Assembly (NCBI GenBank): GCA_023150875.1
Contig: JAKLKC010000022.1
Coordinates: 1-64,000, forward strand
Source: Myxococcota bacterium
GTDB taxonomy: Bacteria; Myxococcota_A; UBA796; UBA9615; JAKLKC01
Reading direction: 5' to 3'
DNA: 64,000 bases
In this document: positions 1 to 64,000 of the stretch, one piece after another
Layout: each line of letters begins with the position of its first letter
Position numbering within the stretch: the first letter of the stretch is position 1
Position numbers and translations under genes: made by a program
The notes under the pieces: generated by a model
The model's input: only the letters and a program-made list of their open reading frames with translations
What the model was told of the DNA's origin: nothing
Databases searched by the model: none

Positions 1-4
1 CCGC

Positions 5-25
5 GGCGGGGGACAAGCCCCCGCC
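5..25. repeat. GC-rich perfect hairpin at the left edge (REP-like or terminator)
   Basis: GGCGGGGG (5-12) and CCCCCGCC (18-25) form a perfect 8-bp stem around a 5-nt loop. It lies just beyond the 3' end of the leftward gene ending at 76, so it could act as its terminator. No T-tract follows on either strand. Dispersed intergenic repeats often have this form, but I see no second copy in the window. Confidence 0.5.
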
Positions 26-75
26 CTACGTTCCGGATCGGGTGGGCCTGGGAACGGAGAAACTGGGGAGGAACC

Positions 76-867
76 TTAGGAACGACGTACTAGTCCCGCC
101 GGACTCGCATCGGGCTCGAAGACGAGGAGATCCCCTCCCTGGTAGTCCACGTCGACCGCGCCCACCGTCGGACTCTCCACTTCGACCGACCCGTCGGCGA
201 GCTCCGTGCTCCCGACACAGGGTTGGACGACGGCATCGAGTCCCGTCGTGGCCCGCTCTTCCCTCGGGATCATCCTCACGATCTTGGGGGGAGGGGTCGA
301 TGCGTCGCGCTTGGCGAACAGGACCCGGAAGCTCTTGGAGGGCGGCTCGTCCGCGCCGCCGCCGTGGGCGTCCCAGTCGTACGCTCTCGCGTCCGCCCAG
401 AGCACCAGTGCGTAGGGCCACTTGCCGATGTCGTAGGGAGCGTCGCCAGAAGGATCGCTGGGGGGCTCAAGTGCGGCGGCGGACTCTGCGGACCGGCGGA
501 AGAGGACCGCGTACACGCCATCCCACCCTGCGGCCTCGCCGTTCAGGCCGAGGACGATGTCCGCGGAGAGGTACCGGTCCAGGAAGTCGTTCCACCGCTT
601 CAGCGCGCAGAAGGCGAGCTTCTTGCGCCGCTGCGGGTAGGGGACCGCCGCGTCGTCGAGGGTGTCGGCGGTCAGGCCGAAGGAGTAGAACTCGGTGAGA
701 GGGCCCGTCTCGCCGACGACGTTCGTCTCCCCCTCGTTGGTGTACCACCACACCTTCTCCACCCCCTGGGCGGCGAAGTAGCTCAACCGCTCGCACGCCT
801 GCCGGGCCTGCTCCCGCTCCGAGGTGAAGGCCCACTCCGGCCAGGTGGACTCCCACCGGACAGGCAA
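76..867 (-). CDS. Probable N-terminally truncated TIM-barrel (glycoside-hydrolase-like) protein
   Basis: A 263-residue reading frame. The first ~60 residues (WESTWPEWAF, an EQARQA helix, then GVEKVWWYTNEGE) look like the last barrel strands of a clan GH-A-type glycosidase rather than a protein N terminus, and there is no signal peptide. The start is a TTG at 867, nine bases after AGGGGG. The upstream part of a normal barrel is missing because the sulfotransferase gene ends only 43 bp away. Residues 100-263 contain no motif I recognise. It is either a remnant of a larger gene or a short stand-alone protein. The product assignment is inference from general fold-like spacing only. Confidence 0.45.
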   Translation of the reverse strand: MPVRWESTWPEWAFTSEREQARQACERLSYFAAQGVEKVWWYTNEGETNVVGETGPLTEFYSFGLTADTLDDAAVPYPQRRKKLAFCALKRWNDFLDRYLSADIVLGLNGEAAGWDGVYAVLFRRSAESAAALEPPSDPSGDAPYDIGKWPYALVLWADARAYDWDAHGGGADEPPSKSFRVLFAKRDASTPPPKIVRMIPREERATTGLDAVVQPCVGSTELADGSVEVESPTVGAVDVDYQGGDLLVFEPDASPAGLVRRS

Positions 868-878
868 ACAGCATCCCC

Positions 879-899
879 CTCGGTCGCTCCCCGACCGAG
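879..899 (-). terminator. Hairpin after the sulfotransferase gene
   Basis: CTCGGTCG (879-886) and CGACCGAG (892-899) form a perfect 8-bp stem with a 5-nt loop, eleven bases past the stop of the leftward sulfotransferase-like gene. There is no U-run, so an intrinsic terminator is plausible only in the stem-only form seen in GC-rich genomes. It also lies just upstream of the TTG start of the next gene. Confidence 0.4.
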
Positions 900-909
900 T
901 TCCAGCGCC

Positions 910-1548
910 TCAGGCCGGCTTCGGGGCGGTGAGGCCGTCCTTGCGGTTGCGGTAGAGCTTCTCGTCCACCGCTTCCACCATCTTGCGCTCGTCGAGGCGG
1001 CCGCCCAGGAAGGCGTTGACCGACTTCGCCACCGCCGCCGGGTCCTGGACCGCCTGGTCGTACCGGACCTCGATCATTCGCCAGTTGGGCTTCTTGCGGG
1101 CCAGGATCCGGACCTCGGCGAGGTGGTGGCGGTAGGCCTCCGCCATCGCCGCGTCGTCGGTGGCGTCGGCCTCGTCGCGGTGCTTCAGCATCTTGTTCTG
1201 GCTGGCCAGGACCTCGTCGATGTCGCGTCGCATGAACACGATGTCGTAGGCGCTGTCGTCGGGGAGCTGCTTGAGCAGCCAGGAGATCACCTTCACGGCC
1301 TTGCCCCGGCCGTCCCGCACCCAGGACTTGTCCGGGTCCTTCTCCATGTCCTTGACGCGCTCGAACTCGTAGTACCCCTTCGGGTTGTCCACGTCGGCCT
1401 GGCGCACGTGGTCGGTCATGATGGGCACGCCGCCGGCGTCGAGCATCTTCATCATCATCGAGGTCCCCGAACGGGGCAGCCCCGACACGATCACCACCGG
1501 GGCGCCGTAGCGCCGCCTCGAGAGCAGGTCCTTCATCGACTGGAGCAT
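910..1548 (-). CDS. Sulfotransferase-fold P-loop protein
   Basis: A 212-residue protein with an N-terminal P-loop, VSGLPRSGTSMMMKML (about residues 20-35). This is the 5'-phosphosulfate-binding loop typical of PAPS-dependent sulfotransferases. FMRRDIDEVLASQ near residue 105 resembles the 3'-phosphate-binding R-D-x-x-D region of the family. It lacks a signal peptide, so it is probably cytoplasmic and acts on a small or lipid-linked acceptor; the acceptor cannot be read from the sequence. It is the last gene of a leftward group that begins with two phosphodiesterase-like genes, 33 bp after the membrane-protein gene. ATG start at 1548 with a weak GAGG upstream. The family call is firm; the substrate is unknown. 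Confidence 0.75.
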   Translation of the reverse strand: MLQSMKDLLSRRRYGAPVVIVSGLPRSGTSMMMKMLDAGGVPIMTDHVRQADVDNPKGYYEFERVKDMEKDPDKSWVRDGRGKAVKVISWLLKQLPDDSAYDIVFMRRDIDEVLASQNKMLKHRDEADATDDAAMAEAYRHHLAEVRILARKKPNWRMIEVRYDQAVQDPAAVAKSVNAFLGGRLDERKMVEAVDEKLYRNRKDGLTAPKPA

Positions 1549-1581
1549 GTTCGAGCCTCTTGACGGATCGGAGCGTGACGG

Positions 1582-2400
1582 TCAGAGCGTGACCCCGAAG
1601 CGGTTCCGCAGGAGGAAACCCGCCACGAGGGAGGTACCGAAGAACCAGAGCACGATCCCCCCCTCGCCTCCGGGCAGGGGGCTGACGTCCCGCTCATCGG
1701 CGGCCACGCGGATCGACTCGAAGGCCGACTTCCTGGGGAGCGCGGCCTCGCCGGGGTAGAGCAGGGCCTCCCAGGTCTTGCTGCGCAGCACCGGGACCTT
1801 GCGGGGGCCCCCGCCCACGGCGAGGGCCTTGTTCTGGGCCTCGTCCCCCGCCGTCAGGCGGAGGGTGAAGTCGCCCTCGTCCTGCATCTTCAGGCGCCAC
1901 ACCACCTGCCCGTCGGGGGTGCGCACGGGTCCCGCGTCCACCGCGACCCCCTGGGGCACCTGGAGTTGGACCGCCTTGGGGCTCACCCCCGACTCGGGGT
2001 CCAGGGCCACCTCCAACAGCCGGACATCTCCCTTCTCGAGGGGCCGGTATGCGAAGTGGGCGACGAGTTGGACCATGAGGACCGTCATGGGGACGATCAT
2101 CACCAGCAGGGGGACCACGTTGTGGGCCAGGTATCGGACGTTCCAGCCCAGGGCCCGGGCCGTGGAGCGGAGCACGCCCAGGATGTCGTCGCGGTAGATC
2201 ACCACCGCGAGGATGTGGACCATGATGCGCTGCTTGGCCGCCGCGATCCCCGCCTGGTTGCTCACCTTCTTGTAGACGAGGAGCGCACCGATCCCGGCCA
2301 GGACGGGCCAGAGGACCAGGTCGAACCAGGCGAGCCTGTATCCGAAAGGGGCGAGGAGCACGTCGAACACGGCGCTGGTGAGGGCGTTGAACAGGTCCAT
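1582..2400 (-). CDS. Polytopic membrane protein of unknown function
   Basis: A 272-residue protein with hydrophobic segments at about 24-42, 95-118 and 248-265. A charged segment (KQRIMVHILAVVIYRDD) lies between the first two, and a ~120-residue soluble, probably beta-rich domain lies between the last two. The layout loosely recalls the three-helix Oxa1/EMC3-like (DUF106) membrane proteins, but the charged segment is not diagnostic and I do not assign it. It sits in the leftward operon between the small ribbon-helix-helix-like gene (51 bp) and the sulfotransferase gene (33 bp), so it may take part in the same envelope process as the phosphodiesterases. ATG start at 2400. Confidence 0.6.
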   Translation of the reverse strand: MDLFNALTSAVFDVLLAPFGYRLAWFDLVLWPVLAGIGALLVYKKVSNQAGIAAAKQRIMVHILAVVIYRDDILGVLRSTARALGWNVRYLAHNVVPLLVMIVPMTVLMVQLVAHFAYRPLEKGDVRLLEVALDPESGVSPKAVQLQVPQGVAVDAGPVRTPDGQVVWRLKMQDEGDFTLRLTAGDEAQNKALAVGGGPRKVPVLRSKTWEALLYPGEAALPRKSAFESIRVAADERDVSPLPGGEGGIVLWFFGTSLVAGFLLRNRFGVTL

Positions 2401-2451
2401 GGAGGGTCGTTCCGGGTGGGTGTCGAGACCGGGGGGAGATCCCGGCGGCGC

Positions 2452-2655
2452 TCAGGAGATGTACCCGAGCCCCTTGAGCTTCTTGCGGATGTCCTCGTCG
2501 TTCTTGGCGTCCTCGAAGTGGATCATCTCCTTCTCCAGGACGTGGGCGACGAACTCCTCCACGGTGGCGTAGCCGGCGACGTCGGCGATCTTCCTGACGC
2601 GCTCGTGCAGGTCCTTGTCGAGCTTGACGGGGACGGTCTTCCCGAATCCGAACAT
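2452..2655 (-). CDS. Small ribbon-helix-helix-like protein with LKGLGYI tail
   Basis: 67 residues. TVPVKLDKDLHERVRKIA followed by TVEEFVAHVLEKEM fits the beta-strand, helix, helix plan of ribbon-helix-helix (Arc/MetJ/CopG) proteins. The C terminus, KKLKGLGYIS, resembles the L-(R/K)-x-LGY ending common on sulfatase/alkaline-phosphatase-superfamily proteins and recurs on the divergent lipoprotein at 7212 (KLKALGYL). It lies 11 bp downstream of the first phosphodiesterase gene, so it is co-transcribed with it. It could be an operon regulator or a small partner of the phosphatases; the sequence does not decide. The start is the ATG at 2655. A longer frame continuing upstream on this strand is a shadow of the phosphodiesterase gene. 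Confidence 0.65.
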   Translation of the reverse strand: MFGFGKTVPVKLDKDLHERVRKIADVAGYATVEEFVAHVLEKEMIHFEDAKNDEDIRKKLKGLGYIS

Positions 2656-2666
2656 GGCGATTCCCT

Positions 2667-4685
2667 TCAGGGGGTGAAGATGTCCCTGCCCTCCATGCCG
2701 GCGGGCGCGGGGACACCGAAGTGGGACAGGAGGGTGGCGGTGACGTCGGGCAGGTCGTGGCCCGTCCCGGGGATCTTCTTGTTGCTGAGGAGGACCCCGG
2801 GCACCACCTCGGGGTCCATGAGGTGGTTTCCGGACCAGCGGGAGGTGTTGTCCTCCAGCGTCGCCTCCACCACCTCGCCCAGGGTGGACTCGTCGGAGCA
2901 CCCGTACCCCGCGTCGTAGCCGACGACGAGGTCCGGCGCCTCCGCGACGCGGTCCGCCGAGTAGATGTCCCGGGCCCGGAACACCCGGCGCACCACCGGG
3001 GCGGCCTTCTCGGTGTCGGCCCATCCCTGGAGGCGGGACGAGATCTCGCCCAGCAGCGCGTCCGCCGCCCCGGGGTCCACGATGCCTTGGGCCTCGCGCC
3101 CGGCGAGGTTCAGGTACACCCCGTTGAACCCCAGGCCGTAGGCCCGGGTCTTCGACCAGTCCACGTCGCCCGTGGCGATCTGGCCGGTCCTCTTCCCGTC
3201 CTTCAGCACCAGGTATCCCTGGTCCCGGAGCCAGGAGTTCAGGTGGGCGGTCCTGGGCTGGGACTGGAACCCGTGGTCGCTCATGACGATGACCAGGGTG
3301 TCCTCCGGGACCCGGTCCAGCACCCGGCCGAGGACCTGGTCGACGTGCCGGTAGTACCCCTCGATGTCCTGGCCGTGGGTGTGGGCGGCCTCGGGCTCGA
3401 AGGCGGGGTGGGGCGGCGCCGAGGGGTCCTTGGGATCCCCGAGTCGCCACAGCATGTGGCACTGGAGGTCGATGTCCGACAGGTAGAAGAAGGTCATGTC
3501 CCCCCGCTGGAAGCGGCCGAGGGCGAGGTCGATCATCGCGCCGGAGTCCTCCTGGACCAGGGCGACCTGGCGGCGGTAGTCGTCGTCGTCGAACAGCCGG
3601 TCCTTGAGGGCGTTGGTCTCCTCGGGCATCCCCTGGGTGTAGAAGTGCCCCAGCAGCGCGTACAGCTCGGTGGCGAAGCCCGAGGGGGTGGTGACGTCCT
3701 GGGCGGGGGCGGCGGGGGAGACGTTGACGGGGCTGGCGTAGACCTCGAAGTGGGGGCGGACCTGGCGCGCGTAGAACCGCACGATCCCCTCCAGGTTCAT
3801 CATCCCCGCCGGCAGCGCGTCGAAGCCGAGGGGCATCCACTCCGACCACTCCCCCTCCTTGAGCAGGGCGCGGCCGCCGCCGGCCTCCACCAGGACCTCG
3901 TCCCGGTCGGGGTCGATGCGGAAGGTCACCGGCGCGGTCAGGTAGTCGGCGTCGCCGGGGATCTGGCCCGGGGGCAGGTGGAACAGGTCGGGGGGGCCCT
4001 TCAGGCTGCCCCGCACCGTGTCGGGGGTGCCGTCCAGGTCGTCGTCCTGGACGCTGACGAGCTGGATGTCCCCCTTGAGGTGCTGCGCGCCCTGGACCGG
4101 CCGGTCGGTGAACCAGGTGTAGACGCCGTAGCCCCCCCGCATGTCCACCGTGCCCATGCCCGACAGCACCTTGGCGTCCGAGGGGGTGGGCGGGTAGTTC
4201 CCCGGGATTCGGTAGACCTCCACGTCCACCCCGGCGTCGTGGAGCGCGTCCCAGAACGGAGTCCCACCCCGGGTGTTGACCGGGCTCTCCCCCGAGACCG
4301 GCAGGTACCACCCGAACAGCTCGATCGCCTCCCCCGGCTCCACCGGCGGGGTGGCGGAGCTGATGGGCAGGTAGGTCTTGGGGTCGCGGTGGACGAAGTC
4401 GAAGACCCCGTGGCCCCCCGGGTCCCGGCCGGTCACGAAGGTCGACCACGCCACCGGACTCTGGGGCGGGTTGGCGGTGCCCAGGGACTGGAAGCCCCCC
4501 TCCACGGCGAGGCGGGAGGCGTTCGGCATCTTCCCCTCGTCCATCAGGCGCTGGAGGATGACGGGGTCCATCCCGTCGACCCCCAGGACGAAGAGCCCCG
4601 GCTCGTCCGGGGGCTCGGGGGAGCAGCCGGCGAGGGCGAGGACCGCCAGGGCGGCGGCGGCGATGGGGGTGCGCCGGTCAGCCAT
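2667..4685 (-). CDS. Lipoprotein type I phosphodiesterase / alkaline-phosphatase superfamily
   Basis: A 672-residue lipoprotein with lipobox LAGC at residues 18-21. The nucleotide pyrophosphatase/phosphodiesterase core is complete. LGVDGMDP (about 33-40) carries the first metal Asp. SPVAWSTFVTG holds the Ser/Thr nucleophile region. SDIDLQCHMLW supplies an Asp and a His, IVMSDHGF a second Asp-His pair, and GTGHDLPDV the last His. The metal-binding set therefore looks active, acting outside the cytoplasmic membrane on a phosphodiester or phosphonate. The substrate is unknown. It overlaps the upstream paralogue by 8 bp and shares several motifs with it, so the pair arose by tandem duplication. 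ATG start at 4685. Confidence 0.85.
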   Translation of the reverse strand: MADRRTPIAAAALAVLALAGCSPEPPDEPGLFVLGVDGMDPVILQRLMDEGKMPNASRLAVEGGFQSLGTANPPQSPVAWSTFVTGRDPGGHGVFDFVHRDPKTYLPISSATPPVEPGEAIELFGWYLPVSGESPVNTRGGTPFWDALHDAGVDVEVYRIPGNYPPTPSDAKVLSGMGTVDMRGGYGVYTWFTDRPVQGAQHLKGDIQLVSVQDDDLDGTPDTVRGSLKGPPDLFHLPPGQIPGDADYLTAPVTFRIDPDRDEVLVEAGGGRALLKEGEWSEWMPLGFDALPAGMMNLEGIVRFYARQVRPHFEVYASPVNVSPAAPAQDVTTPSGFATELYALLGHFYTQGMPEETNALKDRLFDDDDYRRQVALVQEDSGAMIDLALGRFQRGDMTFFYLSDIDLQCHMLWRLGDPKDPSAPPHPAFEPEAAHTHGQDIEGYYRHVDQVLGRVLDRVPEDTLVIVMSDHGFQSQPRTAHLNSWLRDQGYLVLKDGKRTGQIATGDVDWSKTRAYGLGFNGVYLNLAGREAQGIVDPGAADALLGEISSRLQGWADTEKAAPVVRRVFRARDIYSADRVAEAPDLVVGYDAGYGCSDESTLGEVVEATLEDNTSRWSGNHLMDPEVVPGVLLSNKKIPGTGHDLPDVTATLLSHFGVPAPAGMEGRDIFTP

Positions 4686-6951
4686 GGGCCACGTCCTTTC
4701 CCGGCAGGTGCACCCGCGCGCCGGGCGCGGCGCCGGACTGGAGGATCCGCTCGGGCTCGACGGGGCCCCGGACCTCGGCGGGCTGGCCCGGGGTGGCGAA
4801 GAGCATGCGGCCCTTCATCTGGTGCAGCGGCTTCTGGCCGAAGAGGCGCAGCACCGACACGGGGATGTCGGCGATGTGGGGGGCGTCCACGGCGATGGCC
4901 CGGTTCGAGAAGAACACGCCCGGGACGACCTCCGGGTCGACGCAGTGGTCACCGCTCCAGCTCTTGGTGTTGTCGCTGAAGACCTCCTCGGTGACCGCGC
5001 CCGTGGCGCACTCCCAGGAGTTGCGGTAGCCGCCCTCGTAGCCCACCAGGAGGTCGGGGGCGTCGAAGCGGTAGGGTCCGTCCGCCGAGGCGATGGCGGA
5101 GCGGACCTTCCGCACGCACCGCTGCCCGGTGGCGGGGTCCACCAGGGCCTCCAGCTTGCGCATGATCTCGGCGATCAGGCCCACGTACTCGTCCCCCTCC
5201 TCCACGATCCCCGACTTCTCGCGGCCCTTGCGGTTGATGAACATGCCCGTCAGCCCGAGGCTGAACGCCCGGGTCCGGCTCCAGTCCACCTGTCCGAACC
5301 AGTCGCCGCTGGTGTGGGCCCCGTCCTTGAGGACCAGGTAGCCCTCGTCCCGCAGCCAGGCGTTCAGGTTGACGCCCCGGCGGAAGTTGGTGAACCCGTG
5401 GTCGCTCATCACGATGACCACCGTGTCCGGATCGTCGCCGACCTTGGCCAGCAGCTTGCCCAGCATGGCGTCCATGTGCTGGTAGACCCGGAAGATCGCG
5501 TCGGCGTAGGCCGTCGCCTCCTTGTCCCGGTTCGCGGGGTGTGTGGGGTCCAGGTAACGATAGAACATGTGCTGGACGCGGTCGGTGGTGTCGAAGACGG
5601 TGGTCACCAGGCCCTTCGACGTGTGATCGAGGGCCTCGAAGAGCATCCGCTCCCGCTCCTCGCAGATCAGCATCGCCTGCTCGAAGAAGGCCTTCTCGTC
5701 GATGACCCGCTCGTTGAGCGCCCAGGTGTCCTCGGCGAGGCCGAGGGTGGCGAAGGGACCCAGCAGCTTGGCGAGGTAGACGCTGTAGACCGCGGGGTGG
5801 CTGATGGGCATCGCCGGGTTCTCGGGGTCGATGTGGATCGGGGTCATGTACAGGCTGACCTCCGGCTCCAGCGACACCAGGTAGAAGCGGGCGATTCCCT
5901 TGACCTGGATGCCGAGGCCCGCATCGAAGGAGAGGGTCACCCACTCGGAGTAGCGCTCCAGCTCCAGCGTGACGGGCGGGCTGCCCTCCACCTCCAGGCG
6001 GGCGGTGCGCCGGTCGGAGGCGACGTGCAGCGAGAACGGCAGGGTCATCCGCGGGCTGCCCTTCACCATGCCGTTGTCGGGACCGACGATCCGGCTGCGG
6101 ATCGTCCCCTCCTTGTTGCGGCGGAGCACCGTCTGCTCCCCCCCGGTGAACGCCGCCTGCCCGTCCTGCTGGGCGGTGCTGAAGAAGCTGAACGTGCCCT
6201 GGCTCCCCCGCAGGTCGGGGACGCACATGCCGCTGAGCAGCAGCCCGCGGAAGGGCTCCGGGGGGAAGGTGATGGGCACGCGCTGGATGGTGGAGTGGAT
6301 GTGCCGGTCCCCCAGCAGCTTCCAGAAGGGGGTGCCCTTGCGCAGGAGCTTGATCCGCGGCTTCTCCAGCGGGATCAGGTACTTGCCGATGTTGAGCACC
6401 TTCTTCGCCTCGCCGATGTCCGTGCTGGACAGCACGGGCGCGTAGGTGCAGGGGTCCCGGGTCAGGAAGTCGTAGATCCCGTGCAGGGAGGGATCGACGC
6501 CGGTGGAGAAGGTCGACCAGGCGACGGGGGACATGGAGGGGTTGCTGGTGTCCAGGGGGCGGAAGACGCCGCGCCCCGCCAGCCCCTGGAGGTTCGGGAG
6601 CCGGCCCTCCTGCATCAGGCGGGTGGCGATCCCCGGGTCCATCCCGTCGAGGCCGACGATGACGACCCGCTTGGCGGTGGCGTGCTTGAAGGGGTTCCCC
6701 ACCCGGATCAGGCGCCAGGCGACCGTGAAGGGCCACGCGAGGATGATCAGCACCGCGAGGCCGACGGCCGCGACGATGAGGAGCAGCGATCCGGCGAAGG
6801 CGAAGCCGGCGCCGGGACCGATGTAGGCCATCGCCGGAGGCGACCACGCCACGGCGGAGAGTCCGGCGAGGCCGGCCACGGCGAGCACGGCGGCGCTCCG
6901 GGCGCCGGGGCGCGCTGGGGAGCGGTGCGACGAGGTTTCCAGGTGGTTCAC
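4678..6951 (-). CDS. Membrane/exported type I phosphodiesterase superfamily protein (paralogue)
   Basis: 757 residues. The N terminus has a hydrophobic segment ending PPAMA, then YIGPGAGF and a transmembrane helix (about 50-75), so the enzyme domain is anchored and probably faces the periplasm. Catalytic motifs are VIVGLDGMDP, SPVAWSTFSTG, FDTTDRVQHMFYRYLDP, IVMSDHGF and VDAPHIADIP, a full set of two-metal ligands. It is a close relative of the next gene (shared SLHGIYDF/GGHGVFDF, LNAWLRDEGYLVLKDG, DPEVVPGV) but keeps the YIGPGAG segment that the lipoprotein copy lacks. First gene of a leftward operon, GTG start at 6951. The substrate is not evident; a neighbouring sulfotransferase suggests envelope lipid or glycan processing. 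Confidence 0.85.
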   Translation of the reverse strand: MNHLETSSHRSPARPGARSAAVLAVAGLAGLSAVAWSPPAMAYIGPGAGFAFAGSLLLIVAAVGLAVLIILAWPFTVAWRLIRVGNPFKHATAKRVVIVGLDGMDPGIATRLMQEGRLPNLQGLAGRGVFRPLDTSNPSMSPVAWSTFSTGVDPSLHGIYDFLTRDPCTYAPVLSSTDIGEAKKVLNIGKYLIPLEKPRIKLLRKGTPFWKLLGDRHIHSTIQRVPITFPPEPFRGLLLSGMCVPDLRGSQGTFSFFSTAQQDGQAAFTGGEQTVLRRNKEGTIRSRIVGPDNGMVKGSPRMTLPFSLHVASDRRTARLEVEGSPPVTLELERYSEWVTLSFDAGLGIQVKGIARFYLVSLEPEVSLYMTPIHIDPENPAMPISHPAVYSVYLAKLLGPFATLGLAEDTWALNERVIDEKAFFEQAMLICEERERMLFEALDHTSKGLVTTVFDTTDRVQHMFYRYLDPTHPANRDKEATAYADAIFRVYQHMDAMLGKLLAKVGDDPDTVVIVMSDHGFTNFRRGVNLNAWLRDEGYLVLKDGAHTSGDWFGQVDWSRTRAFSLGLTGMFINRKGREKSGIVEEGDEYVGLIAEIMRKLEALVDPATGQRCVRKVRSAIASADGPYRFDAPDLLVGYEGGYRNSWECATGAVTEEVFSDNTKSWSGDHCVDPEVVPGVFFSNRAIAVDAPHIADIPVSVLRLFGQKPLHQMKGRMLFATPGQPAEVRGPVEPERILQSGAAPGARVHLPGKDVAHG

Positions 6952-7097
6952 GGTGATCTCGGGTCGGGTGCGAGGGGTGCTCGCGCCCGGTCGGTCGGGC
7001 CAGGCTCGGAGGGAGGACGAGCCCGCCCCTCAGGTGTCGTGCGGTGGATCGAGTCCCGGTGTGGGCGGGCCAGGGTGCGGCGGCGGGGTTGCCCTGC

Positions 7098-7103
7098 TAG
7101 GAT
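7098..7103 (+). promoter_or_regulatory. -10-like TAGGAT in a divergent intergenic region
   Basis: The 260 bp between the divergent genes at 6951 and 7212 is GC-rich. The only promoter-like element I can point to is TAGGAT at 7098-7103 on the + strand, about 110 bases before the small lipoprotein gene. No consensus -35 is visible, so this is weak. Confidence 0.25.
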
Positions 7104-7211
7104 CGCCGCCGCCCCGCCCCCCGCGGGGCCCACCCTCGCTCCCCCGCCGCCGCGGGGACCGCTCCCGGCGGCGCCGACTCCGACGGCCTCCCTCCTCCAC
7201 GAAGGAACACG

Positions 7212-7697
7212 ATGATGAGAAGATCCCTTTCCCTCCTCGCCCTCGTCGGCCTGATGGCCGCCTGCGGAGCCTCGCTGGCCGACCAGGAGAAGGACGCCCG
7301 GGCCGCCCTCGACGCGCGGGACTGGGCCAAGGCCCGCTCCGTGGCCGAGCAGGCCCTCCAGCGCCCCGAGGTCGGGGAGGACCTCGCCACGGCGTGGAGG
7401 CTGGAGCAGGTCCGCATGGAGGCCCTCGCCCACGCCAAGCAGGGGGCGGAAGTGGTGTCGTCCCTGGAGCGGCTCGCGGGGAAGTACCCGCAGCAGGTGA
7501 CTCCGGCCCTCTATCGGTCCCTCGCGGACAAGCTCAACGCCGCGGGGGAGACCAGCGGCGCCATCGACGTGCTGGCGGCCGGGGACAAGCGCTTCCCCGC
7601 CGAGCACGCGGCGTTCACCGAGGCCATCGACGCCCTGAAGCAGGGGGGGCTCGACCCCGCCGAGATCGAGAAGCTCAAGGCCCTCGGCTACCTCTAG
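7212..7697 (+). CDS. Small TPR-like lipoprotein with LKALGYL tail
   Basis: 161 residues. The start MMRRSLSLLALVGLMAAC is a lipoprotein signal with lipobox MAAC. The mature part is alpha-helical, with helix pairs of TPR-like spacing (ARAALDARDWAKARSVAEQAL, then YRSLADKLNAAGETSGAIDVL), so it is probably a protein-interaction module. It ends KLKALGYL, the same tail as the small protein at 2452-2655. It is transcribed divergently from the phosphodiesterase operon and may belong to the same envelope system. The function beyond a periplasmic adaptor role is unknown. A second in-frame ATG at 7215 is an equally possible start. Confidence 0.7.
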   Translation: MMRRSLSLLALVGLMAACGASLADQEKDARAALDARDWAKARSVAEQALQRPEVGEDLATAWRLEQVRMEALAHAKQGAEVVSSLERLAGKYPQQVTPALYRSLADKLNAAGETSGAIDVLAAGDKRFPAEHAAFTEAIDALKQGGLDPAEIEKLKALGYL

Positions 7698-7783
7698 GGG
7701 ATCGCCGGTCCGAGGACCAGTCCGGCGCGCGGGGGCCTCCCCGGCGCTCCTCCCATGGGGCGTCGTCACCGTCGCCTCGTCCG

Positions 7784-8149
7784 TCAACGCGGGCCGAGCC
7801 TCGGCAGGGCGGGGGAGGGCGCCCCCGCGGGGACCGGCTCCACCTTCAGCACGACCTCCCGGTGCAGTTCGGCGATCTGGGGAGCCAGGGCGGCCAGCAC
7901 CTGCCGGCCCAGGGGCGTGATGCGGTAGTTGCGCCGCGCCTTCTCGCTCTGTCCGGGCACCGAGCACAGCCAGCCGTTCCTCTCCATGCGCGCCAGGAGC
8001 GGGTAGAGGGTCCCGGGACTGAGCCGGTGCCCGTGGTCCGCCAGCTCTTCGAGCAGCCACAGCCCGTAGACGTCGCGCGAGACGGCGTGGTGCAAGATGT
8101 GCATCTTGCAGAACGCCAGCCCGATCTCCCGTTCGATGGCGCCGCGCAT
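7784..8149 (-). CDS. PadR-family transcriptional regulator
   Basis: 121 residues. MHILHHAVSRDVYGLWLLEEL, LSPGTLYPLLARMERNGWL and RRNYRITPLGRQVLAAL form the PadR winged-helix signature: helix-turn-helix, TLYP recognition helix, wing. A short C-terminal helix (ELHREVVLKVE) places it with the small PadR-s2 type. The chosen ATG at 8149 starts a normal-length PadR; the frame continues upstream only as Pro/Arg-rich shadow. The start lies inside a dyad (8146-8179), so the protein probably represses itself. It is divergent from nosZ with a shared 413-bp intergenic region and is a candidate regulator of the nitrous oxide reductase operon. No effector can be inferred. Confidence 0.85.
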   Translation of the reverse strand: MRGAIEREIGLAFCKMHILHHAVSRDVYGLWLLEELADHGHRLSPGTLYPLLARMERNGWLCSVPGQSEKARRNYRITPLGRQVLAALAPQIAELHREVVLKVEPVPAGAPSPALPRLGPR

Positions 8150-8179
8150 TACGGGGACCGTATACCGCGGTCGTAATGC
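8146..8179. promoter_or_regulatory. Probable PadR operator overlapping its own start codon
   Basis: GCATTACG (8146-8153) and CGTAATGC (8172-8179) are perfect inverted arms. GACCG (8156-8160) and CGGTC (8169-8173) extend the dyad inward around a GTATAC palindrome. The left arm covers the padR start codon. Binding here would block padR expression. Confidence 0.6.
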
Positions 8180-8562
8180 TTCGGCAAGGCCCGCAGGCCG
8201 GAGTGGCCTGGTCGGCGCGGAGTGTAGTCCGAGTCGGCGCGGGAGCGAAGGACCGCAACGACGACGGGTCGTGATCCCCGGGGGCGCCGTGGGGGCATCG
8301 TCCGACGCTCCGGGGCCGTTCCCCCCGGATGGGTCCGGGTGCGGGTGGGCACAACGACCCGGCGGTCGAGTCCGGGGAGTTGTGTGCCGAGGCACAGCCC
8401 GGGACTCGGGAACCACGCGGCCCGGATCCGCGGGAGGAGGCGATTTTTGCCCGTCTCCGTAGGCCGGAGCGGACAGCTCGCGGCGTCCTGGAGGGCTTGG
8501 TGCGGAGGTTGCTAACGTGACCGCGCGCCCGGTGACGGACCGGTCGAACTCCAGGAGTCCCC
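8150..8562. other. Intergenic region between padR and nosZ
   Basis: 413 bp with no supported gene. It contains the PadR-type dyad at its left end and a second dyad, TGTGCC-GA-GGCACA (8383-8396). Near 8348-8388 a looser inverted pair, GGCACAAC and GTTGTGTGCC, surrounds the second dyad. The nosZ ribosome binding site AGGAG is at 8553-8557. No clear -35/-10 pair for nosZ could be fixed by eye. Confidence 0.5.
8383..8396. promoter_or_regulatory. Dyad upstream of nosZ with 4-6-4 spacing
   Basis: TGTG-N6-CACA, a perfect palindrome (TGTGCC GA GGCACA) centred about 173 bp before nosZ. The half-site spacing equals that of FNR/DNR boxes (TTGA-N6-TCAA), but the bases differ. A Crp/Fnr-family or other dimeric regulator is possible. 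Confidence 0.35.
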
Positions 8563-10527
8563 ATGCGCATTCTCGCTGTACCGCTGCTCGCCGCCGCGCT
8601 CGGCGTGTCCCTCGGAGCGGGCTGCGGCCCCGATGCCCCAGGACCGTCCGCCCCCGGGGGGGCCGTCGACCTCAAGCAGGTCATGGCCCAGCGCGGCCTG
8701 ACCGACGCCGACGTGATCGCCGCCGCCAAGACCTACACCCCCACCGGCAAGCACGACGAGTACGTGATCCTCGCCTCCGGCGGGCACGGGGGGAACCTCG
8801 TGGCCATCGGCGTGCCCAGCATGCGGATCCTCAAGTACGTCGCGGTCTTCGGGCCCGAGCCCTGGCAGGGCTACGGCTACGGCGGCCTGGGGGACAAGCT
8901 GCTCTACGAGGACTCGAAGCAGGGGGGCAAGCAGATCACCTGGGGGGACGTCCACCACCCGAACCTCTCCGAGACCAACGGCGAGTACGACGGGGAGTTC
9001 ATCTTCGTCAACGACAAGGCCAACGCCCGGATCGCCGTGGTGGACCTCAAGGACTTCACCACCAAGCAGATCATCGCCAACCGCCTCGTGATGAGCGACC
9101 ACGGCGGCGCCTTCGTCACCCCGAACACCGAGTACGTCGTCGAGACCAGCCAGTACCCCGCTCCCCTCGGGGGCGCCTACGCCCCCCTCTCCGAGTACAA
9201 GGACAAGTACCGGGGGGCGGCGACCTTCTGGAAGTTCGACCGGAGCCGGGGGCGGATCGACGAGGCGGCCTCCTTCGCCATCGAGCTGCCCCCCTACTCC
9301 CAGGACCTCGCCGACGCCGGCAAGTTCGACTCCGACGGCTGGGTCTTCATCGGCTCGTGGAACACCGAGATGTCCGCCGGCACCGAGGGGAAGGACAAGC
9401 CGCCCATGGAGAGCGGCGCCAGCCAGAACGACATGGACTACCTCCACATCATCGACTGGAAGAAGGCCGAGCAGCTCGTCCAGGCCGGGAAGACCACGGA
9501 CATCAACGGCATGCGGGTCCTGCCCCTGGCGACCGCGGCGGCGGAGGGGGTCCTGACCTTCGTGGGGGAGCCCAAGAGCCCCCACGGCTGCGACGTCACC
9601 CCCGACGGCAAGGCCATCGTCGTCGGGGGCAAGCTCGACACCCACGCGACCGTGTTCGAGTTCGCGAAGGTCAAGGAGCTGATCGCCAAGAAGGACTTCG
9701 AGGGGCGCGACGCCTACGGGGTGCCCATCCTGAACTTCCAGAAGGCGCTCCGGGGCCAGCAGGAGATCGGGCTCGGTCCCCTGCACACCGTCTTCGACGA
9801 GAAGGGCAACGCCTACACCTCGGTGTTCCTCGACAGCACCGTGGTCAAGTGGAACTACAACCAGATCGGCCAGCCCACCGAGGCCCTGCCGGTCCACTAC
9901 AACATCGGCCACATCACCGCCGCCGAGGGGGACAGCGCCAGCCCCGACGGGCGCTACGTGGTGGCCATGAACAAGATGGCCCAGGACCGGCACCTGGGCG
10001 TCGGCCCCCTGCTGCCCCAGAACTTCCAGCTCATCGACATCACCGGGCCCAAGATGGAGCTCATCTACGACCTCCCCATCCCCCTGGGCGAGCCCCACTA
10101 CGCCCAGATGATCAAGGCGGACAAGCTCAAGACCATCCAGGTCTACACCCCCGCGGGCACCGATCCCTACACCGACGAGGTGTCGCCCCACGCGGTGGCC
10201 GCGGGTGGCGAGCGCATCGAGCGCAACGGCAACAAGGTCGACGTCTACATGAGCGTCATCCGCAGCCACTTCACCCCGGACACCATCGAGGTGAACCAGG
10301 GCGACCTCGTGACGTTCCACCTGACGAACCTGGAGCAGGCCTTCGACCAGACCCACGGCTTCGCCGTGGACATGTACAACCTCAACGTGTCCCTGGAGCC
10401 CGGGAAGTACGAGCGGGTGAGCTTCGTCGCGGACCGCCCCGGCGTGTTCCCCCTGTACTGCACCGAGTTCTGCTCCGCCCTCCACCTGGAGATGGCGGGC
10501 TACCTGCTGGTCAAGCCCCGGGCCTGA
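8563..10527 (+). CDS. nosZ: Nitrous oxide reductase, clade II type, apparently a lipoprotein
   Basis: 654 residues. It reduces N2O to N2 outside the cytoplasmic membrane. The CuA domain is complete: H598, C633, C637, H641 and M644 (motif CTEFCSALHLEM). CuZ-type histidines include H131, H132 (DVHHPNLSETNGEYDG) and H180 (SDHGGAF). The signal is MRILAVPLLAAALGVSLGAGC with no twin arginine, so export is by Sec, the clade II hallmark. A Cys at 21 preceded by GAG suggests lipid anchoring, although the lipobox is imperfect. AGGAG lies 5 bases before the ATG. It is the first gene of a rightward nos operon and diverges from padR. Confidence 0.95.
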   Translation: MRILAVPLLAAALGVSLGAGCGPDAPGPSAPGGAVDLKQVMAQRGLTDADVIAAAKTYTPTGKHDEYVILASGGHGGNLVAIGVPSMRILKYVAVFGPEPWQGYGYGGLGDKLLYEDSKQGGKQITWGDVHHPNLSETNGEYDGEFIFVNDKANARIAVVDLKDFTTKQIIANRLVMSDHGGAFVTPNTEYVVETSQYPAPLGGAYAPLSEYKDKYRGAATFWKFDRSRGRIDEAASFAIELPPYSQDLADAGKFDSDGWVFIGSWNTEMSAGTEGKDKPPMESGASQNDMDYLHIIDWKKAEQLVQAGKTTDINGMRVLPLATAAAEGVLTFVGEPKSPHGCDVTPDGKAIVVGGKLDTHATVFEFAKVKELIAKKDFEGRDAYGVPILNFQKALRGQQEIGLGPLHTVFDEKGNAYTSVFLDSTVVKWNYNQIGQPTEALPVHYNIGHITAAEGDSASPDGRYVVAMNKMAQDRHLGVGPLLPQNFQLIDITGPKMELIYDLPIPLGEPHYAQMIKADKLKTIQVYTPAGTDPYTDEVSPHAVAAGGERIERNGNKVDVYMSVIRSHFTPDTIEVNQGDLVTFHLTNLEQAFDQTHGFAVDMYNLNVSLEPGKYERVSFVADRPGVFPLYCTEFCSALHLEMAGYLLVKPRA

Positions 10528-10568
10528 GGTCCCGGCGGACCGCTCCAAAAGGGATGGGAGTCCCCAAC

Positions 10569-11042
10569 ATGAAGCTCGCGCTGCCCTTCGCCGCCCTCAT
10601 CGCCCTCGGGGGGTGCGGCGGCTCCACCGACGGGACCGGCTCCTCCACCGCGCCCCCTACGCCCGTCGCGCCCGCCGCTTCCCCGGCGGCCGAGGCGCCC
10701 TCGCCCGACGGACCGGCGGACCTGGCGATCCCCGACGTCTCCTCGCTGCCCACCGACGCCGCCTCCCTGGCCAGGGGGAAGTCGGTGTTCGACGGCAAGG
10801 GGTGTGGCGCGTGCCACGCCTTCGGATCCAAGCTGGTGGGCCCCGACCTCACCGGGCTCAAGGAGCGCCGCTCGACGCCGTGGCTCGCCCGCATGATCCG
10901 CCACCCGGAGCAGATGACCAAGCGGGACCCCGTCGCCAAGGACCTGTTCCGGACCCACATGGTCCAGATGACGGACCAGCGGATCGACGACGAGGACCTG
11001 AAGCTCCTGCTCGCCTACCTGCTGGAAAGGAAGGAGGGCTGA
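10569..11042 (+). CDS. Monoheme cytochrome c lipoprotein of the nos operon
   Basis: 157 residues. Lipobox LGGC (C16) is followed by a Pro/Ala-rich linker (17-60) and a class I cytochrome c domain with CGACH at 79-83. A distal Met is probably M116 or one of M131/M134. The anchored, tethered heme domain suggests it delivers electrons to NosZ at the membrane surface. It lies 41 bp downstream of nosZ and 2 bp upstream of the NosB-like gene. The start at 10569 follows GGGAG by 8 bases; an earlier ATG at 10554 is less well placed. Confidence 0.85.
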   Translation: MKLALPFAALIALGGCGGSTDGTGSSTAPPTPVAPAASPAAEAPSPDGPADLAIPDVSSLPTDAASLARGKSVFDGKGCGACHAFGSKLVGPDLTGLKERRSTPWLARMIRHPEQMTKRDPVAKDLFRTHMVQMTDQRIDDEDLKLLLAYLLERKEG

Positions 11043-11044
11043 CC

Positions 11045-11764
11045 ATGGGCGCCGCGCCGGTCCACCCGGTCGAAGAGAAGTCGCGGCTCGTCTCCGGACC
11101 CCGGGCGACCTGGTCCCGCTCCCAGAGGTGGGTCGTGCTGGGCCTCGCCCTGCTTGGGGCCGCGCTCATCGCCGTCTCGTACTTCCTCCCCTACTGGCAC
11201 TTCGCCCTGTTCGCCCCCCAGTACCCGAAGGGCCTGAACCTGGTGATCTCCCTCACCGGCGTGACCGGGGACGTCCAGGAGATCGACATCATCAACCACT
11301 ACATCGGCATGGGTCACCTGGGGGAGGCCGCGAAGCTGGAGCGCCAGCTCGCGGCGTGGGGGATCGGCGTCGCCGGGGCGGCGATCGCGGTCCTCATCGT
11401 CGCCTCGGGCCGGAGGCTCGGGTGGCTGGCGACCCTGCCCGCGGTGGTGCTGCCGCTGGGCTTCGTGCTGGACACCTTCTACTGGATGTACCGGTTCGGC
11501 CACGAGCTGGACCCCATGGCCCCCATCACCATGAAGCCCTTCACCCCCACCCTCTTCGGGGAGGGGAGGGTGGGCCAGTTCCGCACCCTCGCCACGCCGG
11601 AGTGGGGCTTCTGGCTCTCCCTCGCGGGGTTCGCCCTGGTGGTCTACGCGGTGGTCCGCCGACGCCGCGTGTGCCACGCCTGCCCGCTCCACGACCGCTG
11701 CGGCCTCGTGTGCCCGAAGGCGCTGGTGGGGGTCCCCGGGGATCCCGGGGTGGGGGGGCGGTGA
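11045..11764 (+). CDS. NosB-like polytopic membrane protein with C-terminal Cys cluster
   Basis: 239 residues with four hydrophobic segments (about 28-50, 100-120, 127-148, 184-205). FLPYWHFALFAP and the YPKGLNLVISLTGVTGDVQEID stretch resemble the NosB-type membrane protein found after nosZ in clade II clusters, whose role is not established. After the last helix the cytosolic tail carries C210-x2-C213-x5-C219-x3-C223, a possible zinc or iron-sulfur site. The gene ends in GTGA shared with nosD, so translation is coupled. The identification rests on position and topology as much as on sequence. Confidence 0.6.
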   Translation: MGAAPVHPVEEKSRLVSGPRATWSRSQRWVVLGLALLGAALIAVSYFLPYWHFALFAPQYPKGLNLVISLTGVTGDVQEIDIINHYIGMGHLGEAAKLERQLAAWGIGVAGAAIAVLIVASGRRLGWLATLPAVVLPLGFVLDTFYWMYRFGHELDPMAPITMKPFTPTLFGEGRVGQFRTLATPEWGFWLSLAGFALVVYAVVRRRRVCHACPLHDRCGLVCPKALVGVPGDPGVGGR

Positions 11765-13077
11765 GGTTCGCGCTCCCGGGGCTGCTGCTGGCCGGCGCGT
11801 TGGTGGCGGCGGACCCGGGCCACGCCCCCCCGGTGGGCGGTGCCCCGCCGCAGGCCGCCGCCCGCACCGATCTGCCGGGCGGCCCTCCCCGGGAGGCGCG
11901 GGTGGAGCCCGGCGAGGCTCTCTCCGCCGCCCTCGCCGCCCTGCCCGCGGGCTCCTCGGTGCGGCTCGGGGCGGGGGTGCACGCCGGGCCGGTGGTGGTG
12001 GACCGGCCCCTGAGCCTCGTCGGGGAGCCCGGCGCCGTGGTCCAGGGCCCCGGCCGGGGAACGGTGCTGTCCATCGTCGCCCCCGACGTGCGGGTGGCGG
12101 ACCTCCGGGTCACCGGAGGGGGGGCGAACCCCACCGCGGGGGACGCGGGGATCCTCGTCGCCGGGGACCGGGCGGTGCTGGAGCGGGTGAGGGTCGACCG
12201 GGCCCTCATCGGGATCGACCTGAGGCAGGTGCAAGGGGCGACGGTCCGGGACTGCCACGTCGCCGGCCGCACCGACCTGCCGCTGGGGCAGCGGGGGGAC
12301 GGGATCCGCCTGTGGGAGTCCCGGGACAACCTCGTCCAGGGGAACCGGCTGGAGGACGTCCGGGACCTGGTGGTCTGGTACTCCGACGACAACCGCTTCG
12401 TCGGCAACGAGGTGACCCGCGCCCGCTACGGCACCCACTTCATGCACGCCGACGACAACGTGGTCTCGGGCAGCGTCTTCCGGGACGACGTGGTGGGCGT
12501 CTTCGTGATGTACAGCCGGGGCGTGGAGCTGGACGGGAACCTCGTCACCGGCGGGAAGGGCGCGGCGGGAGTCGGGCTGGGGTTCAAGGAGAGCGAGGGC
12601 GTGATCGCCCGGGGGAACCGCCTCGTGGGGAACACCACCGGGATCTACCTGGACACCACGCCCCAACAGGTCGGCGGCCTCGCCCGCTTCGAGGGCAACC
12701 TGGTGGCCTACAACGACGTGGGGCTGAGGATCCACGGCTCCCAGGTGGGGGCGCAGTTCGTGGGGAACTCCTTCCACGAGAACCTCGCCCAGGTCGCCGT
12801 CGACGGCCGGGGGAACGCCCTGGGCTCCCGCTTCGCGGGCAACGCGTGGAGCGACTACGCCGGCTACGACCTCGACCGGGACGGCTACGGGGACCTGCCC
12901 CACGAGCTGAGGCGCCTCTCGGACACGCTGCGGGACCGGCGGCCCGCCATCGCGTTCTTCGCCGGCACCCCCGCGGCGGGGCTGCTGGACCTGCTGGGCG
13001 CGGCCTTCCCCATGTTCGGGCCCGCGCCCCTGGCCCGGGACGAGCGCCCGGCGATGCGCCGCGGAGGGGCGACGTGA
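11761..13077 (+). CDS. nosD: NosD, periplasmic copper-center maturation factor
   Basis: 438 residues. A signal peptide is followed by parallel beta-helix (PbH1/CASH) repeats of the form GD-x-N-x-V-x-GN (for example NLVQGNRLEDVRDLVVWY and YGTHFMHADDNVVSGSVF). NosD works with the NosFY ABC transporter to assemble the CuZ center of NosZ. The GTG start at 11761 overlaps the preceding TGA by four bases (GTGA), and the gene ends in the same arrangement with nosF. Length matches the family. The C-terminal YAGYDLDRDGYGDLPHE is typical of NosD. Confident on both domain and context. Confidence 0.93.
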   Translation: MRFALPGLLLAGALVAADPGHAPPVGGAPPQAAARTDLPGGPPREARVEPGEALSAALAALPAGSSVRLGAGVHAGPVVVDRPLSLVGEPGAVVQGPGRGTVLSIVAPDVRVADLRVTGGGANPTAGDAGILVAGDRAVLERVRVDRALIGIDLRQVQGATVRDCHVAGRTDLPLGQRGDGIRLWESRDNLVQGNRLEDVRDLVVWYSDDNRFVGNEVTRARYGTHFMHADDNVVSGSVFRDDVVGVFVMYSRGVELDGNLVTGGKGAAGVGLGFKESEGVIARGNRLVGNTTGIYLDTTPQQVGGLARFEGNLVAYNDVGLRIHGSQVGAQFVGNSFHENLAQVAVDGRGNALGSRFAGNAWSDYAGYDLDRDGYGDLPHELRRLSDTLRDRRPAIAFFAGTPAAGLLDLLGAAFPMFGPAPLARDERPAMRRGGAT

Positions 13078-13826
13078 TCCCCCCCCGGGACGGTGGGGGC
13101 TGCCCGGCGGTCCGGGTCGGCGGCCTGGTCAAGCGGTACGGGGCCCGGGCGGTCCTGAAGGGGGTGGACCTGGAGATCGCCCCCGGCGAGCGGGTGGCCC
13201 TGGTCGGTCCCAACGGCTCGGGGAAGACGACGCTGATGCGCTGCCTCCTGGGCCTGGTGCGGGCCACGGGGCAGGTGCGGATCGCCGGACACGACGCCTG
13301 GTCCGAGCACGAGGCCGCCCAGGTGCACGTCGCCTACGTCCCCCAGCGGGCCCCGGGGCTCCCGGCCACGGTGGCCCAGGTGGTGGAGTTCTGGAGCGCC
13401 ACCCGGCGCCTGGGGGCGGAGCGCCTCGGGGCGGTGGCGCGGGTCTTCGGCCTGGACGTGGAGGCCCTGGGGACGGTCCCCTTCACGGCCCTGTCCGGGG
13501 GGATGCAGCAGAAGCTCCTGGCGGCCATGGCGCTGGCGACGGAGTGCCCGATCCTGCTCTTCGACGAGCCCACCGCGAACCTCGATCCCCAGGCCCGGGA
13601 GGTCTTCCTGGCCATGCTCCGGGACCGCAGGCCCGCGCCCACGGTGGTGCTGTCCTCCCACCGCCTGGAGGAGGTGACCCACCTGGTGGACCGGGTGCTG
13701 GTGCTGACCGACGGGCGGATCACCTTCGACGCCCCCGTGGACCGCTTCCTCACCGAGCCCGGCGTGGCGGCGGCGGCGGGCATGGACACCGGCGGCCGCG
13801 TGGTCCCTTTCGGGAGGACCCGGTGA
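13074..13826 (+). CDS. nosF: NosF, ABC transporter ATPase for CuZ assembly
   Basis: 250 residues. Walker A is GPNGSGKTT (45-53), the signature is LSGGMQQK, Walker B is ILLFDEPTANLDP and the switch region is SSHRLEE. It powers the NosY membrane partner. GTG start at 13074 inside a GTGA overlap with nosD, and it ends in the same overlap with nosL. The C-terminal tail after residue 225 is short, as expected. Confidence 0.93.
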   Translation: MIPPRDGGGCPAVRVGGLVKRYGARAVLKGVDLEIAPGERVALVGPNGSGKTTLMRCLLGLVRATGQVRIAGHDAWSEHEAAQVHVAYVPQRAPGLPATVAQVVEFWSATRRLGAERLGAVARVFGLDVEALGTVPFTALSGGMQQKLLAAMALATECPILLFDEPTANLDPQAREVFLAMLRDRRPAPTVVLSSHRLEEVTHLVDRVLVLTDGRITFDAPVDRFLTEPGVAAAAGMDTGGRVVPFGRTR

Positions 13827-14257
13827 GGCGGATCCGGGGACCCCGGTGGGGGACGCTCCTGGCCCTCGCGGTGGCGCTGCCCCTGTCCGCCTGCGGGCGG
13901 GACCTGGACCGCCCGGTCCCCGTCCCCTGGGACAAGGTCGCCTGCGATCACTGCGGGATGCTGGTGGGCGAGCCGCGCCACGCCGCGGAGCTGGTGACCC
14001 GGTCCGGCGACGTGGAGTTCTTCGACGACCCCGGCTGCCTCTTCCGCTACGAGGCGGAGCGCTCCCCCGCCGTCGCCCACCTGTGGTTCCGCGGCGGCGA
14101 GGGCGAGGACGCCTGGCTGCCGGACGTCGGGGTGGCCTTCGCCACCGGCGCGACCACCCCCATGGGCAGCGGGCTCGTGGCCGTCCCCGCCGGGACGCCG
14201 GGGGCCCTGTCCCTCCCCGACGCCCGGGCCCGGGCCCTCTCCGGGGGGCGGCCGTGA
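13823..14257 (+). CDS. nosL: NosL, copper chaperone lipoprotein
   Basis: 144 residues. Lipobox LSAC (C24). CDHCGM at 41-46 is the Cu(I)-binding motif of NosL, which delivers copper to NosZ. The rest (FFDDPGCLFRYE, AWLPDVGVAF, TPMGSGLVAV) follows the family. GTG start at 13823 with GTGA overlaps on both sides. Confidence 0.92.
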   Translation: MRRIRGPRWGTLLALAVALPLSACGRDLDRPVPVPWDKVACDHCGMLVGEPRHAAELVTRSGDVEFFDDPGCLFRYEAERSPAVAHLWFRGGEGEDAWLPDVGVAFATGATTPMGSGLVAVPAGTPGALSLPDARARALSGGRP

Positions 14258-15075
14258 GCGCGGCGGTCCTGCGGATCGAGGCCCGGGGAGTCGCCCGGGC
14301 CCGGTGGTTCACCGCCGCGTGGGTGCTGGCGGCCGCCCTGGTGGGCTTCTTCGTCGTGGTGGGGTCCCGGGAGTCGGCGGTGGTGGGGTTCACGGGGCTC
14401 GGCCGGGTGATGGGGGGCGTCGTCCAGGCGTCGCTGCTCTTCCTGCCCCTGCTCGCCCTGCTCTCCACCACCCAGGCGGCGTCGGCCGCCCGCCAGCAGG
14501 GGGTGTTGGAGTGGTACCTCGCCCACCCTCTGTCCCGGGCGCGGGTCTTCTGGGGCCTGTTCCTGCCCCGGCTCGGCGCCGTGCTGCTGCCGGTGGCGGG
14601 CTCGGTGGCGGTGCTGGCGGCGGTCGCCTGGGGCCTGGGGCAGCCCGTGGGCGTGGCCCTCCTCGGGGAGTTCCTGCTGCTCCTGCTGGGGCAGGGCTTC
14701 TGCTTCGCCGCCCTGGGCATGGCGGTGGGCGTGACGGCCCGGGCGCCGGAGCAGGCGCTCCTCCTGGGCCTGAGCCTGTGGGCGGCCTGCGCGGCGCTGG
14801 TGGACTTCGTGCTGCTGGGGCTGCTGCTCCGCTGGGACCTCCCCCCCCAGGCGGTGTTCGGGATCGCGGTGGCGAACCCGATCCAGGCGGGGAGGGTCGG
14901 CATGCTCGCCGGCCTCGATCCCCAGCTCGGGGTGCTGGGGCCCGTGGGCACCTGGGCCACCATCACGCTGGGGGCGCCGGCGACCGTCGCCTACGGGCTC
15001 GCCTGGCCCTTCGCGGTGGGCGGCGCCGCCCTTCTGGGGGCCCGTCGCCGTTTCCTGAAGGGAGACTTACTGTGA
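14254..15075 (+). CDS. nosY: NosY, ABC-2-type permease
   Basis: 273 residues with six transmembrane helices. LEWYLAHPLSRARVFWGLFL is the conserved cytosolic loop of ABC-2 permeases, and VANPIQAGRVGMLAGLDPQL is typical of NosY. It forms the NosFY transporter with the upstream ATPase. GTG start at 14254, last of four consecutive GTGA junctions in this operon. The next gene begins 57 bp later. Confidence 0.92.
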   Translation: MSAAVLRIEARGVARARWFTAAWVLAAALVGFFVVVGSRESAVVGFTGLGRVMGGVVQASLLFLPLLALLSTTQAASAARQQGVLEWYLAHPLSRARVFWGLFLPRLGAVLLPVAGSVAVLAAVAWGLGQPVGVALLGEFLLLLLGQGFCFAALGMAVGVTARAPEQALLLGLSLWAACAALVDFVLLGLLLRWDLPPQAVFGIAVANPIQAGRVGMLAGLDPQLGVLGPVGTWATITLGAPATVAYGLAWPFAVGGAALLGARRRFLKGDLL

Positions 15076-15131
15076 GCGCCCGCTGCGCTTCGCTCGCCGC
15101 CGCGAGCGACCCGCGCCCGGAGGAGTCCCCC

Positions 15132-16496
15132 GTGAGCGACAAGGGCTGGAACTACCGCACCGTCATCGAGCCGTTCCGCATCAAGATGGTGGAGGCGATC
15201 CCCATCCTCTCGGCCTCGGAGCGCCGGGCGGCCCTGGACCGGGCGGGGCACAACCTGTTCCGCCTGGACGCCCGGGAGGTCACCATCGACCTGCTGACCG
15301 ACTCTGGCACCGGCGCCCTGAGCGCCGAGCAGTGGGCGGCGATGATGGTGGGGGACGAGACCTACGCCGGCAGCCGGTCCTTCCACCGCCTGGAGGCGGT
15401 GGTGCGGCGGGTGATCGGCCACCCCCACTTCTTCCCGGTCCACCAGGGCAGGGCGGCGGAGCGGATCCTCGCCCGCACCATGCTCTCCCCGGGGCAGGTG
15501 GTCCTCAACAACACCCACTTCGACACCACCCGCGCCAACGTCGAGCAGGCCGGCGCCCTGGCCGAGGACCTGCCCGTCGCCGCCGCCGCCGTGCCCGAGG
15601 ACGAGTCCGCGTTCAAGGGCGACATGGACCTCGCCGCCCTGGACGAGGCCCTGGCGCGGCACGGGGAGCGGGTGGCCCTGGTGATGCTCACCCTCACCAA
15701 CAACGCCGCCGGGGGGCAGCCGGTGAGCATGGCCAACGTCGAGGCGGTCTCCGCCCGGTGCCGGGCGGCGGGGGTGCCGTTCTTCCTGGACGCCGCGCGC
15801 TTCGCCGAGAACGCCTGGTTCATCCACACCCGGGAGCCGGCCTACGCCTCGTGGAGCGTGGCGGACATCGCCCGGCGCCTCTTCGACCTGGCCGACGGCT
15901 GCACCCTGTCGGCGAAGAAGGACGGGATCTCCCACATCGGGGGCCTGCTCACCACCCGGGACCCGGCGCTCGCGGAGCGGTTCCGGAACGAGCTGATCCT
16001 GGGCGAGGGCTTCCCCACCTACGGCGGCCTGGCGGGGCGGGACCTGGAGGCCGTCGCCGTGGGGCTGGAGGAGGCCCTGGACCCGGACTACCTCCGCTAC
16101 CGCGCCCGGACCGTCGCCTACCTGGCCGAGGGGCTGCTGGCGGTGGGCGTGCCGGTGGTCCGCCCCCCGGGAGGCCACGCCGTCTACCTCGACGCCGGCC
16201 GGCTGCTGCCCCACATCCCCAAGGACGCCTTCCCCGGCCAGGCCCTCGCCACCGCCCTCTACGTGGAGGGGGGCGTGCGGGGAGTCGAGGTGGGCTCCTT
16301 CATGTTCCCGGCGGCGCGCCTCCAGCTCGTCCGGCTGGCGCTCCCCCGGCGCTCGTACACCCAGGCCCACGTGGACTACGTCATCGAGGTCGCCGCCCGG
16401 GTCCAGGCCCGGGCGGGGGACCTGCGCGGTTACCGGATCACCGAGGAACCGCCGTTCCTGAGGCACTTCTCGGCGTCCCTCGCCCCCCTCGGGTGA
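15132..16496 (+). CDS. Tryptophanase-like PLP lyase
   Basis: 454 residues of the beta-eliminating tryptophanase/tyrosine phenol-lyase family. The PLP lysine lies in SAKKDG (K262/K263) and the cofactor Asp in FFLDAARFAENAWF. LTLTNNAAGGQPVS and FPVHQGRAAE are family signatures. Substrate choice: after the conserved Glu386 the sequence is VEVGSF, as in tryptophanases, where tyrosine phenol-lyases have MERG with a phenolate-binding Arg. It should therefore split tryptophan to indole, pyruvate and ammonia. The GTG start at 15132 follows GGAGGAG. Its position between nosY and the heme-copper genes is unexpected and may be passive co-transcription. Confidence 0.85.
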   Translation: MSDKGWNYRTVIEPFRIKMVEAIPILSASERRAALDRAGHNLFRLDAREVTIDLLTDSGTGALSAEQWAAMMVGDETYAGSRSFHRLEAVVRRVIGHPHFFPVHQGRAAERILARTMLSPGQVVLNNTHFDTTRANVEQAGALAEDLPVAAAAVPEDESAFKGDMDLAALDEALARHGERVALVMLTLTNNAAGGQPVSMANVEAVSARCRAAGVPFFLDAARFAENAWFIHTREPAYASWSVADIARRLFDLADGCTLSAKKDGISHIGGLLTTRDPALAERFRNELILGEGFPTYGGLAGRDLEAVAVGLEEALDPDYLRYRARTVAYLAEGLLAVGVPVVRPPGGHAVYLDAGRLLPHIPKDAFPGQALATALYVEGGVRGVEVGSFMFPAARLQLVRLALPRRSYTQAHVDYVIEVAARVQARAGDLRGYRITEEPPFLRHFSASLAPLG

Positions 16497-16559
16497 GCCG
16501 CCCCGAAACCCGTCCCGGGGGCGACGAGCGGTGCCCCGACACCTGATCGGGACCCTTTC

Positions 16560-16579
16560 AACGGACATGGAAGTCTGTT
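16560..16579. promoter_or_regulatory. Dyad in the promoter region of the heme-copper operon
   Basis: AACGGAC (16560-16566), six bases, then GTCTGTT (16573-16579): a 7-bp dyad with one mismatch. It is followed immediately by TTAAGA (16578-16583), a possible -10. A regulator bound here would cover the promoter of the downstream operon. The nearby Rrf2 protein is one candidate. Confidence 0.4.
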
Positions 16580-16640
16580 AAGAACCTCGCTGCGAACCGT
16601 GGGCCGGCGGTCCCACCCCGGACCCAGGAGGAACGAGAGC

Positions 16641-18104
16641 ATGCCCTCGGGCCAGCACGGCCACCCCGACGCTCCCGCCAGGGAGGCGCGCCGCGAGGCG
16701 GGCCGCTGGCTCGCCCTGTCGGTCGGCAGCCTGGTGCTCGCGGGCGCCTTCGCCATCCTCCTGGTCATCGGGCGCACGCCGCCCCTGGACCGCCTCTTCT
16801 CCGACCCCCTGTTCTTCAAGCGCGGCCTCGTGGTCCACGTGGACCTGGCCCTGGTCGTCTGGTTCTACAGCTTCGTCGCGGCGATCACGTTCCTCGTGCC
16901 CTCCCGGCGCGCCCCCGGCCGGCTCGCCCGGGCGGGCGCCTCCATCGCCGCCGCGGGAGTGGTGGCGATGATGGCCGGGGCGGGGATGCGGGGGGCGGCC
17001 CCGGTGCTCGCCAACTACATCCCGGTGATCGACCACCCCGCCCACAACCTGGGCCTGCTGGCCTTCTTCCTGGGGGTCGCCCTCGCCGTCCTCGATCCCC
17101 GGCTCCTCCCCAGCCACGAGGCGCCCACCGGCTTCTTCGCCCTCCCTCCCGCCGCCCGGCCCCCCGCCCGGGCCGCGGCCCTGGCGCTGGTGCTGGCGCT
17201 GCTGGCGGGGGTGGGGGCGTTCCTGACCACCCCCCGGGGGCTGCCGGCCCAGGGCTACTACGAGCTGCTCTTCTGGGGCATGGGCCACGCCCTCCAGTTC
17301 GCCAGCGTCCTGGGGATGGTGGCGGTGTGGATGGTCCTGCTGGAGTCCGCCCTGGGGCGGGCCCCGGTGTCGCGGCGGGCCTCGGCGATCCTCTCGGGGC
17401 TGCTCCTGGCCCCGGTCTTCGCCGCCCCCTCCCTCACCCTGTCGGGGACCACCCGGGGCTTCGTCCACTCCGCCTTCACCACGATGATGCGCTGGGGGAT
17501 CTTCCCGGTGGTCTCGGTCTTCCTGGTCGCCGGAGTCCTGGCGGTGGTCCGGGCCCGGAGGGCGGGGGGGCTGCCCTCCGCCGGCCTCGCCGATCCCCGG
17601 ATCATGGGCTTCGCGGTCAGCGCGGCCCTCACGGCGCTGGGCTTCGGGCTCGGCGCGGCCATCCGCGGATCGAACACCATGATCCCCGCCCACTACCACG
17701 CCTCCATCGGCGCGGTGACGGCGGCGTTCATGGCGGTGGGGCTCGGGATCCTGGAGTCCCTCGGCCACGGGATCCCCACCCCGCGCCTGCGGCGCTGGGC
17801 GGGTTGGCAGCCGCTGGTCTTCGGCGGTGGCCAGATGGTGTTCGCCGCGGGCTTCGCCCTCGCGGGGAGCCACGGCATGGCCCGGAAGGTCTATGGCCAG
17901 GAGCAGGACGCCCGCTCCCTCGGCGAGATCGTCGGGCTCGGCACGATGGGCCTCGGCGGCCTCGTGGCCGCCGCCGGCGGGCTCCTCTTCCTCTACCTCG
18001 TCCTCTCGGCGTGGCGCCGTCCCGCGTCCGCGCCCTCGGCCCCCCAGAACTGGAGGCATCCATGGAACGACAGGGAGATCGCCCTCACCCGATCCAGAGG
18101 TTGA
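16641..18104 (+). CDS. Divergent heme-copper oxidase superfamily subunit I homologue
   Basis: 487 residues, about twelve transmembrane helices. A low-spin heme His is likely H66 (LVVHVDLALVVWF). HYH at 351-353 (IPAHYHASIGAV) matches the paired heme ligands of subunit I. The CuB region is incomplete: FWGMGHALQFA has H216 but no Pro or Tyr after it, and the usual His-His pair is reduced to FVHSAF (H276, S277). It may therefore bind hemes without a normal binuclear center. It precedes and overlaps the small gene of a B-family complex, so it may be an extra subunit, electron-transfer partner or assembly protein. AGGAGGA precedes the ATG. No oxidase activity is claimed. Confidence 0.7.
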   Translation: MPSGQHGHPDAPAREARREAGRWLALSVGSLVLAGAFAILLVIGRTPPLDRLFSDPLFFKRGLVVHVDLALVVWFYSFVAAITFLVPSRRAPGRLARAGASIAAAGVVAMMAGAGMRGAAPVLANYIPVIDHPAHNLGLLAFFLGVALAVLDPRLLPSHEAPTGFFALPPAARPPARAAALALVLALLAGVGAFLTTPRGLPAQGYYELLFWGMGHALQFASVLGMVAVWMVLLESALGRAPVSRRASAILSGLLLAPVFAAPSLTLSGTTRGFVHSAFTTMMRWGIFPVVSVFLVAGVLAVVRARRAGGLPSAGLADPRIMGFAVSAALTALGFGLGAAIRGSNTMIPAHYHASIGAVTAAFMAVGLGILESLGHGIPTPRLRRWAGWQPLVFGGGQMVFAAGFALAGSHGMARKVYGQEQDARSLGEIVGLGTMGLGGLVAAAGGLLFLYLVLSAWRRPASAPSAPQNWRHPWNDREIALTRSRG

Positions 18105-18214
18105 TGGACAACCCCTGGCTCCTGCTCGCTCTCGGCCTGCTGGTCCCCTTCGTGTCGTACACGGCGTGGGGCTGGATCGAGATCGCCCTGACCAAGCCGG
18201 CCGCGCTGCCGTGA
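18062..18214 (+). CDS. Single-helix small subunit (ba3 IIa-like)
   Basis: 50 residues with one transmembrane helix (WLLLALGLLVPFVSYTAWGW). It lies directly upstream of the CuA subunit II gene, the same place and size class as subunit IIa (cbaD) of Thermus ba3 oxidase. The ATG at 18062 follows GGAGG by five bases. A second possible start is the ATG at 18104, which shares its A with the TGA of the upstream gene (TGATG) and would give 36 residues. Its role is inferred from position and topology only. Confidence 0.6.
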   Translation: MERQGDRPHPIQRLMDNPWLLLALGLLVPFVSYTAWGWIEIALTKPAALP

Positions 18215-18227
18215 CGAGGAGGCGCCC

Positions 18228-18752
18228 ATGAGCATCCATACTCCTCCGGCCGACTGGTTCAAGCCTCCGACGGGGGCCGAGCGCGCGTGGATCGGGCTCG
18301 CCCTGGTGTGGTGCCTGATCATGTCCATGGCCATGCCCTACTGGGCGGTGAAGGGGAAGCAGAACAGCAGCGGGGAGGCGTACCGGGTGGAGCCCGCCGA
18401 CTTCTCGGCGCGGGTGGACCGATTCGTCGCCGCCCACAAGGTGGGCGAGCTGGACGGGCAGCCCGTGGTGGAGCCCACCCCCGGCGGCGACGCCTACCTC
18501 CTGGGCCGCATGTGGGCCTGGTACCCGATCCTCAAGCTCCGGCAGGGGCAGACGTACCGCGTCCACCTCTCCGCCCTGGACCTGCAGCATGGCTTCTCGC
18601 TGCAGCCCATGAACATGAACTTCCAGGTACTCCCGGGCTACGACCACGTCCTGACGCTCACGCCGACCAGCACGGGAGAGTTCTCCATCATCTGCAACGA
18701 GTTCTGCGGGATCGGGCACCACCTGATGACCGGCAGGATCATCGTCGAGTAG
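18228..18752 (+). CDS. CuA-containing subunit II of a B-family heme-copper reductase
   Basis: 174 residues, close to the 168 of Thermus ba3 subunit II and much shorter than A-type subunits. There is one N-terminal helix (23-41), then a cupredoxin domain. CuA ligands are present: LQHGFSL supplies the His, and CNEFCGIGHHLM supplies two Cys, a His and a Met. It accepts electrons from a cytochrome c or cupredoxin and passes them to subunit I. GAGGAGG precedes the ATG; 8 bp separate it from subunit I. Confidence 0.88.
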   Translation: MSIHTPPADWFKPPTGAERAWIGLALVWCLIMSMAMPYWAVKGKQNSSGEAYRVEPADFSARVDRFVAAHKVGELDGQPVVEPTPGGDAYLLGRMWAWYPILKLRQGQTYRVHLSALDLQHGFSLQPMNMNFQVLPGYDHVLTLTPTSTGEFSIICNEFCGIGHHLMTGRIIVE

Positions 18753-18760
18753 GAGCGGCC

Positions 18761-20494
18761 ATGGCGAGCCACGACACGATCCCCTTGGGCGCCCCTCCGG
18801 TGGGACTGCGCGGCGCGGTGTCCGGGGCCCGGACCTGCGACACGACCGGGCTGCCCGTCTGCCTCACGGCGCAGAAGTTCATCCAGTTCAACGCGGTCTC
18901 GGCCGTGGTGTGCCTGCTGGTGGGTGGCATCGCCGCCCTCCTGCTGGCCCTCACCCGGTGGCCCGCGGTCCACCTCCTCCCCGCGCAGTGGTACTACCGG
19001 ATCCTGACCCTGCACGGCTTCAACATGCTGATCTTCTGGATCCTGTTCTTCGAGGTCGCGATCCTCTACTTCGTCAGCACCACCCTGCTCAACTCACGCC
19101 TCGCGTCCAAGGGTACGGCCTGGACCTCGTTCCTGATGATGGTCGCGGGCGCGGGCATGGTGGAGTGGACGACCCTCACCGGGCGCAGCGACGTGCTGCT
19201 GACGTCCTACACCCCCCTCCAGGCCCACCCCGTCTTCTACCTGGGCATCATCCTGGTCGCCGTGGGCACCCTCATCGGGGTGGGGAACTTCTTCGCCACC
19301 CTCTACATCGCGCGCCGGGACCGCACGTACTCGGGCTCGGTGCCCCTCGTGGTGTTCGGGGCCACGGCGGCGGCGATCATCGCCGTGGTGACCCTGCTCC
19401 ACGGCGCCATCGTGATGATCCCCACCTTCCTGTGGTCCCTCGGCCTCATGGGGGCTCCCGATCCGGCGTGGTACCGCCTGATCTGGTGGGGGCTCGGGCA
19501 CCAGTCCCAGCAGGTCAACGTCTGCGCGATGGTGTCGGTGTGGTACCTGCTGGGCACCATCACCACCGGGGCGAAGCCGGTGAACCAGGCGGTGTGCCGC
19601 GGCGCCTTCGTGCTCTACATCCTGTTCATCAACCTGGCCTCGGCGCACCACCTGCTGGTGGACCCCGCCATGGGCACGAGCTGGAAGATCTGGAACACGT
19701 CTTACGCCATGTACCTCGCCGTGCTGGCCTCGATGATCCACGGCTTCACCGTGCCGGCCTCCATCGAGGTGGCGCAGCGGGCCAAGGGCTACACGAAGGG
19801 GCTGTTCGGCTGGCTCGCGGCGGCGCCCTGGGGCAACCCGGGCTTCTCGGGCTTCTTCCTGTCCCTGCTGATCTTCGGCTTCATCGGCGGGATCACCGGC
19901 GTCACCCTCGGCACCCAGCAGATCAACATCATCGCCCACAACACGCTGCGGATCCCCGGACACTTCCACGCCACCGTGGTCGGTGGCACCACCCTGGCCT
20001 TCATGGCCCTGACCTACTACGTCGTGCCCCTGCTCTTCCAGCGGGACTTCCACGCCAAGGCCCTGGCCCGGGTGCAGCCCTACCTCTTCGCGGCGGGGAT
20101 CGTGACCATGTCCCTGGGCATGTCCTTCGCGGGCTCCTACGGCGTGCCCCGGCGCCACTGGGACATCGACTTCACGGGCGCCGCCTACACGCCGGGCTTC
20201 GACGCCGGCGCCCACCTGATGCTCGGGATCATGGGGGTCGGCGCCGTCCTGGCCTTCACCGGGCTGCTCCTGTACGTCCTGCTCACCGTGGCCGCGGTCT
20301 TCTTCGGGCCGCGCATCCAGGGCCGCGCCATGACGCCCTGGCACGTCGAGCGGGCCGCGGCGGCCCCCACCCACGCGGCGGACGAGCACCACATGCCCGG
20401 AACGACGGTGCTGGTGGGGATCCTCCTGCTGTCGTTCGTCATCTACTACTTCGCCAACTGGAAGGCCCTGGCCGACGTCTGGGGCGTGAGGTAG
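18761..20494 (+). CDS. B-family heme-copper subunit I lacking the active-site Tyr; probable NO reductase
   Basis: 577 residues, 13 or so helices. Metal ligands are intact: low-spin heme H85 (LTLHGFNML) and H403, high-spin heme H401, CuB H247, H296 and H297 (SAHHLLVDP). The region around ASIEVAQR, GLFGWLAAAPWGNP and IAHNTLRIPGHFHA aligns with Thermus ba3. The oxidase motif GHPxVY is replaced by GHQSQQ, so the cross-linked Tyr becomes Gln251. Loss of this Tyr is a mark of nitric oxide reductases in the superfamily, so 2 NO to N2O is the likely reaction. This would supply N2O to the adjacent nosZ. O2 reduction cannot be fully excluded. ATG start at 18761. Confidence 0.8.
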   Translation: MASHDTIPLGAPPVGLRGAVSGARTCDTTGLPVCLTAQKFIQFNAVSAVVCLLVGGIAALLLALTRWPAVHLLPAQWYYRILTLHGFNMLIFWILFFEVAILYFVSTTLLNSRLASKGTAWTSFLMMVAGAGMVEWTTLTGRSDVLLTSYTPLQAHPVFYLGIILVAVGTLIGVGNFFATLYIARRDRTYSGSVPLVVFGATAAAIIAVVTLLHGAIVMIPTFLWSLGLMGAPDPAWYRLIWWGLGHQSQQVNVCAMVSVWYLLGTITTGAKPVNQAVCRGAFVLYILFINLASAHHLLVDPAMGTSWKIWNTSYAMYLAVLASMIHGFTVPASIEVAQRAKGYTKGLFGWLAAAPWGNPGFSGFFLSLLIFGFIGGITGVTLGTQQINIIAHNTLRIPGHFHATVVGGTTLAFMALTYYVVPLLFQRDFHAKALARVQPYLFAAGIVTMSLGMSFAGSYGVPRRHWDIDFTGAAYTPGFDAGAHLMLGIMGVGAVLAFTGLLLYVLLTVAAVFFGPRIQGRAMTPWHVERAAAAPTHAADEHHMPGTTVLVGILLLSFVIYYFANWKALADVWGVR

Positions 20495-20499
20495 GCCCG

Positions 20500-21450
20500 A
20501 TGGAGCGCATGGTCCAGCGCCTCGAGGACTTCATGTCGGGAGCCCGGTTCGCCGTGTTCGCCCTGGCGATCCTGGTGGGGTTCAAGGCGATCCTCCTCCT
20601 GGCGCTGGTCACGCCCACCCCGACCGGGGACCTCGCCGGCTTCGCCGAGGACTTCAAGACGTGGTGCTTCGGCTACGATCCCGCCACGGGGCGGGTCCAG
20701 TGGGCGCACACGGCGACGATGCTGCTGGAGCCGGTGGTCCTGGGCGCCATCGTGATCGGGATCTGGCGGCAGCCCCTGCGGGAGGCCATGGCGGGTCGGC
20801 TGCGGGGCCATCGGTCGTGGGCGGTGGCCGGACTCACCGTCGCCGTCGGGGTGGTGGTGGGGCTCGGGGTCTACGTTTCCCGGGACGGCCGCCGGCCCCC
20901 CGGAGAGCTGCCCTTCCCCGCCGAGGCGCTGCGGACCTCCTTCACGGCGCCGGCTCTGGACCTGGTGGACCAGGACGGCCGCCGGGTCACCCTGGAGGGG
21001 CTCCGAGGGAAGGTGGTGGTCCTCACCGCCGTGTACTCCCACTGCGCGCAGACCTGCCCGCGGATCCTGACCGAGCTGCGGGAGGCGATGGCCGCGCTGC
21101 CCCCACCGCTGCGGGACGACGTCACCGTCGTGGGGATCAGCCTCGATCCCGAGCGGGACCGCCCGGAGGTCCTGGCGGACCTGGCCCGGGCGTACGGGGT
21201 CTCCTCCCCGGCGTGGCGCCTCGTCACCGGCGAGCCCGCGGCCGTGGAGGGGGTCCTGGACTCCCTGGAGTTCGCAAGGGTCCGGGACCCCGAGACTGGG
21301 GTCATCGATCACGCCAACCTCTTCGTGCTGGTGGATCGGGGGGGAAAGATCGCCTACCGCCTCGCCCTCGGCGAGAGTCAGCAGCGGTGGCTCGTGTCCG
21401 CGCTCGGAGTCCTCCTCTCCGAGCGCGCCGTCGCCTCGGCCCGACCCTGA
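20500..21450 (+). CDS. SCO1/SenC copper chaperone with an N-terminal three-helix membrane domain
   Basis: 316 residues. Helices at about 15-38, 70-90 and 107-127 are followed by a thioredoxin-fold SCO domain (150-310). The copper site is C182-x3-C186 (HCAQTCP) with H271 (VIDHANLF). SCO proteins load the CuA site of subunit II or keep its cysteines reduced. The extra membrane domain of ~130 residues is larger than the usual single anchor. It starts 5 bp after the subunit I gene and is clearly part of that operon. Confidence 0.88.
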   Translation: MERMVQRLEDFMSGARFAVFALAILVGFKAILLLALVTPTPTGDLAGFAEDFKTWCFGYDPATGRVQWAHTATMLLEPVVLGAIVIGIWRQPLREAMAGRLRGHRSWAVAGLTVAVGVVVGLGVYVSRDGRRPPGELPFPAEALRTSFTAPALDLVDQDGRRVTLEGLRGKVVVLTAVYSHCAQTCPRILTELREAMAALPPPLRDDVTVVGISLDPERDRPEVLADLARAYGVSSPAWRLVTGEPAAVEGVLDSLEFARVRDPETGVIDHANLFVLVDRGGKIAYRLALGESQQRWLVSALGVLLSERAVASARP

Positions 21451-21479
21451 GTCGAGCCGGGAGACCGGAGCCCGGATCC

Positions 21480-23636
21480 ATGTCTTCGCCCCCACTCCCC
21501 CGGCGTGCCTCCTCCCACGCCGGCTCCTCCTCGCTCCCCATCTTCGTCGCCGACGCCAGCCCCGAGCCCCGGGTGCTGGGGGAGCCCCTGCTCCGGGCCG
21601 TGGACTCGGGGTTCCTCCACCTGGAGCGATGGCTGCGGGTCCTGGTCCCCGACCGCTGGAACCCCATCGCCCAGGCGGGCGCCATCGCCAACGTCGCCTT
21701 CATCGTGGCCTCGGCCACGGGGGTGCTGCTCCTGGTCTGGTACGTGCCCAGCGTGAACCAGGCGTGGAGCTCGGTGGAGGCGATGGGGAAGGCGCCGCTC
21801 ACGGCGGGGCTGGTGCGGTCCCTCCATCGCTACTCCTCCGACGGGTGCATGCTCTTCGTGCTGGTGCACGCGCTCCGCCTGTTCGCCGCGCGGCGCTTCG
21901 GTGGGGCGCGCTGGCTGGCCTGGGTCACGGGGATCAGCCTCGTGGGGCTCCTGTGGTTCGTGGGGTGGCTCGGGTACTGGCTGGTGTGGGACGAGAGGGC
22001 CCACCAGGTGGCGGTGGCGACGGCGCGGCCCCTGGACCTGGTGCCGATCTTCGCCGAGCCCCTCTCCCGCTCCTTCCTCATCGACGAGGCGGTCAACTCC
22101 CTGCTGTTCTTCGTGGTGTTCTTCCTCCACATGCTGATCCCCCTGGCCATGGGGGTGGCCCTGTGGCTCCACATCACCCGCCTGAACCGCCCGCGGTTCC
22201 TGACGGACCGCCCCATGACCGCCTGGGTGGTGGGGTCGATGGTGGTGCTGTCCCTGGCGTACCCGGCCACCAGCGCTCCCCCCGCGCGGATGCTGCAGCC
22301 GCCCACGGACCTCGCCGGGGACGGGTGGTTCCTGCTCCCCCTGACCCTGGCGGAGCGACTCTCGGGGGGCGCCATCTGGGCGGCGACGCTGGTGGGGGGC
22401 CTGGTGCTCTTCTCGGTGCCCTGGTGGATGGCCCGCCGGCGGGCGGCGGTGGTGGAGGTCGACACCGCCCGGTGCAACGCCTGTCGGGCCTGCGTCGTGG
22501 ACTGCCCCTACGGGGCGATCACCATGGTGCCCCGGAAGGACGGGAGGGCCTTCCCCCTGGAGCCCCAGGTGGACCCGTCCCGCTGCGTGGGCTGCGGGAT
22601 CTGCGTGGGGGCGTGCGGACCGGGGGGGATCGGCCTGCCCGAGGTCCCCGTCCGGGACGCCCGGCGCCACGTGGAGGGATGGATCGGCCAGGCGGCGGAG
22701 GAGGGCGAGGAGGTGTCCCTGGCGGTGCTGTGCGCCGGCGCGGCCGGCGGCGGGCTCCGGGTCGATCCCGCCAGCGGCCGGTGCGGCGAGCTGCCGGGCT
22801 ACCGCGTGCTGGCGGTGCCCTGCGCGGGGTGGCTGCCCCCCACGCTGGTGGAGCGGGCGCTGCGGCGGGGGGCGGCGGGGGTGCTGGTGGTGTCCTGCCC
22901 CCCGGCGAGCGGAGCCTACCGTGAGGGCCACGCCTCCACGGCCCAGCGCCTGGCGGGGGAGGGCGCCGCCGAGTCCCTCCCCGCCTCCATCGATCCGGCG
23001 AGGGTGAGGCAGGTGGCGCTGGACCGCACCCGCCGGGGGGAGCTGATCCGGGTCGCCCGGGAGTTCCGGGAAGAGGGGGTGCGCCGCGCGGAGGCCGCCG
23101 GGCCGCCGCCCGGGGTCCCGGCGCCGGGGCGCGGCGCGGGGATCCGGGCCCGGGTGGCGGTCGGGGCGGCGGCGATCTCGCTGGTCTCGGGGGCCCTGGT
23201 CGCCGCCGGGAGCGAGGTCCCGCTGCCGCTGCCCGGCTCGCCGGGGCCGGAGCTGGTGGTCTCGTTCGAGCTGCCGGGGCAGGTCGCCGAGGACTGCCGG
23301 GAGCCCGACGCCGCCGAGAGCGCCGCCCGGCCGGTGCACATGCGGCAGGCGAAGATCTGCGAGCGGGCCCGGGTGCCCGTGCGCCTCCGGGTGACGGTCG
23401 ACGGCCGGGTCGTCCTCGAACGGTCCTACCCTCCCCGGGGGATCTGGGGGGACGGGAACAGCCTGGCGCTGGAGCACCTCCCGGTGGAGCCGGGGACCCG
23501 CCGCGTCGAGGTGGCCATCGGCGCCTCGCCGGACGGCGCCACCTGGGACCACGTCGAGGAGCGGATCCTGGAGTTCGGCGAGGAGGGGCGGCGCGTGGCC
23601 CTCTTCGAGAAGGGGCACGGCTTCGGTTGGCACTGA
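21480..23636 (+). CDS. Cytochrome b / di-[4Fe-4S] / MvhD-like fusion protein
   Basis: 718 residues. Residues 60-260 are a cytochrome b N-terminal domain with H116, H130, H217 and H231, both pairs 14 apart as in bc1/b6f, so two b hemes. Residues 330-382 hold two ferredoxin motifs, C332/335/338/342 and C369/372/375/379. Residues 413-533 resemble the small iron-sulfur subunit MvhD/FlpD (AVLCAG, AVPCAGW, VSCPP; C418, C435, C448, C473). A helix (556-578) leads to a ~130-residue soluble domain with C606 and C627. It should link a quinone pool or cytosolic iron-sulfur donor to the NO/N2O reductases. No Rieske gene is nearby. ATG at 21480, 29 bp after the SCO gene. Confidence 0.85.
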   Translation: MSSPPLPRRASSHAGSSSLPIFVADASPEPRVLGEPLLRAVDSGFLHLERWLRVLVPDRWNPIAQAGAIANVAFIVASATGVLLLVWYVPSVNQAWSSVEAMGKAPLTAGLVRSLHRYSSDGCMLFVLVHALRLFAARRFGGARWLAWVTGISLVGLLWFVGWLGYWLVWDERAHQVAVATARPLDLVPIFAEPLSRSFLIDEAVNSLLFFVVFFLHMLIPLAMGVALWLHITRLNRPRFLTDRPMTAWVVGSMVVLSLAYPATSAPPARMLQPPTDLAGDGWFLLPLTLAERLSGGAIWAATLVGGLVLFSVPWWMARRRAAVVEVDTARCNACRACVVDCPYGAITMVPRKDGRAFPLEPQVDPSRCVGCGICVGACGPGGIGLPEVPVRDARRHVEGWIGQAAEEGEEVSLAVLCAGAAGGGLRVDPASGRCGELPGYRVLAVPCAGWLPPTLVERALRRGAAGVLVVSCPPASGAYREGHASTAQRLAGEGAAESLPASIDPARVRQVALDRTRRGELIRVAREFREEGVRRAEAAGPPPGVPAPGRGAGIRARVAVGAAAISLVSGALVAAGSEVPLPLPGSPGPELVVSFELPGQVAEDCREPDAAESAARPVHMRQAKICERARVPVRLRVTVDGRVVLERSYPPRGIWGDGNSLALEHLPVEPGTRRVEVAIGASPDGATWDHVEERILEFGEEGRRVALFEKGHGFGWH

Positions 23637-23664
23637 CGCCGGGCCGATCCCCCTCCGCTCGCTC

Positions 23665-24705
23665 CTAGCCCCGGACCAGCCCGTCCACCACGAACGCGAA
23701 GAGCAGCAGGGCGAGGTAGCGTCCCGAGGCGAGGAAGACCCTTCGGTCGGCGCCCGGATCCGGGTCGCCCACGGCGCGGGCAGTCACGGCGAGGAACCAC
23801 GCGCCCAGGGCCGCGGCCAGGGCGCCGGTGGGGACCGAGACGACGCCCACCGCCGCCGGCAGGGCCCCCGCGGGCAGCAGCAGGGCGGCGTAGGCGACCA
23901 TCCGGCGCCGGGTCGCCGCCACGCCGGACCTCAGAGGGAGCACGGGGATGCCCGCCCGCTCGTACTCCTCGCAACGCCGGAGGGCGATGGCCCAGAAGTG
24001 TGGCATCTGCCACAGGAACACGATCCCGAACAGGGTGGCCCCCGCCAGGGAGAGGCGCCCATCGACGGCGGCGTCGGCGATGAGGGGCGCTGCGGCGCCG
24101 GGCACGGCGCCGACCTCCGTGGCGAGGGGCGTGCGGGGCTTGAGCCACGCGGTGTAGACGCCCAGGTACGTGGAGAAGGTGGCCGCGGCCAGCGTCACGG
24201 CGAGGGCTCCCCCCGACGCCGCGAGGACGGCCCCCGAGGCCAGGGCGGTGGCCACGCCGAAGGCGAGGGCCTGGCGGGGGCGCAGCGCGCCGGTGACCAG
24301 GGGGCGGCGGCGGGTCCGCTCCATCCGGGCGTCCCGGTCGCGCTCCAGCAGGGCGTTGAGGGCGCTGCACGCCGCGGCGACCCCCCCCGTCCCCGCCAGG
24401 ATCGCCGCACCTCGGGCCAGGGAAGGCCCCCCCGCGGGGTCCAGCACCAGGGCGGGCAGGGCGGAGAGGGTCACCAGGACCAGCACGCCCGGCCGGGTGA
24501 GGGCGAGGTAGGAGCGCCACCGCGGAGGGGCGAGGGCGCGGCGCGGGGGGTCGGATCGGTCCTCCCCGGGGGGGAGGGGCGCCGTCCCGGGGGAGCCGGC
24601 CGCGGCGGGGCGCGCACGGGGATGGACCGGCGGCGCCACCGGATCGGCGGTCGCGGGGCCGGGCGGCTCCGCCCGGGGCGGCTCCGGGGCCGGCGATCCG
24701 CCCAC
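23665..24705 (-). CDS. ctaB: Protoheme IX farnesyltransferase (heme O synthase)
   Basis: 346 residues of the UbiA family. The prenyl-diphosphate site is ALNALLERDRDARMERTRRR, and YTAWLKPRTPLATEVGAVPG is the heme O synthase signature, along with LWQMPHFWAIAL. It makes heme O for heme-copper reductases and is convergent with the cytochrome b fusion gene, 28 bp apart. The chosen GTG at 24705 begins two bases after the Rrf2 stop. The first ~80 residues are a Pro/Ala-rich tail not normal for the family, so the true start may be internal. Heme O or A use fits the B-family complex next door. Confidence 0.88.
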   Translation of the reverse strand: MGGSPAPEPPRAEPPGPATADPVAPPVHPRARPAAAGSPGTAPLPPGEDRSDPPRRALAPPRWRSYLALTRPGVLVLVTLSALPALVLDPAGGPSLARGAAILAGTGGVAAACSALNALLERDRDARMERTRRRPLVTGALRPRQALAFGVATALASGAVLAASGGALAVTLAAATFSTYLGVYTAWLKPRTPLATEVGAVPGAAAPLIADAAVDGRLSLAGATLFGIVFLWQMPHFWAIALRRCEEYERAGIPVLPLRSGVAATRRRMVAYAALLLPAGALPAAVGVVSVPTGALAAALGAWFLAVTARAVGDPDPGADRRVFLASGRYLALLLFAFVVDGLVRG

Positions 24706-24706
24706 G

Positions 24707-25168
24707 TCAGCCCCGCCCCGTGCGGGCGAGGGCCGGGACCGCCACGGAGGTCGTGCGGGCGACGGCACCCACGGTGACGGTCTGGAGGAGCTCGGCGAGG
24801 GGCGCGGACGCGCTCGCCCAGCGGTCGTGCAGCGCGCACGGGCACCGCTCGTCGCAGATCCGGTCCCCCATGACGCAGGGCCGGGCCGTGGCCGGCGCGT
24901 CCCCGAGGGCGTCCAGCACCTCGCCCAGGAAGATGTGCTCGGGGTCCCGGGCGAGCTCGTACCCCCCGCCGTGCCCCTTCAGTCCGCTGACGATCCCCGC
25001 CCGCGCGAGTTGCCCCAAGACCTTCGAGAGGAACGATGGGGGCACCGACGTCCGCTCCGCGAGGCTCTGGGTGCTCTCCTTGGTCCCGGGGGGCAGCCGG
25101 GCGAGGGCGATCACCGCCGCCAGGGCGTACCGGGAGGTCAGGGGAAGGCCGGGGCTCAGAGGTGTCAT
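24707..25168 (-). CDS. Rrf2-family regulator with a cysteine cluster (NsrR/IscR-like)
   Basis: 153 residues. LTSRYALAAVIALA, SVPPSFLSKVLGQLARAGIV and GLKGHGGGYELARDP form the Rrf2 winged helix and its GGY wing. C98-x6-C105-x3-C109-x1-C111 follows, a likely [Fe-S] site, though the spacing differs from the C-x5-C-x5-C common in NsrR. Members of this family sense NO or iron-sulfur status, so it is a natural regulator for this NO/N2O cluster. ATG at 25168; longer frames upstream are arginine-rich shadow. It appears to be transcribed with ctaB. Confidence 0.85.
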   Translation of the reverse strand: MTPLSPGLPLTSRYALAAVIALARLPPGTKESTQSLAERTSVPPSFLSKVLGQLARAGIVSGLKGHGGGYELARDPEHIFLGEVLDALGDAPATARPCVMGDRICDERCPCALHDRWASASAPLAELLQTVTVGAVARTTSVAVPALARTGRG

Positions 25169-25506
25169 GGGGACCTTCACCGCGACACGCCCGCCGGGCC
25201 TCGGGTCCGGAAGGCAGCCGCGTCCAGCCGGGGATCTCCTCCGGCGCGTCCCCCCGCGACCCGCTCGTGGACGCGAGGGCCGCCAAAGCATAGAGCCCCT
25301 CGGCGCCAAGGGGGAGCCTTGGTGGGCGCCGGACCCGGGGGGCGCCCGCGTGCCTCCCCCGCTCCATCGACCCGAGAACCGACCGATACGTAGGGCACGG
25401 GCCCCATCGGGCGCAATGATACCCCTTGCGGGTTTAACTCAGTGGATGTTATTGGGTCCTGAGTCGCTGGGTCCCCCGCGTCGCGGGCCTGACGGAGGTC
25501 GTTCTC
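25169..25506. other. Divergent intergenic region between Rrf2 and thioredoxin genes
   Basis: 338 bp, no gene supported. The left 200 bp is GC-rich. The right part (25415-25460) is comparatively AT-rich and holds the promoter motif annotated separately. No other clear dyad was found. Confidence 0.5.
25426..25453 (+). promoter_or_regulatory. Promoter of the thioredoxin/HzsA-like operon with ACTCAGTGGAT element
   Basis: TTGCGG (25426-25431), a 16-bp spacer whose last 11 bases are ACTCAGTGGAT (25437-25447), then GTTATT (25448-25453). The start codon is 54 bases downstream. The same 11-mer abuts the -10 of the leftward gene at 35407, also about 52 bases from its start. Confidence 0.6.
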
Positions 25507-26022
25507 TTGACTCGACTCTTTCGCGCCCTGCCGTGGATCGCCTTCGCGCTCTTCGGAGCCCTCCCCGCCGCGGCCGCGGTCCGGGCCGGGGATCCTGCTC
25601 CCGCTTTCGATCTCCCCGGCGCCGACGGTGGCTCCCTCGCCCTCTCCAGCCTTCGGGGGAAGGTGGTCCTCCTCAACTTCTGGGCGAGCTGGTGCGCCCC
25701 TTGCCTCGCGGAGCTCCCCCTCCTGGACGCGCTCGGGAGGGAGCTGGACCCCGCCGACGCCGCGGTCGTCACGGTGAACGTGGACGTCGCCCGCCCCGCC
25801 GCGGAGGCGGTGCGCGCCCGGCTCGGACTCCGCCTCCCGGTGGCCTACGACCCTGCCCAGACGGCGGTGGCGGGCTTCGACCCCTCGGGGCTGCCGGCGA
25901 CCTACCTGCTGGACCGCGGGGGAAAGGTCCGGCACGTCCACATGGGGGCCCTGGACCAGCGGTCCCTCCGCACCGTCCGCGAGCAGGTCGCCGCCCTGGT
26001 GGCGGAGGAGCCACGGTCGTGA
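25507..26022 (+). CDS. TlpA/ResA-like periplasmic thioredoxin
   Basis: 171 residues. A signal peptide (LFRALPWIAFALFGALPAAA) is followed by a thioredoxin fold with WCAPC (C63, C66) in the NFWASWCAPC context and the cis-Pro region GLPATYLLD. It reduces disulfides in the periplasm, for instance apocytochrome c heme motifs or copper-site cysteines of the proteins encoded downstream. TTG start at 25507. It leads an operon of c-type cytochromes and ends 23 bp before the next gene. Confidence 0.85.
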   Translation: MTRLFRALPWIAFALFGALPAAAAVRAGDPAPAFDLPGADGGSLALSSLRGKVVLLNFWASWCAPCLAELPLLDALGRELDPADAAVVTVNVDVARPAAEAVRARLGLRLPVAYDPAQTAVAGFDPSGLPATYLLDRGGKVRHVHMGALDQRSLRTVREQVAALVAEEPRS

Positions 26023-26045
26023 GGGGCGGACGTGAAGGATCCCCA

Positions 26046-29009
26046 ATGACGGTGCGCATTTCGTCCCGCGCCGCGGGCGCCCTCCGGCTCGCCGTGCCCG
26101 CATCCCTCGGCCTTCTGGCCGCGTGCGCCGGCAAGGACGGCAGGGAGGTGTTCGAGGCCCGGGTGGTCCCGGCTCTGGAGCGGAGCTGCGCCTCCTCCCG
26201 CTGTCACGGCGTCCTCCCGGACGCCGAAGCCAGCGGCGAGGTCATCGACTGGTCCCGCCTCTTCTTCCACGTCGACGCCCAGGGGAAGATCACCGACGTC
26301 GACGCGGCCTACGAGGCGGCCAAGGCGGTGGTGAACACCACCGAGGACCCGGCCTTCTCCACCCTGGTCCGGAAGCCGATGCGCATCGCCTACGGGGGCC
26401 TGCCCCACGCCGGAGGGGAGCAGTACGCCTCCCCCCAGGACGCGGACTACCAGGCGATGCTGGAGTGGATCGCCCTGGAGGAGGGGGGCGGCGAGGCGCC
26501 GGAGCCCCTGGACGAGCTGGAGACCCTCTTCGCCGAGACGGTCCAGCCGGCCCTCATCTCCTTGTCGTGCGCCAACGGCAACTGCCACGGCCCCCTCGCG
26601 GCGGTGCCCTTCCGGATCGATCCGGGCCTCTCCGGCGCCTTCTCCATCGAGGCCACCCGCGCCAACCGCGAGGCGGCCATCCAGATGCTGGCGCTGGACG
26701 GGGACCCCTCCCAGTCCCGGCTCCTCCGCAAGTCGCTGCCGCTGCACGACGGCGGGATCCTGCACAAGGGGGGGAACGTCTCATTCCTGCTGGAGAGCGA
26801 CGACTCCCGCGCAGCGGACATCCGGACGTGGGTCTGCGCGGAGCGCCTCGCCCGGGTCGGCTCCCCATGCCTCACCGGCAGCGAGCCGCCCGCTTCGGGC
26901 TTCGTCTTCGTCCGGGGTCCGGTGGAGCCCGAGGATCCCTTCGACCTCGACGTCTTCGTCCCCGGCACCGACCTCCACCTCGCCACCTTCGCCGGCACCG
27001 ACCTCTCGGACGTCGACGTCGTCCCCCTCACCGAGACCCTCCACGACGGCGATGCGGACGTCCGGGATCCCGCCATCGACCCCTCCGGGACCCGTCTGGC
27101 CTTCGCGATGCGGACGAGCGCCGACCGGGGCCACGAGATCTGGGAGATGGACCTCGCCACCTACGAGGTACGGCGCCTGACGGAGAGCGCGGGCTGGCTT
27201 CCCGGCGGGGTCCTGGCCACCGACCGGGACCCCACCTGGGCCGCGGACGGTCGGATCTGGTTCACGTCCACCCGCGCCGGCGTTCTCGCCGACGACGGGC
27301 GGCGCCCCGACGCCGACCTGTACGAGCTGGACCCCGAGACCGGCGAGGTCCGGCGCCGCTCGTTCACCCCCCACATCGAGCGCAAGCCCACGTTCTACGC
27401 CATCGGCGAGGAGACCTCGGCGACGGTGGCGTTCACCTCGCTGCGGGATGCCATCCCCGAGCAGCGCCGGGCCCACCCGTTCCGGTTCCCGCCGGGCCTG
27501 GCCACGGAGTACCACCAGCACTTCGGGATCACCCCCGTCGAGGACCTCTTCCACGACACCCGCGAGATGCCCGACGGCCGCTACGTCACCGTGATCGGGG
27601 ACCTCGAGAACGCCTGGGAGGGGGGCCGCCTCGGGATCGTGGACCGGAACTTCGGGCCGGAGATGAACGAGAACTCCATCTCGGACGCCGCCGCCCTGCC
27701 CTTCTACGCGGCGCCGCTGGTCCGCCTCGATCCCGACGCCGCGTCGTCCGGGGAGACCTCGGGGCTGTACCGCGACCCCGCGCCCCTCCCCGATGGGAGG
27801 ATCCTGGTGTCCTACGCCCCCGGCCCCTTCGACCTGGGGGACGAGGGGGGAGTCCCCGACCTGCGGATCGAGGTGCTCAGCCTCACCGAGGGCGTCGACG
27901 GGAGCGGGCCGGCCATCGGCGCCCGGACCGTCCTCGTGGACGAGCCCGGGGTCGCCGACTTCGACCCCGAGCCCCTGGTGCTCCGCGCCCCGCCGCCCCT
28001 GGACGCGCCCCTGGAGTGGGACCCCGAGGCGGAGACGGCGCTGCTGTTCCACATGGGCGCACCCATGATCGACGCCATCCTCAGCAACCTGTCGCCCTCG
28101 GGCGAGAAGGTGCCCCGGGACGACATCGTGGGGATGCGCCTGGTGGAGGCGATCCCCACCACGCCGGAGCGGCGGGCCCCGGTGGCGCCGGAGCTCACCC
28201 GGGACGGTCGCGAGGGCGCGACCACCACCACCCTCGGCCACCACGCGCCGGCGCGGGTCCTCGCCGAGATCCCCCTCGCCGCCGACGGCACCTTCCAGGC
28301 GGAGGTCCCGGCGGGGGTCGCGATCCGGCTCCAGGCCCTCGACGCCTCGGGCATGGCGGTGGGGCGGATGCACAACCGCTGGCTGGACTTCCACCCCGGA
28401 CAGACCATGCGCCAGGGGATCTCCGCCGAGGACCCGGTCTTCTACGCCTCCCGGTGTGCCGCCTGCCACGGCGCGGCCTCCGGCGACCCCAACGAGGCGT
28501 TCATCGAGCCGGACGCCATGACCATGGCCTCGGTCACCCTGAGCCGCTACGAGTCCAAGGACCCGCGCAGGCCCGTCGACCCGCCCCTGTGCGGGGAGTA
28601 CACCCGGGTGGAGGTGGACTTCGTCCGGGATGTGCAGCCCATCCTGGACCGCTCCTGCGCCACGGGGGGGTGCCACTCCGGCGCCGAGCCCGCCGCCGGG
28701 CTGGGCCTGAGCGGAGCGGCGACGGACGCCTACACCGACGCCTACGAGAGCCTGCTGGCCCGGGGCGAGGGCTCGGGCTCGGGCATGGCCTACGTCGACG
28801 AGCCCAAGGGCAGCGCCCGGGGGAGCTACCTGATGGAGAAGGTCCTCGGCCGGGAGCTGGACGCTCCCAGGACCCTGGACACGCCCGGCGAGGCCCACCC
28901 GTCGGGAGACGACGGCGCGCCCTCGCTCACCGACGCCGACATCCGGACGCTGATCCGCTGGATCGAGCTGGGGGCGTCGTTCGTGGGAACGGGAGAGGGC
29001 GCTCCGTGA
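26046..29009 (+). CDS. HzsA-related multi-heme propeller lipoprotein
   Basis: 987 residues. Lipobox LAAC (C27). Heme motifs are C48-x4-C53-H54, C175-x4-C180-H181, CAACH near residue 804 and C-x4-CH (SCATGGCH) near residue 870. Three of the four use the uncommon CX4CH spacing. The middle third is a WD40-like propeller (FAMRTSADRGHEIWEMDL, DPTWAADGRIWFTSTRAG). The segment with GTFQAEVPAG, LQALDASGMAVG and FHPGQ before CAACH resembles the HzsA-related family (hydrazine synthase alpha-like). No beta or gamma subunit is present and hydrazine chemistry is not implied. Likely an outer-surface electron-transfer protein. Confidence 0.65.
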   Translation: MTVRISSRAAGALRLAVPASLGLLAACAGKDGREVFEARVVPALERSCASSRCHGVLPDAEASGEVIDWSRLFFHVDAQGKITDVDAAYEAAKAVVNTTEDPAFSTLVRKPMRIAYGGLPHAGGEQYASPQDADYQAMLEWIALEEGGGEAPEPLDELETLFAETVQPALISLSCANGNCHGPLAAVPFRIDPGLSGAFSIEATRANREAAIQMLALDGDPSQSRLLRKSLPLHDGGILHKGGNVSFLLESDDSRAADIRTWVCAERLARVGSPCLTGSEPPASGFVFVRGPVEPEDPFDLDVFVPGTDLHLATFAGTDLSDVDVVPLTETLHDGDADVRDPAIDPSGTRLAFAMRTSADRGHEIWEMDLATYEVRRLTESAGWLPGGVLATDRDPTWAADGRIWFTSTRAGVLADDGRRPDADLYELDPETGEVRRRSFTPHIERKPTFYAIGEETSATVAFTSLRDAIPEQRRAHPFRFPPGLATEYHQHFGITPVEDLFHDTREMPDGRYVTVIGDLENAWEGGRLGIVDRNFGPEMNENSISDAAALPFYAAPLVRLDPDAASSGETSGLYRDPAPLPDGRILVSYAPGPFDLGDEGGVPDLRIEVLSLTEGVDGSGPAIGARTVLVDEPGVADFDPEPLVLRAPPPLDAPLEWDPEAETALLFHMGAPMIDAILSNLSPSGEKVPRDDIVGMRLVEAIPTTPERRAPVAPELTRDGREGATTTTLGHHAPARVLAEIPLAADGTFQAEVPAGVAIRLQALDASGMAVGRMHNRWLDFHPGQTMRQGISAEDPVFYASRCAACHGAASGDPNEAFIEPDAMTMASVTLSRYESKDPRRPVDPPLCGEYTRVEVDFVRDVQPILDRSCATGGCHSGAEPAAGLGLSGAATDAYTDAYESLLARGEGSGSGMAYVDEPKGSARGSYLMEKVLGRELDAPRTLDTPGEAHPSGDDGAPSLTDADIRTLIRWIELGASFVGTGEGAP

Positions 29010-29476
29010 TCCCAGCGCGGGTGGTCTGTCCTCTCATCGCTCTCGCCGGGGTGGTGGGGTGCGTGGACGGCACGGGCGAGGGACTCCCCCTCCCCGAGGC
29101 GGACGCCGTGTCGTTCGAGGAGTCGGTGCAGCCCGTCCTCGAGACCCGCTGCGCCAACCCGTCGTGTCACGGCAACGTCCGGCGCCCCCTGGAGATCTAC
29201 GCCGTCCACCAACACCGCCTGGACCCCGCCGACGTGTTCCTGGACTCCCCCCTGACGGGCGAGGAGATGAGGCTCAACGAGCAGAGGTGCCGGGTGTTCC
29301 TCATGGACCTCGATGATCCCGCCGACTGCCTGCTCCTGCGGAAGCCCCTCTCCACCGAGGCCGGCGGCGCCGAGCACGGGGGGGGGAACCAGTTCGAGGA
29401 CGCCGGGGACGGGGAGTACCTGGCGCTGGAGGCCTGGGTCTCGGCGGCCCTGGCCGGACAAGGAGAGTCGCCGTGA
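29006..29476 (+). CDS. Small CX4CH cytochrome-like lipoprotein
   Basis: 156 residues. A signal with lipobox VVGC (about C19) precedes a helical domain with C-x4-C-H (RCANPSCHG) placed as in the N-terminal modules of the upstream protein (FEESVQPVLETRC). It looks like a single detached heme module. It starts at GTG inside a GTGA overlap with the upstream gene and ends in GTGA with the DUF4266 gene, so the three are translationally coupled. Whether heme is bound is inferred. Confidence 0.65.
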   Translation: MIPARVVCPLIALAGVVGCVDGTGEGLPLPEADAVSFEESVQPVLETRCANPSCHGNVRRPLEIYAVHQHRLDPADVFLDSPLTGEEMRLNEQRCRVFLMDLDDPADCLLLRKPLSTEAGGAEHGGGNQFEDAGDGEYLALEAWVSAALAGQGESP

Positions 29477-29694
29477 ACCGCCACCTGCCGACCCTCGCCG
29501 CCGCGTTCGTCCTCGCCGCCCTCGCCGGAGGTTGCACGGCCCTGAAGACCTGGGAGCGGGGCGAGCTGCAGTCGCGGGTGATGGCCGATCCCCCCTGCGC
29601 GATGGAGGCGGCCTTCGACGGCCACGTGCACCGCACCCGGGAGGCGGTGTCGGGAGCCTCGGCGGGAGGGGGAGCTTCGTGCGGCTGCAACTGA
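29473..29694 (+). CDS. DUF4266 small lipoprotein
   Basis: 73 residues. The pattern is a signal, lipobox AGGC (C21), then TALKTWERGEL, HVHRTREAVSGASAGGG and the end CGCN. This matches DUF4266, tiny lipoproteins found beside DUF3570 and ApbE genes. E57-A-V-S-G-A-S63 resembles the D-x-x-S/T-G-A-T/S motif to which ApbE attaches FMN. An ApbE gene is encoded 3.6 kb downstream. GTG start inside a GTGA overlap; the 3' end overlaps the DUF3570 gene by 16 bp. Confidence 0.75.
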   Translation: MNRHLPTLAAAFVLAALAGGCTALKTWERGELQSRVMADPPCAMEAAFDGHVHRTREAVSGASAGGGASCGCN

Positions 29695-30860
29695 CCTCGC
29701 TTGGGAACGATCCGTCCAGAACGCGCCCACTCGCCACCGTCCTCCTCTTCGTCCTCCTCGCCGCCTGGCCCGGCGCCGCCGTGGCCGCCGAACCCGCGGC
29801 GGGGGGGCTCTCCACCCGGGTGGACCTGTACGCCGACGAGTGGATCACCGTCGTGGCCCCCTCCATGGAGGCCGTCGTCGGGCCCCGGGACGGGAGGGTG
29901 TCCGTCCGGGGGCACTACACCGTGGACGTCGTCTCCGGCGCCACCCAGGTGATGGTCCCCGACGCGACGTCCTCGGCCACCCACTTCGACGACGTCCGCC
30001 ACGAGGCCGGACTCGACGCCACCTTCCGCCCCCGGCCCGAGGTCGCCATCGGCGGGGGCGCCGTGGCCAGCGTCGAGGAGGACTACACCACCTTCGCCGG
30101 ATCGGTCTCCCTCGCGGGGGAGCTGTTCGGGCGCATGGCGACGGGCCGCGTCTCCTACGGCCTCAGCGTCGAGGAGGCCGGGCTGGCCACCGACGACCCC
30201 CTCAGCGAGCGCACCGTCCAGCACCAGCTCGACCTCTCCTGGGTCCACATCCTGGGGCGCCGCACCACCCTGACCGCCCTCGCCACCGGCTCCTGGGCGT
30301 CCTGCGGCGAGGTCCTGGGCTGCCAGCCCGGCCCCTACCGCTACGTGCCCATCACCGCCGGAGGGGTGGTGCAGTTCGTGGCCCGGGAGCGCCACCCGGA
30401 CCGGCTCGGCCGGGGCGCGATCTCCTTGCGCGTGGCCCAAGGGATCGGTAAGGGAATGGCGTTGCACGCGGGCTACCGCCTCTACGGCGACACCTGGCGC
30501 GTCGTGGGGCACACGGTGGACCTCAGCCTCTCCCGAGCCTTCTTCGGGGAGCGGCTGATCCTGAAGGCCCGCGGGCGGTTCACCGAACAGGGCCCCGTCG
30601 CCTTCTGGCGCGAGACCTACGAGACGGATGCCGACTCCCCCACCGTCCCCGCCTACCGCAGCATCGACCGGGAGCTCTCCGGCGTCCGGAACGTGCTCGC
30701 CGGCGGGCGGGTGGAGTGGGCGCTGCCGGCGGGGCCCCGCCTGCTCCGCCTCACCTTCAACGTCCGGCTGGACCACGTCTGGTACTGGTACCCCCACTTC
30801 CCGTCGTACCCCCGCAGGAACGCCTGGATCGGGGGTGTGGGAGTCGACTCGGACTTCTGA
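29679..30860 (+). CDS. DUF3570 protein, probable outer-membrane beta-barrel
   Basis: 393 residues. A signal peptide (LATVLLFVLLAAWPGAAVA) leads into LYADEWITVVAP, YTVDVVSGATQVMVPDA and SATHFDDVRHEAGLDA, all typical of DUF3570. The rest is alternating amphipathic strands with aromatic girdles, ending in a Phe (SDF), as outer-membrane barrels do. The family is usually next to DUF4266, thioredoxin and ApbE genes, as here. GTG start at 29679. The function is not established; a surface channel or scaffold for the lipoproteins is likely. Confidence 0.7.
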   Translation: MRLQLTSLGNDPSRTRPLATVLLFVLLAAWPGAAVAAEPAAGGLSTRVDLYADEWITVVAPSMEAVVGPRDGRVSVRGHYTVDVVSGATQVMVPDATSSATHFDDVRHEAGLDATFRPRPEVAIGGGAVASVEEDYTTFAGSVSLAGELFGRMATGRVSYGLSVEEAGLATDDPLSERTVQHQLDLSWVHILGRRTTLTALATGSWASCGEVLGCQPGPYRYVPITAGGVVQFVARERHPDRLGRGAISLRVAQGIGKGMALHAGYRLYGDTWRVVGHTVDLSLSRAFFGERLILKARGRFTEQGPVAFWRETYETDADSPTVPAYRSIDRELSGVRNVLAGGRVEWALPAGPRLLRLTFNVRLDHVWYWYPHFPSYPRRNAWIGGVGVDSDF

Positions 30861-33297
30861 CCTTCCCCGCGGCGCCCTCCTGATCCTGGCGATGGCGCTT
30901 CACGCCTGCGCGCCGGCGCCCGACCTGGCCATCCTTCCCCCCGTCCCCCGCGCCTTCGGCCCGGGCGACCCGCTGTGGGCCCCCCAGCCCCGGCGGGACA
31001 AGCCCACGGCCGTCGTCGCTTCGGCGGACGGGACGAAGGCGTGGGTGGCCCTCTCCGGCACGCCCGCGGAGCCCGGCAGCGCGGTGGCGGTGGTCCTTCC
31101 GGGCTCGACGGAACCGCCCCGACGGATCCCCGTGGGCTCCATGCCGACGGGCCTCGCGCTGCACCCCTCGGGCCGCTGGCTGGTGGTGACCCACGCCTTC
31201 AGCAACTGGATCTCCGTGGTGGACACGGCGGCCGACGCGGTGGCGGGGGTCCTCCCCTGCGACTTCTACGCGACCGGCGCCGCCTTCTCCCCCGACGGCA
31301 CCCGCCTCTACGTCGCCAACCGCTGGCGCGACGCCCTCGCCACCTGGGCCGTCGCCGCGGACGAGGAGGGGCTGTCGGTGCTGGAGCGCTCCGAGCCCGG
31401 GATCCCGGTGGGGGTCAACCCCCGGGACGTGGCGGTGTCGGCGGACGGCGGCCTCGTGGCGGTCGCGTCCCCGGGCGCCCTCTCGGTGTCCCTCGTCGAC
31501 GCCGCCGCGGGGCAGGAGATCGCCCGCGTCGACGTGGGCGCCCCGCCCAACGGGATCGCCTTCGCGGGGGAGTTCCTCGTCGTCGCCACCCTCTCCCGCT
31601 CCACCCACCACGGCGCCGACGACGGCCCCGACGGCGACGGGGACGGCCAGCCCGGCGACGGGACCCCCGGCGTGGGCTTCCAGGACCTCCAGAACGAGAT
31701 CGCGGTGTACCGGCTGCCCTCGGGCGAGGAGGCGTGGCGCTACACCTCGGACACCCTCTGCTGCCGGGACTACGGCGACGTCGATCCCGCCGACGCCGCC
31801 CGGGGCGGCGACCGGCTCCCGCCCCGGGAGCGCTGGATCGTGGGCGGGGCCCTGCCCGAGCAGGTCGTGGCGGTCCGGGAGGGGGAGGGCCACCGGGTCT
31901 ACGTCACCTACTCCGCTTCGGACCAGGTCCAGTCCTTCGCCGTGGACCCCGCCACCGGCGCCCTCGCCCCGGGCCCCATCGCCTCCACCGCCGGTCACGC
32001 CCCCCACGGCCTCGCCGTCGCCGGGGGCCGGCTCCTGGTGGCCGAGCGCCTCTCGGAGACGCTGGGGGTCCACGACGCCGGCACGCTGGTCCACGCCGCG
32101 ACGGTGGTGGTGGGGGACGTGTCCTGGGGGACATTCCCCAGCACCGACGCCGAGATCGGCGAGCTGGTGGCCACGGTGACCGCCCCCTTCACCGTGGACG
32201 GCGACGTGTCCTGCATGCACTGTCACCGCGAGGGGGGCCAGGTGGACAAGGCGTTCGCCGTGCCGTGGGCCCGCAGGCCCACCCTGAGCACCCGGACGAC
32301 GCCCCCCTTCGGCGACGCCGCCGCCACCCGGCCGTGGTTCTTCGAGGCGAACCTGGACGAGAGCAACTTCCGCCCCGAGCTGTACGAGTTCGCCCGGAGC
32401 GCGAACTTCTGCTGCGAGGACGAGAGCTTGTGGCCCGATGGCCCGCCAGCCCGCTGCGGCGAGGACCCGCCGGCGGAGTGCGCCACCGCGCCCGGGCCCT
32501 CCTCCCTGGACGGGTTCGCCCCGGCGCGGGGCGGGGACCGCGCCCCCTACCAGCACCCCTGGCCCACGGCGGCGGCCACCCGCGACCGCTTCTTCCTGGA
32601 CGCCTCGGCGGCGGTCCTGGGGCGGACGAGCAGCTTCGGGGACGCGCTGACGGAGCAGCACGGCACCGCCGCGACCCCGTGGCCCATCGCCCTGGACGTC
32701 GCCGGGATCTCCCGGGCCCTCGGGCTGTTCCTGCTGGAGGAGTCCGCCCTGCTGCCGAACCCCCAGGACCCGGACTCCGGCGCCGCGCGCCGGGGGCGGC
32801 TGCTCTTCGAGAGCGGGACGGTGGGCTGCTCGTTCTGCCACGGCCTGCCGGACGCCTCTGGCGTGGAGGCCGCGGTGGACTCCCTTCCCTTGCGGCTCGG
32901 CCCCGTCGTGTCCCCGGACCGGGCCGAGGACGGCACCAACCTCGACCTGCTGGGGGAGACCTTCCTGGAGTGGTTCCCGGACGCCGAGCAGGACGCCTGC
33001 GAGGACGTGTGCTCCCCCGAGTCCTGCGCCCTGGATCCGGACGCCTGCGACGACCTGCGGAACGTCCGGCTGGGGGTGCCGTCGCTGCGGGGGCTGTGGG
33101 ACCGGACGCCCCGCTTCCTCCACGACGGGCGCGCCCGCTCGCTGCGGGAGGTGCTGTGCACCCCCGGCCACCCGGCGCTCCTCCCCGGCGAGATCGGCTT
33201 CAACGAGCGCGACGGGATCCCCGACACCCACGGCGGCACCAGCCAGCTCTCGCCCACGGAGATCGAGGACCTCGTCGCCTTCCTGCTCACCCTCTGA
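30835..33297 (+). CDS. YVTN-propeller / diheme peroxidase-like lipoprotein (copy A)
   Basis: 820 residues with the GTG start at 30835, needed to give a signal (GALLILAMALHAC); the ATG at 30892 would leave none. Residues 40-440 are a YVTN-type beta-propeller (TKAWVALSGTP, GRWLVVTHAFSNWISVVD, NPRDVAVSADG). C460-M-H-C463-H464 and C665-S-F-C668-H669 are two heme sites in a cytochrome c peroxidase/MauG-like domain. Unusual double cysteines (TLCCRDY, NFCCEDE) and a Cys-rich segment (CEDVCSPESCALDPDAC) are conserved in the paralogue at 36084. Likely a periplasmic or surface redox enzyme; substrate unknown. Confidence 0.75.
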   Translation: MWESTRTSDLPRGALLILAMALHACAPAPDLAILPPVPRAFGPGDPLWAPQPRRDKPTAVVASADGTKAWVALSGTPAEPGSAVAVVLPGSTEPPRRIPVGSMPTGLALHPSGRWLVVTHAFSNWISVVDTAADAVAGVLPCDFYATGAAFSPDGTRLYVANRWRDALATWAVAADEEGLSVLERSEPGIPVGVNPRDVAVSADGGLVAVASPGALSVSLVDAAAGQEIARVDVGAPPNGIAFAGEFLVVATLSRSTHHGADDGPDGDGDGQPGDGTPGVGFQDLQNEIAVYRLPSGEEAWRYTSDTLCCRDYGDVDPADAARGGDRLPPRERWIVGGALPEQVVAVREGEGHRVYVTYSASDQVQSFAVDPATGALAPGPIASTAGHAPHGLAVAGGRLLVAERLSETLGVHDAGTLVHAATVVVGDVSWGTFPSTDAEIGELVATVTAPFTVDGDVSCMHCHREGGQVDKAFAVPWARRPTLSTRTTPPFGDAAATRPWFFEANLDESNFRPELYEFARSANFCCEDESLWPDGPPARCGEDPPAECATAPGPSSLDGFAPARGGDRAPYQHPWPTAAATRDRFFLDASAAVLGRTSSFGDALTEQHGTAATPWPIALDVAGISRALGLFLLEESALLPNPQDPDSGAARRGRLLFESGTVGCSFCHGLPDASGVEAAVDSLPLRLGPVVSPDRAEDGTNLDLLGETFLEWFPDAEQDACEDVCSPESCALDPDACDDLRNVRLGVPSLRGLWDRTPRFLHDGRARSLREVLCTPGHPALLPGEIGFNERDGIPDTHGGTSQLSPTEIEDLVAFLLTL

Positions 33298-33309
33298 CCG
33301 AGGACCGCG

Positions 33310-34362
33310 GTGCGCGAACCCCTACGTCCCTGGACCTTGCCGCTGCTCCTGGCGCTCGCCGCCGCCGGGCCCGCCCACGGCGGGACGCCGCCCCCGGCGC
33401 CCACGGCCGCCCGCGCCGCGCCGGAGTACGTCACCTTCTCCGAGGAGCGGATGTCGACCCGCATCGACGCCACCCTCCCCCAGGGCCCCGGGGCGCGGGA
33501 GGCGGCGGCGGTCGTCTTCGACGCCTTCTCCCAGGTGGAGGAGACGGCCAACGAGTGGCGCGAGTCGTCCCCCCTCGCGGCGGTGAACCGGGGGGCCGGC
33601 GGGCCCCCCGTCCCGGTGCCCCAGGACCTCTTCGACCTGCTCCGGCGCGGCGTCGAGATGGGAGAGCTCACCGGGGGCGCCTTCGAGGTCACCTGGGCCG
33701 CGCTGTGGGGACTGTGGACCTTCTCGGGCCCGGACCCGAAGCCCCCCCCGGAGGAGGCGATCCGGGCGCGCCTGCCCCTCATCGACTTCCGCGCCGTCGA
33801 GCTGGACCCGGCGAAGCGCACGGCCCGCCTCCCCCGGGAGGGCATGAAGATCGGCCTCGGCGGGATCGCCAAGGGCCTCGCCCTGGACCGGGCGGCGGCG
33901 GCGCTCCGGGCCCGGGGGATCGGCTCCTTCAGCCTCTCGTCGGGGGGCCAGGTGACGGTCGCGGGGCTCCGGGGGGATCGCCCCTGGCGGGTGGGGATCC
34001 GGGACCCCCGGGGGAGCCGGGACGACGCCTTCGCCCTAGTCGAGGTCTCGGACGCGTCGGTCTCCACCACCGGCGACTACGAGCGGTACTTCGTGCGGGA
34101 AGGGGTCCGCTACCACCACGTCCTGGACCCCCGCACCGGCTGGCCCGCCCGGGGGGTGAGGAGCGCCACGGTGATCGCGGCGGACGGCACCCTGGCCGAC
34201 GCCCTCTCCACCGGCCTCTTCGTCCTCGGTCCGAGCCGGGGGATCGCCCTGGTCGAGTCGTTGCCGGGAGTCGAGGCGGTGATGGTGGACGACGCGGCGC
34301 GAGTCCACGCCAGCTCGGGGATCCGGGACCGCCTTCTGTGGAACCACGCCCCGAAGCCGTGA
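33310..34362 (+). CDS. apbE: ApbE, FAD:protein FMN transferase
   Basis: 350 residues. A signal peptide is followed by the ApbE fold: GLGGIAKGLALDRAA, FSLSSGGQVTVAG and HVLDPRTGWPARGVRSATV, with ADALSTGLFVLG as the metal/FAD loop. It transfers FMN from FAD to Ser/Thr of exported proteins. No lipobox is visible, so it is periplasmic. GTG start, 12 bp after the propeller gene. The nearest possible acceptor motif in the operon is SGAS in the DUF4266 lipoprotein. Confidence 0.9.
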   Translation: MREPLRPWTLPLLLALAAAGPAHGGTPPPAPTAARAAPEYVTFSEERMSTRIDATLPQGPGAREAAAVVFDAFSQVEETANEWRESSPLAAVNRGAGGPPVPVPQDLFDLLRRGVEMGELTGGAFEVTWAALWGLWTFSGPDPKPPPEEAIRARLPLIDFRAVELDPAKRTARLPREGMKIGLGGIAKGLALDRAAAALRARGIGSFSLSSGGQVTVAGLRGDRPWRVGIRDPRGSRDDAFALVEVSDASVSTTGDYERYFVREGVRYHHVLDPRTGWPARGVRSATVIAADGTLADALSTGLFVLGPSRGIALVESLPGVEAVMVDDAARVHASSGIRDRLLWNHAPKP

Positions 34363-34402
34363 TCCGGGGCGGCGCCCCGATCGCCGGCCTCCGGGCGCCC
34401 CG

Positions 34403-35407
34403 TCAGCCGCAGTCCTCGGCCTGGACCTCCGCCGTCTCCTCGCCGTAGCGGGCGATGGTCCCGTACCGCTCGCCGCTCGTCGCCATCCAGTTGCCTCCCA
34501 CGAAGAAGACCTCGTCCCCGTGCTTCCAGACGGCGTGGAAGTGCTCCCCGGAGACGGGCCACTCCGGCGCGTGCCAGCCCTCGTCGTCCAGGAAGGCCGT
34601 GGCGCCGTTCAGCCCCGCGACCCACACGGCCTCCCCCGGCGCGGTCCACACGCCGGCCAGGGCCTGGGTCACCGGCCCCGCGTCCGAAGGCGTCCACGAC
34701 GCGCCGTCCCAGTGGAGCAGGACGGGGGAGCTGGCCCCGCCCACGGCGAAGGCGTCGTCGCTCCCGGTCCCCCGCACCGTGAGCAGCCGGTCTTCCCCCT
34801 GCCAGGTCTCGACGACGGCATCGCCGTCGATGCGCCAGATGTGCTGGTCGCCCACCACGTGGCCCTCCCACGTCTTGAAGGCCATGCGGGGCAGGTCCAG
34901 GACCACCGCGGACCACTCCCCGTCCCGCCGCCGCCAGATCTCCCCGTGGCCCCCCTCGGCGTCGAAGGCGCCGCCAACGGCGAACACCTCGTCGCCGAGG
35001 GCATAGACCCCGTAGAGGGTCGCCTCGGTGGGCACGTCCTCCCGGGTGCGCACCCCGTCCACGGAATGCACGATCCGGCCCGCCTCGCCCACCGCGTACC
35101 ACTCTCCGGCCCGCGGTCCGTGGACCCACCACAGGGTCTTGTCGGCGACGTCCCGCTCCACGCAGAGGCGGTCGCCGTCCCAGGTCACGGCGATGCCTCC
35201 ACCGGAGCCGATCTCGCCCCCCACCATCAGCAGGGTGTCGCCGTCGCTCCACGCCGACATCAGGGCGCCCCCGGCGATGCGGTCGGCCATCAGCGAGAAG
35301 GTCGGTCCCTCCTCCACGGGCGGGTCCTCGGTGCAACCTTGCAGCCCCAGGACCGCCAGCGCCGCCGCGCCGATCCGCCTCCTCCCCCCCCAGGAACGCC
35401 TCGTCAT
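34403..35407 (-). CDS. Beta-propeller-like lipoprotein
   Basis: 334 residues. Lipobox LQGC follows MTRRSWGGRRRIGAAALAVL. The mature part repeats strands of the type DEVFAVGGAFD, DDAFAVGGASS, EAVWVAGLNG and DEVFFVGGNWM with regular W-D-G turns, so a propeller of about six blades is likely. ATG at 35407 is preceded by GGAGG eight bases upstream; a GTG at 35422 is less likely. It is convergent with apbE and shares the ACTCAGTGGAT promoter element with the thioredoxin operon. A role in the same surface redox system is inferred. Confidence 0.7.
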   Translation of the reverse strand: MTRRSWGGRRRIGAAALAVLGLQGCTEDPPVEEGPTFSLMADRIAGGALMSAWSDGDTLLMVGGEIGSGGGIAVTWDGDRLCVERDVADKTLWWVHGPRAGEWYAVGEAGRIVHSVDGVRTREDVPTEATLYGVYALGDEVFAVGGAFDAEGGHGEIWRRRDGEWSAVVLDLPRMAFKTWEGHVVGDQHIWRIDGDAVVETWQGEDRLLTVRGTGSDDAFAVGGASSPVLLHWDGASWTPSDAGPVTQALAGVWTAPGEAVWVAGLNGATAFLDDEGWHAPEWPVSGEHFHAVWKHGDEVFFVGGNWMATSGERYGTIARYGEETAEVQAEDCG

Positions 35408-35458
35408 GCCGCACGCCTCCACGCTCCCGCCGGTGGACGGACGGGAGTTTCAGCCGAT

Positions 35459-35475
35459 AGTATAATCCACTGAGT
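35459..35475. promoter_or_regulatory. Back-to-back promoters sharing ACTCAGTGGAT
   Basis: On the minus strand ACTCAGTGGAT (35475-35465) abuts TATACT (35464-35459), 52 bases from the ATG at 35407. On the plus strand TATAAT (35461-35466) overlaps the same bases and lies about 58 bases before the ATG at 35524. The 11-mer matches exactly the element at 25437-25447. Confidence 0.65.
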
Positions 35476-35523
35476 GCGTCCGCCGTCGCCCTGATGCGGC
35501 GGCGGGCCCGGGGAGCACCGGTC

Positions 35524-36087
35524 ATGCCTCCTTCCCTCGTCCCGCCCTCCCTTGGCGTCGTCCCCCTGGCGACCCTCCTCGCGGTCCTCGCCCCGGGCTG
35601 CAACCCCGACGGCACCGACGACGACACCGGGGGGGAAGTGGTGGAGGGCACCTGCACCCTCGGCCTCACCGACGCCGAGGGCACCTTCGTGCCCCTGGGG
35701 GAGGGCGCGGACCGGCTGGAGCTGATCCTCGGGTTCCAGGGCTTCATCTGGATCGAGGTCAACCTCCGGGTCGAGCCCGAGTGCCCCGAGCTGGTGGACG
35801 CCTCCACCGGGATCACCATGGACGGCCACGGGTCCATCGGGGGAGCCCAGCCCCTGGTCACCCTCGACCCCACGGGGAGCGGGGACTACCTCAGCGAGGA
35901 CATCCTCATGTTCCTCAACGGGGGGAGCATGAGCGAGTACGTGGGGCGCGCCGCGGACCTGGCGGTCGCCCTGGAGGGGGACGGATGGCGTTGCGTGGCC
36001 TCGGCGGCGGGGATCCTGGTGGACGACGACCCTTGCATCCACACGGGCGAGGACACGGACTGCGAGGAGGAGGGGGAGGACCCGTGA
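35524..36087 (+). CDS. Small acidic lipoprotein
   Basis: 187 residues. The signal ends at lipobox APGC, then CNPDGTDDDTGGE, the aspartate-run linker also seen on other lipoproteins here. The mature domain has four or more cysteines (CTLGL, PECPEL, WRCVAS, DPCIH) and an acidic tail, with no family I recognise. The ATG at 35524 follows GGGGAG by seven bases; an ATG at 35494 is poorer. It ends in GTGA with the propeller-peroxidase gene, so it is probably its partner. Confidence 0.65.
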   Translation: MPPSLVPPSLGVVPLATLLAVLAPGCNPDGTDDDTGGEVVEGTCTLGLTDAEGTFVPLGEGADRLELILGFQGFIWIEVNLRVEPECPELVDASTGITMDGHGSIGGAQPLVTLDPTGSGDYLSEDILMFLNGGSMSEYVGRAADLAVALEGDGWRCVASAAGILVDDDPCIHTGEDTDCEEEGEDP

Positions 36088-38531
36088 GCCGATACGCCGC
36101 GAACCTGATGGCGGCGGTCCTCGTCGCCGGGGCCGCTGCGGCCTGCGAGCCCGAGTGGACCCCGAGGTCCCTGGAGCCCTACGTCAACTCCTTCGGACCC
36201 GGGGACCGCCTCTGGTCGGAGCAGCCCGTCCGGGAGAAGCCCACCGAGGTCGTCGTGGACGCCGCGGGCGAGAAGGCCTACGTCGCCCTGATGGGCACCT
36301 TCGACACCCCCGGGAACGCCGTCGCCGTGGTGGACCTGGAGACCGGGCAGGCGACGGCGAGGATCGAGGTCGGATCGGCCCCCGGCGGCCTCGCCCTCCA
36401 CCCCGACGGCCGCCACCTGCTGGTGCTCAACCGCCTGAGCAACTTCGCCTCGGTGATCGACACCGAGACCGACAAGGTGGTGGAACAGGTGCCCACCGAG
36501 TTCTACGCCATGGAGGCGGTCTTCACCCCCGACGGGCGCGAGGCGTGGGTGACCAACCGCTGGCTGGACGCCGTGGTGAGGTGGGAGGTCGACCCCACCC
36601 CCGGCTCCTTCTCCATCCAGTCCACTGGGCTGCGGCTTCCGGTCTCCCCGAACCCCCGGGACGTGGCGATCTCCGCCGACGGCAAGGTCGTGGCGGTCGG
36701 CGCCATCTCGGGGCTGGACCTCACCCTGGTGGACGTCCCCTCCCGGGAGGTGTCCGCGACCCTGTCCCTGGGGGCTCCCTCCAACGGTGTCGCCATCGTG
36801 GGGGACCTGCTGGTGGCGGCCACGATGTCCGCCTCGACCCACCACCTCCCGACGGAAGGTCCCGACAGCGACGGCGACGGAAACCCCGGCGACGGTACCC
36901 CCAACGTGAACTTCCAGGACCTGCAGAACGAGATCGCCGTCTTCCGCGCCTCGACGGGGGAGGCGCTGAAGCGCTACACCTCGGACACGATCTGCTGCAT
37001 GGACTACCGGGACGTGGACCCCGGCGACGAGGGGCGCTACGCGGAGATGCTGCCCCCCCGGGAGGACTGGATCGTCGAGGGGGCCCTGCCTGAGCAGGTG
37101 ACGGCGGTGGAGAGGGGAGGCCGCACCGAGGTGTGGGTGACCTACTCGGCCTCCGACCAGATGCAGCGGTTCATCGCCGACCCCGCCACCGGGGCCCTGA
37201 CGCCGGACGGGACCTTCCCCACCTCGGGCCACGCCCCCCACGGCGTGGCGGTCGCCGGGGACCGGGTGCTGGTGGCCCACCGGCTGTCCGAGACCCTGGG
37301 GATCTACGACGCCGACTCCGGAGCCCTCCTGCACGACGTGGTGGTGGGGGACGTGACGGGGGGGGAGTTCCCCGCGACGGACGCGGAGATCGGGGAGCTG
37401 TTCTTCTTCGTCACCGCGCCCTTCACCATCGACGGCGACCAGGCGTGCAGCCACTGCCACCGGGAGATGGGGAACGTCGACAAGGCCCTGTCCATGCCCC
37501 TCACCCGCTACGCGGGCCGGGGCTCGCGCCTGAACCAGGCGTGCCGCGGCGCCGCCGACACGAGGCCCTGGTTCTTCGAGTCGGCGATGGACGAGACCAA
37601 CTTCCGGCCGGTGATCAACGAGTTCGCCCGCATCGAGAACTTCTGCTGCGACGACTACACCCTGTGGCCCGACGGCGCTCCCGCCGGCTGCGCCGACGAC
37701 CCGCCGCCGGAGTGCGCGACCGAGCCCAACGCCTCGTCCCTGGACGGCTTCGCGGCGGTACGGGGCGTCGAGGGGGTGGTCCTCCATCCCCGGGCGACCT
37801 CGGCGCCGTCCCGGAACCGGTTCTTCCTGGAGGCCTCGGCCCAGGTGTTCGGACGCACCGAGTCCTTCGGCGACGGGATCTACTTCGAGAACCTGGTCAC
37901 CGGCGAGCGGGAGCCCATCAACCTGGACTTCGACGGGACGACCCAGGCCCTGGGCCTCTTCCTGCTGGCGAACACCGGGCTCCCCCCCAACCCCCACGAC
38001 CCCGAGTCGGCGATGGCGAGGCGCGGTCGGGCGATATACGAGGACCCGCGGACCGCGTGTGCCACCTGCCACCCGGCGCCGGCCTTCACCGTCTCCACCG
38101 ACGTGAACCCGGGCAACATCTCCCTGTTCTTCGGGCCGGTGGTGACCCCCAACCGGGACGAGGACGGAACCAACCTCGACATCTTCTCAGACGGCTTCAT
38201 CGACTCCTTCCCCCTGGTCTCCCAGGATAGCTGCGAGGACCTCTGCGGGCCGGAAGCCTGCGCCGCGGATCCCTTCGTGTGCGACGACATCCGCAACGTC
38301 CTCCTGGGCGCGACCACGCTGCGGGGGATCTGGGACCGTTCCCCGTCGATGCTCCACGACGGCCGCGCCCAGGGGCTGAGGGAGGTCCTCTGCACTCCGG
38401 GCCACCCGGCGCTCCAGCCCGGGGAGACGGGGTTCAACGAGCGGGACGGCGTGCCGGACACCCACGGCGGCACCAGCCACCTGTCCGCCGCCGACATCGA
38501 CGACCTGATCGCTTACATCCTGACGCTGTAG
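36084..38531 (+). CDS. YVTN-propeller / diheme peroxidase-like lipoprotein (copy B)
   Basis: 815 residues, paralogous along its whole length to the protein at 30835. A signal ends at AAAC. The propeller (VVVDAAGEKAYVALMGTFD, PRDVAISADGKVVAVG) is followed by heme sites C455-S-H-C458-H459 and C659-A-T-C662-H663. Shared odd features are ICCMDYRDVDP, NFCCDDYTLWPDG, the SCEDLCGPEACAADPFVC segment and the end HGGTSHLSAADIDDLIAYIL. GTG start in a GTGA overlap. The two copies lie 2.8 kb apart in the same orientation, so the duplication is old and both are probably used. Confidence 0.75.
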   Translation: MSRYAANLMAAVLVAGAAAACEPEWTPRSLEPYVNSFGPGDRLWSEQPVREKPTEVVVDAAGEKAYVALMGTFDTPGNAVAVVDLETGQATARIEVGSAPGGLALHPDGRHLLVLNRLSNFASVIDTETDKVVEQVPTEFYAMEAVFTPDGREAWVTNRWLDAVVRWEVDPTPGSFSIQSTGLRLPVSPNPRDVAISADGKVVAVGAISGLDLTLVDVPSREVSATLSLGAPSNGVAIVGDLLVAATMSASTHHLPTEGPDSDGDGNPGDGTPNVNFQDLQNEIAVFRASTGEALKRYTSDTICCMDYRDVDPGDEGRYAEMLPPREDWIVEGALPEQVTAVERGGRTEVWVTYSASDQMQRFIADPATGALTPDGTFPTSGHAPHGVAVAGDRVLVAHRLSETLGIYDADSGALLHDVVVGDVTGGEFPATDAEIGELFFFVTAPFTIDGDQACSHCHREMGNVDKALSMPLTRYAGRGSRLNQACRGAADTRPWFFESAMDETNFRPVINEFARIENFCCDDYTLWPDGAPAGCADDPPPECATEPNASSLDGFAAVRGVEGVVLHPRATSAPSRNRFFLEASAQVFGRTESFGDGIYFENLVTGEREPINLDFDGTTQALGLFLLANTGLPPNPHDPESAMARRGRAIYEDPRTACATCHPAPAFTVSTDVNPGNISLFFGPVVTPNRDEDGTNLDIFSDGFIDSFPLVSQDSCEDLCGPEACAADPFVCDDIRNVLLGATTLRGIWDRSPSMLHDGRAQGLREVLCTPGHPALQPGETGFNERDGVPDTHGGTSHLSAADIDDLIAYILTL

Positions 38532-38552
38532 GGCCGGCGGTCCCGAGGGCGG

Positions 38553-39086
38553 TCAGAGCAGCGTGGACGCCAGCCATCCGGCGGTGATCATCGCGACGGA
38601 GCTGGTCCAGTCCATGCCGATGGCCCGGTACACGGGCTCGATGCGGTAGCCGATCCAGAACAGCACGCGCCCCGCCGTCCAGATCCCCACCAGGAAGGGC
38701 AGGACGAAGGTGTGCTCGGGATCGATGCGGAGCGCGAGGGCGGCCAGCATCGGCGAGAAGATCGCGGCCTGTTCCAGGGTGTTGTCCATCACCCGCTGGT
38801 TGATCTTCCAGCCCCGGCTCTCCATCCCGTCGAGCACCCGCGTCTCCGCCTCGACGGTGTCGCCGGCGCGCCACAGGCCTTGGAGGACGAGCATCACCAC
38901 GGCGGCGGGGAGGGCCTGGAGCTGCACGGCGAGGAGCAGGCGATCCAGGGGGGCCTCGATGGGGGCGAGGCGCGGGGCGAGGTTCCACGTAGCCAGGAAC
39001 ACGACCACGAAGCTGGTGTAGCCCATCGCGATCCACTTGAGGACGCGGGCACGGGGTGCGGCGAAGGCGGCGAGTCGGGCGATCAC
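38553..39086 (-). CDS. MAPEG-family membrane protein
   Basis: 177 residues with four helices. RVMDNTLEQAAIFSPMLAALA and FLVGIWTAGRVLFWIGY match the membrane-associated eicosanoid/glutathione metabolism (MAPEG) family. The enzyme activity is unknown in bacteria of this type. GTG start at 39086 overlaps the TGA of the TetR gene (GTGA), so it is co-translated with its probable regulator. Convergent with the propeller gene. Confidence 0.7.
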   Translation of the reverse strand: MIARLAAFAAPRARVLKWIAMGYTSFVVVFLATWNLAPRLAPIEAPLDRLLLAVQLQALPAAVVMLVLQGLWRAGDTVEAETRVLDGMESRGWKINQRVMDNTLEQAAIFSPMLAALALRIDPEHTFVLPFLVGIWTAGRVLFWIGYRIEPVYRAIGMDWTSSVAMITAGWLASTLL

Positions 39087-39703
39087 GGTTCATCCTCCGG
39101 TAGCCGGGGCGCGAGGGCACGGGGGTCGCGGGCGAGCATGTCCAGGATGGCGCGGATCCCGGCGAGGGCGGCTCGACTCGACTGGTCTGCGTCGTTCCCC
39201 CAGTTGGCGTGGAGCACGTCCCAGGCGTAGGGCGAGCCGAGCAGGTCCAGGAGCCCCAGGGCCATGCGCCTCTCCTCGGGCGGCAGGGGGGCCAGCGTGG
39301 ACGCGAACATGTACTCGAGGGGGTGCGGGCCCCGGATCCGCGACCGGGTGGGGACGGCAAAGAAGGCGCGGAAGACGGCGGGATCGGCCTGCATCGCCGC
39401 GAACTGGCGGCGGATGAGGGCCTCCCCGTCCTCCCGGGTGTAGCGTGTCGGGTGCTGCGGGTCGTCGCCCTCCGCTCCGAGCTTCTCGAAGAGCCGGTCG
39501 GAGAGCGCCAGGAACAGGTCGTCCGCGCGCGGGAAGTGGCGGTACACCGTGCGCACGGAGACCTGGGCCTCGGCCGCGAGGAGCTCGAACGTGAGGTCCG
39601 CCGCGCGGGTGGTGCGCAGCAGAACCCACGCGGTGTCGAGGATGCGGGCGCGCGTGGCGAGGGCTTGGGACTCGCGGAGGGGGGAGCGATAGGTCCGTGC
39701 CAT
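39083..39703 (-). CDS. TetR-family regulator
   Basis: 206 residues. ALATRARILDTAWVLLR, LTFELLAAEAQVSVRTVYRHF and PRADDLFLALSDRLFEKLG give the TetR N-terminal HTH; the C-terminal ligand domain is helical. It begins 31 bases from a dyad that overlaps the promoters of both divergent units, so it should repress itself, the MAPEG gene and the cytochrome gene at 39776. The start ATG has no clear ribosome site. Confidence 0.85.
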   Translation of the reverse strand: MARTYRSPLRESQALATRARILDTAWVLLRTTRAADLTFELLAAEAQVSVRTVYRHFPRADDLFLALSDRLFEKLGAEGDDPQHPTRYTREDGEALIRRQFAAMQADPAVFRAFFAVPTRSRIRGPHPLEYMFASTLAPLPPEERRMALGLLDLLGSPYAWDVLHANWGNDADQSSRAALAGIRAILDMLARDPRALAPRLPEDEP

Positions 39704-39722
39704 TTCGTGACGTATCCGTGTA

Positions 39723-39753
39723 TTGACAGCAGGGATGGTACATCAATACCATC
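39723..39753. promoter_or_regulatory. Divergent promoters with a TetR operator
   Basis: Plus strand: TTGACA (39723-39728), 18 bp, TACCAT (39747-39752). GATGGTA (39734-39740), six bases, TACCATC (39747-39753) is a perfect 7-bp dyad that covers this -10. Minus strand: TTGATG (39746-39741) in the dyad centre is a possible -35 for tetR. Binding would block both. Confidence 0.7.
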
Positions 39754-39775
39754 GACCTGCCAGCGGAGGTGCCCC

Positions 39776-40786
39776 ATGGTGGCGTGGAAGAAGTGGTTGA
39801 AGGTGGGCGGAGGGACCCTCGGAGGCGGCTCCGCGATGCTGGGCGGGGTGGTCTTCTGGGCGGGTACGACGGGGGAGCAGGACCTCCAGTTCCCCGACTG
39901 GCCCATGCCCGAGCTCGCGGCCTCCACCGATCCGGAGGTGATCGAGAGGGGGCGGTACCTGGCCTACGGGCCCGCCCACTGCGCCATCTGCCACACGGGC
40001 GAGGACCGCGACCATCCGGAGCGGGTGATGCAGGAGCCCTTCGACGGGGGGCTCGAGTTCGCCATGGGCCCCCTCGGCACCCGCTACGCGCCTAACCTCA
40101 CCCCGGATCCCGAGACGGGGATCGGGCGGTACACCGACGCCGAGGTGGCGCGGGCGATCCGCACCGGTGTCCTGCCCAGCGGGGAGCTCTCGGTCTTCAT
40201 GAGCGTGTCCGTGGGCGAGCTGAGCGACCAGGACCTCGTGGCCGTCCTCTCGTTCCTCCGTTCGCTGCCCCCGGTGAGGAACGAGGTCCGGCAGGGGAGC
40301 TGGAGCTTCCTCACCCGGGCCTTCTTGCGGCTCGGCCTCTTCGGCCTGGAACCGCGGCCGCTCGAGGGGCCCGCCCACGTCCCCCCCGGGGACGAGCCCA
40401 GCGTGGAGCGGGGGAAGTACCTCGCCGACCACGTCGCGTTCTGCCAGGGCTGCCACAGTCCCGTCGACATGGCCACGTTCCGGGTGACCGGGCCGCCATA
40501 CAGCGGCGGGAACGTGGAGCCCAGCCACGGCGCCGACACGGAGTTCGAGTACGCCCCCACGAACCTCACCCCCTCGCCGACGGGTTACGTGGGGAAGGTG
40601 GACGAGGACGCCTTCGTGGCGCGGCTCAGGGGGGGCCGGCAGCACCTCACGTCGATCATGCCCTGGGAGAACTTCGGCACGATGACCGACGCCGACCTGC
40701 GGAGCATCTACCGGTACCTCAAGACGGTACCCCCCGTCGATCGGGACACGGGACCGGGCTACCGCGAGATCGGTAGCTGGCCGTAG
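39776..40786 (+). CDS. Membrane-anchored diheme cytochrome c
   Basis: 336 residues. An N-terminal anchor (about 8-30) precedes two cytochrome c domains with CAICH (C69, C72, H73) and CQGCH (C223, C226, H227). ARYAPNLTPD-like and APTNLTPSPTGYVG segments recall the cytochrome subunits of membrane alcohol/aldehyde dehydrogenases (AdhB-type), though no dehydrogenase is adjacent. GGAGG precedes the ATG. Expression is likely repressed by the divergent TetR protein. Confidence 0.8.
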   Translation: MVAWKKWLKVGGGTLGGGSAMLGGVVFWAGTTGEQDLQFPDWPMPELAASTDPEVIERGRYLAYGPAHCAICHTGEDRDHPERVMQEPFDGGLEFAMGPLGTRYAPNLTPDPETGIGRYTDAEVARAIRTGVLPSGELSVFMSVSVGELSDQDLVAVLSFLRSLPPVRNEVRQGSWSFLTRAFLRLGLFGLEPRPLEGPAHVPPGDEPSVERGKYLADHVAFCQGCHSPVDMATFRVTGPPYSGGNVEPSHGADTEFEYAPTNLTPSPTGYVGKVDEDAFVARLRGGRQHLTSIMPWENFGTMTDADLRSIYRYLKTVPPVDRDTGPGYREIGSWP

Positions 40787-41115
40787 GGGAAACGGCGCGC
40801 TGCCCTTTCCGGTCTACTCCGGATCTTCTCAGGCGGGGCCCGCCGAACGGGCCAGCAGCCGCACCGCATCCCCCGGGGCGACCTCTCCCTCCTCCAGCAC
40901 CCGTACCTTCCACCCCGGACCGATGGATCCGGGGCCGCGGGCGCTCCCGGGATCCCGGGGCGCGCGGGGGGGAGGCACGCGGCGGGAGCACGCCGTGGAC
41001 GGGCCAGAAACCCACCCCGATGGCTCGCGCGCTGGTGGTTGACCCGGTGCAAGAGGTTGCGCGACCAGGAGGTTGTCGAGGCGGGGATCGAGCCCCCTGT
41101 GGCCTCGGTGGCGGG
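40787..41115. other. Intergenic region holding a gene-end duplicate
   Basis: 329 bp without an intact gene. Its centre (40829-40986) is the duplicated 3' end of the MOSC gene, annotated separately. The remaining 41000-41115 shows nothing I recognise. Confidence 0.6.
40829..40986 (-). pseudogene. Duplicated 3' end of the MOSC-domain gene
   Basis: 40848-40986 matches 42507-42645 without gaps over 139 bp, with 12 mismatches by my count (about 91% identity). The encoded tail RRVPPPRAPRDPGSARGPGS and RVLEEGEVAPGD matches the end of the intact MOSC protein, down to a similar stop (here TCA complement at 40829). The copy is in the same orientation and has no start of its own. The two copies flank the AAA ATPase gene. 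Confidence 0.8.
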
Positions 41116-42270
41116 TCAGAGGGGGTCCAGGTCCTGGAGGAGCCTCGCCATCGCCACCGCCCGCACCTTCGGGGCCAGCGGGAATGTGTCCGGGCCGGCG
41201 TGAACCACGTCCAGGCGCTCCAGACCCAGCACCGTGAGGGCCGAGCGCATGGACGGGGTCAGGTGCGGCGCCGAGGTGCGCTTGAACTCGAATCCGAGCC
41301 GGAGGCCGCCCCGCACCACCAGCAGATCCAGCTCGGCGCCGGTGTGGACGGCCCAGAAGAAGCACTCTTCGTGCTCCGCGCCGAGGCGGGCGACGACCTG
41401 ATCGAGGGCGAAGCCCTCCCAGGAGGCCCCGACCTTGGGGTGGGAGAGGAGGTCCTCGCGGTCGAAGACGGCAAGGAGGCGATGCAGCAGGCCCGTGTCG
41501 GCGAGGTACACCTTCGGCGAACGGACCTCCCGCTTGCCCATGTTGGCGTGCCACGGGGACAGGCGGCGGACCATGAGCGTTCCCACGAGGACGTCCAGGT
41601 AGTTGCGGACGGTGGACTCGGAGACCGAGAAGGCGCGCGCCAGCTCGGCGCCGTTCCAGATCTGGGCGTGGTAGTGGGCCAGCATGGTCCAGAAGCGTCG
41701 GATGGTCTCGGGAGCCAGCCGCAGCCCCAGCTCGGGCAAGTCCCTCTCGACGTGGGTCCGCACGAGCGCGCCCAGCCATCGGAACGCCGCCGCGTCGGTC
41801 GTTGCCAGGAACGCGCGGGGGAAGCCGCCGCGCAGCCAGAGCCGGTCCCCATCCCCCGCCACCTCGTCGAGGGCTAGCCCGGTCAGCTCGTGGTAGGCGA
41901 CGCGACCCGCGAGGGACTCCGAGGTCTGCCGCAGGAACGGGGGAGAGGCGCTCCCGGACAGCAGGAAGCGGGCGGGTGCGGACGGCCGGTCGGCCAGGAC
42001 GCGCAGGACGCGGAAGAGGTCGGGGACGCGCTGGACCTCGTCCAGGATGACCAGTCCCTCCAGGGGCTCCAAGGCCAGGACGGGGTCGGCGAGGCGCGCA
42101 ACGTCCCGCGGATCCTCCAGGTCGAAGAAGTGGACCGGACCGCCCTCGTGGACGGCGACCTGGCGCGCAAGGGTGGTCTTGCCCACCTGCCTCGGCCCGA
42201 GAATGCCGACGACGGGGAACTCCTGGAGCAGGAGGCGGAGGTGATCGACGTGGCGGCGGCGAGGGATCAT
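41116..42270 (-). CDS. AAA ATPase with C-terminal DUF4143
   Basis: 384 residues. Walker A GPRQVGKT (25-32), Walker B LVILDEVQ and sensor FLLSGSASPP belong to the ATPase-DUF4143 family. The C-terminal part (WEGFALDQVVARLG, GAELDLLVVRGGLRLGFEFK) has the restriction-endonuclease-like core expected in DUF4143. These genes are often mobile or of foreign origin with no assigned cellular role. The ATG at 42270 is chosen; a TTG at 42279 is possible. It is bracketed by direct copies of the MOSC gene end, suggesting insertion at that gene. Confidence 0.85.
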   Translation of the reverse strand: MIPRRRHVDHLRLLLQEFPVVGILGPRQVGKTTLARQVAVHEGGPVHFFDLEDPRDVARLADPVLALEPLEGLVILDEVQRVPDLFRVLRVLADRPSAPARFLLSGSASPPFLRQTSESLAGRVAYHELTGLALDEVAGDGDRLWLRGGFPRAFLATTDAAAFRWLGALVRTHVERDLPELGLRLAPETIRRFWTMLAHYHAQIWNGAELARAFSVSESTVRNYLDVLVGTLMVRRLSPWHANMGKREVRSPKVYLADTGLLHRLLAVFDREDLLSHPKVGASWEGFALDQVVARLGAEHEECFFWAVHTGAELDLLVVRGGLRLGFEFKRTSAPHLTPSMRSALTVLGLERLDVVHAGPDTFPLAPKVRAVAMARLLQDLDPL

Positions 42271-42490
42271 GGGATACAACTACCATGAAAATCTGTGTGT
42301 ATCTTGCAGGATTTCCTGGTGTTGACGCCTGGATGGCACTTTCGCAGATCGGACTGGTCCGGGATCATGCCGGCCGACCAGATGAGGGACAACCTATCGG
42401 ATCGTCGAGGGCGCACGGCGGGGACGGAACACCGAAGCCGCGGTCCGCGGATGCCCGCCCCTGGTCACCGATGCTCCCGCGGAGCCCGGA

Positions 42491-43159
42491 TCAGGCCGCC
42501 GGACCCCGGGCCAGCAGCCGCACCGGATCCCCAGGGGCCACCTCGCCCTCCTCCAGCACCCGCGCCTTCCAGCCCGGTCCGAGGGATCCGGGGCCCCGGG
42601 CGCTCCCGGGATCCCGGGGTGCACGGGGGGGAGGCACGCGGCGGGCCAGGGCGTCGGCCACCGGCTCAGGCAGCAGGGCGTCCACCAGCCGGGAACCCCC
42701 CTCCCGGGCGACCCGCTCCAACTTTCCCGCGACGGAAAGGGGCATCAGCAGGTCCATCAGGCGGGGATCGATGGCGTCCAGGGTCCGGCACGGGGTCCGG
42801 ACGCGGCTGATCTGGATCACCGCCCCGCCGATGGAGAGCACGTCCCCCACCTCCAGGGCCTGGAGGTCGAGCCCCTGGAGGGTCAGGTTCTCGGCCAGGG
42901 CGCCGGGGGAGAGGCGGGGCAGGCCCAGCGCCTCCAGGCGGCGGTAGTTCTCGACGCTGAACAGGCAGACCGCCTGCTCGGGGCCGCCGTGGCGGCGGGG
43001 GTGGGCGACGGCGTCCCCGGCCAGCCCCTCGCGGCCGAGGAAGGCGCGGGGCTGGGGGTGGTTGGGGATCCCCCCGGCGCCGACGCACACGGCGATCACC
43101 GCCCCGTCCGCCGGGGTGGCGGGTGGCGTGCTGCGGGAGGGGGAGGGCGGTGTCGTCAC
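42491..43159 (-). CDS. MOSC-domain protein
   Basis: 222 residues. GLAGDAVAHPRRHGGPEQAVCLFSVENY, ALAENLTLQGLD, VGDVLSIGGAVIQISRVRTPC are the MOSC fold, with the conserved Cys (RTPC) at about residue 125. MOSC domains handle sulfur or molybdenum cofactor chemistry; YiiM-type members act on N-hydroxylated substrates. The last ~50 residues (from RRVPPPRAP) are the part duplicated at 40829-40986. GTG start at 43159 with a TAGAAT box 37 bp upstream. Confidence 0.8.
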   Translation of the reverse strand: MTTPPSPSRSTPPATPADGAVIAVCVGAGGIPNHPQPRAFLGREGLAGDAVAHPRRHGGPEQAVCLFSVENYRRLEALGLPRLSPGALAENLTLQGLDLQALEVGDVLSIGGAVIQISRVRTPCRTLDAIDPRLMDLLMPLSVAGKLERVAREGGSRLVDALLPEPVADALARRVPPPRAPRDPGSARGPGSLGPGWKARVLEEGEVAPGDPVRLLARGPAA

Positions 43160-43195
43160 GGAGGGTCCTCGGGGCGGGGCGCGGGCGGCGGGGCT

Positions 43196-43201
43196 ATTCT
43201 A
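43196..43201 (-). promoter_or_regulatory. -10 box TAGAAT of the MOSC gene
   Basis: TAGAAT reads 43201 to 43196 on the minus strand, about 37 bases from the GTG start. The -35 region is GC-rich and not recognisable. Confidence 0.35.
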
Positions 43202-43331
43202 GTCCCTCCCCGCGGCGGGTCGGGAGGGGCGCTGCCCCCCTGGGGGGCGGAGGGTCAGCCCCCCCACTTGCCTCGCCGGCCCGGCGGACCCCATGGATCG
43301 CCCGGTCTCGGGGGGAAGGAGTCCGAACGAG

Positions 43332-43724
43332 ATGACCGACTGGTTCCAGTGGATGCGGCGGGCGGCGGGGGGTCCCCCCGGGGAGGGGGAGCCCTCGGCG
43401 CCGATGCCGGAGGCGGACGGGGCGACCCGGGAGGCGGCGCTCCGGGCCCTGGAGGGGGTCATCGACCCCGAGCTGGGGGTGGACGTGGTGTCCCTGGGCA
43501 TGGTGCGGCGGGTGGAGCGGGAGGGGGATGTGGCCCGGATCGCCCTGGCGCTGACCTCCCCCGCCTGTCCCGCGGGCTCGTGGATCGCCGAGCAGGCGAG
43601 GAGCGCGGTCCTGGAGGCGCTCCCCGAGCTGCGGGACGTCGCGGTGGACCTGGTCTCGGACCCGCCGTGGAGCCCCGAGGACATGAGCGAGTCCGCCCGG
43701 CGCGCCCTGGGCATGGGGTCCTGA
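43332..43724 (+). CDS. MIP18/DUF59-family iron-sulfur assembly-type protein
   Basis: 130 residues. LEGVIDPELGVDVVSLGMVRRVE and LTSPACPAGSWI are the DUF59 signature with the conserved Cys. Members help insert iron-sulfur clusters (SufT, PaaD, Mrp N-domain). A short N-terminal extension (1-35) is variable. The ATG at 43332 is preceded by AAGGAG; an ATG at 43293 is possible. The next gene begins two bases after its stop, so they form an operon. Confidence 0.8.
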   Translation: MTDWFQWMRRAAGGPPGEGEPSAPMPEADGATREAALRALEGVIDPELGVDVVSLGMVRRVEREGDVARIALALTSPACPAGSWIAEQARSAVLEALPELRDVAVDLVSDPPWSPEDMSESARRALGMGS

Positions 43725-43725
43725 G

Positions 43726-44982
43726 GTGAGCGGAGCGAGGCCGGCGAGGGGGGACGCGCCGCGGATCTCCCCGCGCCTGGAGCGCCTGCCGCTCCTGGCG
43801 CCGGGGATGCTGTCGCTGCTGGCGGGGCTGTGGGCGGGGCTCTCCCGGCTGGGGTGGCTGGACCCCACCGTCGGCCCCGCCCCGGGGGCCCACGGACCCC
43901 TGATGGTCTCGGGCTTCCTGGGCACGCTGATCTGCGTCGAGAGGGCGGTGGCCCTGGAGCGGCCCTGGGCCTGGGGGGTGGCCGCCGTGGCCGGGGCGGG
44001 GGCCCTCGCCACCCTCGTGGGGGCGCCCTGGCCGGTGGCCCCGGCGGCGACCCTGGTGGCGGGGCTCGGGCTGGTGGCGATCTTCCTGGCGCTGCTGCGC
44101 CGCGAGCCCGCGTTCCACCTGGCGGTGATGGTGGGCGGGGCGGCCGCGTGGGTGGCGGGCACCGGGGCCTGGCTCCGGGGCGCGGCGTTCTCGGCGGTGG
44201 CGTGGTGGTGGGTGGGCTTCCTGGTGCTCACCATCGTCGGCGAGCGGATCGAGCTGAACCGCGTCCGGGGCCTGAGCGCCCGGAACCGCGGGGTCTTCGC
44301 GGTCCTGGTGCTCCTCCTGGTCGCGGCCCTCGGCCTGGCGCACGCCGCCCCCGCCCTGGGGATCCGGGTCCTGGGGGCGGTGCTGCTGGCCCTGGCGGGG
44401 TGGCTCGTGGCCTACGACGTCGCCCGGCGCACCGTGGCGGCGGGCGGGTTGACCCGGTACATCGCCTTCTGTCTGCTCTCCGGCTACGCCTGGCTGGGGA
44501 TCGGCGGGGCCCTGGCGCTGGGGCTGGGGGCGGCCTCGGCGGGGCCGGTGTACGACGCCCAGCTCCACGCGGTGCTGGTGGGCTTCGTGATGTCCATGGT
44601 GCTGGGTCACGCCCCGGTGATCTTCCCCGCGGTGCTGCGGGTGCCCATGGCCTTCGGCCCCTCGTTCTACGGCCCCCTGGTCCTCCTCCACGCCTCGCTG
44701 GCCCTACGGATCGGCGGCGATCTCGGCGGCTGGCAGGGGGCGAGGCGCTGGGGGGCGATGCTCTCGGCCCTGGCCCTGGTCGCCTTCGTCGGCAACGTGG
44801 TCCGGGCCACCCTGGTGGGTGCCCGGGCCCCCCGGCCGGCCTCAGCGGAAGGTGCCCACCACCACCGCGAAGGCGAGGAGGCTCGCCCCCACCAGGGTCC
44901 ACCCCGCCGCCCGCACCCGGCGCGGGGGCCAGCGCAGCAGGGCGACGAGCCCGGCGGCCACGGCGAGGGGGGCGACCGCTAG
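43726..44982 (+). CDS. NnrS-like twelve-helix membrane protein
   Basis: 418 residues, about twelve helices. HGPLMVSGFLGTLI near residue 56 and DAQLHAVLVGFVMSMVLGHAP near 282 recall NnrS, a heme/copper membrane protein linked to NO stress in denitrifiers, though I cannot confirm the family by eye. The last ~45 residues (from about GAHHHREGEE) are hydrophilic and encoded over the 3' end of the opposite-strand gene; they may be an unselected readthrough tail. GTG start two bases after the DUF59 stop. Confidence 0.55.
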   Translation: MSGARPARGDAPRISPRLERLPLLAPGMLSLLAGLWAGLSRLGWLDPTVGPAPGAHGPLMVSGFLGTLICVERAVALERPWAWGVAAVAGAGALATLVGAPWPVAPAATLVAGLGLVAIFLALLRREPAFHLAVMVGGAAAWVAGTGAWLRGAAFSAVAWWWVGFLVLTIVGERIELNRVRGLSARNRGVFAVLVLLLVAALGLAHAAPALGIRVLGAVLLALAGWLVAYDVARRTVAAGGLTRYIAFCLLSGYAWLGIGGALALGLGAASAGPVYDAQLHAVLVGFVMSMVLGHAPVIFPAVLRVPMAFGPSFYGPLVLLHASLALRIGGDLGGWQGARRWGAMLSALALVAFVGNVVRATLVGARAPRPASAEGAHHHREGEEARPHQGPPRRPHPARGPAQQGDEPGGHGEGGDR

Positions 44983-45615
44983 GGGGGTGGTGCCGGGCAC
45001 CGCCCCGGCGGCGGCCAGGGACGCCGAGGCGGCGAACCCCCCGCCCACGGTGGCGAGGGCCGGGACGGCGGGGGCGAGTCCCGGGGCGCCCCGCCGCTCC
45101 ATCATGGAGCGGACCGCCACGGTGCCCGCGGCGAACCCGATGGCCCACACCCACCAGATCCCGAGGGCCGCCGCCCAGGTGGCGCCCCCGGCCAGGGCGA
45201 CCGGCAGCGCGGTGGCGCTCAGGGCGACGGCGGCCAGGACCTCGCCCCGGGTGGTCTTCTCCTGGCGGCGGGCGAGGAGGGCGGCCACGGCGAGGCCCAC
45301 CGCGACGGGCACCACCACGGCGACCCAGGCGTCCGCGGGGGCGCGGGAGGCGGCGAGCCAGGCGGCGCCGCCGCCCAGGAGGCCGAGGACGGCGAGGCGG
45401 AGGCGGGCGCGGGGGGCGTCCTCCCTCAGCGCCCGGCGCCCGCGGTGTCCCAGCAGGACCCGGATGGGCTCCAGGGCGAGGAAGACGAGGGCGGCCCCCG
45501 CGGCCAGGGCGAGGGCGCCGGCGGCGGCGTCCCCCACCGCCAGCGCGCTGGCGAGGGGGAGGGAGAGCTGGGCGTAGGCCCCGTGCTCGCGGGGGAAGAG
45601 GGTGGCGGACGTCAA
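44842..45615 (-). CDS. YwiC-like membrane protein
   Basis: 257 residues, eight to ten helices. LFPREHGAYAQLSLPLASAL is the N-terminal signature of the YwiC-like family, whose Bacillus member lies near nitrate-respiration genes; function unknown. The TTG at 45615, eight bases after GGAG, puts this signature at the N terminus. A longer frame to 45804 adds only low-complexity sequence. The 3' end overlaps the NnrS-like gene on the other strand by 141 bp. Confidence 0.65.
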   Translation of the reverse strand: MTSATLFPREHGAYAQLSLPLASALAVGDAAAGALALAAGAALVFLALEPIRVLLGHRGRRALREDAPRARLRLAVLGLLGGGAAWLAASRAPADAWVAVVVPVAVGLAVAALLARRQEKTTRGEVLAAVALSATALPVALAGGATWAAALGIWWVWAIGFAAGTVAVRSMMERRGAPGLAPAVPALATVGGGFAASASLAAAGAVPGTTPLAVAPLAVAAGLVALLRWPPRRVRAAGWTLVGASLLAFAVVVGTFR

Positions 45616-45704
45616 GGGGGGGCTCCGGGGGTGCCGGGGGGCGGACGTGGACCGCGGGGGATCCCGGGTCCGCGCTCCGCAGGGAATAGCAACGGAGGGG
45701 GCAC

Positions 45705-47735
45705 TTGGGCCAGGGCTTCCGCTGCCCGACCGTGCCGGGAGACGCCCCCGCCCTCCCCCCGGTCGTCTTCCGGTCCCGTCGCCGATCCCGCCCCGGGGGT
45801 ACACTCGGCGGAGCCGAGGCGCCGCCCGGCCGACCGGGGGCGAGGAGTCGAGCCCTGTCCGAGTCCCCTCCCACCGCTCCCCCTCCCCGCCGCCGCCCCG
45901 GCCCCGGCCTGCGCGCGTGGCGCGGCCTGGCCCGGGCGCTCCGGGGCCCCCCCCTCACCCTCGTCCACCACGACGCCTACAACCCCGGCCCCACGGGGTT
46001 CGTGGACCCCTACCGCGGCGCCCGGATCCGCGCGTGGCTGGTGGAGCACGCCCTGGTGGGGCCGCGGGCCGTGCTGGTGCCCGAGAGGGCCGGGATCGCC
46101 GACCTGGACCGGGTCCACGACCCCGAGTACCTCGCCCACCTCCAGGATCGGGGGGGCCTCGACCGGATCTTCCCGGGCCTCGGCGAGGGGGCCGCCCAGG
46201 CCGCCCTCGGCGCCCAGCGCTGGATGGTGGGGGGCACCCTCCTGGCCGCCCGCAAGGCGGTGGAGGCGGGGCGCCGGGGCGGGCCGGTGGTGAACCTGGG
46301 CGGGGGCCTGCACCACGCCCGGCGGGGCCAGGGATCGGGCTTCTGCGCCTTCCACGACGTGGCCATCGCCATCCACGCGCTCAGGCAGGAAGGCTTCGGC
46401 GGGAGGGTGCTGATCGTGGACCTGGACCTCCACCAGGGGGACGGGACGCGGCGGATCTTCGCCGCGGACGAGACCGTCTACACCTTCTCGATCCACGCGG
46501 TGGCCTGGGACGAGGAGCCGGCGGTGGCGGACCTGGACGTGGCCCTGGGGCCGGGGATCGGCGACGCGGCGTACCACGCCGCCCTGGACGAGCACCTCCC
46601 CCGCGCCTTCGCCGAGGCCCGGCCCGACCTGGTGTTCTACGTCGCCGGGGTGGACGTGGCGCTGGAGGACCTGGTGGGGAACTGGCGCCTCTCCGGGGAC
46701 GGGATCGCCGCCCGGGACCGCAAGGTGATGGAGCGGGCCCGGGACCTGCCGCTGGTGTGGACCCTGGCGGGGGGCTACGGCCCCGACGCCTGGCGCCACA
46801 CCGCCCGGAGCCTGGCGTGGGTCGCCGACGGCCGGGACGCGCCCATCCCCACCGGGACCGAGGTCAGCCTCGCCCGGTTCCGGCACATCGCCGGGGGACT
46901 CGGCCGGGAGGAGCTGAGCGGCGGCGGGGAGGACGCCGACTTCGGGATCACCCTGGCCGACGTCATGGGGGACCTCGGCGGGACGCGACCGGAGACCCGC
47001 CTGCTGGGGTACTACACGCCCTACGGCGTCGAGGTGGCCATGGAGCGCTACGGCGTGACCGAGGCCATCCGCCGCCAGGGGATCCCCCGGACCCGGGTGG
47101 AGTTCGACCTGGCCAACCCCACGGGCCACCTGGTGCGGGTGTACGCCGACGACGGCGGGGGGGAGCTGCTCATCGAGCTGGTGACCCGGGAGACCCGGGA
47201 GATCCCCCCCTTCCGGCTGCTGCTGGTGGAGTGGCTGATGCTCCAGAACCCCCGCGCCGGGGCGGATCCCGGCCGCCCCCTGCTGCCGGGCCAGCGGCAC
47301 CCGGGCCTCGGGTGCCTGCTGGAGGTGATCGGGATGCTCACCATGGCGGCGGTGCGCCTCCAGTTCGACGGGGTCCTGTTCCGCCCGGGCTGGTACCACA
47401 TGGCGGTGCTGGCCCGGGGGCACATGGCGTTCTGGGAGCCCCGCGACGAGGCGCGCTTCGCGGCGCTGCGGCAGGCGCTGGAGGGGGTGCCCCTCGTGGA
47501 GGCGACCCGCGCGGTGGCCGAGGGGCGGGTCGTGGACGTCGCCACCGGCGAGGCGGCGCGGTGGACGGCTCCGGCGATGGTCTACCCGCTGGCCCCGGCC
47601 CTGGCGGAGCACGTCCGGGGGGCCGCGTACGACGCCGCGGTGGAGGCGGCGGCGGCGGGGCTGAGCTATCGCCGGGTGGGGAGGCGGGAGGCGGCGGCCG
47701 TGGGGGCGGGGCCGGGGGGCGGCGCGGCCGGGTGA
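45705..47735 (+). CDS. Histone-deacetylase-fold protein with a C-terminal extra domain
   Basis: 676 residues. Residues 85-400 are an HDAC/AcuC-type deacetylase: LVHHDAYNPG, GGGLHHARRGQG (H203, H204), VDLDLHQGDGT (D239, D241, H243) and LAGGYGP with the catalytic Tyr, so the Zn site is complete. Residues 410-676 form a second domain (RYGVTEAIRRQG, VEFDLANPTGHLVRVY, LVEWLMLQNPRAG) that I do not recognise. It may bind the substrate or be a separate enzyme. The first ~80 residues are Pro/Arg-rich; the TTG start at 45705 is uncertain although GGAGGGG precedes it. Confidence 0.8.
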   Translation: MGQGFRCPTVPGDAPALPPVVFRSRRRSRPGGTLGGAEAPPGRPGARSRALSESPPTAPPPRRRPGPGLRAWRGLARALRGPPLTLVHHDAYNPGPTGFVDPYRGARIRAWLVEHALVGPRAVLVPERAGIADLDRVHDPEYLAHLQDRGGLDRIFPGLGEGAAQAALGAQRWMVGGTLLAARKAVEAGRRGGPVVNLGGGLHHARRGQGSGFCAFHDVAIAIHALRQEGFGGRVLIVDLDLHQGDGTRRIFAADETVYTFSIHAVAWDEEPAVADLDVALGPGIGDAAYHAALDEHLPRAFAEARPDLVFYVAGVDVALEDLVGNWRLSGDGIAARDRKVMERARDLPLVWTLAGGYGPDAWRHTARSLAWVADGRDAPIPTGTEVSLARFRHIAGGLGREELSGGGEDADFGITLADVMGDLGGTRPETRLLGYYTPYGVEVAMERYGVTEAIRRQGIPRTRVEFDLANPTGHLVRVYADDGGGELLIELVTRETREIPPFRLLLVEWLMLQNPRAGADPGRPLLPGQRHPGLGCLLEVIGMLTMAAVRLQFDGVLFRPGWYHMAVLARGHMAFWEPRDEARFAALRQALEGVPLVEATRAVAEGRVVDVATGEAARWTAPAMVYPLAPALAEHVRGAAYDAAVEAAAAGLSYRRVGRREAAAVGAGPGGGAAG

Positions 47736-47741
47736 GCGCCG

Positions 47742-48578
47742 TCAGGGTCCGCAGCCGGACTCGGGGAAGCGCCCCCGGGCGCGGCTCGGGAAGGTCCACT
47801 CGGGGGTGACCAGGGGGCCGGGGCCTTCGGCGGGGTACCAGGGGTCCAGGGAGGAGCCCGGGGCCCTCAGCACGTGGACCTGCTGGGCGGGCATGTAGCT
47901 CTGCACCAGCAGGAAGGCGCGGCGCCCGCGGCCGTCCTCGGCGACGTCGGCGACCAGCACGGCGTGGCCCGGGAAGCCCCCCTGGACGAAGACGTCCCCC
48001 GCCTCCACGGGGGCGGAGGCGGGCACGGGGACGAGATCCCGGGCCAGGGAGGCGGAGCCGGCGTAGGTGAACACGGCGTCGAGGTAGCGCCGGAAACTGG
48101 CCGGCCCGCCGTCGGGTGGCGCGGCGGCGGCCCAGGTCACCCGGGAGCCCGAGATCCTCGGCCTCTCCCCGTCCCGCCAGCGGCTCCAGGGGGCGGGATC
48201 CCCGCTGGTGAACCGGAAGCAGATCGCCTCGTCCCTGCCCGAGGCCCTCTGGTACTCCGCCCGGAGGCGGATCGCCGCGTCGGCGCACTGCTGGAGGTCC
48301 CGGCTCCCGACGTCGAGGTCCACCACGGCGAAGTGCGCGTCCTGGTTGGACTTCCTGCGCCCGTCGTACAGGAGAACCGGCGGGCGGCCGGGGAGCAGGG
48401 GCAGGCGGCGCAGGAAGGCCGCGAAGCTCCCCCCCGGCGCCGGGACCCGCTGGAACCCTGGCGGGGGCGGGATCCGGGCCTCGATGGCCGCCGCCGCGGC
48501 GGCGGGCTCGGCGCGGGCGGGCGGGGCAGCGGCCAGGGCCAGGAGGAGGAGGGGGAGGGCGAGGCGGAGGGCGACCAT
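47742..48578 (-). CDS. DUF4846 exported protein
   Basis: 278 residues. A signal peptide (LRLALPLLLLALAAAPPARA) leads into PPPGFQRVPAPGGSFAAFLR, LYDGRRKSNQDAHFAVVDLD, DLQQCADAAIRLRAEY and FPGHAVLVADVA...FLLVQSYMPAQQ, the DUF4846 pattern. GHA with later Q resembles a papain/NlpC-like active site, but catalysis is not shown for the family. Monocistronic, convergent with the HDAC gene. ATG at 48578 without a clear ribosome site. Confidence 0.75.
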   Translation of the reverse strand: MVALRLALPLLLLALAAAPPARAEPAAAAAAIEARIPPPPGFQRVPAPGGSFAAFLRRLPLLPGRPPVLLYDGRRKSNQDAHFAVVDLDVGSRDLQQCADAAIRLRAEYQRASGRDEAICFRFTSGDPAPWSRWRDGERPRISGSRVTWAAAAPPDGGPASFRRYLDAVFTYAGSASLARDLVPVPASAPVEAGDVFVQGGFPGHAVLVADVAEDGRGRRAFLLVQSYMPAQQVHVLRAPGSSLDPWYPAEGPGPLVTPEWTFPSRARGRFPESGCGP

Positions 48579-48637
48579 GGGAGCACGGTAGGGCGAGGGC
48601 GTCGCCACCGCCACGGCGGGCCACCCCCCCGACCGCC

Positions 48638-51130
48638 TCAGGCCTCCCGCGCCGGGCGCCCCACCCACCTCGCCCCCAGCTTCCATAGCTCCACCGCCGA
48701 CACCGGGATCAGCCCCAGCGCGACGCAGAGGAGGGCCTGCTCCGGGGAGAGCGGCACCAGGCGGAACAGCTCCCGGGTGGGCTCCCAGGCGTGCAGGGCG
48801 GCCTGGAGGAGCATCGAGATCCCGATCACCCCCAGCAGGGCCAGGTTGGTGAGGGCGCCCACCTCCCAGAAGATCCTCTGGGGGCTGCGGGCGGCGAAGG
48901 CCCGGAGCAGCTCGCTGGCCACCAGGGTGTCGAAGGCCAGGGTCCGGGCGAGGTCCAGGCCGTGGCGGGGCAGGGCCAGGGCGAAGACCGTCCCCACCAG
49001 GGCCGCCTCCAGCACCCCGACCGCCGCCACCGCCTTCCACTGGGGTCGCCCCAGCATGGGCTCGCCCGGTGGGCGCGGGGGGCGCCGGAGCACGTCGGGA
49101 TCGGGGGGATCCACCACCAGGGACAGGGCGGGCAGGCCGTCGGTGACCAGGTTGATCCACAGCAGGTGGATGGGCACCAGGGGCGAGGGCAGGGCCACGA
49201 GGGCGGTGCCCAGCATCAGCGACAGCTCCGCGGCGTTCCCCGTCAGCAGGTAGACCAGGGTCTTGCGGATGTTGCCGTGGATCGCCCTCCCCTCCCGGAC
49301 GGCGGCGACGATGGTGGCGTAGTTGTCGTCGGCCAGGACCAGGTCCGCGGCCTCCCGGGTGACCTCGGTGCCGGTGCGCCCCATGGCCACGCCGATGTGG
49401 GCCTCCCGCAGGGCCGGCGCGTCGTTCACGCCGTCCCCGGTCATCGCCACCACCGCCCCCCGTTCCTTCCACTGCCGCACGATGCGGATCTTGTCCTCGG
49501 GGGTCGCCCGGGCGTGGACCCGCTCCCGGGGGTCCTCGCCCTCCCCCACGATCCCCATCTCCCGGGCGATGGCCCGGGCGGTGTCGGGGTGGTCCCCGGT
49601 GATCATCACGGTGGCGATCCCCGCCCGCCGCGCCGCCGCCACCGCGTCGATGGCCTCGGGGCGGGGCGGATCGGCGAGCCCCACCAGGCCGACCAGCTCC
49701 AAGTCCCCCTCCAACGGCCCCTCCCCCACCGCCACCGCCAGGACCCGGAGCCCCCGGGAGGCGAGGGCGCGGTTGGCCTTCTCCGCCCCCGCCGTCCCCC
49801 GGGAGCACAGGGGCAGCACCGACTCCAGCGCCCCCTTCACGTACAGGCGGCCGTCCCCCCGGTGGATCGACATGCGGCGCCGGGCGGTCTCGAAGGGGTG
49901 GACTTCCAAACGGGGGCGTGCCGACTCGATGTCCTCGCGGCGGATCCCCCGTTTCCAAGCGGCGGCGAGGAGGGCGATCTCGGTGGGATCTCCGGTGCCG
50001 TCCCCCCCACCGGGGCCGAGCTCGGCGTCGCAGCAGGCGGCGGCGGCGTCCAGCACCCGGTCCGGGTCCTCGCCCCGGACCTCCCGCACCGCCATGGCGC
50101 CCGCGGTGAGGGTGCCGGTCTTGTCGGTGCAGATCACCGTGGCGCTGCCCAGGGTCTCGACGGCGGCGAGGCGGCGGACGAGGGCGTGGCGCCTGGCCAT
50201 GCGCTGCACCCCCACGGCGAGGGCGATGGTGACGATGGCGGGCAGCCCCTCGGGCACGGCGGCGACGGCGAGGGAGACCGACAGCAGCAGCACTTCCAGC
50301 GGATCCTGGCCCCGGAGCAGCCCCAGCCCGAAGACCAGGGCCACCACGGCGAGGCAGGCGAGGATCAGGGTGCGCCCCACCCGGGCGAGCTGGACCTGGA
50401 GGGGGGTGGCGCCCCGCTCGGCGGTCTCCAGCAGGCCGGCGATCCGCCCCATCTCGGTGGCCATGCCGGTGCCGGTGACCTCGGCGAGCCCCGCGCCGGT
50501 GGCGATGGCGGTGCCCAGGAAGATCCGGTCGGTGCGCTCGGCGAGGGGGGCGCCGGGGGAGGTGGGCTGGGTGCCCTTGGACACCGGCACGCTCTCGCCG
50601 GTCAGGGGAGCCTCGACGGCGCTCAGCTCGTGGGCCTCCCGGAGCACCCCGTCGGCGGCCACCACGTCCCCGGCCTCCAGCAGCAGCAGGTCTCCGGGCA
50701 CGACCTCCCGGGCGGGGACGACCGTCGCCCGGCCCTCCCGCCGGACCCGGGCCCGGGGGGCGATCATGGAGCGGAGCGCCAGCAGGGCCCTCTCGGCGCG
50801 GTGCTCCTGCACGAAGCCGACGACGGCGTTGAGCACCAGGATGGTGGCGATGGCGACGGCGTCGGCGACCTCCCGGAGCGCCAGCGACACCGCGGCGGCG
50901 ACGGCGAGCAGGGCCACCATGGGGCTCACGAACTGCCGGGCCAGCACCCTCCAGGCGGGGATCCCCGCGGCGTGGCGCAGCTCGTTGGGCCCGAACTCGG
51001 CGAGGCGCCGGGCCGCCTCAGGGGCGCTCAGGCCCGCGGATCCCTCGGGAGGCGCGGGCCTCCCTGGGCCGGGGGCGGCTCTCGACTCGCTGGGGGCGTC
51101 CGGCTTCGTGCTCATCGTCCGAGGCGCCAT
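48638..51130 (-). CDS. P2-type cation-transporting ATPase (Ca2+-ATPase-like)
   Basis: 830 residues. LTGESVPV (A domain), [10 protein letters not shown] (phosphorylated Asp), [10 protein letters not shown] and [15 protein letters not shown] (P domain) are intact. VPEGLPAIV in helix M4 and [10 protein letters not shown] in M6 are typical of P2 pumps for Ca2+ or similar cations. An N-terminal cation-ATPase domain ([14 protein letters not shown]) and a six-helix C-terminal domain complete it. The start is the ATG at 51130; the ATG at 51115 is an alternative. The 5' end and ~40 bp upstream are duplicated in degenerate form at 59281-59765. Confidence 0.9.
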
Positions 51131-51243
51131 GATAGGCGGGGGGAGCGAGGGAGGCGAGCCGGGGCGCGCCCCCGGCGCCGCAGCAGGTCGCCGGGCAGGC
51201 GAAGGCCCTGCCGCGTGGCATGTCGCCGCGGCTACGATCCCGC

Positions 51244-51272
51244 TTGACACCGCTTCGCGCGCCTCGTAGCGT
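51244..51272 (+). promoter_or_regulatory. Sigma70-like promoter of the large secreted protein gene
   Basis: TTGACA (51244-51249), 17 bp, TAGCGT (51267-51272). Transcription would start near 51279, leaving a leader of about 160 nt before the ATG at 51441. Confidence 0.55.
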
Positions 51273-51350
51273 CCAGAGTACGGGATGAGTCCGCCCGGCC
51301 GTCGGGTCGATTCGGGTGGGACGCGGTGCCCAAGGAAGGGGGATCAGGTC

Positions 51351-51437
51351 ATGGAAGAGCAGCGCGTAGGGGGGCAGGGTGCGGTGCTTCCGGCGGTCGG
51401 CCGGCGGGGGAACCTGGGATCCTCGGCGGTCCGCTAG
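51351..51437 (+). CDS. 28-codon leader ORF or 5' piece of the large gene cut by TAG
   Basis: ATG at 51351 opens 28 codons ending VGRRGNLGSSAVR, then TAG (51435-51437), ACG and the ATG at 51441 in the same frame. Read through, the peptide would supply a basic n-region (RRGN...R) for the hydrophobic core MVLSVLAGLAV that follows. It is either a leader peptide or the true start of the large protein interrupted by a nonsense codon. Confidence 0.35.
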   Translation: MEEQRVGGQGAVLPAVGRRGNLGSSAVR

Positions 51438-51440
51438 ACG

Positions 51441-54400
51441 ATGGTCCTCTCGGTCCTGGCGGGCCTGGCGGTCTCGGAGCGGGTCTCGGCGCAGGGCTTC
51501 TCGGGCAGCTCCAGCGGCACCGTCGAGTTGTGGGGGAGCCGCACGCTGCTGGACCTGAAGCTCGCCCAGCTCGGCTGCGCCATCGACCCCGCCTGCCTGG
51601 ACGGATTCCAAGGTGCCATCGACTTCCACCCGGTGAACGGCGCTCCCGGCGTCCGCATCGACCTGTCCGCCGGGACCTCGGCGACGCCGATCCTCGACTG
51701 GGCCGCGAGCCACCCCAGCGCGGTGTCCGTGGAGGAGCGCATCGTCACCGAAGGGGGAACCTCGGCGACGCGGCTCCTCGTGGTGATCGCGGGTCCGGAC
51801 CCCCAGGCGCTCTGGCCCGGCCTCGTGGCCGCCGCCGCGAGTCTCGACGTGGGAGCGGTCGCGCTCTGGACTCCCGAGCCCGCCCGACCGCCGGGCTGCA
51901 CCCCGACCTCTTGAACCTGTCCTCGGCGTTCGGCGCGTGCCAGGGGGACGGCGCCTGCGTCTCGGGGCTGGAGTCCGGCCGCCCTTGGTTCGATGCCGCC
52001 ACCTCGGCGGCGGCGGTGTCGTTGTCCGTGCGTGCCGCCGCCGACGCCTCCAACGTCTCCGCCATCGAGTCCTGGCTCTCGGGCCTCTCCTGGGCCGGGA
52101 CGCCGCGCGTCCAGGTGGTGCAGGCCCCCACCCTCACCCGGGTGGTGGCGAGCGGCCCGCTCTCCGCGTCCACCCTTGGGGGCTTGCCGCAGGAGGCGTT
52201 CCTCTCCGGCAAGGAGTGGCACACCCGCCCCCTGCGGGACGAGGAGCGGACGGACTCCTGGCTGCGGCTGGACGTGGTGGGGGCGTCCGTGGGGGTGGAG
52301 CGGTGCGGCGGTCCCCCGCCCTGCGAGGACGGGAGCGATCTGCCGGTCCCCGCGGTCCTGGATGCCAGCGGGCGCGTCCTCGTCCGCGTGGCGCCCCGCA
52401 CCGGTGGGTCCACGGCCCTGGACGCCTTCGTCGCGGCGGGCTGGAGCGAGCTGGGCTCCCTCGCCGACGCCTCCGGCACCGTTCACGTCGTCGGGTGGGC
52501 GGACGCCGTGGCCCTCCTGGAGCTCGGCCGCGGCCACGCCGTCCCCGGCGGCCTGACGGTCACGCTCGGTGTCGCGGAGGACCTCGCCTCCCTTGGGCTG
52601 GGCTCCGGCCCGGACGACCTGTCGTTCCTCATGGACGGTCCCGTGGCCTTCTGGGGCAGCGCCACCCTCCTGGAGATGATCGGGGCCGAGCGCCAGTGCG
52701 CCGAGGATCCGGGTTGCCTCTCCTACTACCAGGGTCGGGTGGCCTTCGACCCGGTGACCGGCGCTCCGCAGCTCCGGCTCGCCCTCCCCGCCGGAGAGGA
52801 CGCGGGGATCGTGGACGCCTGGGCCACCCGCCATCCGGACCGGGTACGGATCCTGGAGCGCTGGGTCCTGGCGGACGCGCTCACCTTCATCGAGTGGACG
52901 GTGTCCGTGGCGGGGGAGGACGACGGCGGCGTATGGATGGAGCTGCTGTCGGACCTGTCCACGGGCCTCTCCGCCGCCACCGACGTCGGGATCACGCCGG
53001 AGCCGCTCCGTGCGCCGGGCCTGCACGGGGACGTGATCGGCCTGCTGGATCCGGTGGTCGCGTGTGCCGGCGACCCGGCCTGCATCGAGCCCCTGGCGGA
53101 GGGGCGGGCGTGGTTCGACGCCACGGACATGACGGCCGCGCTGGAGCTGGCGGTGGCCGCGGATCCGTCGGGCGCGGACGCCGCCGCCGTCGCGCAGGAG
53201 GTGGCGGCCCTGGGCTGGACCGGCGGAGCCACCCTTCGGACGGTGGACACACCGCTTGGGGTGCGGGTCGAGGCGCTCGGGCGCCTGCCCCTGTCGGCCC
53301 TCGAGTCCCTCGGCCAGGAGCCGGCGCTGTCGGGCCGCCCCTGGTCGACCCGGCCCCAGCGGGACGAGGAGGTCACCGGCGCGCGCCTCTCCATCGCGGC
53401 GCTGGTCACGGCGGACCAGGTCCGCGCCTGCCTGGACGAGCCGGCGTGCGTCCCCGGACAGGACTACCCCCTCCCCGCGGTCGTGGAACCCGACGGCCGG
53501 ATCCTGGCGCGCCTGGAGCCCGCCTCGGGGAGCGCCCAGGCCCTCCTCGACTACGCCACGCCGGGATGGACCGCCCTCGGGGACGAGAGCACGTCCACGG
53601 ACCTGGTGGTGGTGGGATGGGTGACCTGGGACGGGGTGGCGCACTTCGGCAAGGGAGTCCCGGTGACCGACGACGTGGTCCCCGCGGGCCTGGACCTGTT
53701 GCTGGCCCACCTCGACGACCTGCCGGGCACGGGCGACGACGACGTAGCGTCCGACGACGACGCGGACCCGCCCCCGGACGACGACTGGAGCATCGGCGAC
53801 GACGACGTCTCCTACGGGGACGACGACGTCACCGTGGGGGACGACGACACCGCTCCGCCCGTCGTCGACCCGGATCCGCCGATGGTCGACATCGCGAACC
53901 CGCAGGGGCTCACCTCCATCGAGGGGGCTCGCCCCGGGGACTGCGGGGACTTCTTCCCCCGGCATGGGTGGATGGAGACGACGGCGGCTCCGGAGGACTT
54001 CCCCCTGATGGCCAACGCCGACTTCTACCTGGATCCCGCTGCCGTCAACGGCGACCCCGTCCTCGCCTATGCCGACTACCCCTCGCCCGTGGCCGAAGGA
54101 CCGAGTCGTTCCGTGCTCCAGGACTACTACGTCTGCCGGCGGTACCGGGAGGCAGGCCCCGCGGCGTCGGTGGACGTGCCCGCCTGGTGCCCGCCGACCG
54201 GGAGCGAGGACGACTGGTACTCCTTGGCGAGGGGCTCGGTGCAAGATCCGGGGGTGTACGACGACGAGTCGGTGTCCGGGCCGTTCCTGGACGGCGTGCG
54301 GATCACCGCGGCGGAGGTGTACTTTCCCGAGCCGCTGGAGGTCGTCGCCTCGTTGTCCGAGTCCACGGCCGCGACTCCGACCCTGCCCTGGCGCACCCCT

Positions 54401-57400
54401 GCGCAGTTCGAGGTCATCGTGCGCCTTCGGGCCGGGGAGTTCAGCGCCGATGTCCACTTCACGAAGGCCGACGCCTCCACCCTCGACGTCCACGTCACCG
54501 GAGGGGGGAGCCCGGAGTCCTGGGTCGACGTGCCCGTGACCTTCTCGATCCTGAGATCCACCGCGGGTGTGGCGCTCCCGGTCCTCGGCGGTGCCGATGG
54601 CGATCCGCCCCCGCTCCCGCTGGCGCTGGACGTGTCGGCGGACCTGGACCCCCGGAGCGCTGGGCCCATCGGGGTCGCTTGGTGGTACGAGGGTTTGCCA
54701 CCCACCGGCGATCCAGGCGTGGAGGAGCAGATCGGCTCATTGGTGTACCGGGTGGTGGGCGCCGCCCTCGCCGACGCCATCGCCGACGAGACCGCGAACT
54801 TCGCGGAGGGCCTTCAGGCGTTCCTCGGTGGGTACGTGTTCGCTCTGAACGACGCCTTCGGCTGCCCGGGGCGGCTGGGGCCGGGCTGCGACGTGCCCAT
54901 CGACTTCCCGGCATCCTGTACGACGCCGGGCTTCTGGACCTGCGAGGACGTCACCCTCCCCTCGATCATGGCGGTGCTGCCGACGCAGCCGGCGGTCGAC
55001 TCGGTGGACGGCAACGACCTCACGGACTGCGAGCGCGGGGGCTGGGGCTCGACGTCGGGGGCGACGTTCGTCCTGCAGCTCTCGGACGAGGACCCCATCG
55101 GGTTCCCCCCGCGGTCCCCGTCCACGCTCGGAGCGTTCGGTACGGTCGCCCTTTCGCCCGAGCTGCTCGCCGGGGGGGCGGCCGTGGGGGACGTCGTCGC
55201 CGCCATCGGGGACCTCGACGATCCCCGCCACCCCTTCCACCCGACCGATCCGGGCGACGACCCGGACGACCAGGTGACGTCGCTCGGGGCCCTGCTGAGC
55301 CGCGTCGTGGACAGCGTCGTGCGCCTGACCGTCCCCCACGACGACGCCCGGTACTGCGACCGCAAGTACGCCGATGCCTACGGCGGCCTGGGGGACGAGG
55401 TGGCGCGGTGCGTGGAGGAGTGCGCCGTCCTGTCCTCGGGGTCGCGGTCGCTGGCTTCGGCGGGCAACATCGACGCTACGGCGGACCTACTCGGAGGACT
55501 TCTGGGCGGCGAACTCACTGCCGACGACGCCCAGGAGGTTCTCCGCGGGCTGGAGACGGTGACCTGCAATCCCTCCTGCCTCGGGGTGGAGCACGACCTG
55601 CGGGACTACTGGGCACGTACTTGCCGCGATACCGTCACCGCGCAGGCGGAGCCTCCGGGGGACGTCGATGACTGCCTCGCCGCCGCCTGGGACTCGGACG
55701 GCGACGGCCGCCCGGACGACGAGGAGTACTGCTCGCTCTACCTGGACGACCAGCCGCTGGACTGCGTCCCCGGCCCGTTCGCCTGGAAGATCGCCGACGC
55801 CGAGGACGGCACCTTCCGGGTGGAGGTGCACTCCGCCCACTTCGAGGGCGGCGACTGTACCCTGGTGGCCGACGTGTTGCTCGACGTGGACGGCGACGGC
55901 ATCCCGGACGGGGACGATCCGGACGTCGTCGACCCCGACGGCGACGGGTTCCCCAACCACCTCGACCCGATCTCCCGCGTGGACCCCGACGGGGACGAGG
56001 AGGTGGACGGCGAGGACACCATCGCTCTCGACGGGGAGACGGGGATCGGCGAATACGGAGTGGACTTGGACCCCGACAACCAGGTGCGCTTCACGTCGGT
56101 GCAGCGGGTGGGGGACACCTGCACCCGGACCAACGTCACGGGCGTGCGCCTGTACGGTCCCGAGGGTGCCGCCGACGAGTCGGTGCCGGCCTTGGAGGAC
56201 GGGTCCGAGGATCCGGCGCCTCGGCTGGTCCTTTGGGACGGAACCTCCTTCGGGCTCGCGGCCGAGGTCCCCGCCATCGTGGTGTCGGACACGCTGGTGC
56301 TGCACGGCCGCGCCGACGTGGACGCCGCCATGGACCTGGTGGAGATCCACGGGGAGCTGGGGGAGACGTGCAACGGGACGTTCAGCGACCCTGTCTTCAT
56401 GGAGGCGGATTACGACTTCGAGGTGACGTTGAAGGGGGTGGACGTGGCGCTGCCGGTGACCGTGGAATGGACGCTGCCGCTGGCCGAGGACCGGGCCTGG
56501 CAATGGGGCCAGGCTTGGCGGGAGGCGCAGTTCATCGCGCCTGGACTGAGCCCCCTGCTCACGGCTCTGCTGTCCGCGGACAGCCTGGAGACCACCCCGG
56601 TGATGGCGGCCGTGGACGTGGCGATGACCCCCGGGACCCCGACCCTGACCCCGCCCCCGTGGCAGTACTGGGAGTGCCAATGCCAGGGTTACCCGGGGTG
56701 CGAGGTCCCCACCCCCGAGTACTGCGGGGTGGATGTGGAGGGATTCTGCGGCGATGGCATCGACGGCGACGGGGACGGAGCCCTCGACTGCGCGGACTCC
56801 GACTGCACCGGCCACCCCGCCTGCTGGATGGACGTGGACTACGCCGCGCCGGTCGAGCTGCTCGACGTGTTCCTCCCGCCGTTCGGGGAGATGGTCGATC
56901 ACATCCTCCTCTACCTGCTCAACGCCTCGATGAAGCCGGGGGAGAACTACGCCGAGTGGGACTCGATCGCCAGTACCAGCCCCCTCTCGGATCTGGCGAG
57001 CACGCTCCACTCCAAGCTCGACCTGGACGGCCGGGGCCACATCTTCGCCGCCGCGGTCCCGTACTTCGACCGGGTGGGGTTCTGGGAGGATCTGGGGGAC
57101 AGCTCCCGGGGGATGGATGGCCTGTTCCCCGACATCGACGAGCTGGAGTTGCTCCCGGCCCTGCTGCGGATCCTGCCCGGCCTGTCCATCGACACCCTCG
57201 ACGTGAGCGCCCTGGGACTCGACCGCTTCCTGGGCCCCTCGGTGCAGTTCATGCTGGTGGACGCCGGGGTCCCGGGAGGGGGACCCTCCCAGGCGCTGGC
57301 TGCGGAGATGATGCTCGACGGGCTGAACCCGGCCGGGACCCTCGCTGGGGTGCGGGAGGATCTGTTCAAGGCGCTGTGGGACGATGTGGCGGCGTCCCTC

Positions 57401-57628
57401 GCCTCGCGGATGCTCGCCCCCGAGCAGTCCTTGTACGCCGGCTGGCAGCTCTCGCCCACGCTCGTCCCTGGCGCCAGCGAGGGTGCCTGGAGCGGCGAGG
57501 CGTACCTCGGCTTCTACCGGCTGCTCTATCCCGACCGGGAGCTTCCCGCCGACGCCCACGACCTGTTCATCTGGGAGTGGCGGGGGGTGGAGCTGCCCGT
57601 GGTCACGCCGGGGGTGGCCGGTGAGTAG
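51441..57628 (+). CDS. Very large secreted repeat protein, apparently frameshifted
   Basis: About 2062 residues if one base is restored. The first frame (51441-51914) gives a hydrophobic start and domain, then stops; the rest continues in another frame from about 51893 to 57628. A module (VELWGSRTLLDLKLAQLG to ~52600) repeats at 52630-53715 (VAFWGSATLLEMIGAERQ), and the repeat shows that the first copy should read PEPxRxPGLH across the break; one G lost from GGG at 51893-51895 explains it. Then come an Asp-run linker (53733-53862), a long beta-rich part, thrombospondin-3-like DxDGDG calcium motifs (55690-56020) and a MopE-like motif (GDGIDGDGDGALDCADSDC). Probably surface-exposed; function unknown. 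Confidence 0.6.
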
Positions 57629-59270
57629 GGGCGCGGTGCTGGTCGCCACCGTGTTCCTCGCGGGTTGCGCCGCTCCCCAGGAGGACGACGACAGCGCGGG
57701 GCCGACCCCGGAGGAGCTGGAGGCGACCTGCACCGCGATGCACGGCCCGGTGGCCGGCTGCTCCGCGGAGAAGTGCGCCGCGTACCCCGGCTGCCAGATC
57801 CCGATGGTCCGCATTGCCGAGGACTGGCCGCGCTTCGCGGTGGACGAGCGGGAGACCGACTCCGACGCGATCACCGCCGTTCGGACTCCCGACGGGAGGG
57901 TGGTGCTCCTGTCGGAGTATAGCGACGCCTACATGGACTCGTCCCTGAGGGGGATCTACGGCTACCTCCTCCCCGAGCGCCCATGGCCGGCGGGACGGAC
58001 GCTGCTGGGTCTGGACCGGACCCTGTTCCGCTTCGACTGGATCTATCCGCCCCGGTGGGAGCACGACGACTACGTGGTGCGTTACGAGGTGGGGCGGGTC
58101 GGGGAGGACGAGGGGCTGGACCACGTGGTCGGGGGGCTTCTGGGGCCGGTCCTGGAGGACGCGGATGCGTGGGAGTGGGGGGATGGGTACACGCTGCTCG
58201 CCTGGGACGACACGGCCCTCTCTCCAGGGACGCTGCCCGACCCATGGCTGGAGCTGGTCCCCAACACCGGGGCTCCGTCCAGCCTGGTGGGGGACATCGA
58301 TGGCGGCGGGCGCGACGACTACGCCATCTCGTCGGGGGCCGACCTGTACATCTACGCGGGGGAGGGTCCCGGCCCGCAGGAGGGCGGCGCCGCCTTGGCG
58401 GTGCTGTGGAACGAGTGGGACGTGGTGGGCCGGCTCCGGTTCGACCCCCGCCGCACCGGCGACCTCACCGGCGACGGGGTGGACGACCTGGTGGTCGGCT
58501 GGACCACCAGCATCTACGCCCACCACACGGACGACCGGTACCAGGGGGAGGTCTTCGTGTTCCCGGGAGGGCCCGACCTGAAGGGGGAGCTGTACCCGGT
58601 GGACGCTCCACTCCACTTCCGCCCGGTGGGTCCCTTCGCCGTGACCGACTGCGACCTCGAGCCAGAGTACCCGTGGTACCTGAATGGTCCGCTGCGGGCC
58701 GCGGGGGGCGACGTGGACGGAGACGGGCTCGGGGACGTCGTCATCTCGGCGCGGGAGGATCCGCCCCGCGACCCGGAGTGCCCGGCTCGAAGCGAGACCG
58801 GCGGCGACGACTTCCCGGCGGTAAGGGTGTTCCTGAACCCGGGTACGTGGCCGGAGTATTCGGAGCCGGAGGACTCGGTGGTCCTGCGGTTCCCGGCGCC
58901 GACCTGGAACAACGGGACCGGTGCGGGCCTGCTGGTCAGCGACGTGGACGGGGACGGGTTGGACGACGTGATGGTGCCGCTTCGCCACGGCCGTTTCGTC
59001 GACTGGATGGAGCTGGGGACAAACTCCATCACCGCCGCCCTGTGGACCGGACGCTCCATTGCCGCCTCGGCGCCAGGGGTCGAGGTGTGGCCCGACCTGC
59101 TCCTGGCCGCGGGGGACTACGCCCCGGTCAGCGAGGGAACCGTCACCGAAGGGACGGACGGAGTCGACCTGCTGCTCGACGACGACATGCTCCTGCTGGT
59201 TCTCGCCGACAAGGCCGGCATCCAGGCTATCCCCCTCGCCGAAATGGCGAGCGCGCTGGAGGCGCGATGA
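57621..59270 (+). CDS. FG-GAP/VCBS-type propeller lipoprotein
   Basis: 549 residues. Lipobox LAGC, then AAPQEDDDSAGP, the Asp-run linker. The mature part has FG-GAP-like calcium loops (GDIDGGGRDDYAIS, GDLTGDGVDDLVVG, GDVDGDGLGDVVIS, SDVDGDGLDDVMVP), so an integrin-alpha-like propeller. GTG at 57621 overlaps the large gene by 8 bp; the two are co-translated and may act together at the cell surface. The 3' end abuts the ATPase fragment. Confidence 0.75.
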   Translation: MSRGAVLVATVFLAGCAAPQEDDDSAGPTPEELEATCTAMHGPVAGCSAEKCAAYPGCQIPMVRIAEDWPRFAVDERETDSDAITAVRTPDGRVVLLSEYSDAYMDSSLRGIYGYLLPERPWPAGRTLLGLDRTLFRFDWIYPPRWEHDDYVVRYEVGRVGEDEGLDHVVGGLLGPVLEDADAWEWGDGYTLLAWDDTALSPGTLPDPWLELVPNTGAPSSLVGDIDGGGRDDYAISSGADLYIYAGEGPGPQEGGAALAVLWNEWDVVGRLRFDPRRTGDLTGDGVDDLVVGWTTSIYAHHTDDRYQGEVFVFPGGPDLKGELYPVDAPLHFRPVGPFAVTDCDLEPEYPWYLNGPLRAAGGDVDGDGLGDVVISAREDPPRDPECPARSETGGDDFPAVRVFLNPGTWPEYSEPEDSVVLRFPAPTWNNGTGAGLLVSDVDGDGLDDVMVPLRHGRFVDWMELGTNSITAALWTGRSIAASAPGVEVWPDLLLAAGDYAPVSEGTVTEGTDGVDLLLDDDMLLLVLADKAGIQAIPLAEMASALEAR

Positions 59271-59280
59271 CGATGTGCGG

Positions 59281-59765
59281 ACCCGGTCGGTGCGCTCCGC
59301 CAGGGGGGTGCCCGGGGCGGTGGCGGTGGTGCCCTTGACCTCCCGGGCGGGGACCACTGTCGCCCTGCCCTCCCGCCGGACCCGCGCCCGGGGGGCGGTC
59401 ATGGAGCGGAGCGCCAGCAGGGCCCTCTCGGCGCGGTGCTCCTGCACGAAGCCGACGACGGCGTTGAGCGCCAGGATGGTGGCGATGGCGACGGCGTCGG
59501 CGACCTCCCGGAGCGCGAGCGAGACCGCGGCGGCGGCGGCCAGCAGCGCCACCATGGGGCTGGCGAACTGCCGGGCGAGCACCCTCCAGGCGGGGACCTC
59601 GGCGGCGTGGCGCAGCTCGTTGGGCCCGGCCTCGGCGAGGCGCCGGGCCGCCTCCGCGGCGCCGAGCCCCACGCCCGCCACGGGCCGCGCCAGGCTCCCG
59701 GGGCCCGGAGCGGCGCTCGACTCGCTGGGGGCGTCCGGCTTCGTGCTCATCGTCCGTGGCGCCAT
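59281..59765 (-). pseudogene. Internally deleted 5' fragment of the P-type ATPase gene
   Basis: Encodes [16 protein letters not shown] onward like the intact ATPase at 51130, including [15 protein letters not shown] and [17 protein letters not shown]. After VVPAREV it jumps to [18 protein letters not shown], losing 41 residues (the PGD and TGES region), and the homology ends near 59281. No phosphorylation site or P domain is present, so it cannot pump. Same orientation as the intact gene, 8.6 kb away; the copies differ at scattered bases, so the duplication is not recent. Confidence 0.85.
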
Positions 59766-60089
59766 GATATGCGGGGGGAGCGGGGGAGGCGAGCGGGGGC
59801 GCGCCCAGGTCAGGGCACCGCCACCGCCTACTCCTGGGCCCCCGTTGGTCGTGCCACCGTGATCCCGCTCGTGCCGCCGTGTTCGTGGCCGCGTCGCGTG
59901 GGCGTCTCGCGCGACCGTGTCCGTGCCACCGTGTTCGTGGCCGTGACCTTCGTCGCCGCCCGCCCCGGGCGAGCACATGGAACCCCCTCGTGCCGGGCCC
60001 GGGGCCTTGAAGGGCGGCTCCCTGCCGGTGTAAGGATGGCCGGGCGGGGTCCCATGGCCCCGCCGCGCCACCCCGCAGGGAGGGGCAAG
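59766..60089. other. Intergenic region with short imperfect repeats
   Basis: 324 bp. The first ~40 bp resembles the region upstream of the intact ATPase. GTGCCRCCGTGTTCGTGGCC occurs at 59871-59890 and 59923-59942, with a shorter GTGCCACCGTG at 59851-59861. No gene is supported; the region before 60090 holds the ribosome site GGGAGG. Confidence 0.45.
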
Positions 60090-61685
60090 TTGAGAGCGGT
60101 TCCAGGGATCGGGGAGGTGCTCGCGGCGTCCTGCGCCGCCCTGCTCGCGGGCTGCCTCGCCCCCCCGGGGGTCCCCGGGGATGACGACGCGGCCGACGAC
60201 GACGCCGGGTCCGACGACGACGCCGGGTCCGACGACGACGCCGCCGATCCCGACTCCGACGGCGACGGGCATCCGGCCTCGGTGGACTGCGACGACGGCG
60301 ATCCCGAGGTCCACCCCGGGGCCGAGGATCCCTGCGGCGACGGGCTCGACCAGGACTGCGACGGGGACTCCTGGGAGTGCCGGCTGGCGGGCGACGTGCC
60401 GGTCTCCACCGCCCACGCCGCCTTCGTCGGCAACTCCACCTGGGGCAACGCCGGCTGGACCGTCGCCGGGGCGGGGGACGCCGATGGCGACGGCCTGGGA
60501 GACGTCCTCGTGGCGGTCCCCTCGGACGAGACCGGGGGCACCTGGGCGGGTGCCGTCTACCTGCTGCGGGGACCCATCCAACCCGGGACCTCCGACCTGG
60601 AGTCCGGCGCCGGCGCCGTGCTCGTGGGCGAGGGAGGGACCTTCGGCGAGGGCCTGGCCTCGGGCGACTTCAACGAGGACGGGATCTCCGACGTCGTCGT
60701 CGGTGCCCCGTGGAAGGACCGGATCTACGTCTTCTTCGGCCCCATGGCGGGGCGGGTGGACGCGGTGGACGCCGACCTGATCCTGACCGGGGAGTCGTCG
60801 GGGGACCAGGCGGGGTACGCCGTGGCGAGCGCTGGGGACGTGGACCGGGACGGAGCCCCGGACCTGCTCGTCGGCGCGCAGGAGGCCGCGGGCGGGCGGG
60901 GCCGGGCCTACCTGTTGCGCGGTCCCCTGGGCACCGGAACGCGGTCCCTGTCCACGGCGGACGCGGTCCTCACGGGGGAGCGGACCGGCGACCGGGCCGG
61001 GTGGTCGGTGGCGGGGGCCGGGGACACCGACGGGGACGGCTACGCCGACCTCCTCATCGGCGCGCCCTGGCAGAACGATGCCGGCAGCTACGCCGGAGCC
61101 GCCTACCTGGTGCGGGGCCCGGTCTCGGGCTCGGTGGGCCTGGGCGGAGCCACCACGAGGATCTACTCGCCGGAACCCAACTGGGAGCTGGGAACGGGGG
61201 TCGTCGGCCCGGGTGACTTGGACGGCGACGGGCTGGACGACGTCCTGATCGGTACCGATGCCGGGGAGGCCTACGTCTTCCTCGGGCCCCTCCCGGCGGG
61301 CCCGGTCCTCCTCGGGGAGGCCTACTCGACGCTGGTGGCCCCCAGCGACGAGAACTTCGGGGGCTGGAACGCCGCCGCCGGCGACGTCGACGGCGACGGC
61401 CTGGCGGACATCCTCCTCGGGGCTCCCAGCCGCGACGCGCCCTACGTGGACGGAGGCGCGGCCTACCTGGTCTACGGTCCTCCCCCGGAGGGGACCGCGG
61501 TGCTGGACCGGGACTGCGCCGTCTTCCTCGCGGCGGCGGCGGGCGACGCCACGGGCCGGGGGCTCGCCGGGGCCGGGGACGTGGACCGGGACGGGTTCGG
61601 CGACCTGGTGATCGGGGCGTACGCCGCGGACGACGGGACCACGGACGGCGGGGTCGCCCGGATCTACCGGGGATCGGGGCCGTGA
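60090..61685 (+). CDS. FG-GAP lipoprotein with MopE-type metal-binding motif
   Basis: 531 residues. TTG start after GGGAGG; lipobox LAGC. A linker of DDD runs (GDDDAADDDAGSDDD) leads to DGDGHPASVDCDDGDPEVHP and DGLDQDCDGD, the MopE-type motif seen in myxobacterial proteins. Six or so FG-GAP repeats follow (GDADGDGLGDVLVA, GDFNEDGISDVVVGAP, GDVDRDGAPDLLVGAQ, GDTDGDGYADLLIGAP and others), giving an integrin-like propeller. Probably surface-attached, calcium-stabilised. A damaged copy of its last repeat follows at 61720. Confidence 0.85.
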   Translation: MRAVPGIGEVLAASCAALLAGCLAPPGVPGDDDAADDDAGSDDDAGSDDDAADPDSDGDGHPASVDCDDGDPEVHPGAEDPCGDGLDQDCDGDSWECRLAGDVPVSTAHAAFVGNSTWGNAGWTVAGAGDADGDGLGDVLVAVPSDETGGTWAGAVYLLRGPIQPGTSDLESGAGAVLVGEGGTFGEGLASGDFNEDGISDVVVGAPWKDRIYVFFGPMAGRVDAVDADLILTGESSGDQAGYAVASAGDVDRDGAPDLLVGAQEAAGGRGRAYLLRGPLGTGTRSLSTADAVLTGERTGDRAGWSVAGAGDTDGDGYADLLIGAPWQNDAGSYAGAAYLVRGPVSGSVGLGGATTRIYSPEPNWELGTGVVGPGDLDGDGLDDVLIGTDAGEAYVFLGPLPAGPVLLGEAYSTLVAPSDENFGGWNAAAGDVDGDGLADILLGAPSRDAPYVDGGAAYLVYGPPPEGTAVLDRDCAVFLAAAAGDATGRGLAGAGDVDRDGFGDLVIGAYAADDGTTDGGVARIYRGSGP

Positions 61686-62013
61686 GGGGGCGGGTCCACC
61701 CCTCCCCGCCAGGAGCGGAATGCGCCGGCTCGCCGATCTCCTGATCGGGTCCTGTGCCGCGGACGACGGGATCTCGGACGGCGGGGGCGCCCCGGTCTAC
61801 CCGACTCGATCCCCGGGATGACCCGGGCCCGGGAAGGCGATCCCCACGGGGCGCGCCTTGCGCGGGCGGGGAGGGGGGAGAGGGCAGGATCGGGGCTTGG
61901 GGGGGCCGAGCCACGGCGCGAGGGGAGGGGACCCTCCCCCGCCGGGGGCGGCGCCCTGGAGCGGCGTGCACCGGGGGAGGCGGGTCGGTCCCGCCCGAGG
62001 GAGAGGTCGCACC
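61686..62013. other. Intergenic region with a gene-end remnant
   Basis: 328 bp. It contains the FG-GAP remnant micro-ORF (61720-61821), then GC-rich sequence up to the protease start. Nothing else recognised. Confidence 0.5.
61720..61821 (+). pseudogene. Remnant of the FG-GAP gene 3' end (33-codon ORF)
   Basis: ATG at 61720 after AGGAG encodes 33 residues. ADLLIGSCAADDGISDGGGA matches the end of the upstream gene, GDLVIGAYAADDGTTDGGVA, at 15 of 20 positions by eye. It is a leftover of a duplicated gene end; translation is possible but no function is implied. Confidence 0.6.
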
Positions 62014-63483
62014 GTGTGCCGGCTCCCGGGAGAGGGGGGTGGTCTGCCCCTGGTGGCGTTCGTGGCCCTGGCGGTGGTTCGGCCGGCGGCGGAGCCTCCC
62101 GCCCACGAGGCGGTGCGGCAGGCGCGCCTGCTGGAGCGCGCCTTCGTGGACGTCACGGCGCGGGTCGAGACGGTGGTGGTGCGGATCGAGGCCATGACCC
62201 GGCCCGCCGGGGACGCGGGATCGCCGTGGGAAGGAGACGACGGCTCCGGAGGTTGGGGCCCTCCTCGCCCCCCGGGCGATCCCCCGTCCCCCTCTCCGGC
62301 CCGCCCGGTGGTGCCCCGGGGGGGCAGCGGGATCGTCATCACCCCGGACGGCTGCGTGCTGACCAACGAGCACGTCATCGCCGGGGCGGAGCGGATCGTG
62401 GTGCGCCTGCACGACGGGCGGCGCCTGGACGCCCGGGTGCGGGGGATCGATCCCGACACCGATCTGGCCGTGGTGTGCGTCCCGGCCGAGGGGCTGCCCA
62501 CCGCCCCGTTCGGGGACTCCGACGGGGTGAAGGCGGGCCAGTGGGCCATCGCCATCGGCGCCCCCTTCGGCCTGGAGCACACCGTCACCGTCGGGCACAT
62601 CTCGGGGACGGGGAGGGTGATCGACATGCCCCACGTCCGCTTCCAGGACTTCATCCAGACCGACGCCAGCATCAACCCCGGGAACTCCGGGGGACCGCTG
62701 GTGGACCTGGACGGGAAGGTGGTGGGGGTGAACTCGGCGATCCTGGGGGTGGGCACGGGGGTGGGCTTCGCCATCCCGGCTTCCCTGGCCGAGCGGGTGG
62801 GGCGACAGCTCGTCGCGGACGGGAAGGTGGTGCGCCCGTGGCTGGGCCTGGAGCTCCAGGACCTCGGCGCCGAGCTGGCGGACGCCCTGGGCGCCCCCCC
62901 GGGGGGAGGGGCGGTGGTCCTGGAGGTGCTGCCCGGTGGGCCCGCGGCGGACTCGGGCCTCCGGCCGGGGGACGCCCTCGTCACCCTGGACGGCCGCCCC
63001 CTGCGGTCACCCCACGACCTGGCGAACCGGATCGCCCGGGGGCGGATCGGGCAGGAGGTCGAGGTCGGCTACGTGCGGCACGGGAAGCGGGGGCGGATCC
63101 GAATCGCCACCGGTCCGGGACCGATTCCCGACGTGGACTGGCCGGACCTCCGGCCCCAGGGGGACGCGCGGCCCCTGGGGCTCCACGTGGCCCCGGCGCT
63201 GGGCAGGACCTCCCCCCTGCCCGAAGGGGGCGCGGGGGCGCTGGTGCAGAGGGTCGACCCGGGGGGCCTCGCCGCGGCGTCGGGCCTGCTGGCGGGGGAC
63301 GTGATCCTGAGCGTCGGGCCCCGGCCGGTGCGCTCCTCCGACGACGTGGCCTCCGCCCTCGCCTCGGCCCCCCGCCGCCACGTCGCCCTGGTGGTGTGGA
63401 GGGAGGGCACCCGCAAGGTGATGGCCCTGGAACGGCCCACCCCGGAGGCCGGCCCGGGACCGGCGTCGGCGCCCCGCCACTGA
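62014..63483 (+). CDS. HtrA/DegP-family serine protease with two PDZ domains
   Basis: 489 residues. A signal-like N terminus (LPLVAFVALAVV) is followed by a trypsin-like domain with catalytic H120 (LTNEHVI), D150 (DPDTDLAVV) and S225 (NPGNSGGPL). PDZ1 (about 273-370) and PDZ2 (about 385-480) follow. It degrades or refolds damaged envelope proteins. The GTG at 62014 places the signal at the N terminus; the frame upstream is Gly/Arg-rich shadow. A Pro/Gly-rich insert (65-102) precedes the protease domain. Confidence 0.88.
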   Translation: MCRLPGEGGGLPLVAFVALAVVRPAAEPPAHEAVRQARLLERAFVDVTARVETVVVRIEAMTRPAGDAGSPWEGDDGSGGWGPPRPPGDPPSPSPARPVVPRGGSGIVITPDGCVLTNEHVIAGAERIVVRLHDGRRLDARVRGIDPDTDLAVVCVPAEGLPTAPFGDSDGVKAGQWAIAIGAPFGLEHTVTVGHISGTGRVIDMPHVRFQDFIQTDASINPGNSGGPLVDLDGKVVGVNSAILGVGTGVGFAIPASLAERVGRQLVADGKVVRPWLGLELQDLGAELADALGAPPGGGAVVLEVLPGGPAADSGLRPGDALVTLDGRPLRSPHDLANRIARGRIGQEVEVGYVRHGKRGRIRIATGPGPIPDVDWPDLRPQGDARPLGLHVAPALGRTSPLPEGGAGALVQRVDPGGLAAASGLLAGDVILSVGPRPVRSSDDVASALASAPRRHVALVVWREGTRKVMALERPTPEAGPGPASAPRH

Positions 63484-63513
63484 AGGGATCCCCCTCCACC
63501 TCCCCCTCCCCCT

Positions 63514-63999
63514 TCACTCCCCCCGCGCCCTCCCCGGCCGCTCTTCCCCGCCGTTGCGCCACGCCAGCACCGGATCCTCCCCCACCGGCACCTCCCGCGC
63601 GTCCGGGTAGCGCTCCCCGGCGCGGATCGCCTCGGGATCCCCGGAGGTCCTCACCACCTCCACCGGGCCCCGGCCCAGCCAGCGCGACAGGTCCACGGGG
63701 CGGGCCTCCCCCTCCCGCCACAGGGCCACGGCGTCCCCCCGACCCTCCCGCACGATCCGGTACGTCCTCCCCTCCCGGTCCAGCCGCTCGGTCCGCGCGT
63801 GCCCCGCCAGCACATCCGAGAGGCGGGCGAAGGCCGCCCCCGAGGGCTTGACCTCCCGGCCCCTGCAGGTCCTCCCCCGGGGCCCCGCCGGCACCGGGGC
63901 CAGGCAGCCCCACAGGGAGTTGGTCCCGAACATCTTCCACGCCCGATTGCCGGGGTTCGGGGGGGCGTCCCCCAGGGAGTGCCAGAAGACCCGCTCCAC
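63514..63999 (-). CDS. Hypothetical protein, possibly cut by the window edge
   Basis: 161 codons from a GTG at 63999, one base from the edge, so the true start may lie outside. Segments such as WKMFGTNSLWGCLAPV, a helix ARLSDVLAGHARTERLDREG and REGRGDAVALWREGE are visible, but I recognise no family. Convergent with the protease gene, 30 bp apart. Confidence 0.45.
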   Translation of the reverse strand: MERVFWHSLGDAPPNPGNRAWKMFGTNSLWGCLAPVPAGPRGRTCRGREVKPSGAAFARLSDVLAGHARTERLDREGRTYRIVREGRGDAVALWREGEARPVDLSRWLGRGPVEVVRTSGDPEAIRAGERYPDAREVPVGEDPVLAWRNGGEERPGRARGE

Positions 64000-64000
64000 C

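Follow-up and report, generated by a model that had tools for sequence, protein, structure and literature searches.

The open reading frame at positions 21480..23636 (+ strand) of the 64,000-nucleotide stretch of DNA that was analysed (referred to as the window) encodes a protein of 718 aa, which we refer to as CBFM, in which a cytochrome b is followed by two [4Fe-4S] clusters, an MvhD/FlpD-like domain, a transmembrane helix and a periplasmic domain, as indicated by domain searches, a structural model and an alignment of 66 sequences. The gene for this fusion is found almost constantly together with that for subunit I of an eNOR-type nitric oxide (NO) reductase, and we consider the chances to be about even that the protein is a transmembrane electron-transfer partner linking the quinone pool or eNOR with a low-potential partner in the cytoplasm.

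The fusion, which is present in a single copy in its own genome, is encoded by one uninterrupted frame of 718 codons extending from the ATG at 21480 to the stop codon at 23636 (+), and its GC3 is 0.93–1.00 throughout, with no break at the domain borders. Pfam searches matched Cytochrome_B to residues 58-235 (E 6e-16), a Fer4-type dicluster to residues 331-379 and FlpD to residues 439-532 (E 1.6e-10), with no match within the last ~180 residues. Among the NCBIfam matches listed no model was above its cut-off, and one of those below it, for HdrA2, covers residues 323-510, viz. the ferredoxin and MvhD regions in their HdrA2 order. The AlphaFold model of the protein has a mean pLDDT of 92.1 and a pTM of 0.89. 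Cytochrome b, ferredoxin and FlpD are combined in 66/66 aligned relatives from many phyla, and His116, His130, His217 and His231, the eight ferredoxin Cys, Cys418, Cys448 and Cys473, and D281 are invariant in this alignment. The single frame, the Pfam matches and the model thus bear out the earlier note, in which one polypeptide with all of these parts had been described. The alternative that separate genes were joined by an assembly or sequencing artefact has a negligible likelihood: it is refuted by the independent occurrence of the same fusion in many genomes across phyla, the uniform GC3 and the high-confidence model, and no points in its favour were found.

The N-terminal part of the protein consists of a b6-like four-helix di-heme core (residues 30-235; 21567..22184, +), identified by Pfam PF00033 and by alignment to cytochrome b6, followed by subunit-IV-like helices E and F with an ef loop (22185..22445, +), identified by a profile match. 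Residues 56-236 align with cytochrome b6 and all four heme-ligand His match; the alignment of the b domain with cytochrome b extends over about 290 columns. When residues 236-322 were used as a profile (A4), subunit IV of the b6f complex was matched with an E value of 1e-4, its PEWY motif lying opposite xDwF. In all 66 fusion relatives, D281 (22320-22322) occupies the place of the Glu of PEWY, the family motif being xDW[FY]. In view of the alignment to b6 and the profile match to subunit IV, the family corresponds, as judged from its sequences, to a b6 that is followed by helices E and F of subunit IV and bears an xDW[FY] motif. It shares with b6 plus subunit IV of b6f, and with the cytochrome b of bc1, the di-heme core with bis-His ligands and the PEWY-like motif in the ef loop; it differs from both in that PEWY is replaced by xDW[FY], the core is followed by helices E-F only, the heme c_i Cys is absent (the Cys of b6 lies opposite a non-Cys), Rieske and cytochrome c1/f are lacking, and a C-terminal Fe-S/MvhD part is added. 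Of the bc1-type di-heme b proposed earlier, the di-heme nature stands and the second His pair indeed has the shorter, bc1-type spacing, whereas the sequence is closest to b6 and not to bc1. The suggestion that this cytochrome b is quinone-reactive is consistent with its Qo-type acidic motif, and a transfer of electrons between the b part of the fusion and quinone is plausible.

The two-cluster ferredoxin domain (22443..22637, +), which contains CxxCxxCxxxC twice, was assigned based upon Pfam and its invariant Cys residues. Lys/Arg are abundant and acidic residues scarce in the loops B-C and D-E and at the end of helix F, in contrast to the loops A-B, C-D and E-F. This charge pattern corresponds to the usual topology of cytochrome b and, by the positive-inside rule, it places the ferredoxin and MvhD domains in the cytoplasm, where this part of the protein may plausibly exchange electrons with a partner. 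The MvhD/FlpD-like domain (22716..23084, +) was identified by Pfam PF02662, which is matched by 66/66 members, and by phmmer to MvhD 5odc_D. Cys418, Cys448 and Cys473 are conserved in it, and the fourth canonical Cys (478) is lost; this residue is found near 478-480 in 49/66 members, Cys435 could stand in for it in the present protein, and 7/66 members have neither it nor a nearby substitute. A ferredoxin followed by MvhD is also found in HdrA2 (type Ia HdrA), the fusion matching positions 570-745 of the HdrA2 profile, and an HdrA-MvhD fusion has been described (PMC12054007). The present fusion differs in its joining to a cytochrome b and in lacking the FAD/thioredoxin-reductase-like bifurcating domain, for which (HdrA) no Pfam match was obtained. 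Because of the absence of a FAD domain from the fusion, and with no flavin domain belonging to the cluster, flavin-based confurcation is not supported, and in this sense neither is the term confurcating, used in the earlier note.

The C-terminal part of the protein consists of a seventh transmembrane helix (residues 553-578; 23136..23213, +), seen in the AlphaFold model, and a predicted periplasmic Ig-like beta-sandwich (23247..23633, +), which was modelled with high confidence (pLDDT 96). Cys606 and Cys627 covary in the 66 sequences (both present in 33, neither in 32 and a single one in 1), which fits a periplasmic disulfide and hence a periplasmic location of this domain. In the alpha- and gammaproteobacterial loci (22), a gene of ~520 aa is accompanied by a separate gene for the transmembrane segment and beta-domain. 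A PDB fold search with the C-terminal domain gave only weak Ig/CBM-like matches, none of them at E <= 0.001, and no named family was found for it. FixG_C and FixH were excluded as its identity, as neither matched any of the 66 C-terminal domains; the fusion also gave no FixG family match. The residues His-Met 620/621 (23337-23342), a possible metal-binding pair, are near-invariant (57/66 and 62/66, respectively).

The genes surrounding the fusion recur in the order NORlikeA, subunit II, subunit I, SCO, fusion and CtaB, with local variants. In the window, these are a CuB-less heme-copper subunit I paralogue (NORlikeA; 16599..18104, +, likely ATG at 16641); a CuA subunit II (18228..18752, +), with H121, C156, C160, H164 and M167 all conserved; a heme-copper subunit I (18761..20494, +); a SCO1/SenC copper chaperone (20527..21450, +); and CtaB heme O synthase (23665..24768, −), next to which is a gene for an Rrf2-family regulator (24707..25309, −) with sub-cut-off NsrR/IscR matches. 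By alignment and a ba3 (B-family) match, subunit I has Gln251 (HxxQQ) in place of the active-site Tyr, and Gln is found at this position in 60/60 relatives. In a published residue table, this position is Q in eNOR, N in sNOR and D in gNOR (PMC8756737). Because of this Gln, and with its B-family similarity, subunit I is by sequence of the eNOR type and not sNOR or gNOR, sNOR being ruled out by its Asn. Alphaproteobacterial members of the Tyr-less B group have been named ba3-a1 (PMC6431628), and for the ba3-a1/eNOR group NO reductase activity with electrons from reduced cytochrome c is reported (PMC8879329). Within the literature searched, the fusion is not a described subunit of eNOR, and it is regarded here as the product of an adjoining gene. 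We also noted that residue 40 of subunit II (18345-18347) is Ala in the window and His in 58/60 relatives, and that a membrane segment of ~130 residues precedes the SCO domain at the N-terminus of its protein. The NORlikeA paralogue is found in 49 loci, where it often adjoins the fusion; its family keeps the heme His and the first CuB His, the CuB His-His pair being lost (mostly Leu/Ala), and it has no PDB relative by sequence. As stated in the earlier note, there is no Rieske protein: none is encoded in the conserved cluster across the fetched loci, in whose 3,652 ORFs a single Rieske-like ORF was found outside the cluster. No conserved CxxCH gene that could represent cytochrome c1/f is present in the cluster.

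To examine the distribution of the fusion, genomes were scanned with its patterns using one genome per species, which yielded 229 encoding places, 80 of which were fetched. By their record titles, the fetched loci are from the Myxococcota, Verrucomicrobiota, Balneolales/Rhodothermales, Nitrospirota, Nitrospinota and Proteobacteria, among others. Of the loci with >3.5 kb upstream (58), 57 contained eNOR subunit I, the exception (L006) having a partial match only. Among 237 genomes of the phylum, subunit I was detected in the source genome and 28 others; the fusion was found in 28/28 of the latter versus 1/80 genomes without subunit I taken in listing order (Fisher p 5e-25, relatedness ignored), and in this single genome the match lies 840 bases from a contig edge. 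Subunit I was also present in 34/42 genomes of distant fusion loci. The pairwise divergences of the fusion and subunit I are correlated (r 0.85), to which shared descent also contributes. The proposed linkage to a Tyr-less subunit I is thus strongly upheld. For the linkage to nosZ, which had been proposed as well, the outcome is mixed. NosZ was present in 16/23 eNOR genomes of the phylum versus 5/27 others (p 0.0005), which is a statistical co-occurrence, but it seldom adjoins the fusion and is absent from 7/7 sampled genomes of the Nitrospirota/Nitrospinota type. The role in N2O reduction suggested earlier is weakened by these observations, and NosZ linkage was rejected as the main association. 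In the window, a clade II (Sec-dependent) NosZ (8563..10527, +) is noted for context only.

The genome of origin also contains NirK, two nosZ (the second one, of clade II, at G000:C147:30530-32329) and an operon of the ACIII (alternative complex III) type with a pentaheme cytochrome. A bc1-type C-terminal cytochrome b was not found in this genome nor in 20/23 members of the phylum; the proteobacterial hosts of the fusion do have bc1 cytochrome b. As eNOR reportedly takes electrons from cytochrome c and the genome has ACIII, the delivery of quinol electrons to NO would not by itself require the fusion. An ordinary bc1-like quinol:cytochrome c oxidoreductase that has lost its Rieske protein would account for the homology to b6 and subunit IV, the Qo-type motif and the lack of a bc1 cytochrome b in this genome, but it is largely refuted by the missing Rieske, cytochrome c1/f and heme c_i Cys; further, ACIII is present here, the proteobacterial hosts already possess bc1 and the MvhD module would be left unexplained. 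We therefore consider it highly improbable. The retention of the gene with eNOR whatever the complex III points to an eNOR-specific role, either as a redox partner or as a maturation reductase.

As a redox partner, the fusion would be a conserved associate of the eNOR-type NO reductase in the form of a di-heme cytochrome b that reacts with quinone, has no Rieske partner and bears on its cytoplasmic side a ferredoxin plus MvhD module as at the C-terminus of HdrA2-type proteins, and electrons would cross the membrane through it between the quinone pool or eNOR and the low-potential partner. We infer that the protein is redox-active and touches eNOR. Against this reading, eNOR is reported to work with reduced cytochrome c and ACIII is available in this genome, the cluster has no Rieske or c-type cytochrome to accept a high-potential electron, and an MvhD Cys is missing here and lacks a substitute in some members, as noted above. 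A candidate partner is found in 12 loci of the Nitrospirota/Nitrospinota type (L044-L047, L049-L054, L056 and L057), where a NuoF-like gene (Complex1_51K, SLBB, NADH_4Fe-4S) lies beside the fusion, usually between two tandem copies of it, with a rhodanese gene nearby on the other strand. In this clade, the partner would be an NADH-oxidising NuoF-like protein, and partners of the NADH type may serve the fusion outside it too. The low-potential partner envisaged in the earlier note thus gains a candidate, but one confined to a single clade, the gene not being found in the window. If electrons passed from NADH or ferredoxin through the Fe-S clusters and heme b to quinone or eNOR, the fusion could serve fast NO removal with dissipation of energy. 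The FMN/NADH domains of the NuoF-like neighbour fit this proposal, as do the genes for Rrf2 regulators, hemerythrin and Crp/Fnr-type proteins in the vicinity of several loci, which are suggestive of NO stress; however, complex I would be bypassed and energy wasted, and outside one clade there is no such neighbour. We regard it as possible, at clearly less than an even chance, and since NADH-driven input is one directional version of the electron-transfer reading, the likelihoods of the two overlap.

The linkage by itself also fits maturation, as the cluster holds assembly genes (SCO and CtaB). Here, the fusion would supply the periplasmic side with electrons of cytoplasmic origin, reducing Cu(II) or aiding the assembly of the metal sites of eNOR, as CcoG/FixG does for cbb3 oxidase. 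Its retention whether the chain has ACIII or bc1 is as expected for such a role, and the periplasmic His-Met pair would be in keeping with it. To our knowledge, no di-heme cytochrome b or MvhD domain has been described in CcoG. This cupric reductase similarly has two [4Fe-4S] clusters, a C-terminal Ig-like periplasmic domain and an oxidase cluster (PMC7558416), but the fusion differs from it in carrying di-heme b and MvhD and in its want of any FixG_C or FixH match, and the quinone-site acid and the NuoF neighbour would be superfluous for copper reduction. Because of the latter two features, a redox partner is favoured, and maturation appears rather doubtful. A Rieske-less quinone-based bifurcating or confurcating device in a single polypeptide, in which quinol at the periplasmic site would donate one electron to eNOR while the second would reach NAD(P)+ or ferredoxin via the b hemes, [4Fe-4S] clusters and MvhD, is unlikely; the CuB-less subunit I paralogue may be its missing high-potential arm. 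Since Rieske, cytochrome c and FAD are lacking, the encoded parts do not make up a complete system for bifurcation of either the classical quinone-based or the flavin-based kind.

A published precedent is provided by the Rieske/cytochrome b complexes of anammox, viz. Kuste4569-4573 and Kustd1480-1485, which resemble the fusion in combining a cytochrome b with Fe-S on the cytoplasmic side; the link to NAD(P) proposed for them, through cytoplasmic oxidoreductases (PMC12954380), may have a counterpart in the NuoF-like neighbour of one clade. These complexes contain Rieske and multiheme cytochromes and have their NAD(P) subunits as separate proteins, whereas the fusion is a single polypeptide tied to eNOR. 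A Chloroflexi ORF (RME88945.1), for which domains of cytochrome b6, DMSOR-beta-like Fe-S and FlpD are tabulated with no comment on function (PMC8756737, Table A3), differs in having an additional C1 cytochrome c homologue. No described family with the architecture of the fusion was found in the libraries and literature searched, which cover part of the eNOR literature; the gene cluster may already be drawn in published eNOR work, and its newness is uncertain.

The fusion can serve as a clean marker of eNOR in genomes. This NO reductase, whose recognition is recent, is widely distributed and hence a source of N2O. A partner kept with this enzyme across phyla, with any complex III, must matter for its powering or building, and the near-constant company of the two in the genomes sampled suggests that the conversion of NO to N2O by many bacteria involves an electron link or assembly step yet to be characterised. 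If bifurcation took place, NO reduction would drive the formation of low-potential reductant. If the NADH link is true, NO respiration would be coupled directly to the cytoplasmic low-potential pool via a Rieske-less cytochrome b, which would have consequences for the entry or exit of electrons in such chains of the Nitrospirota and Nitrospinota.
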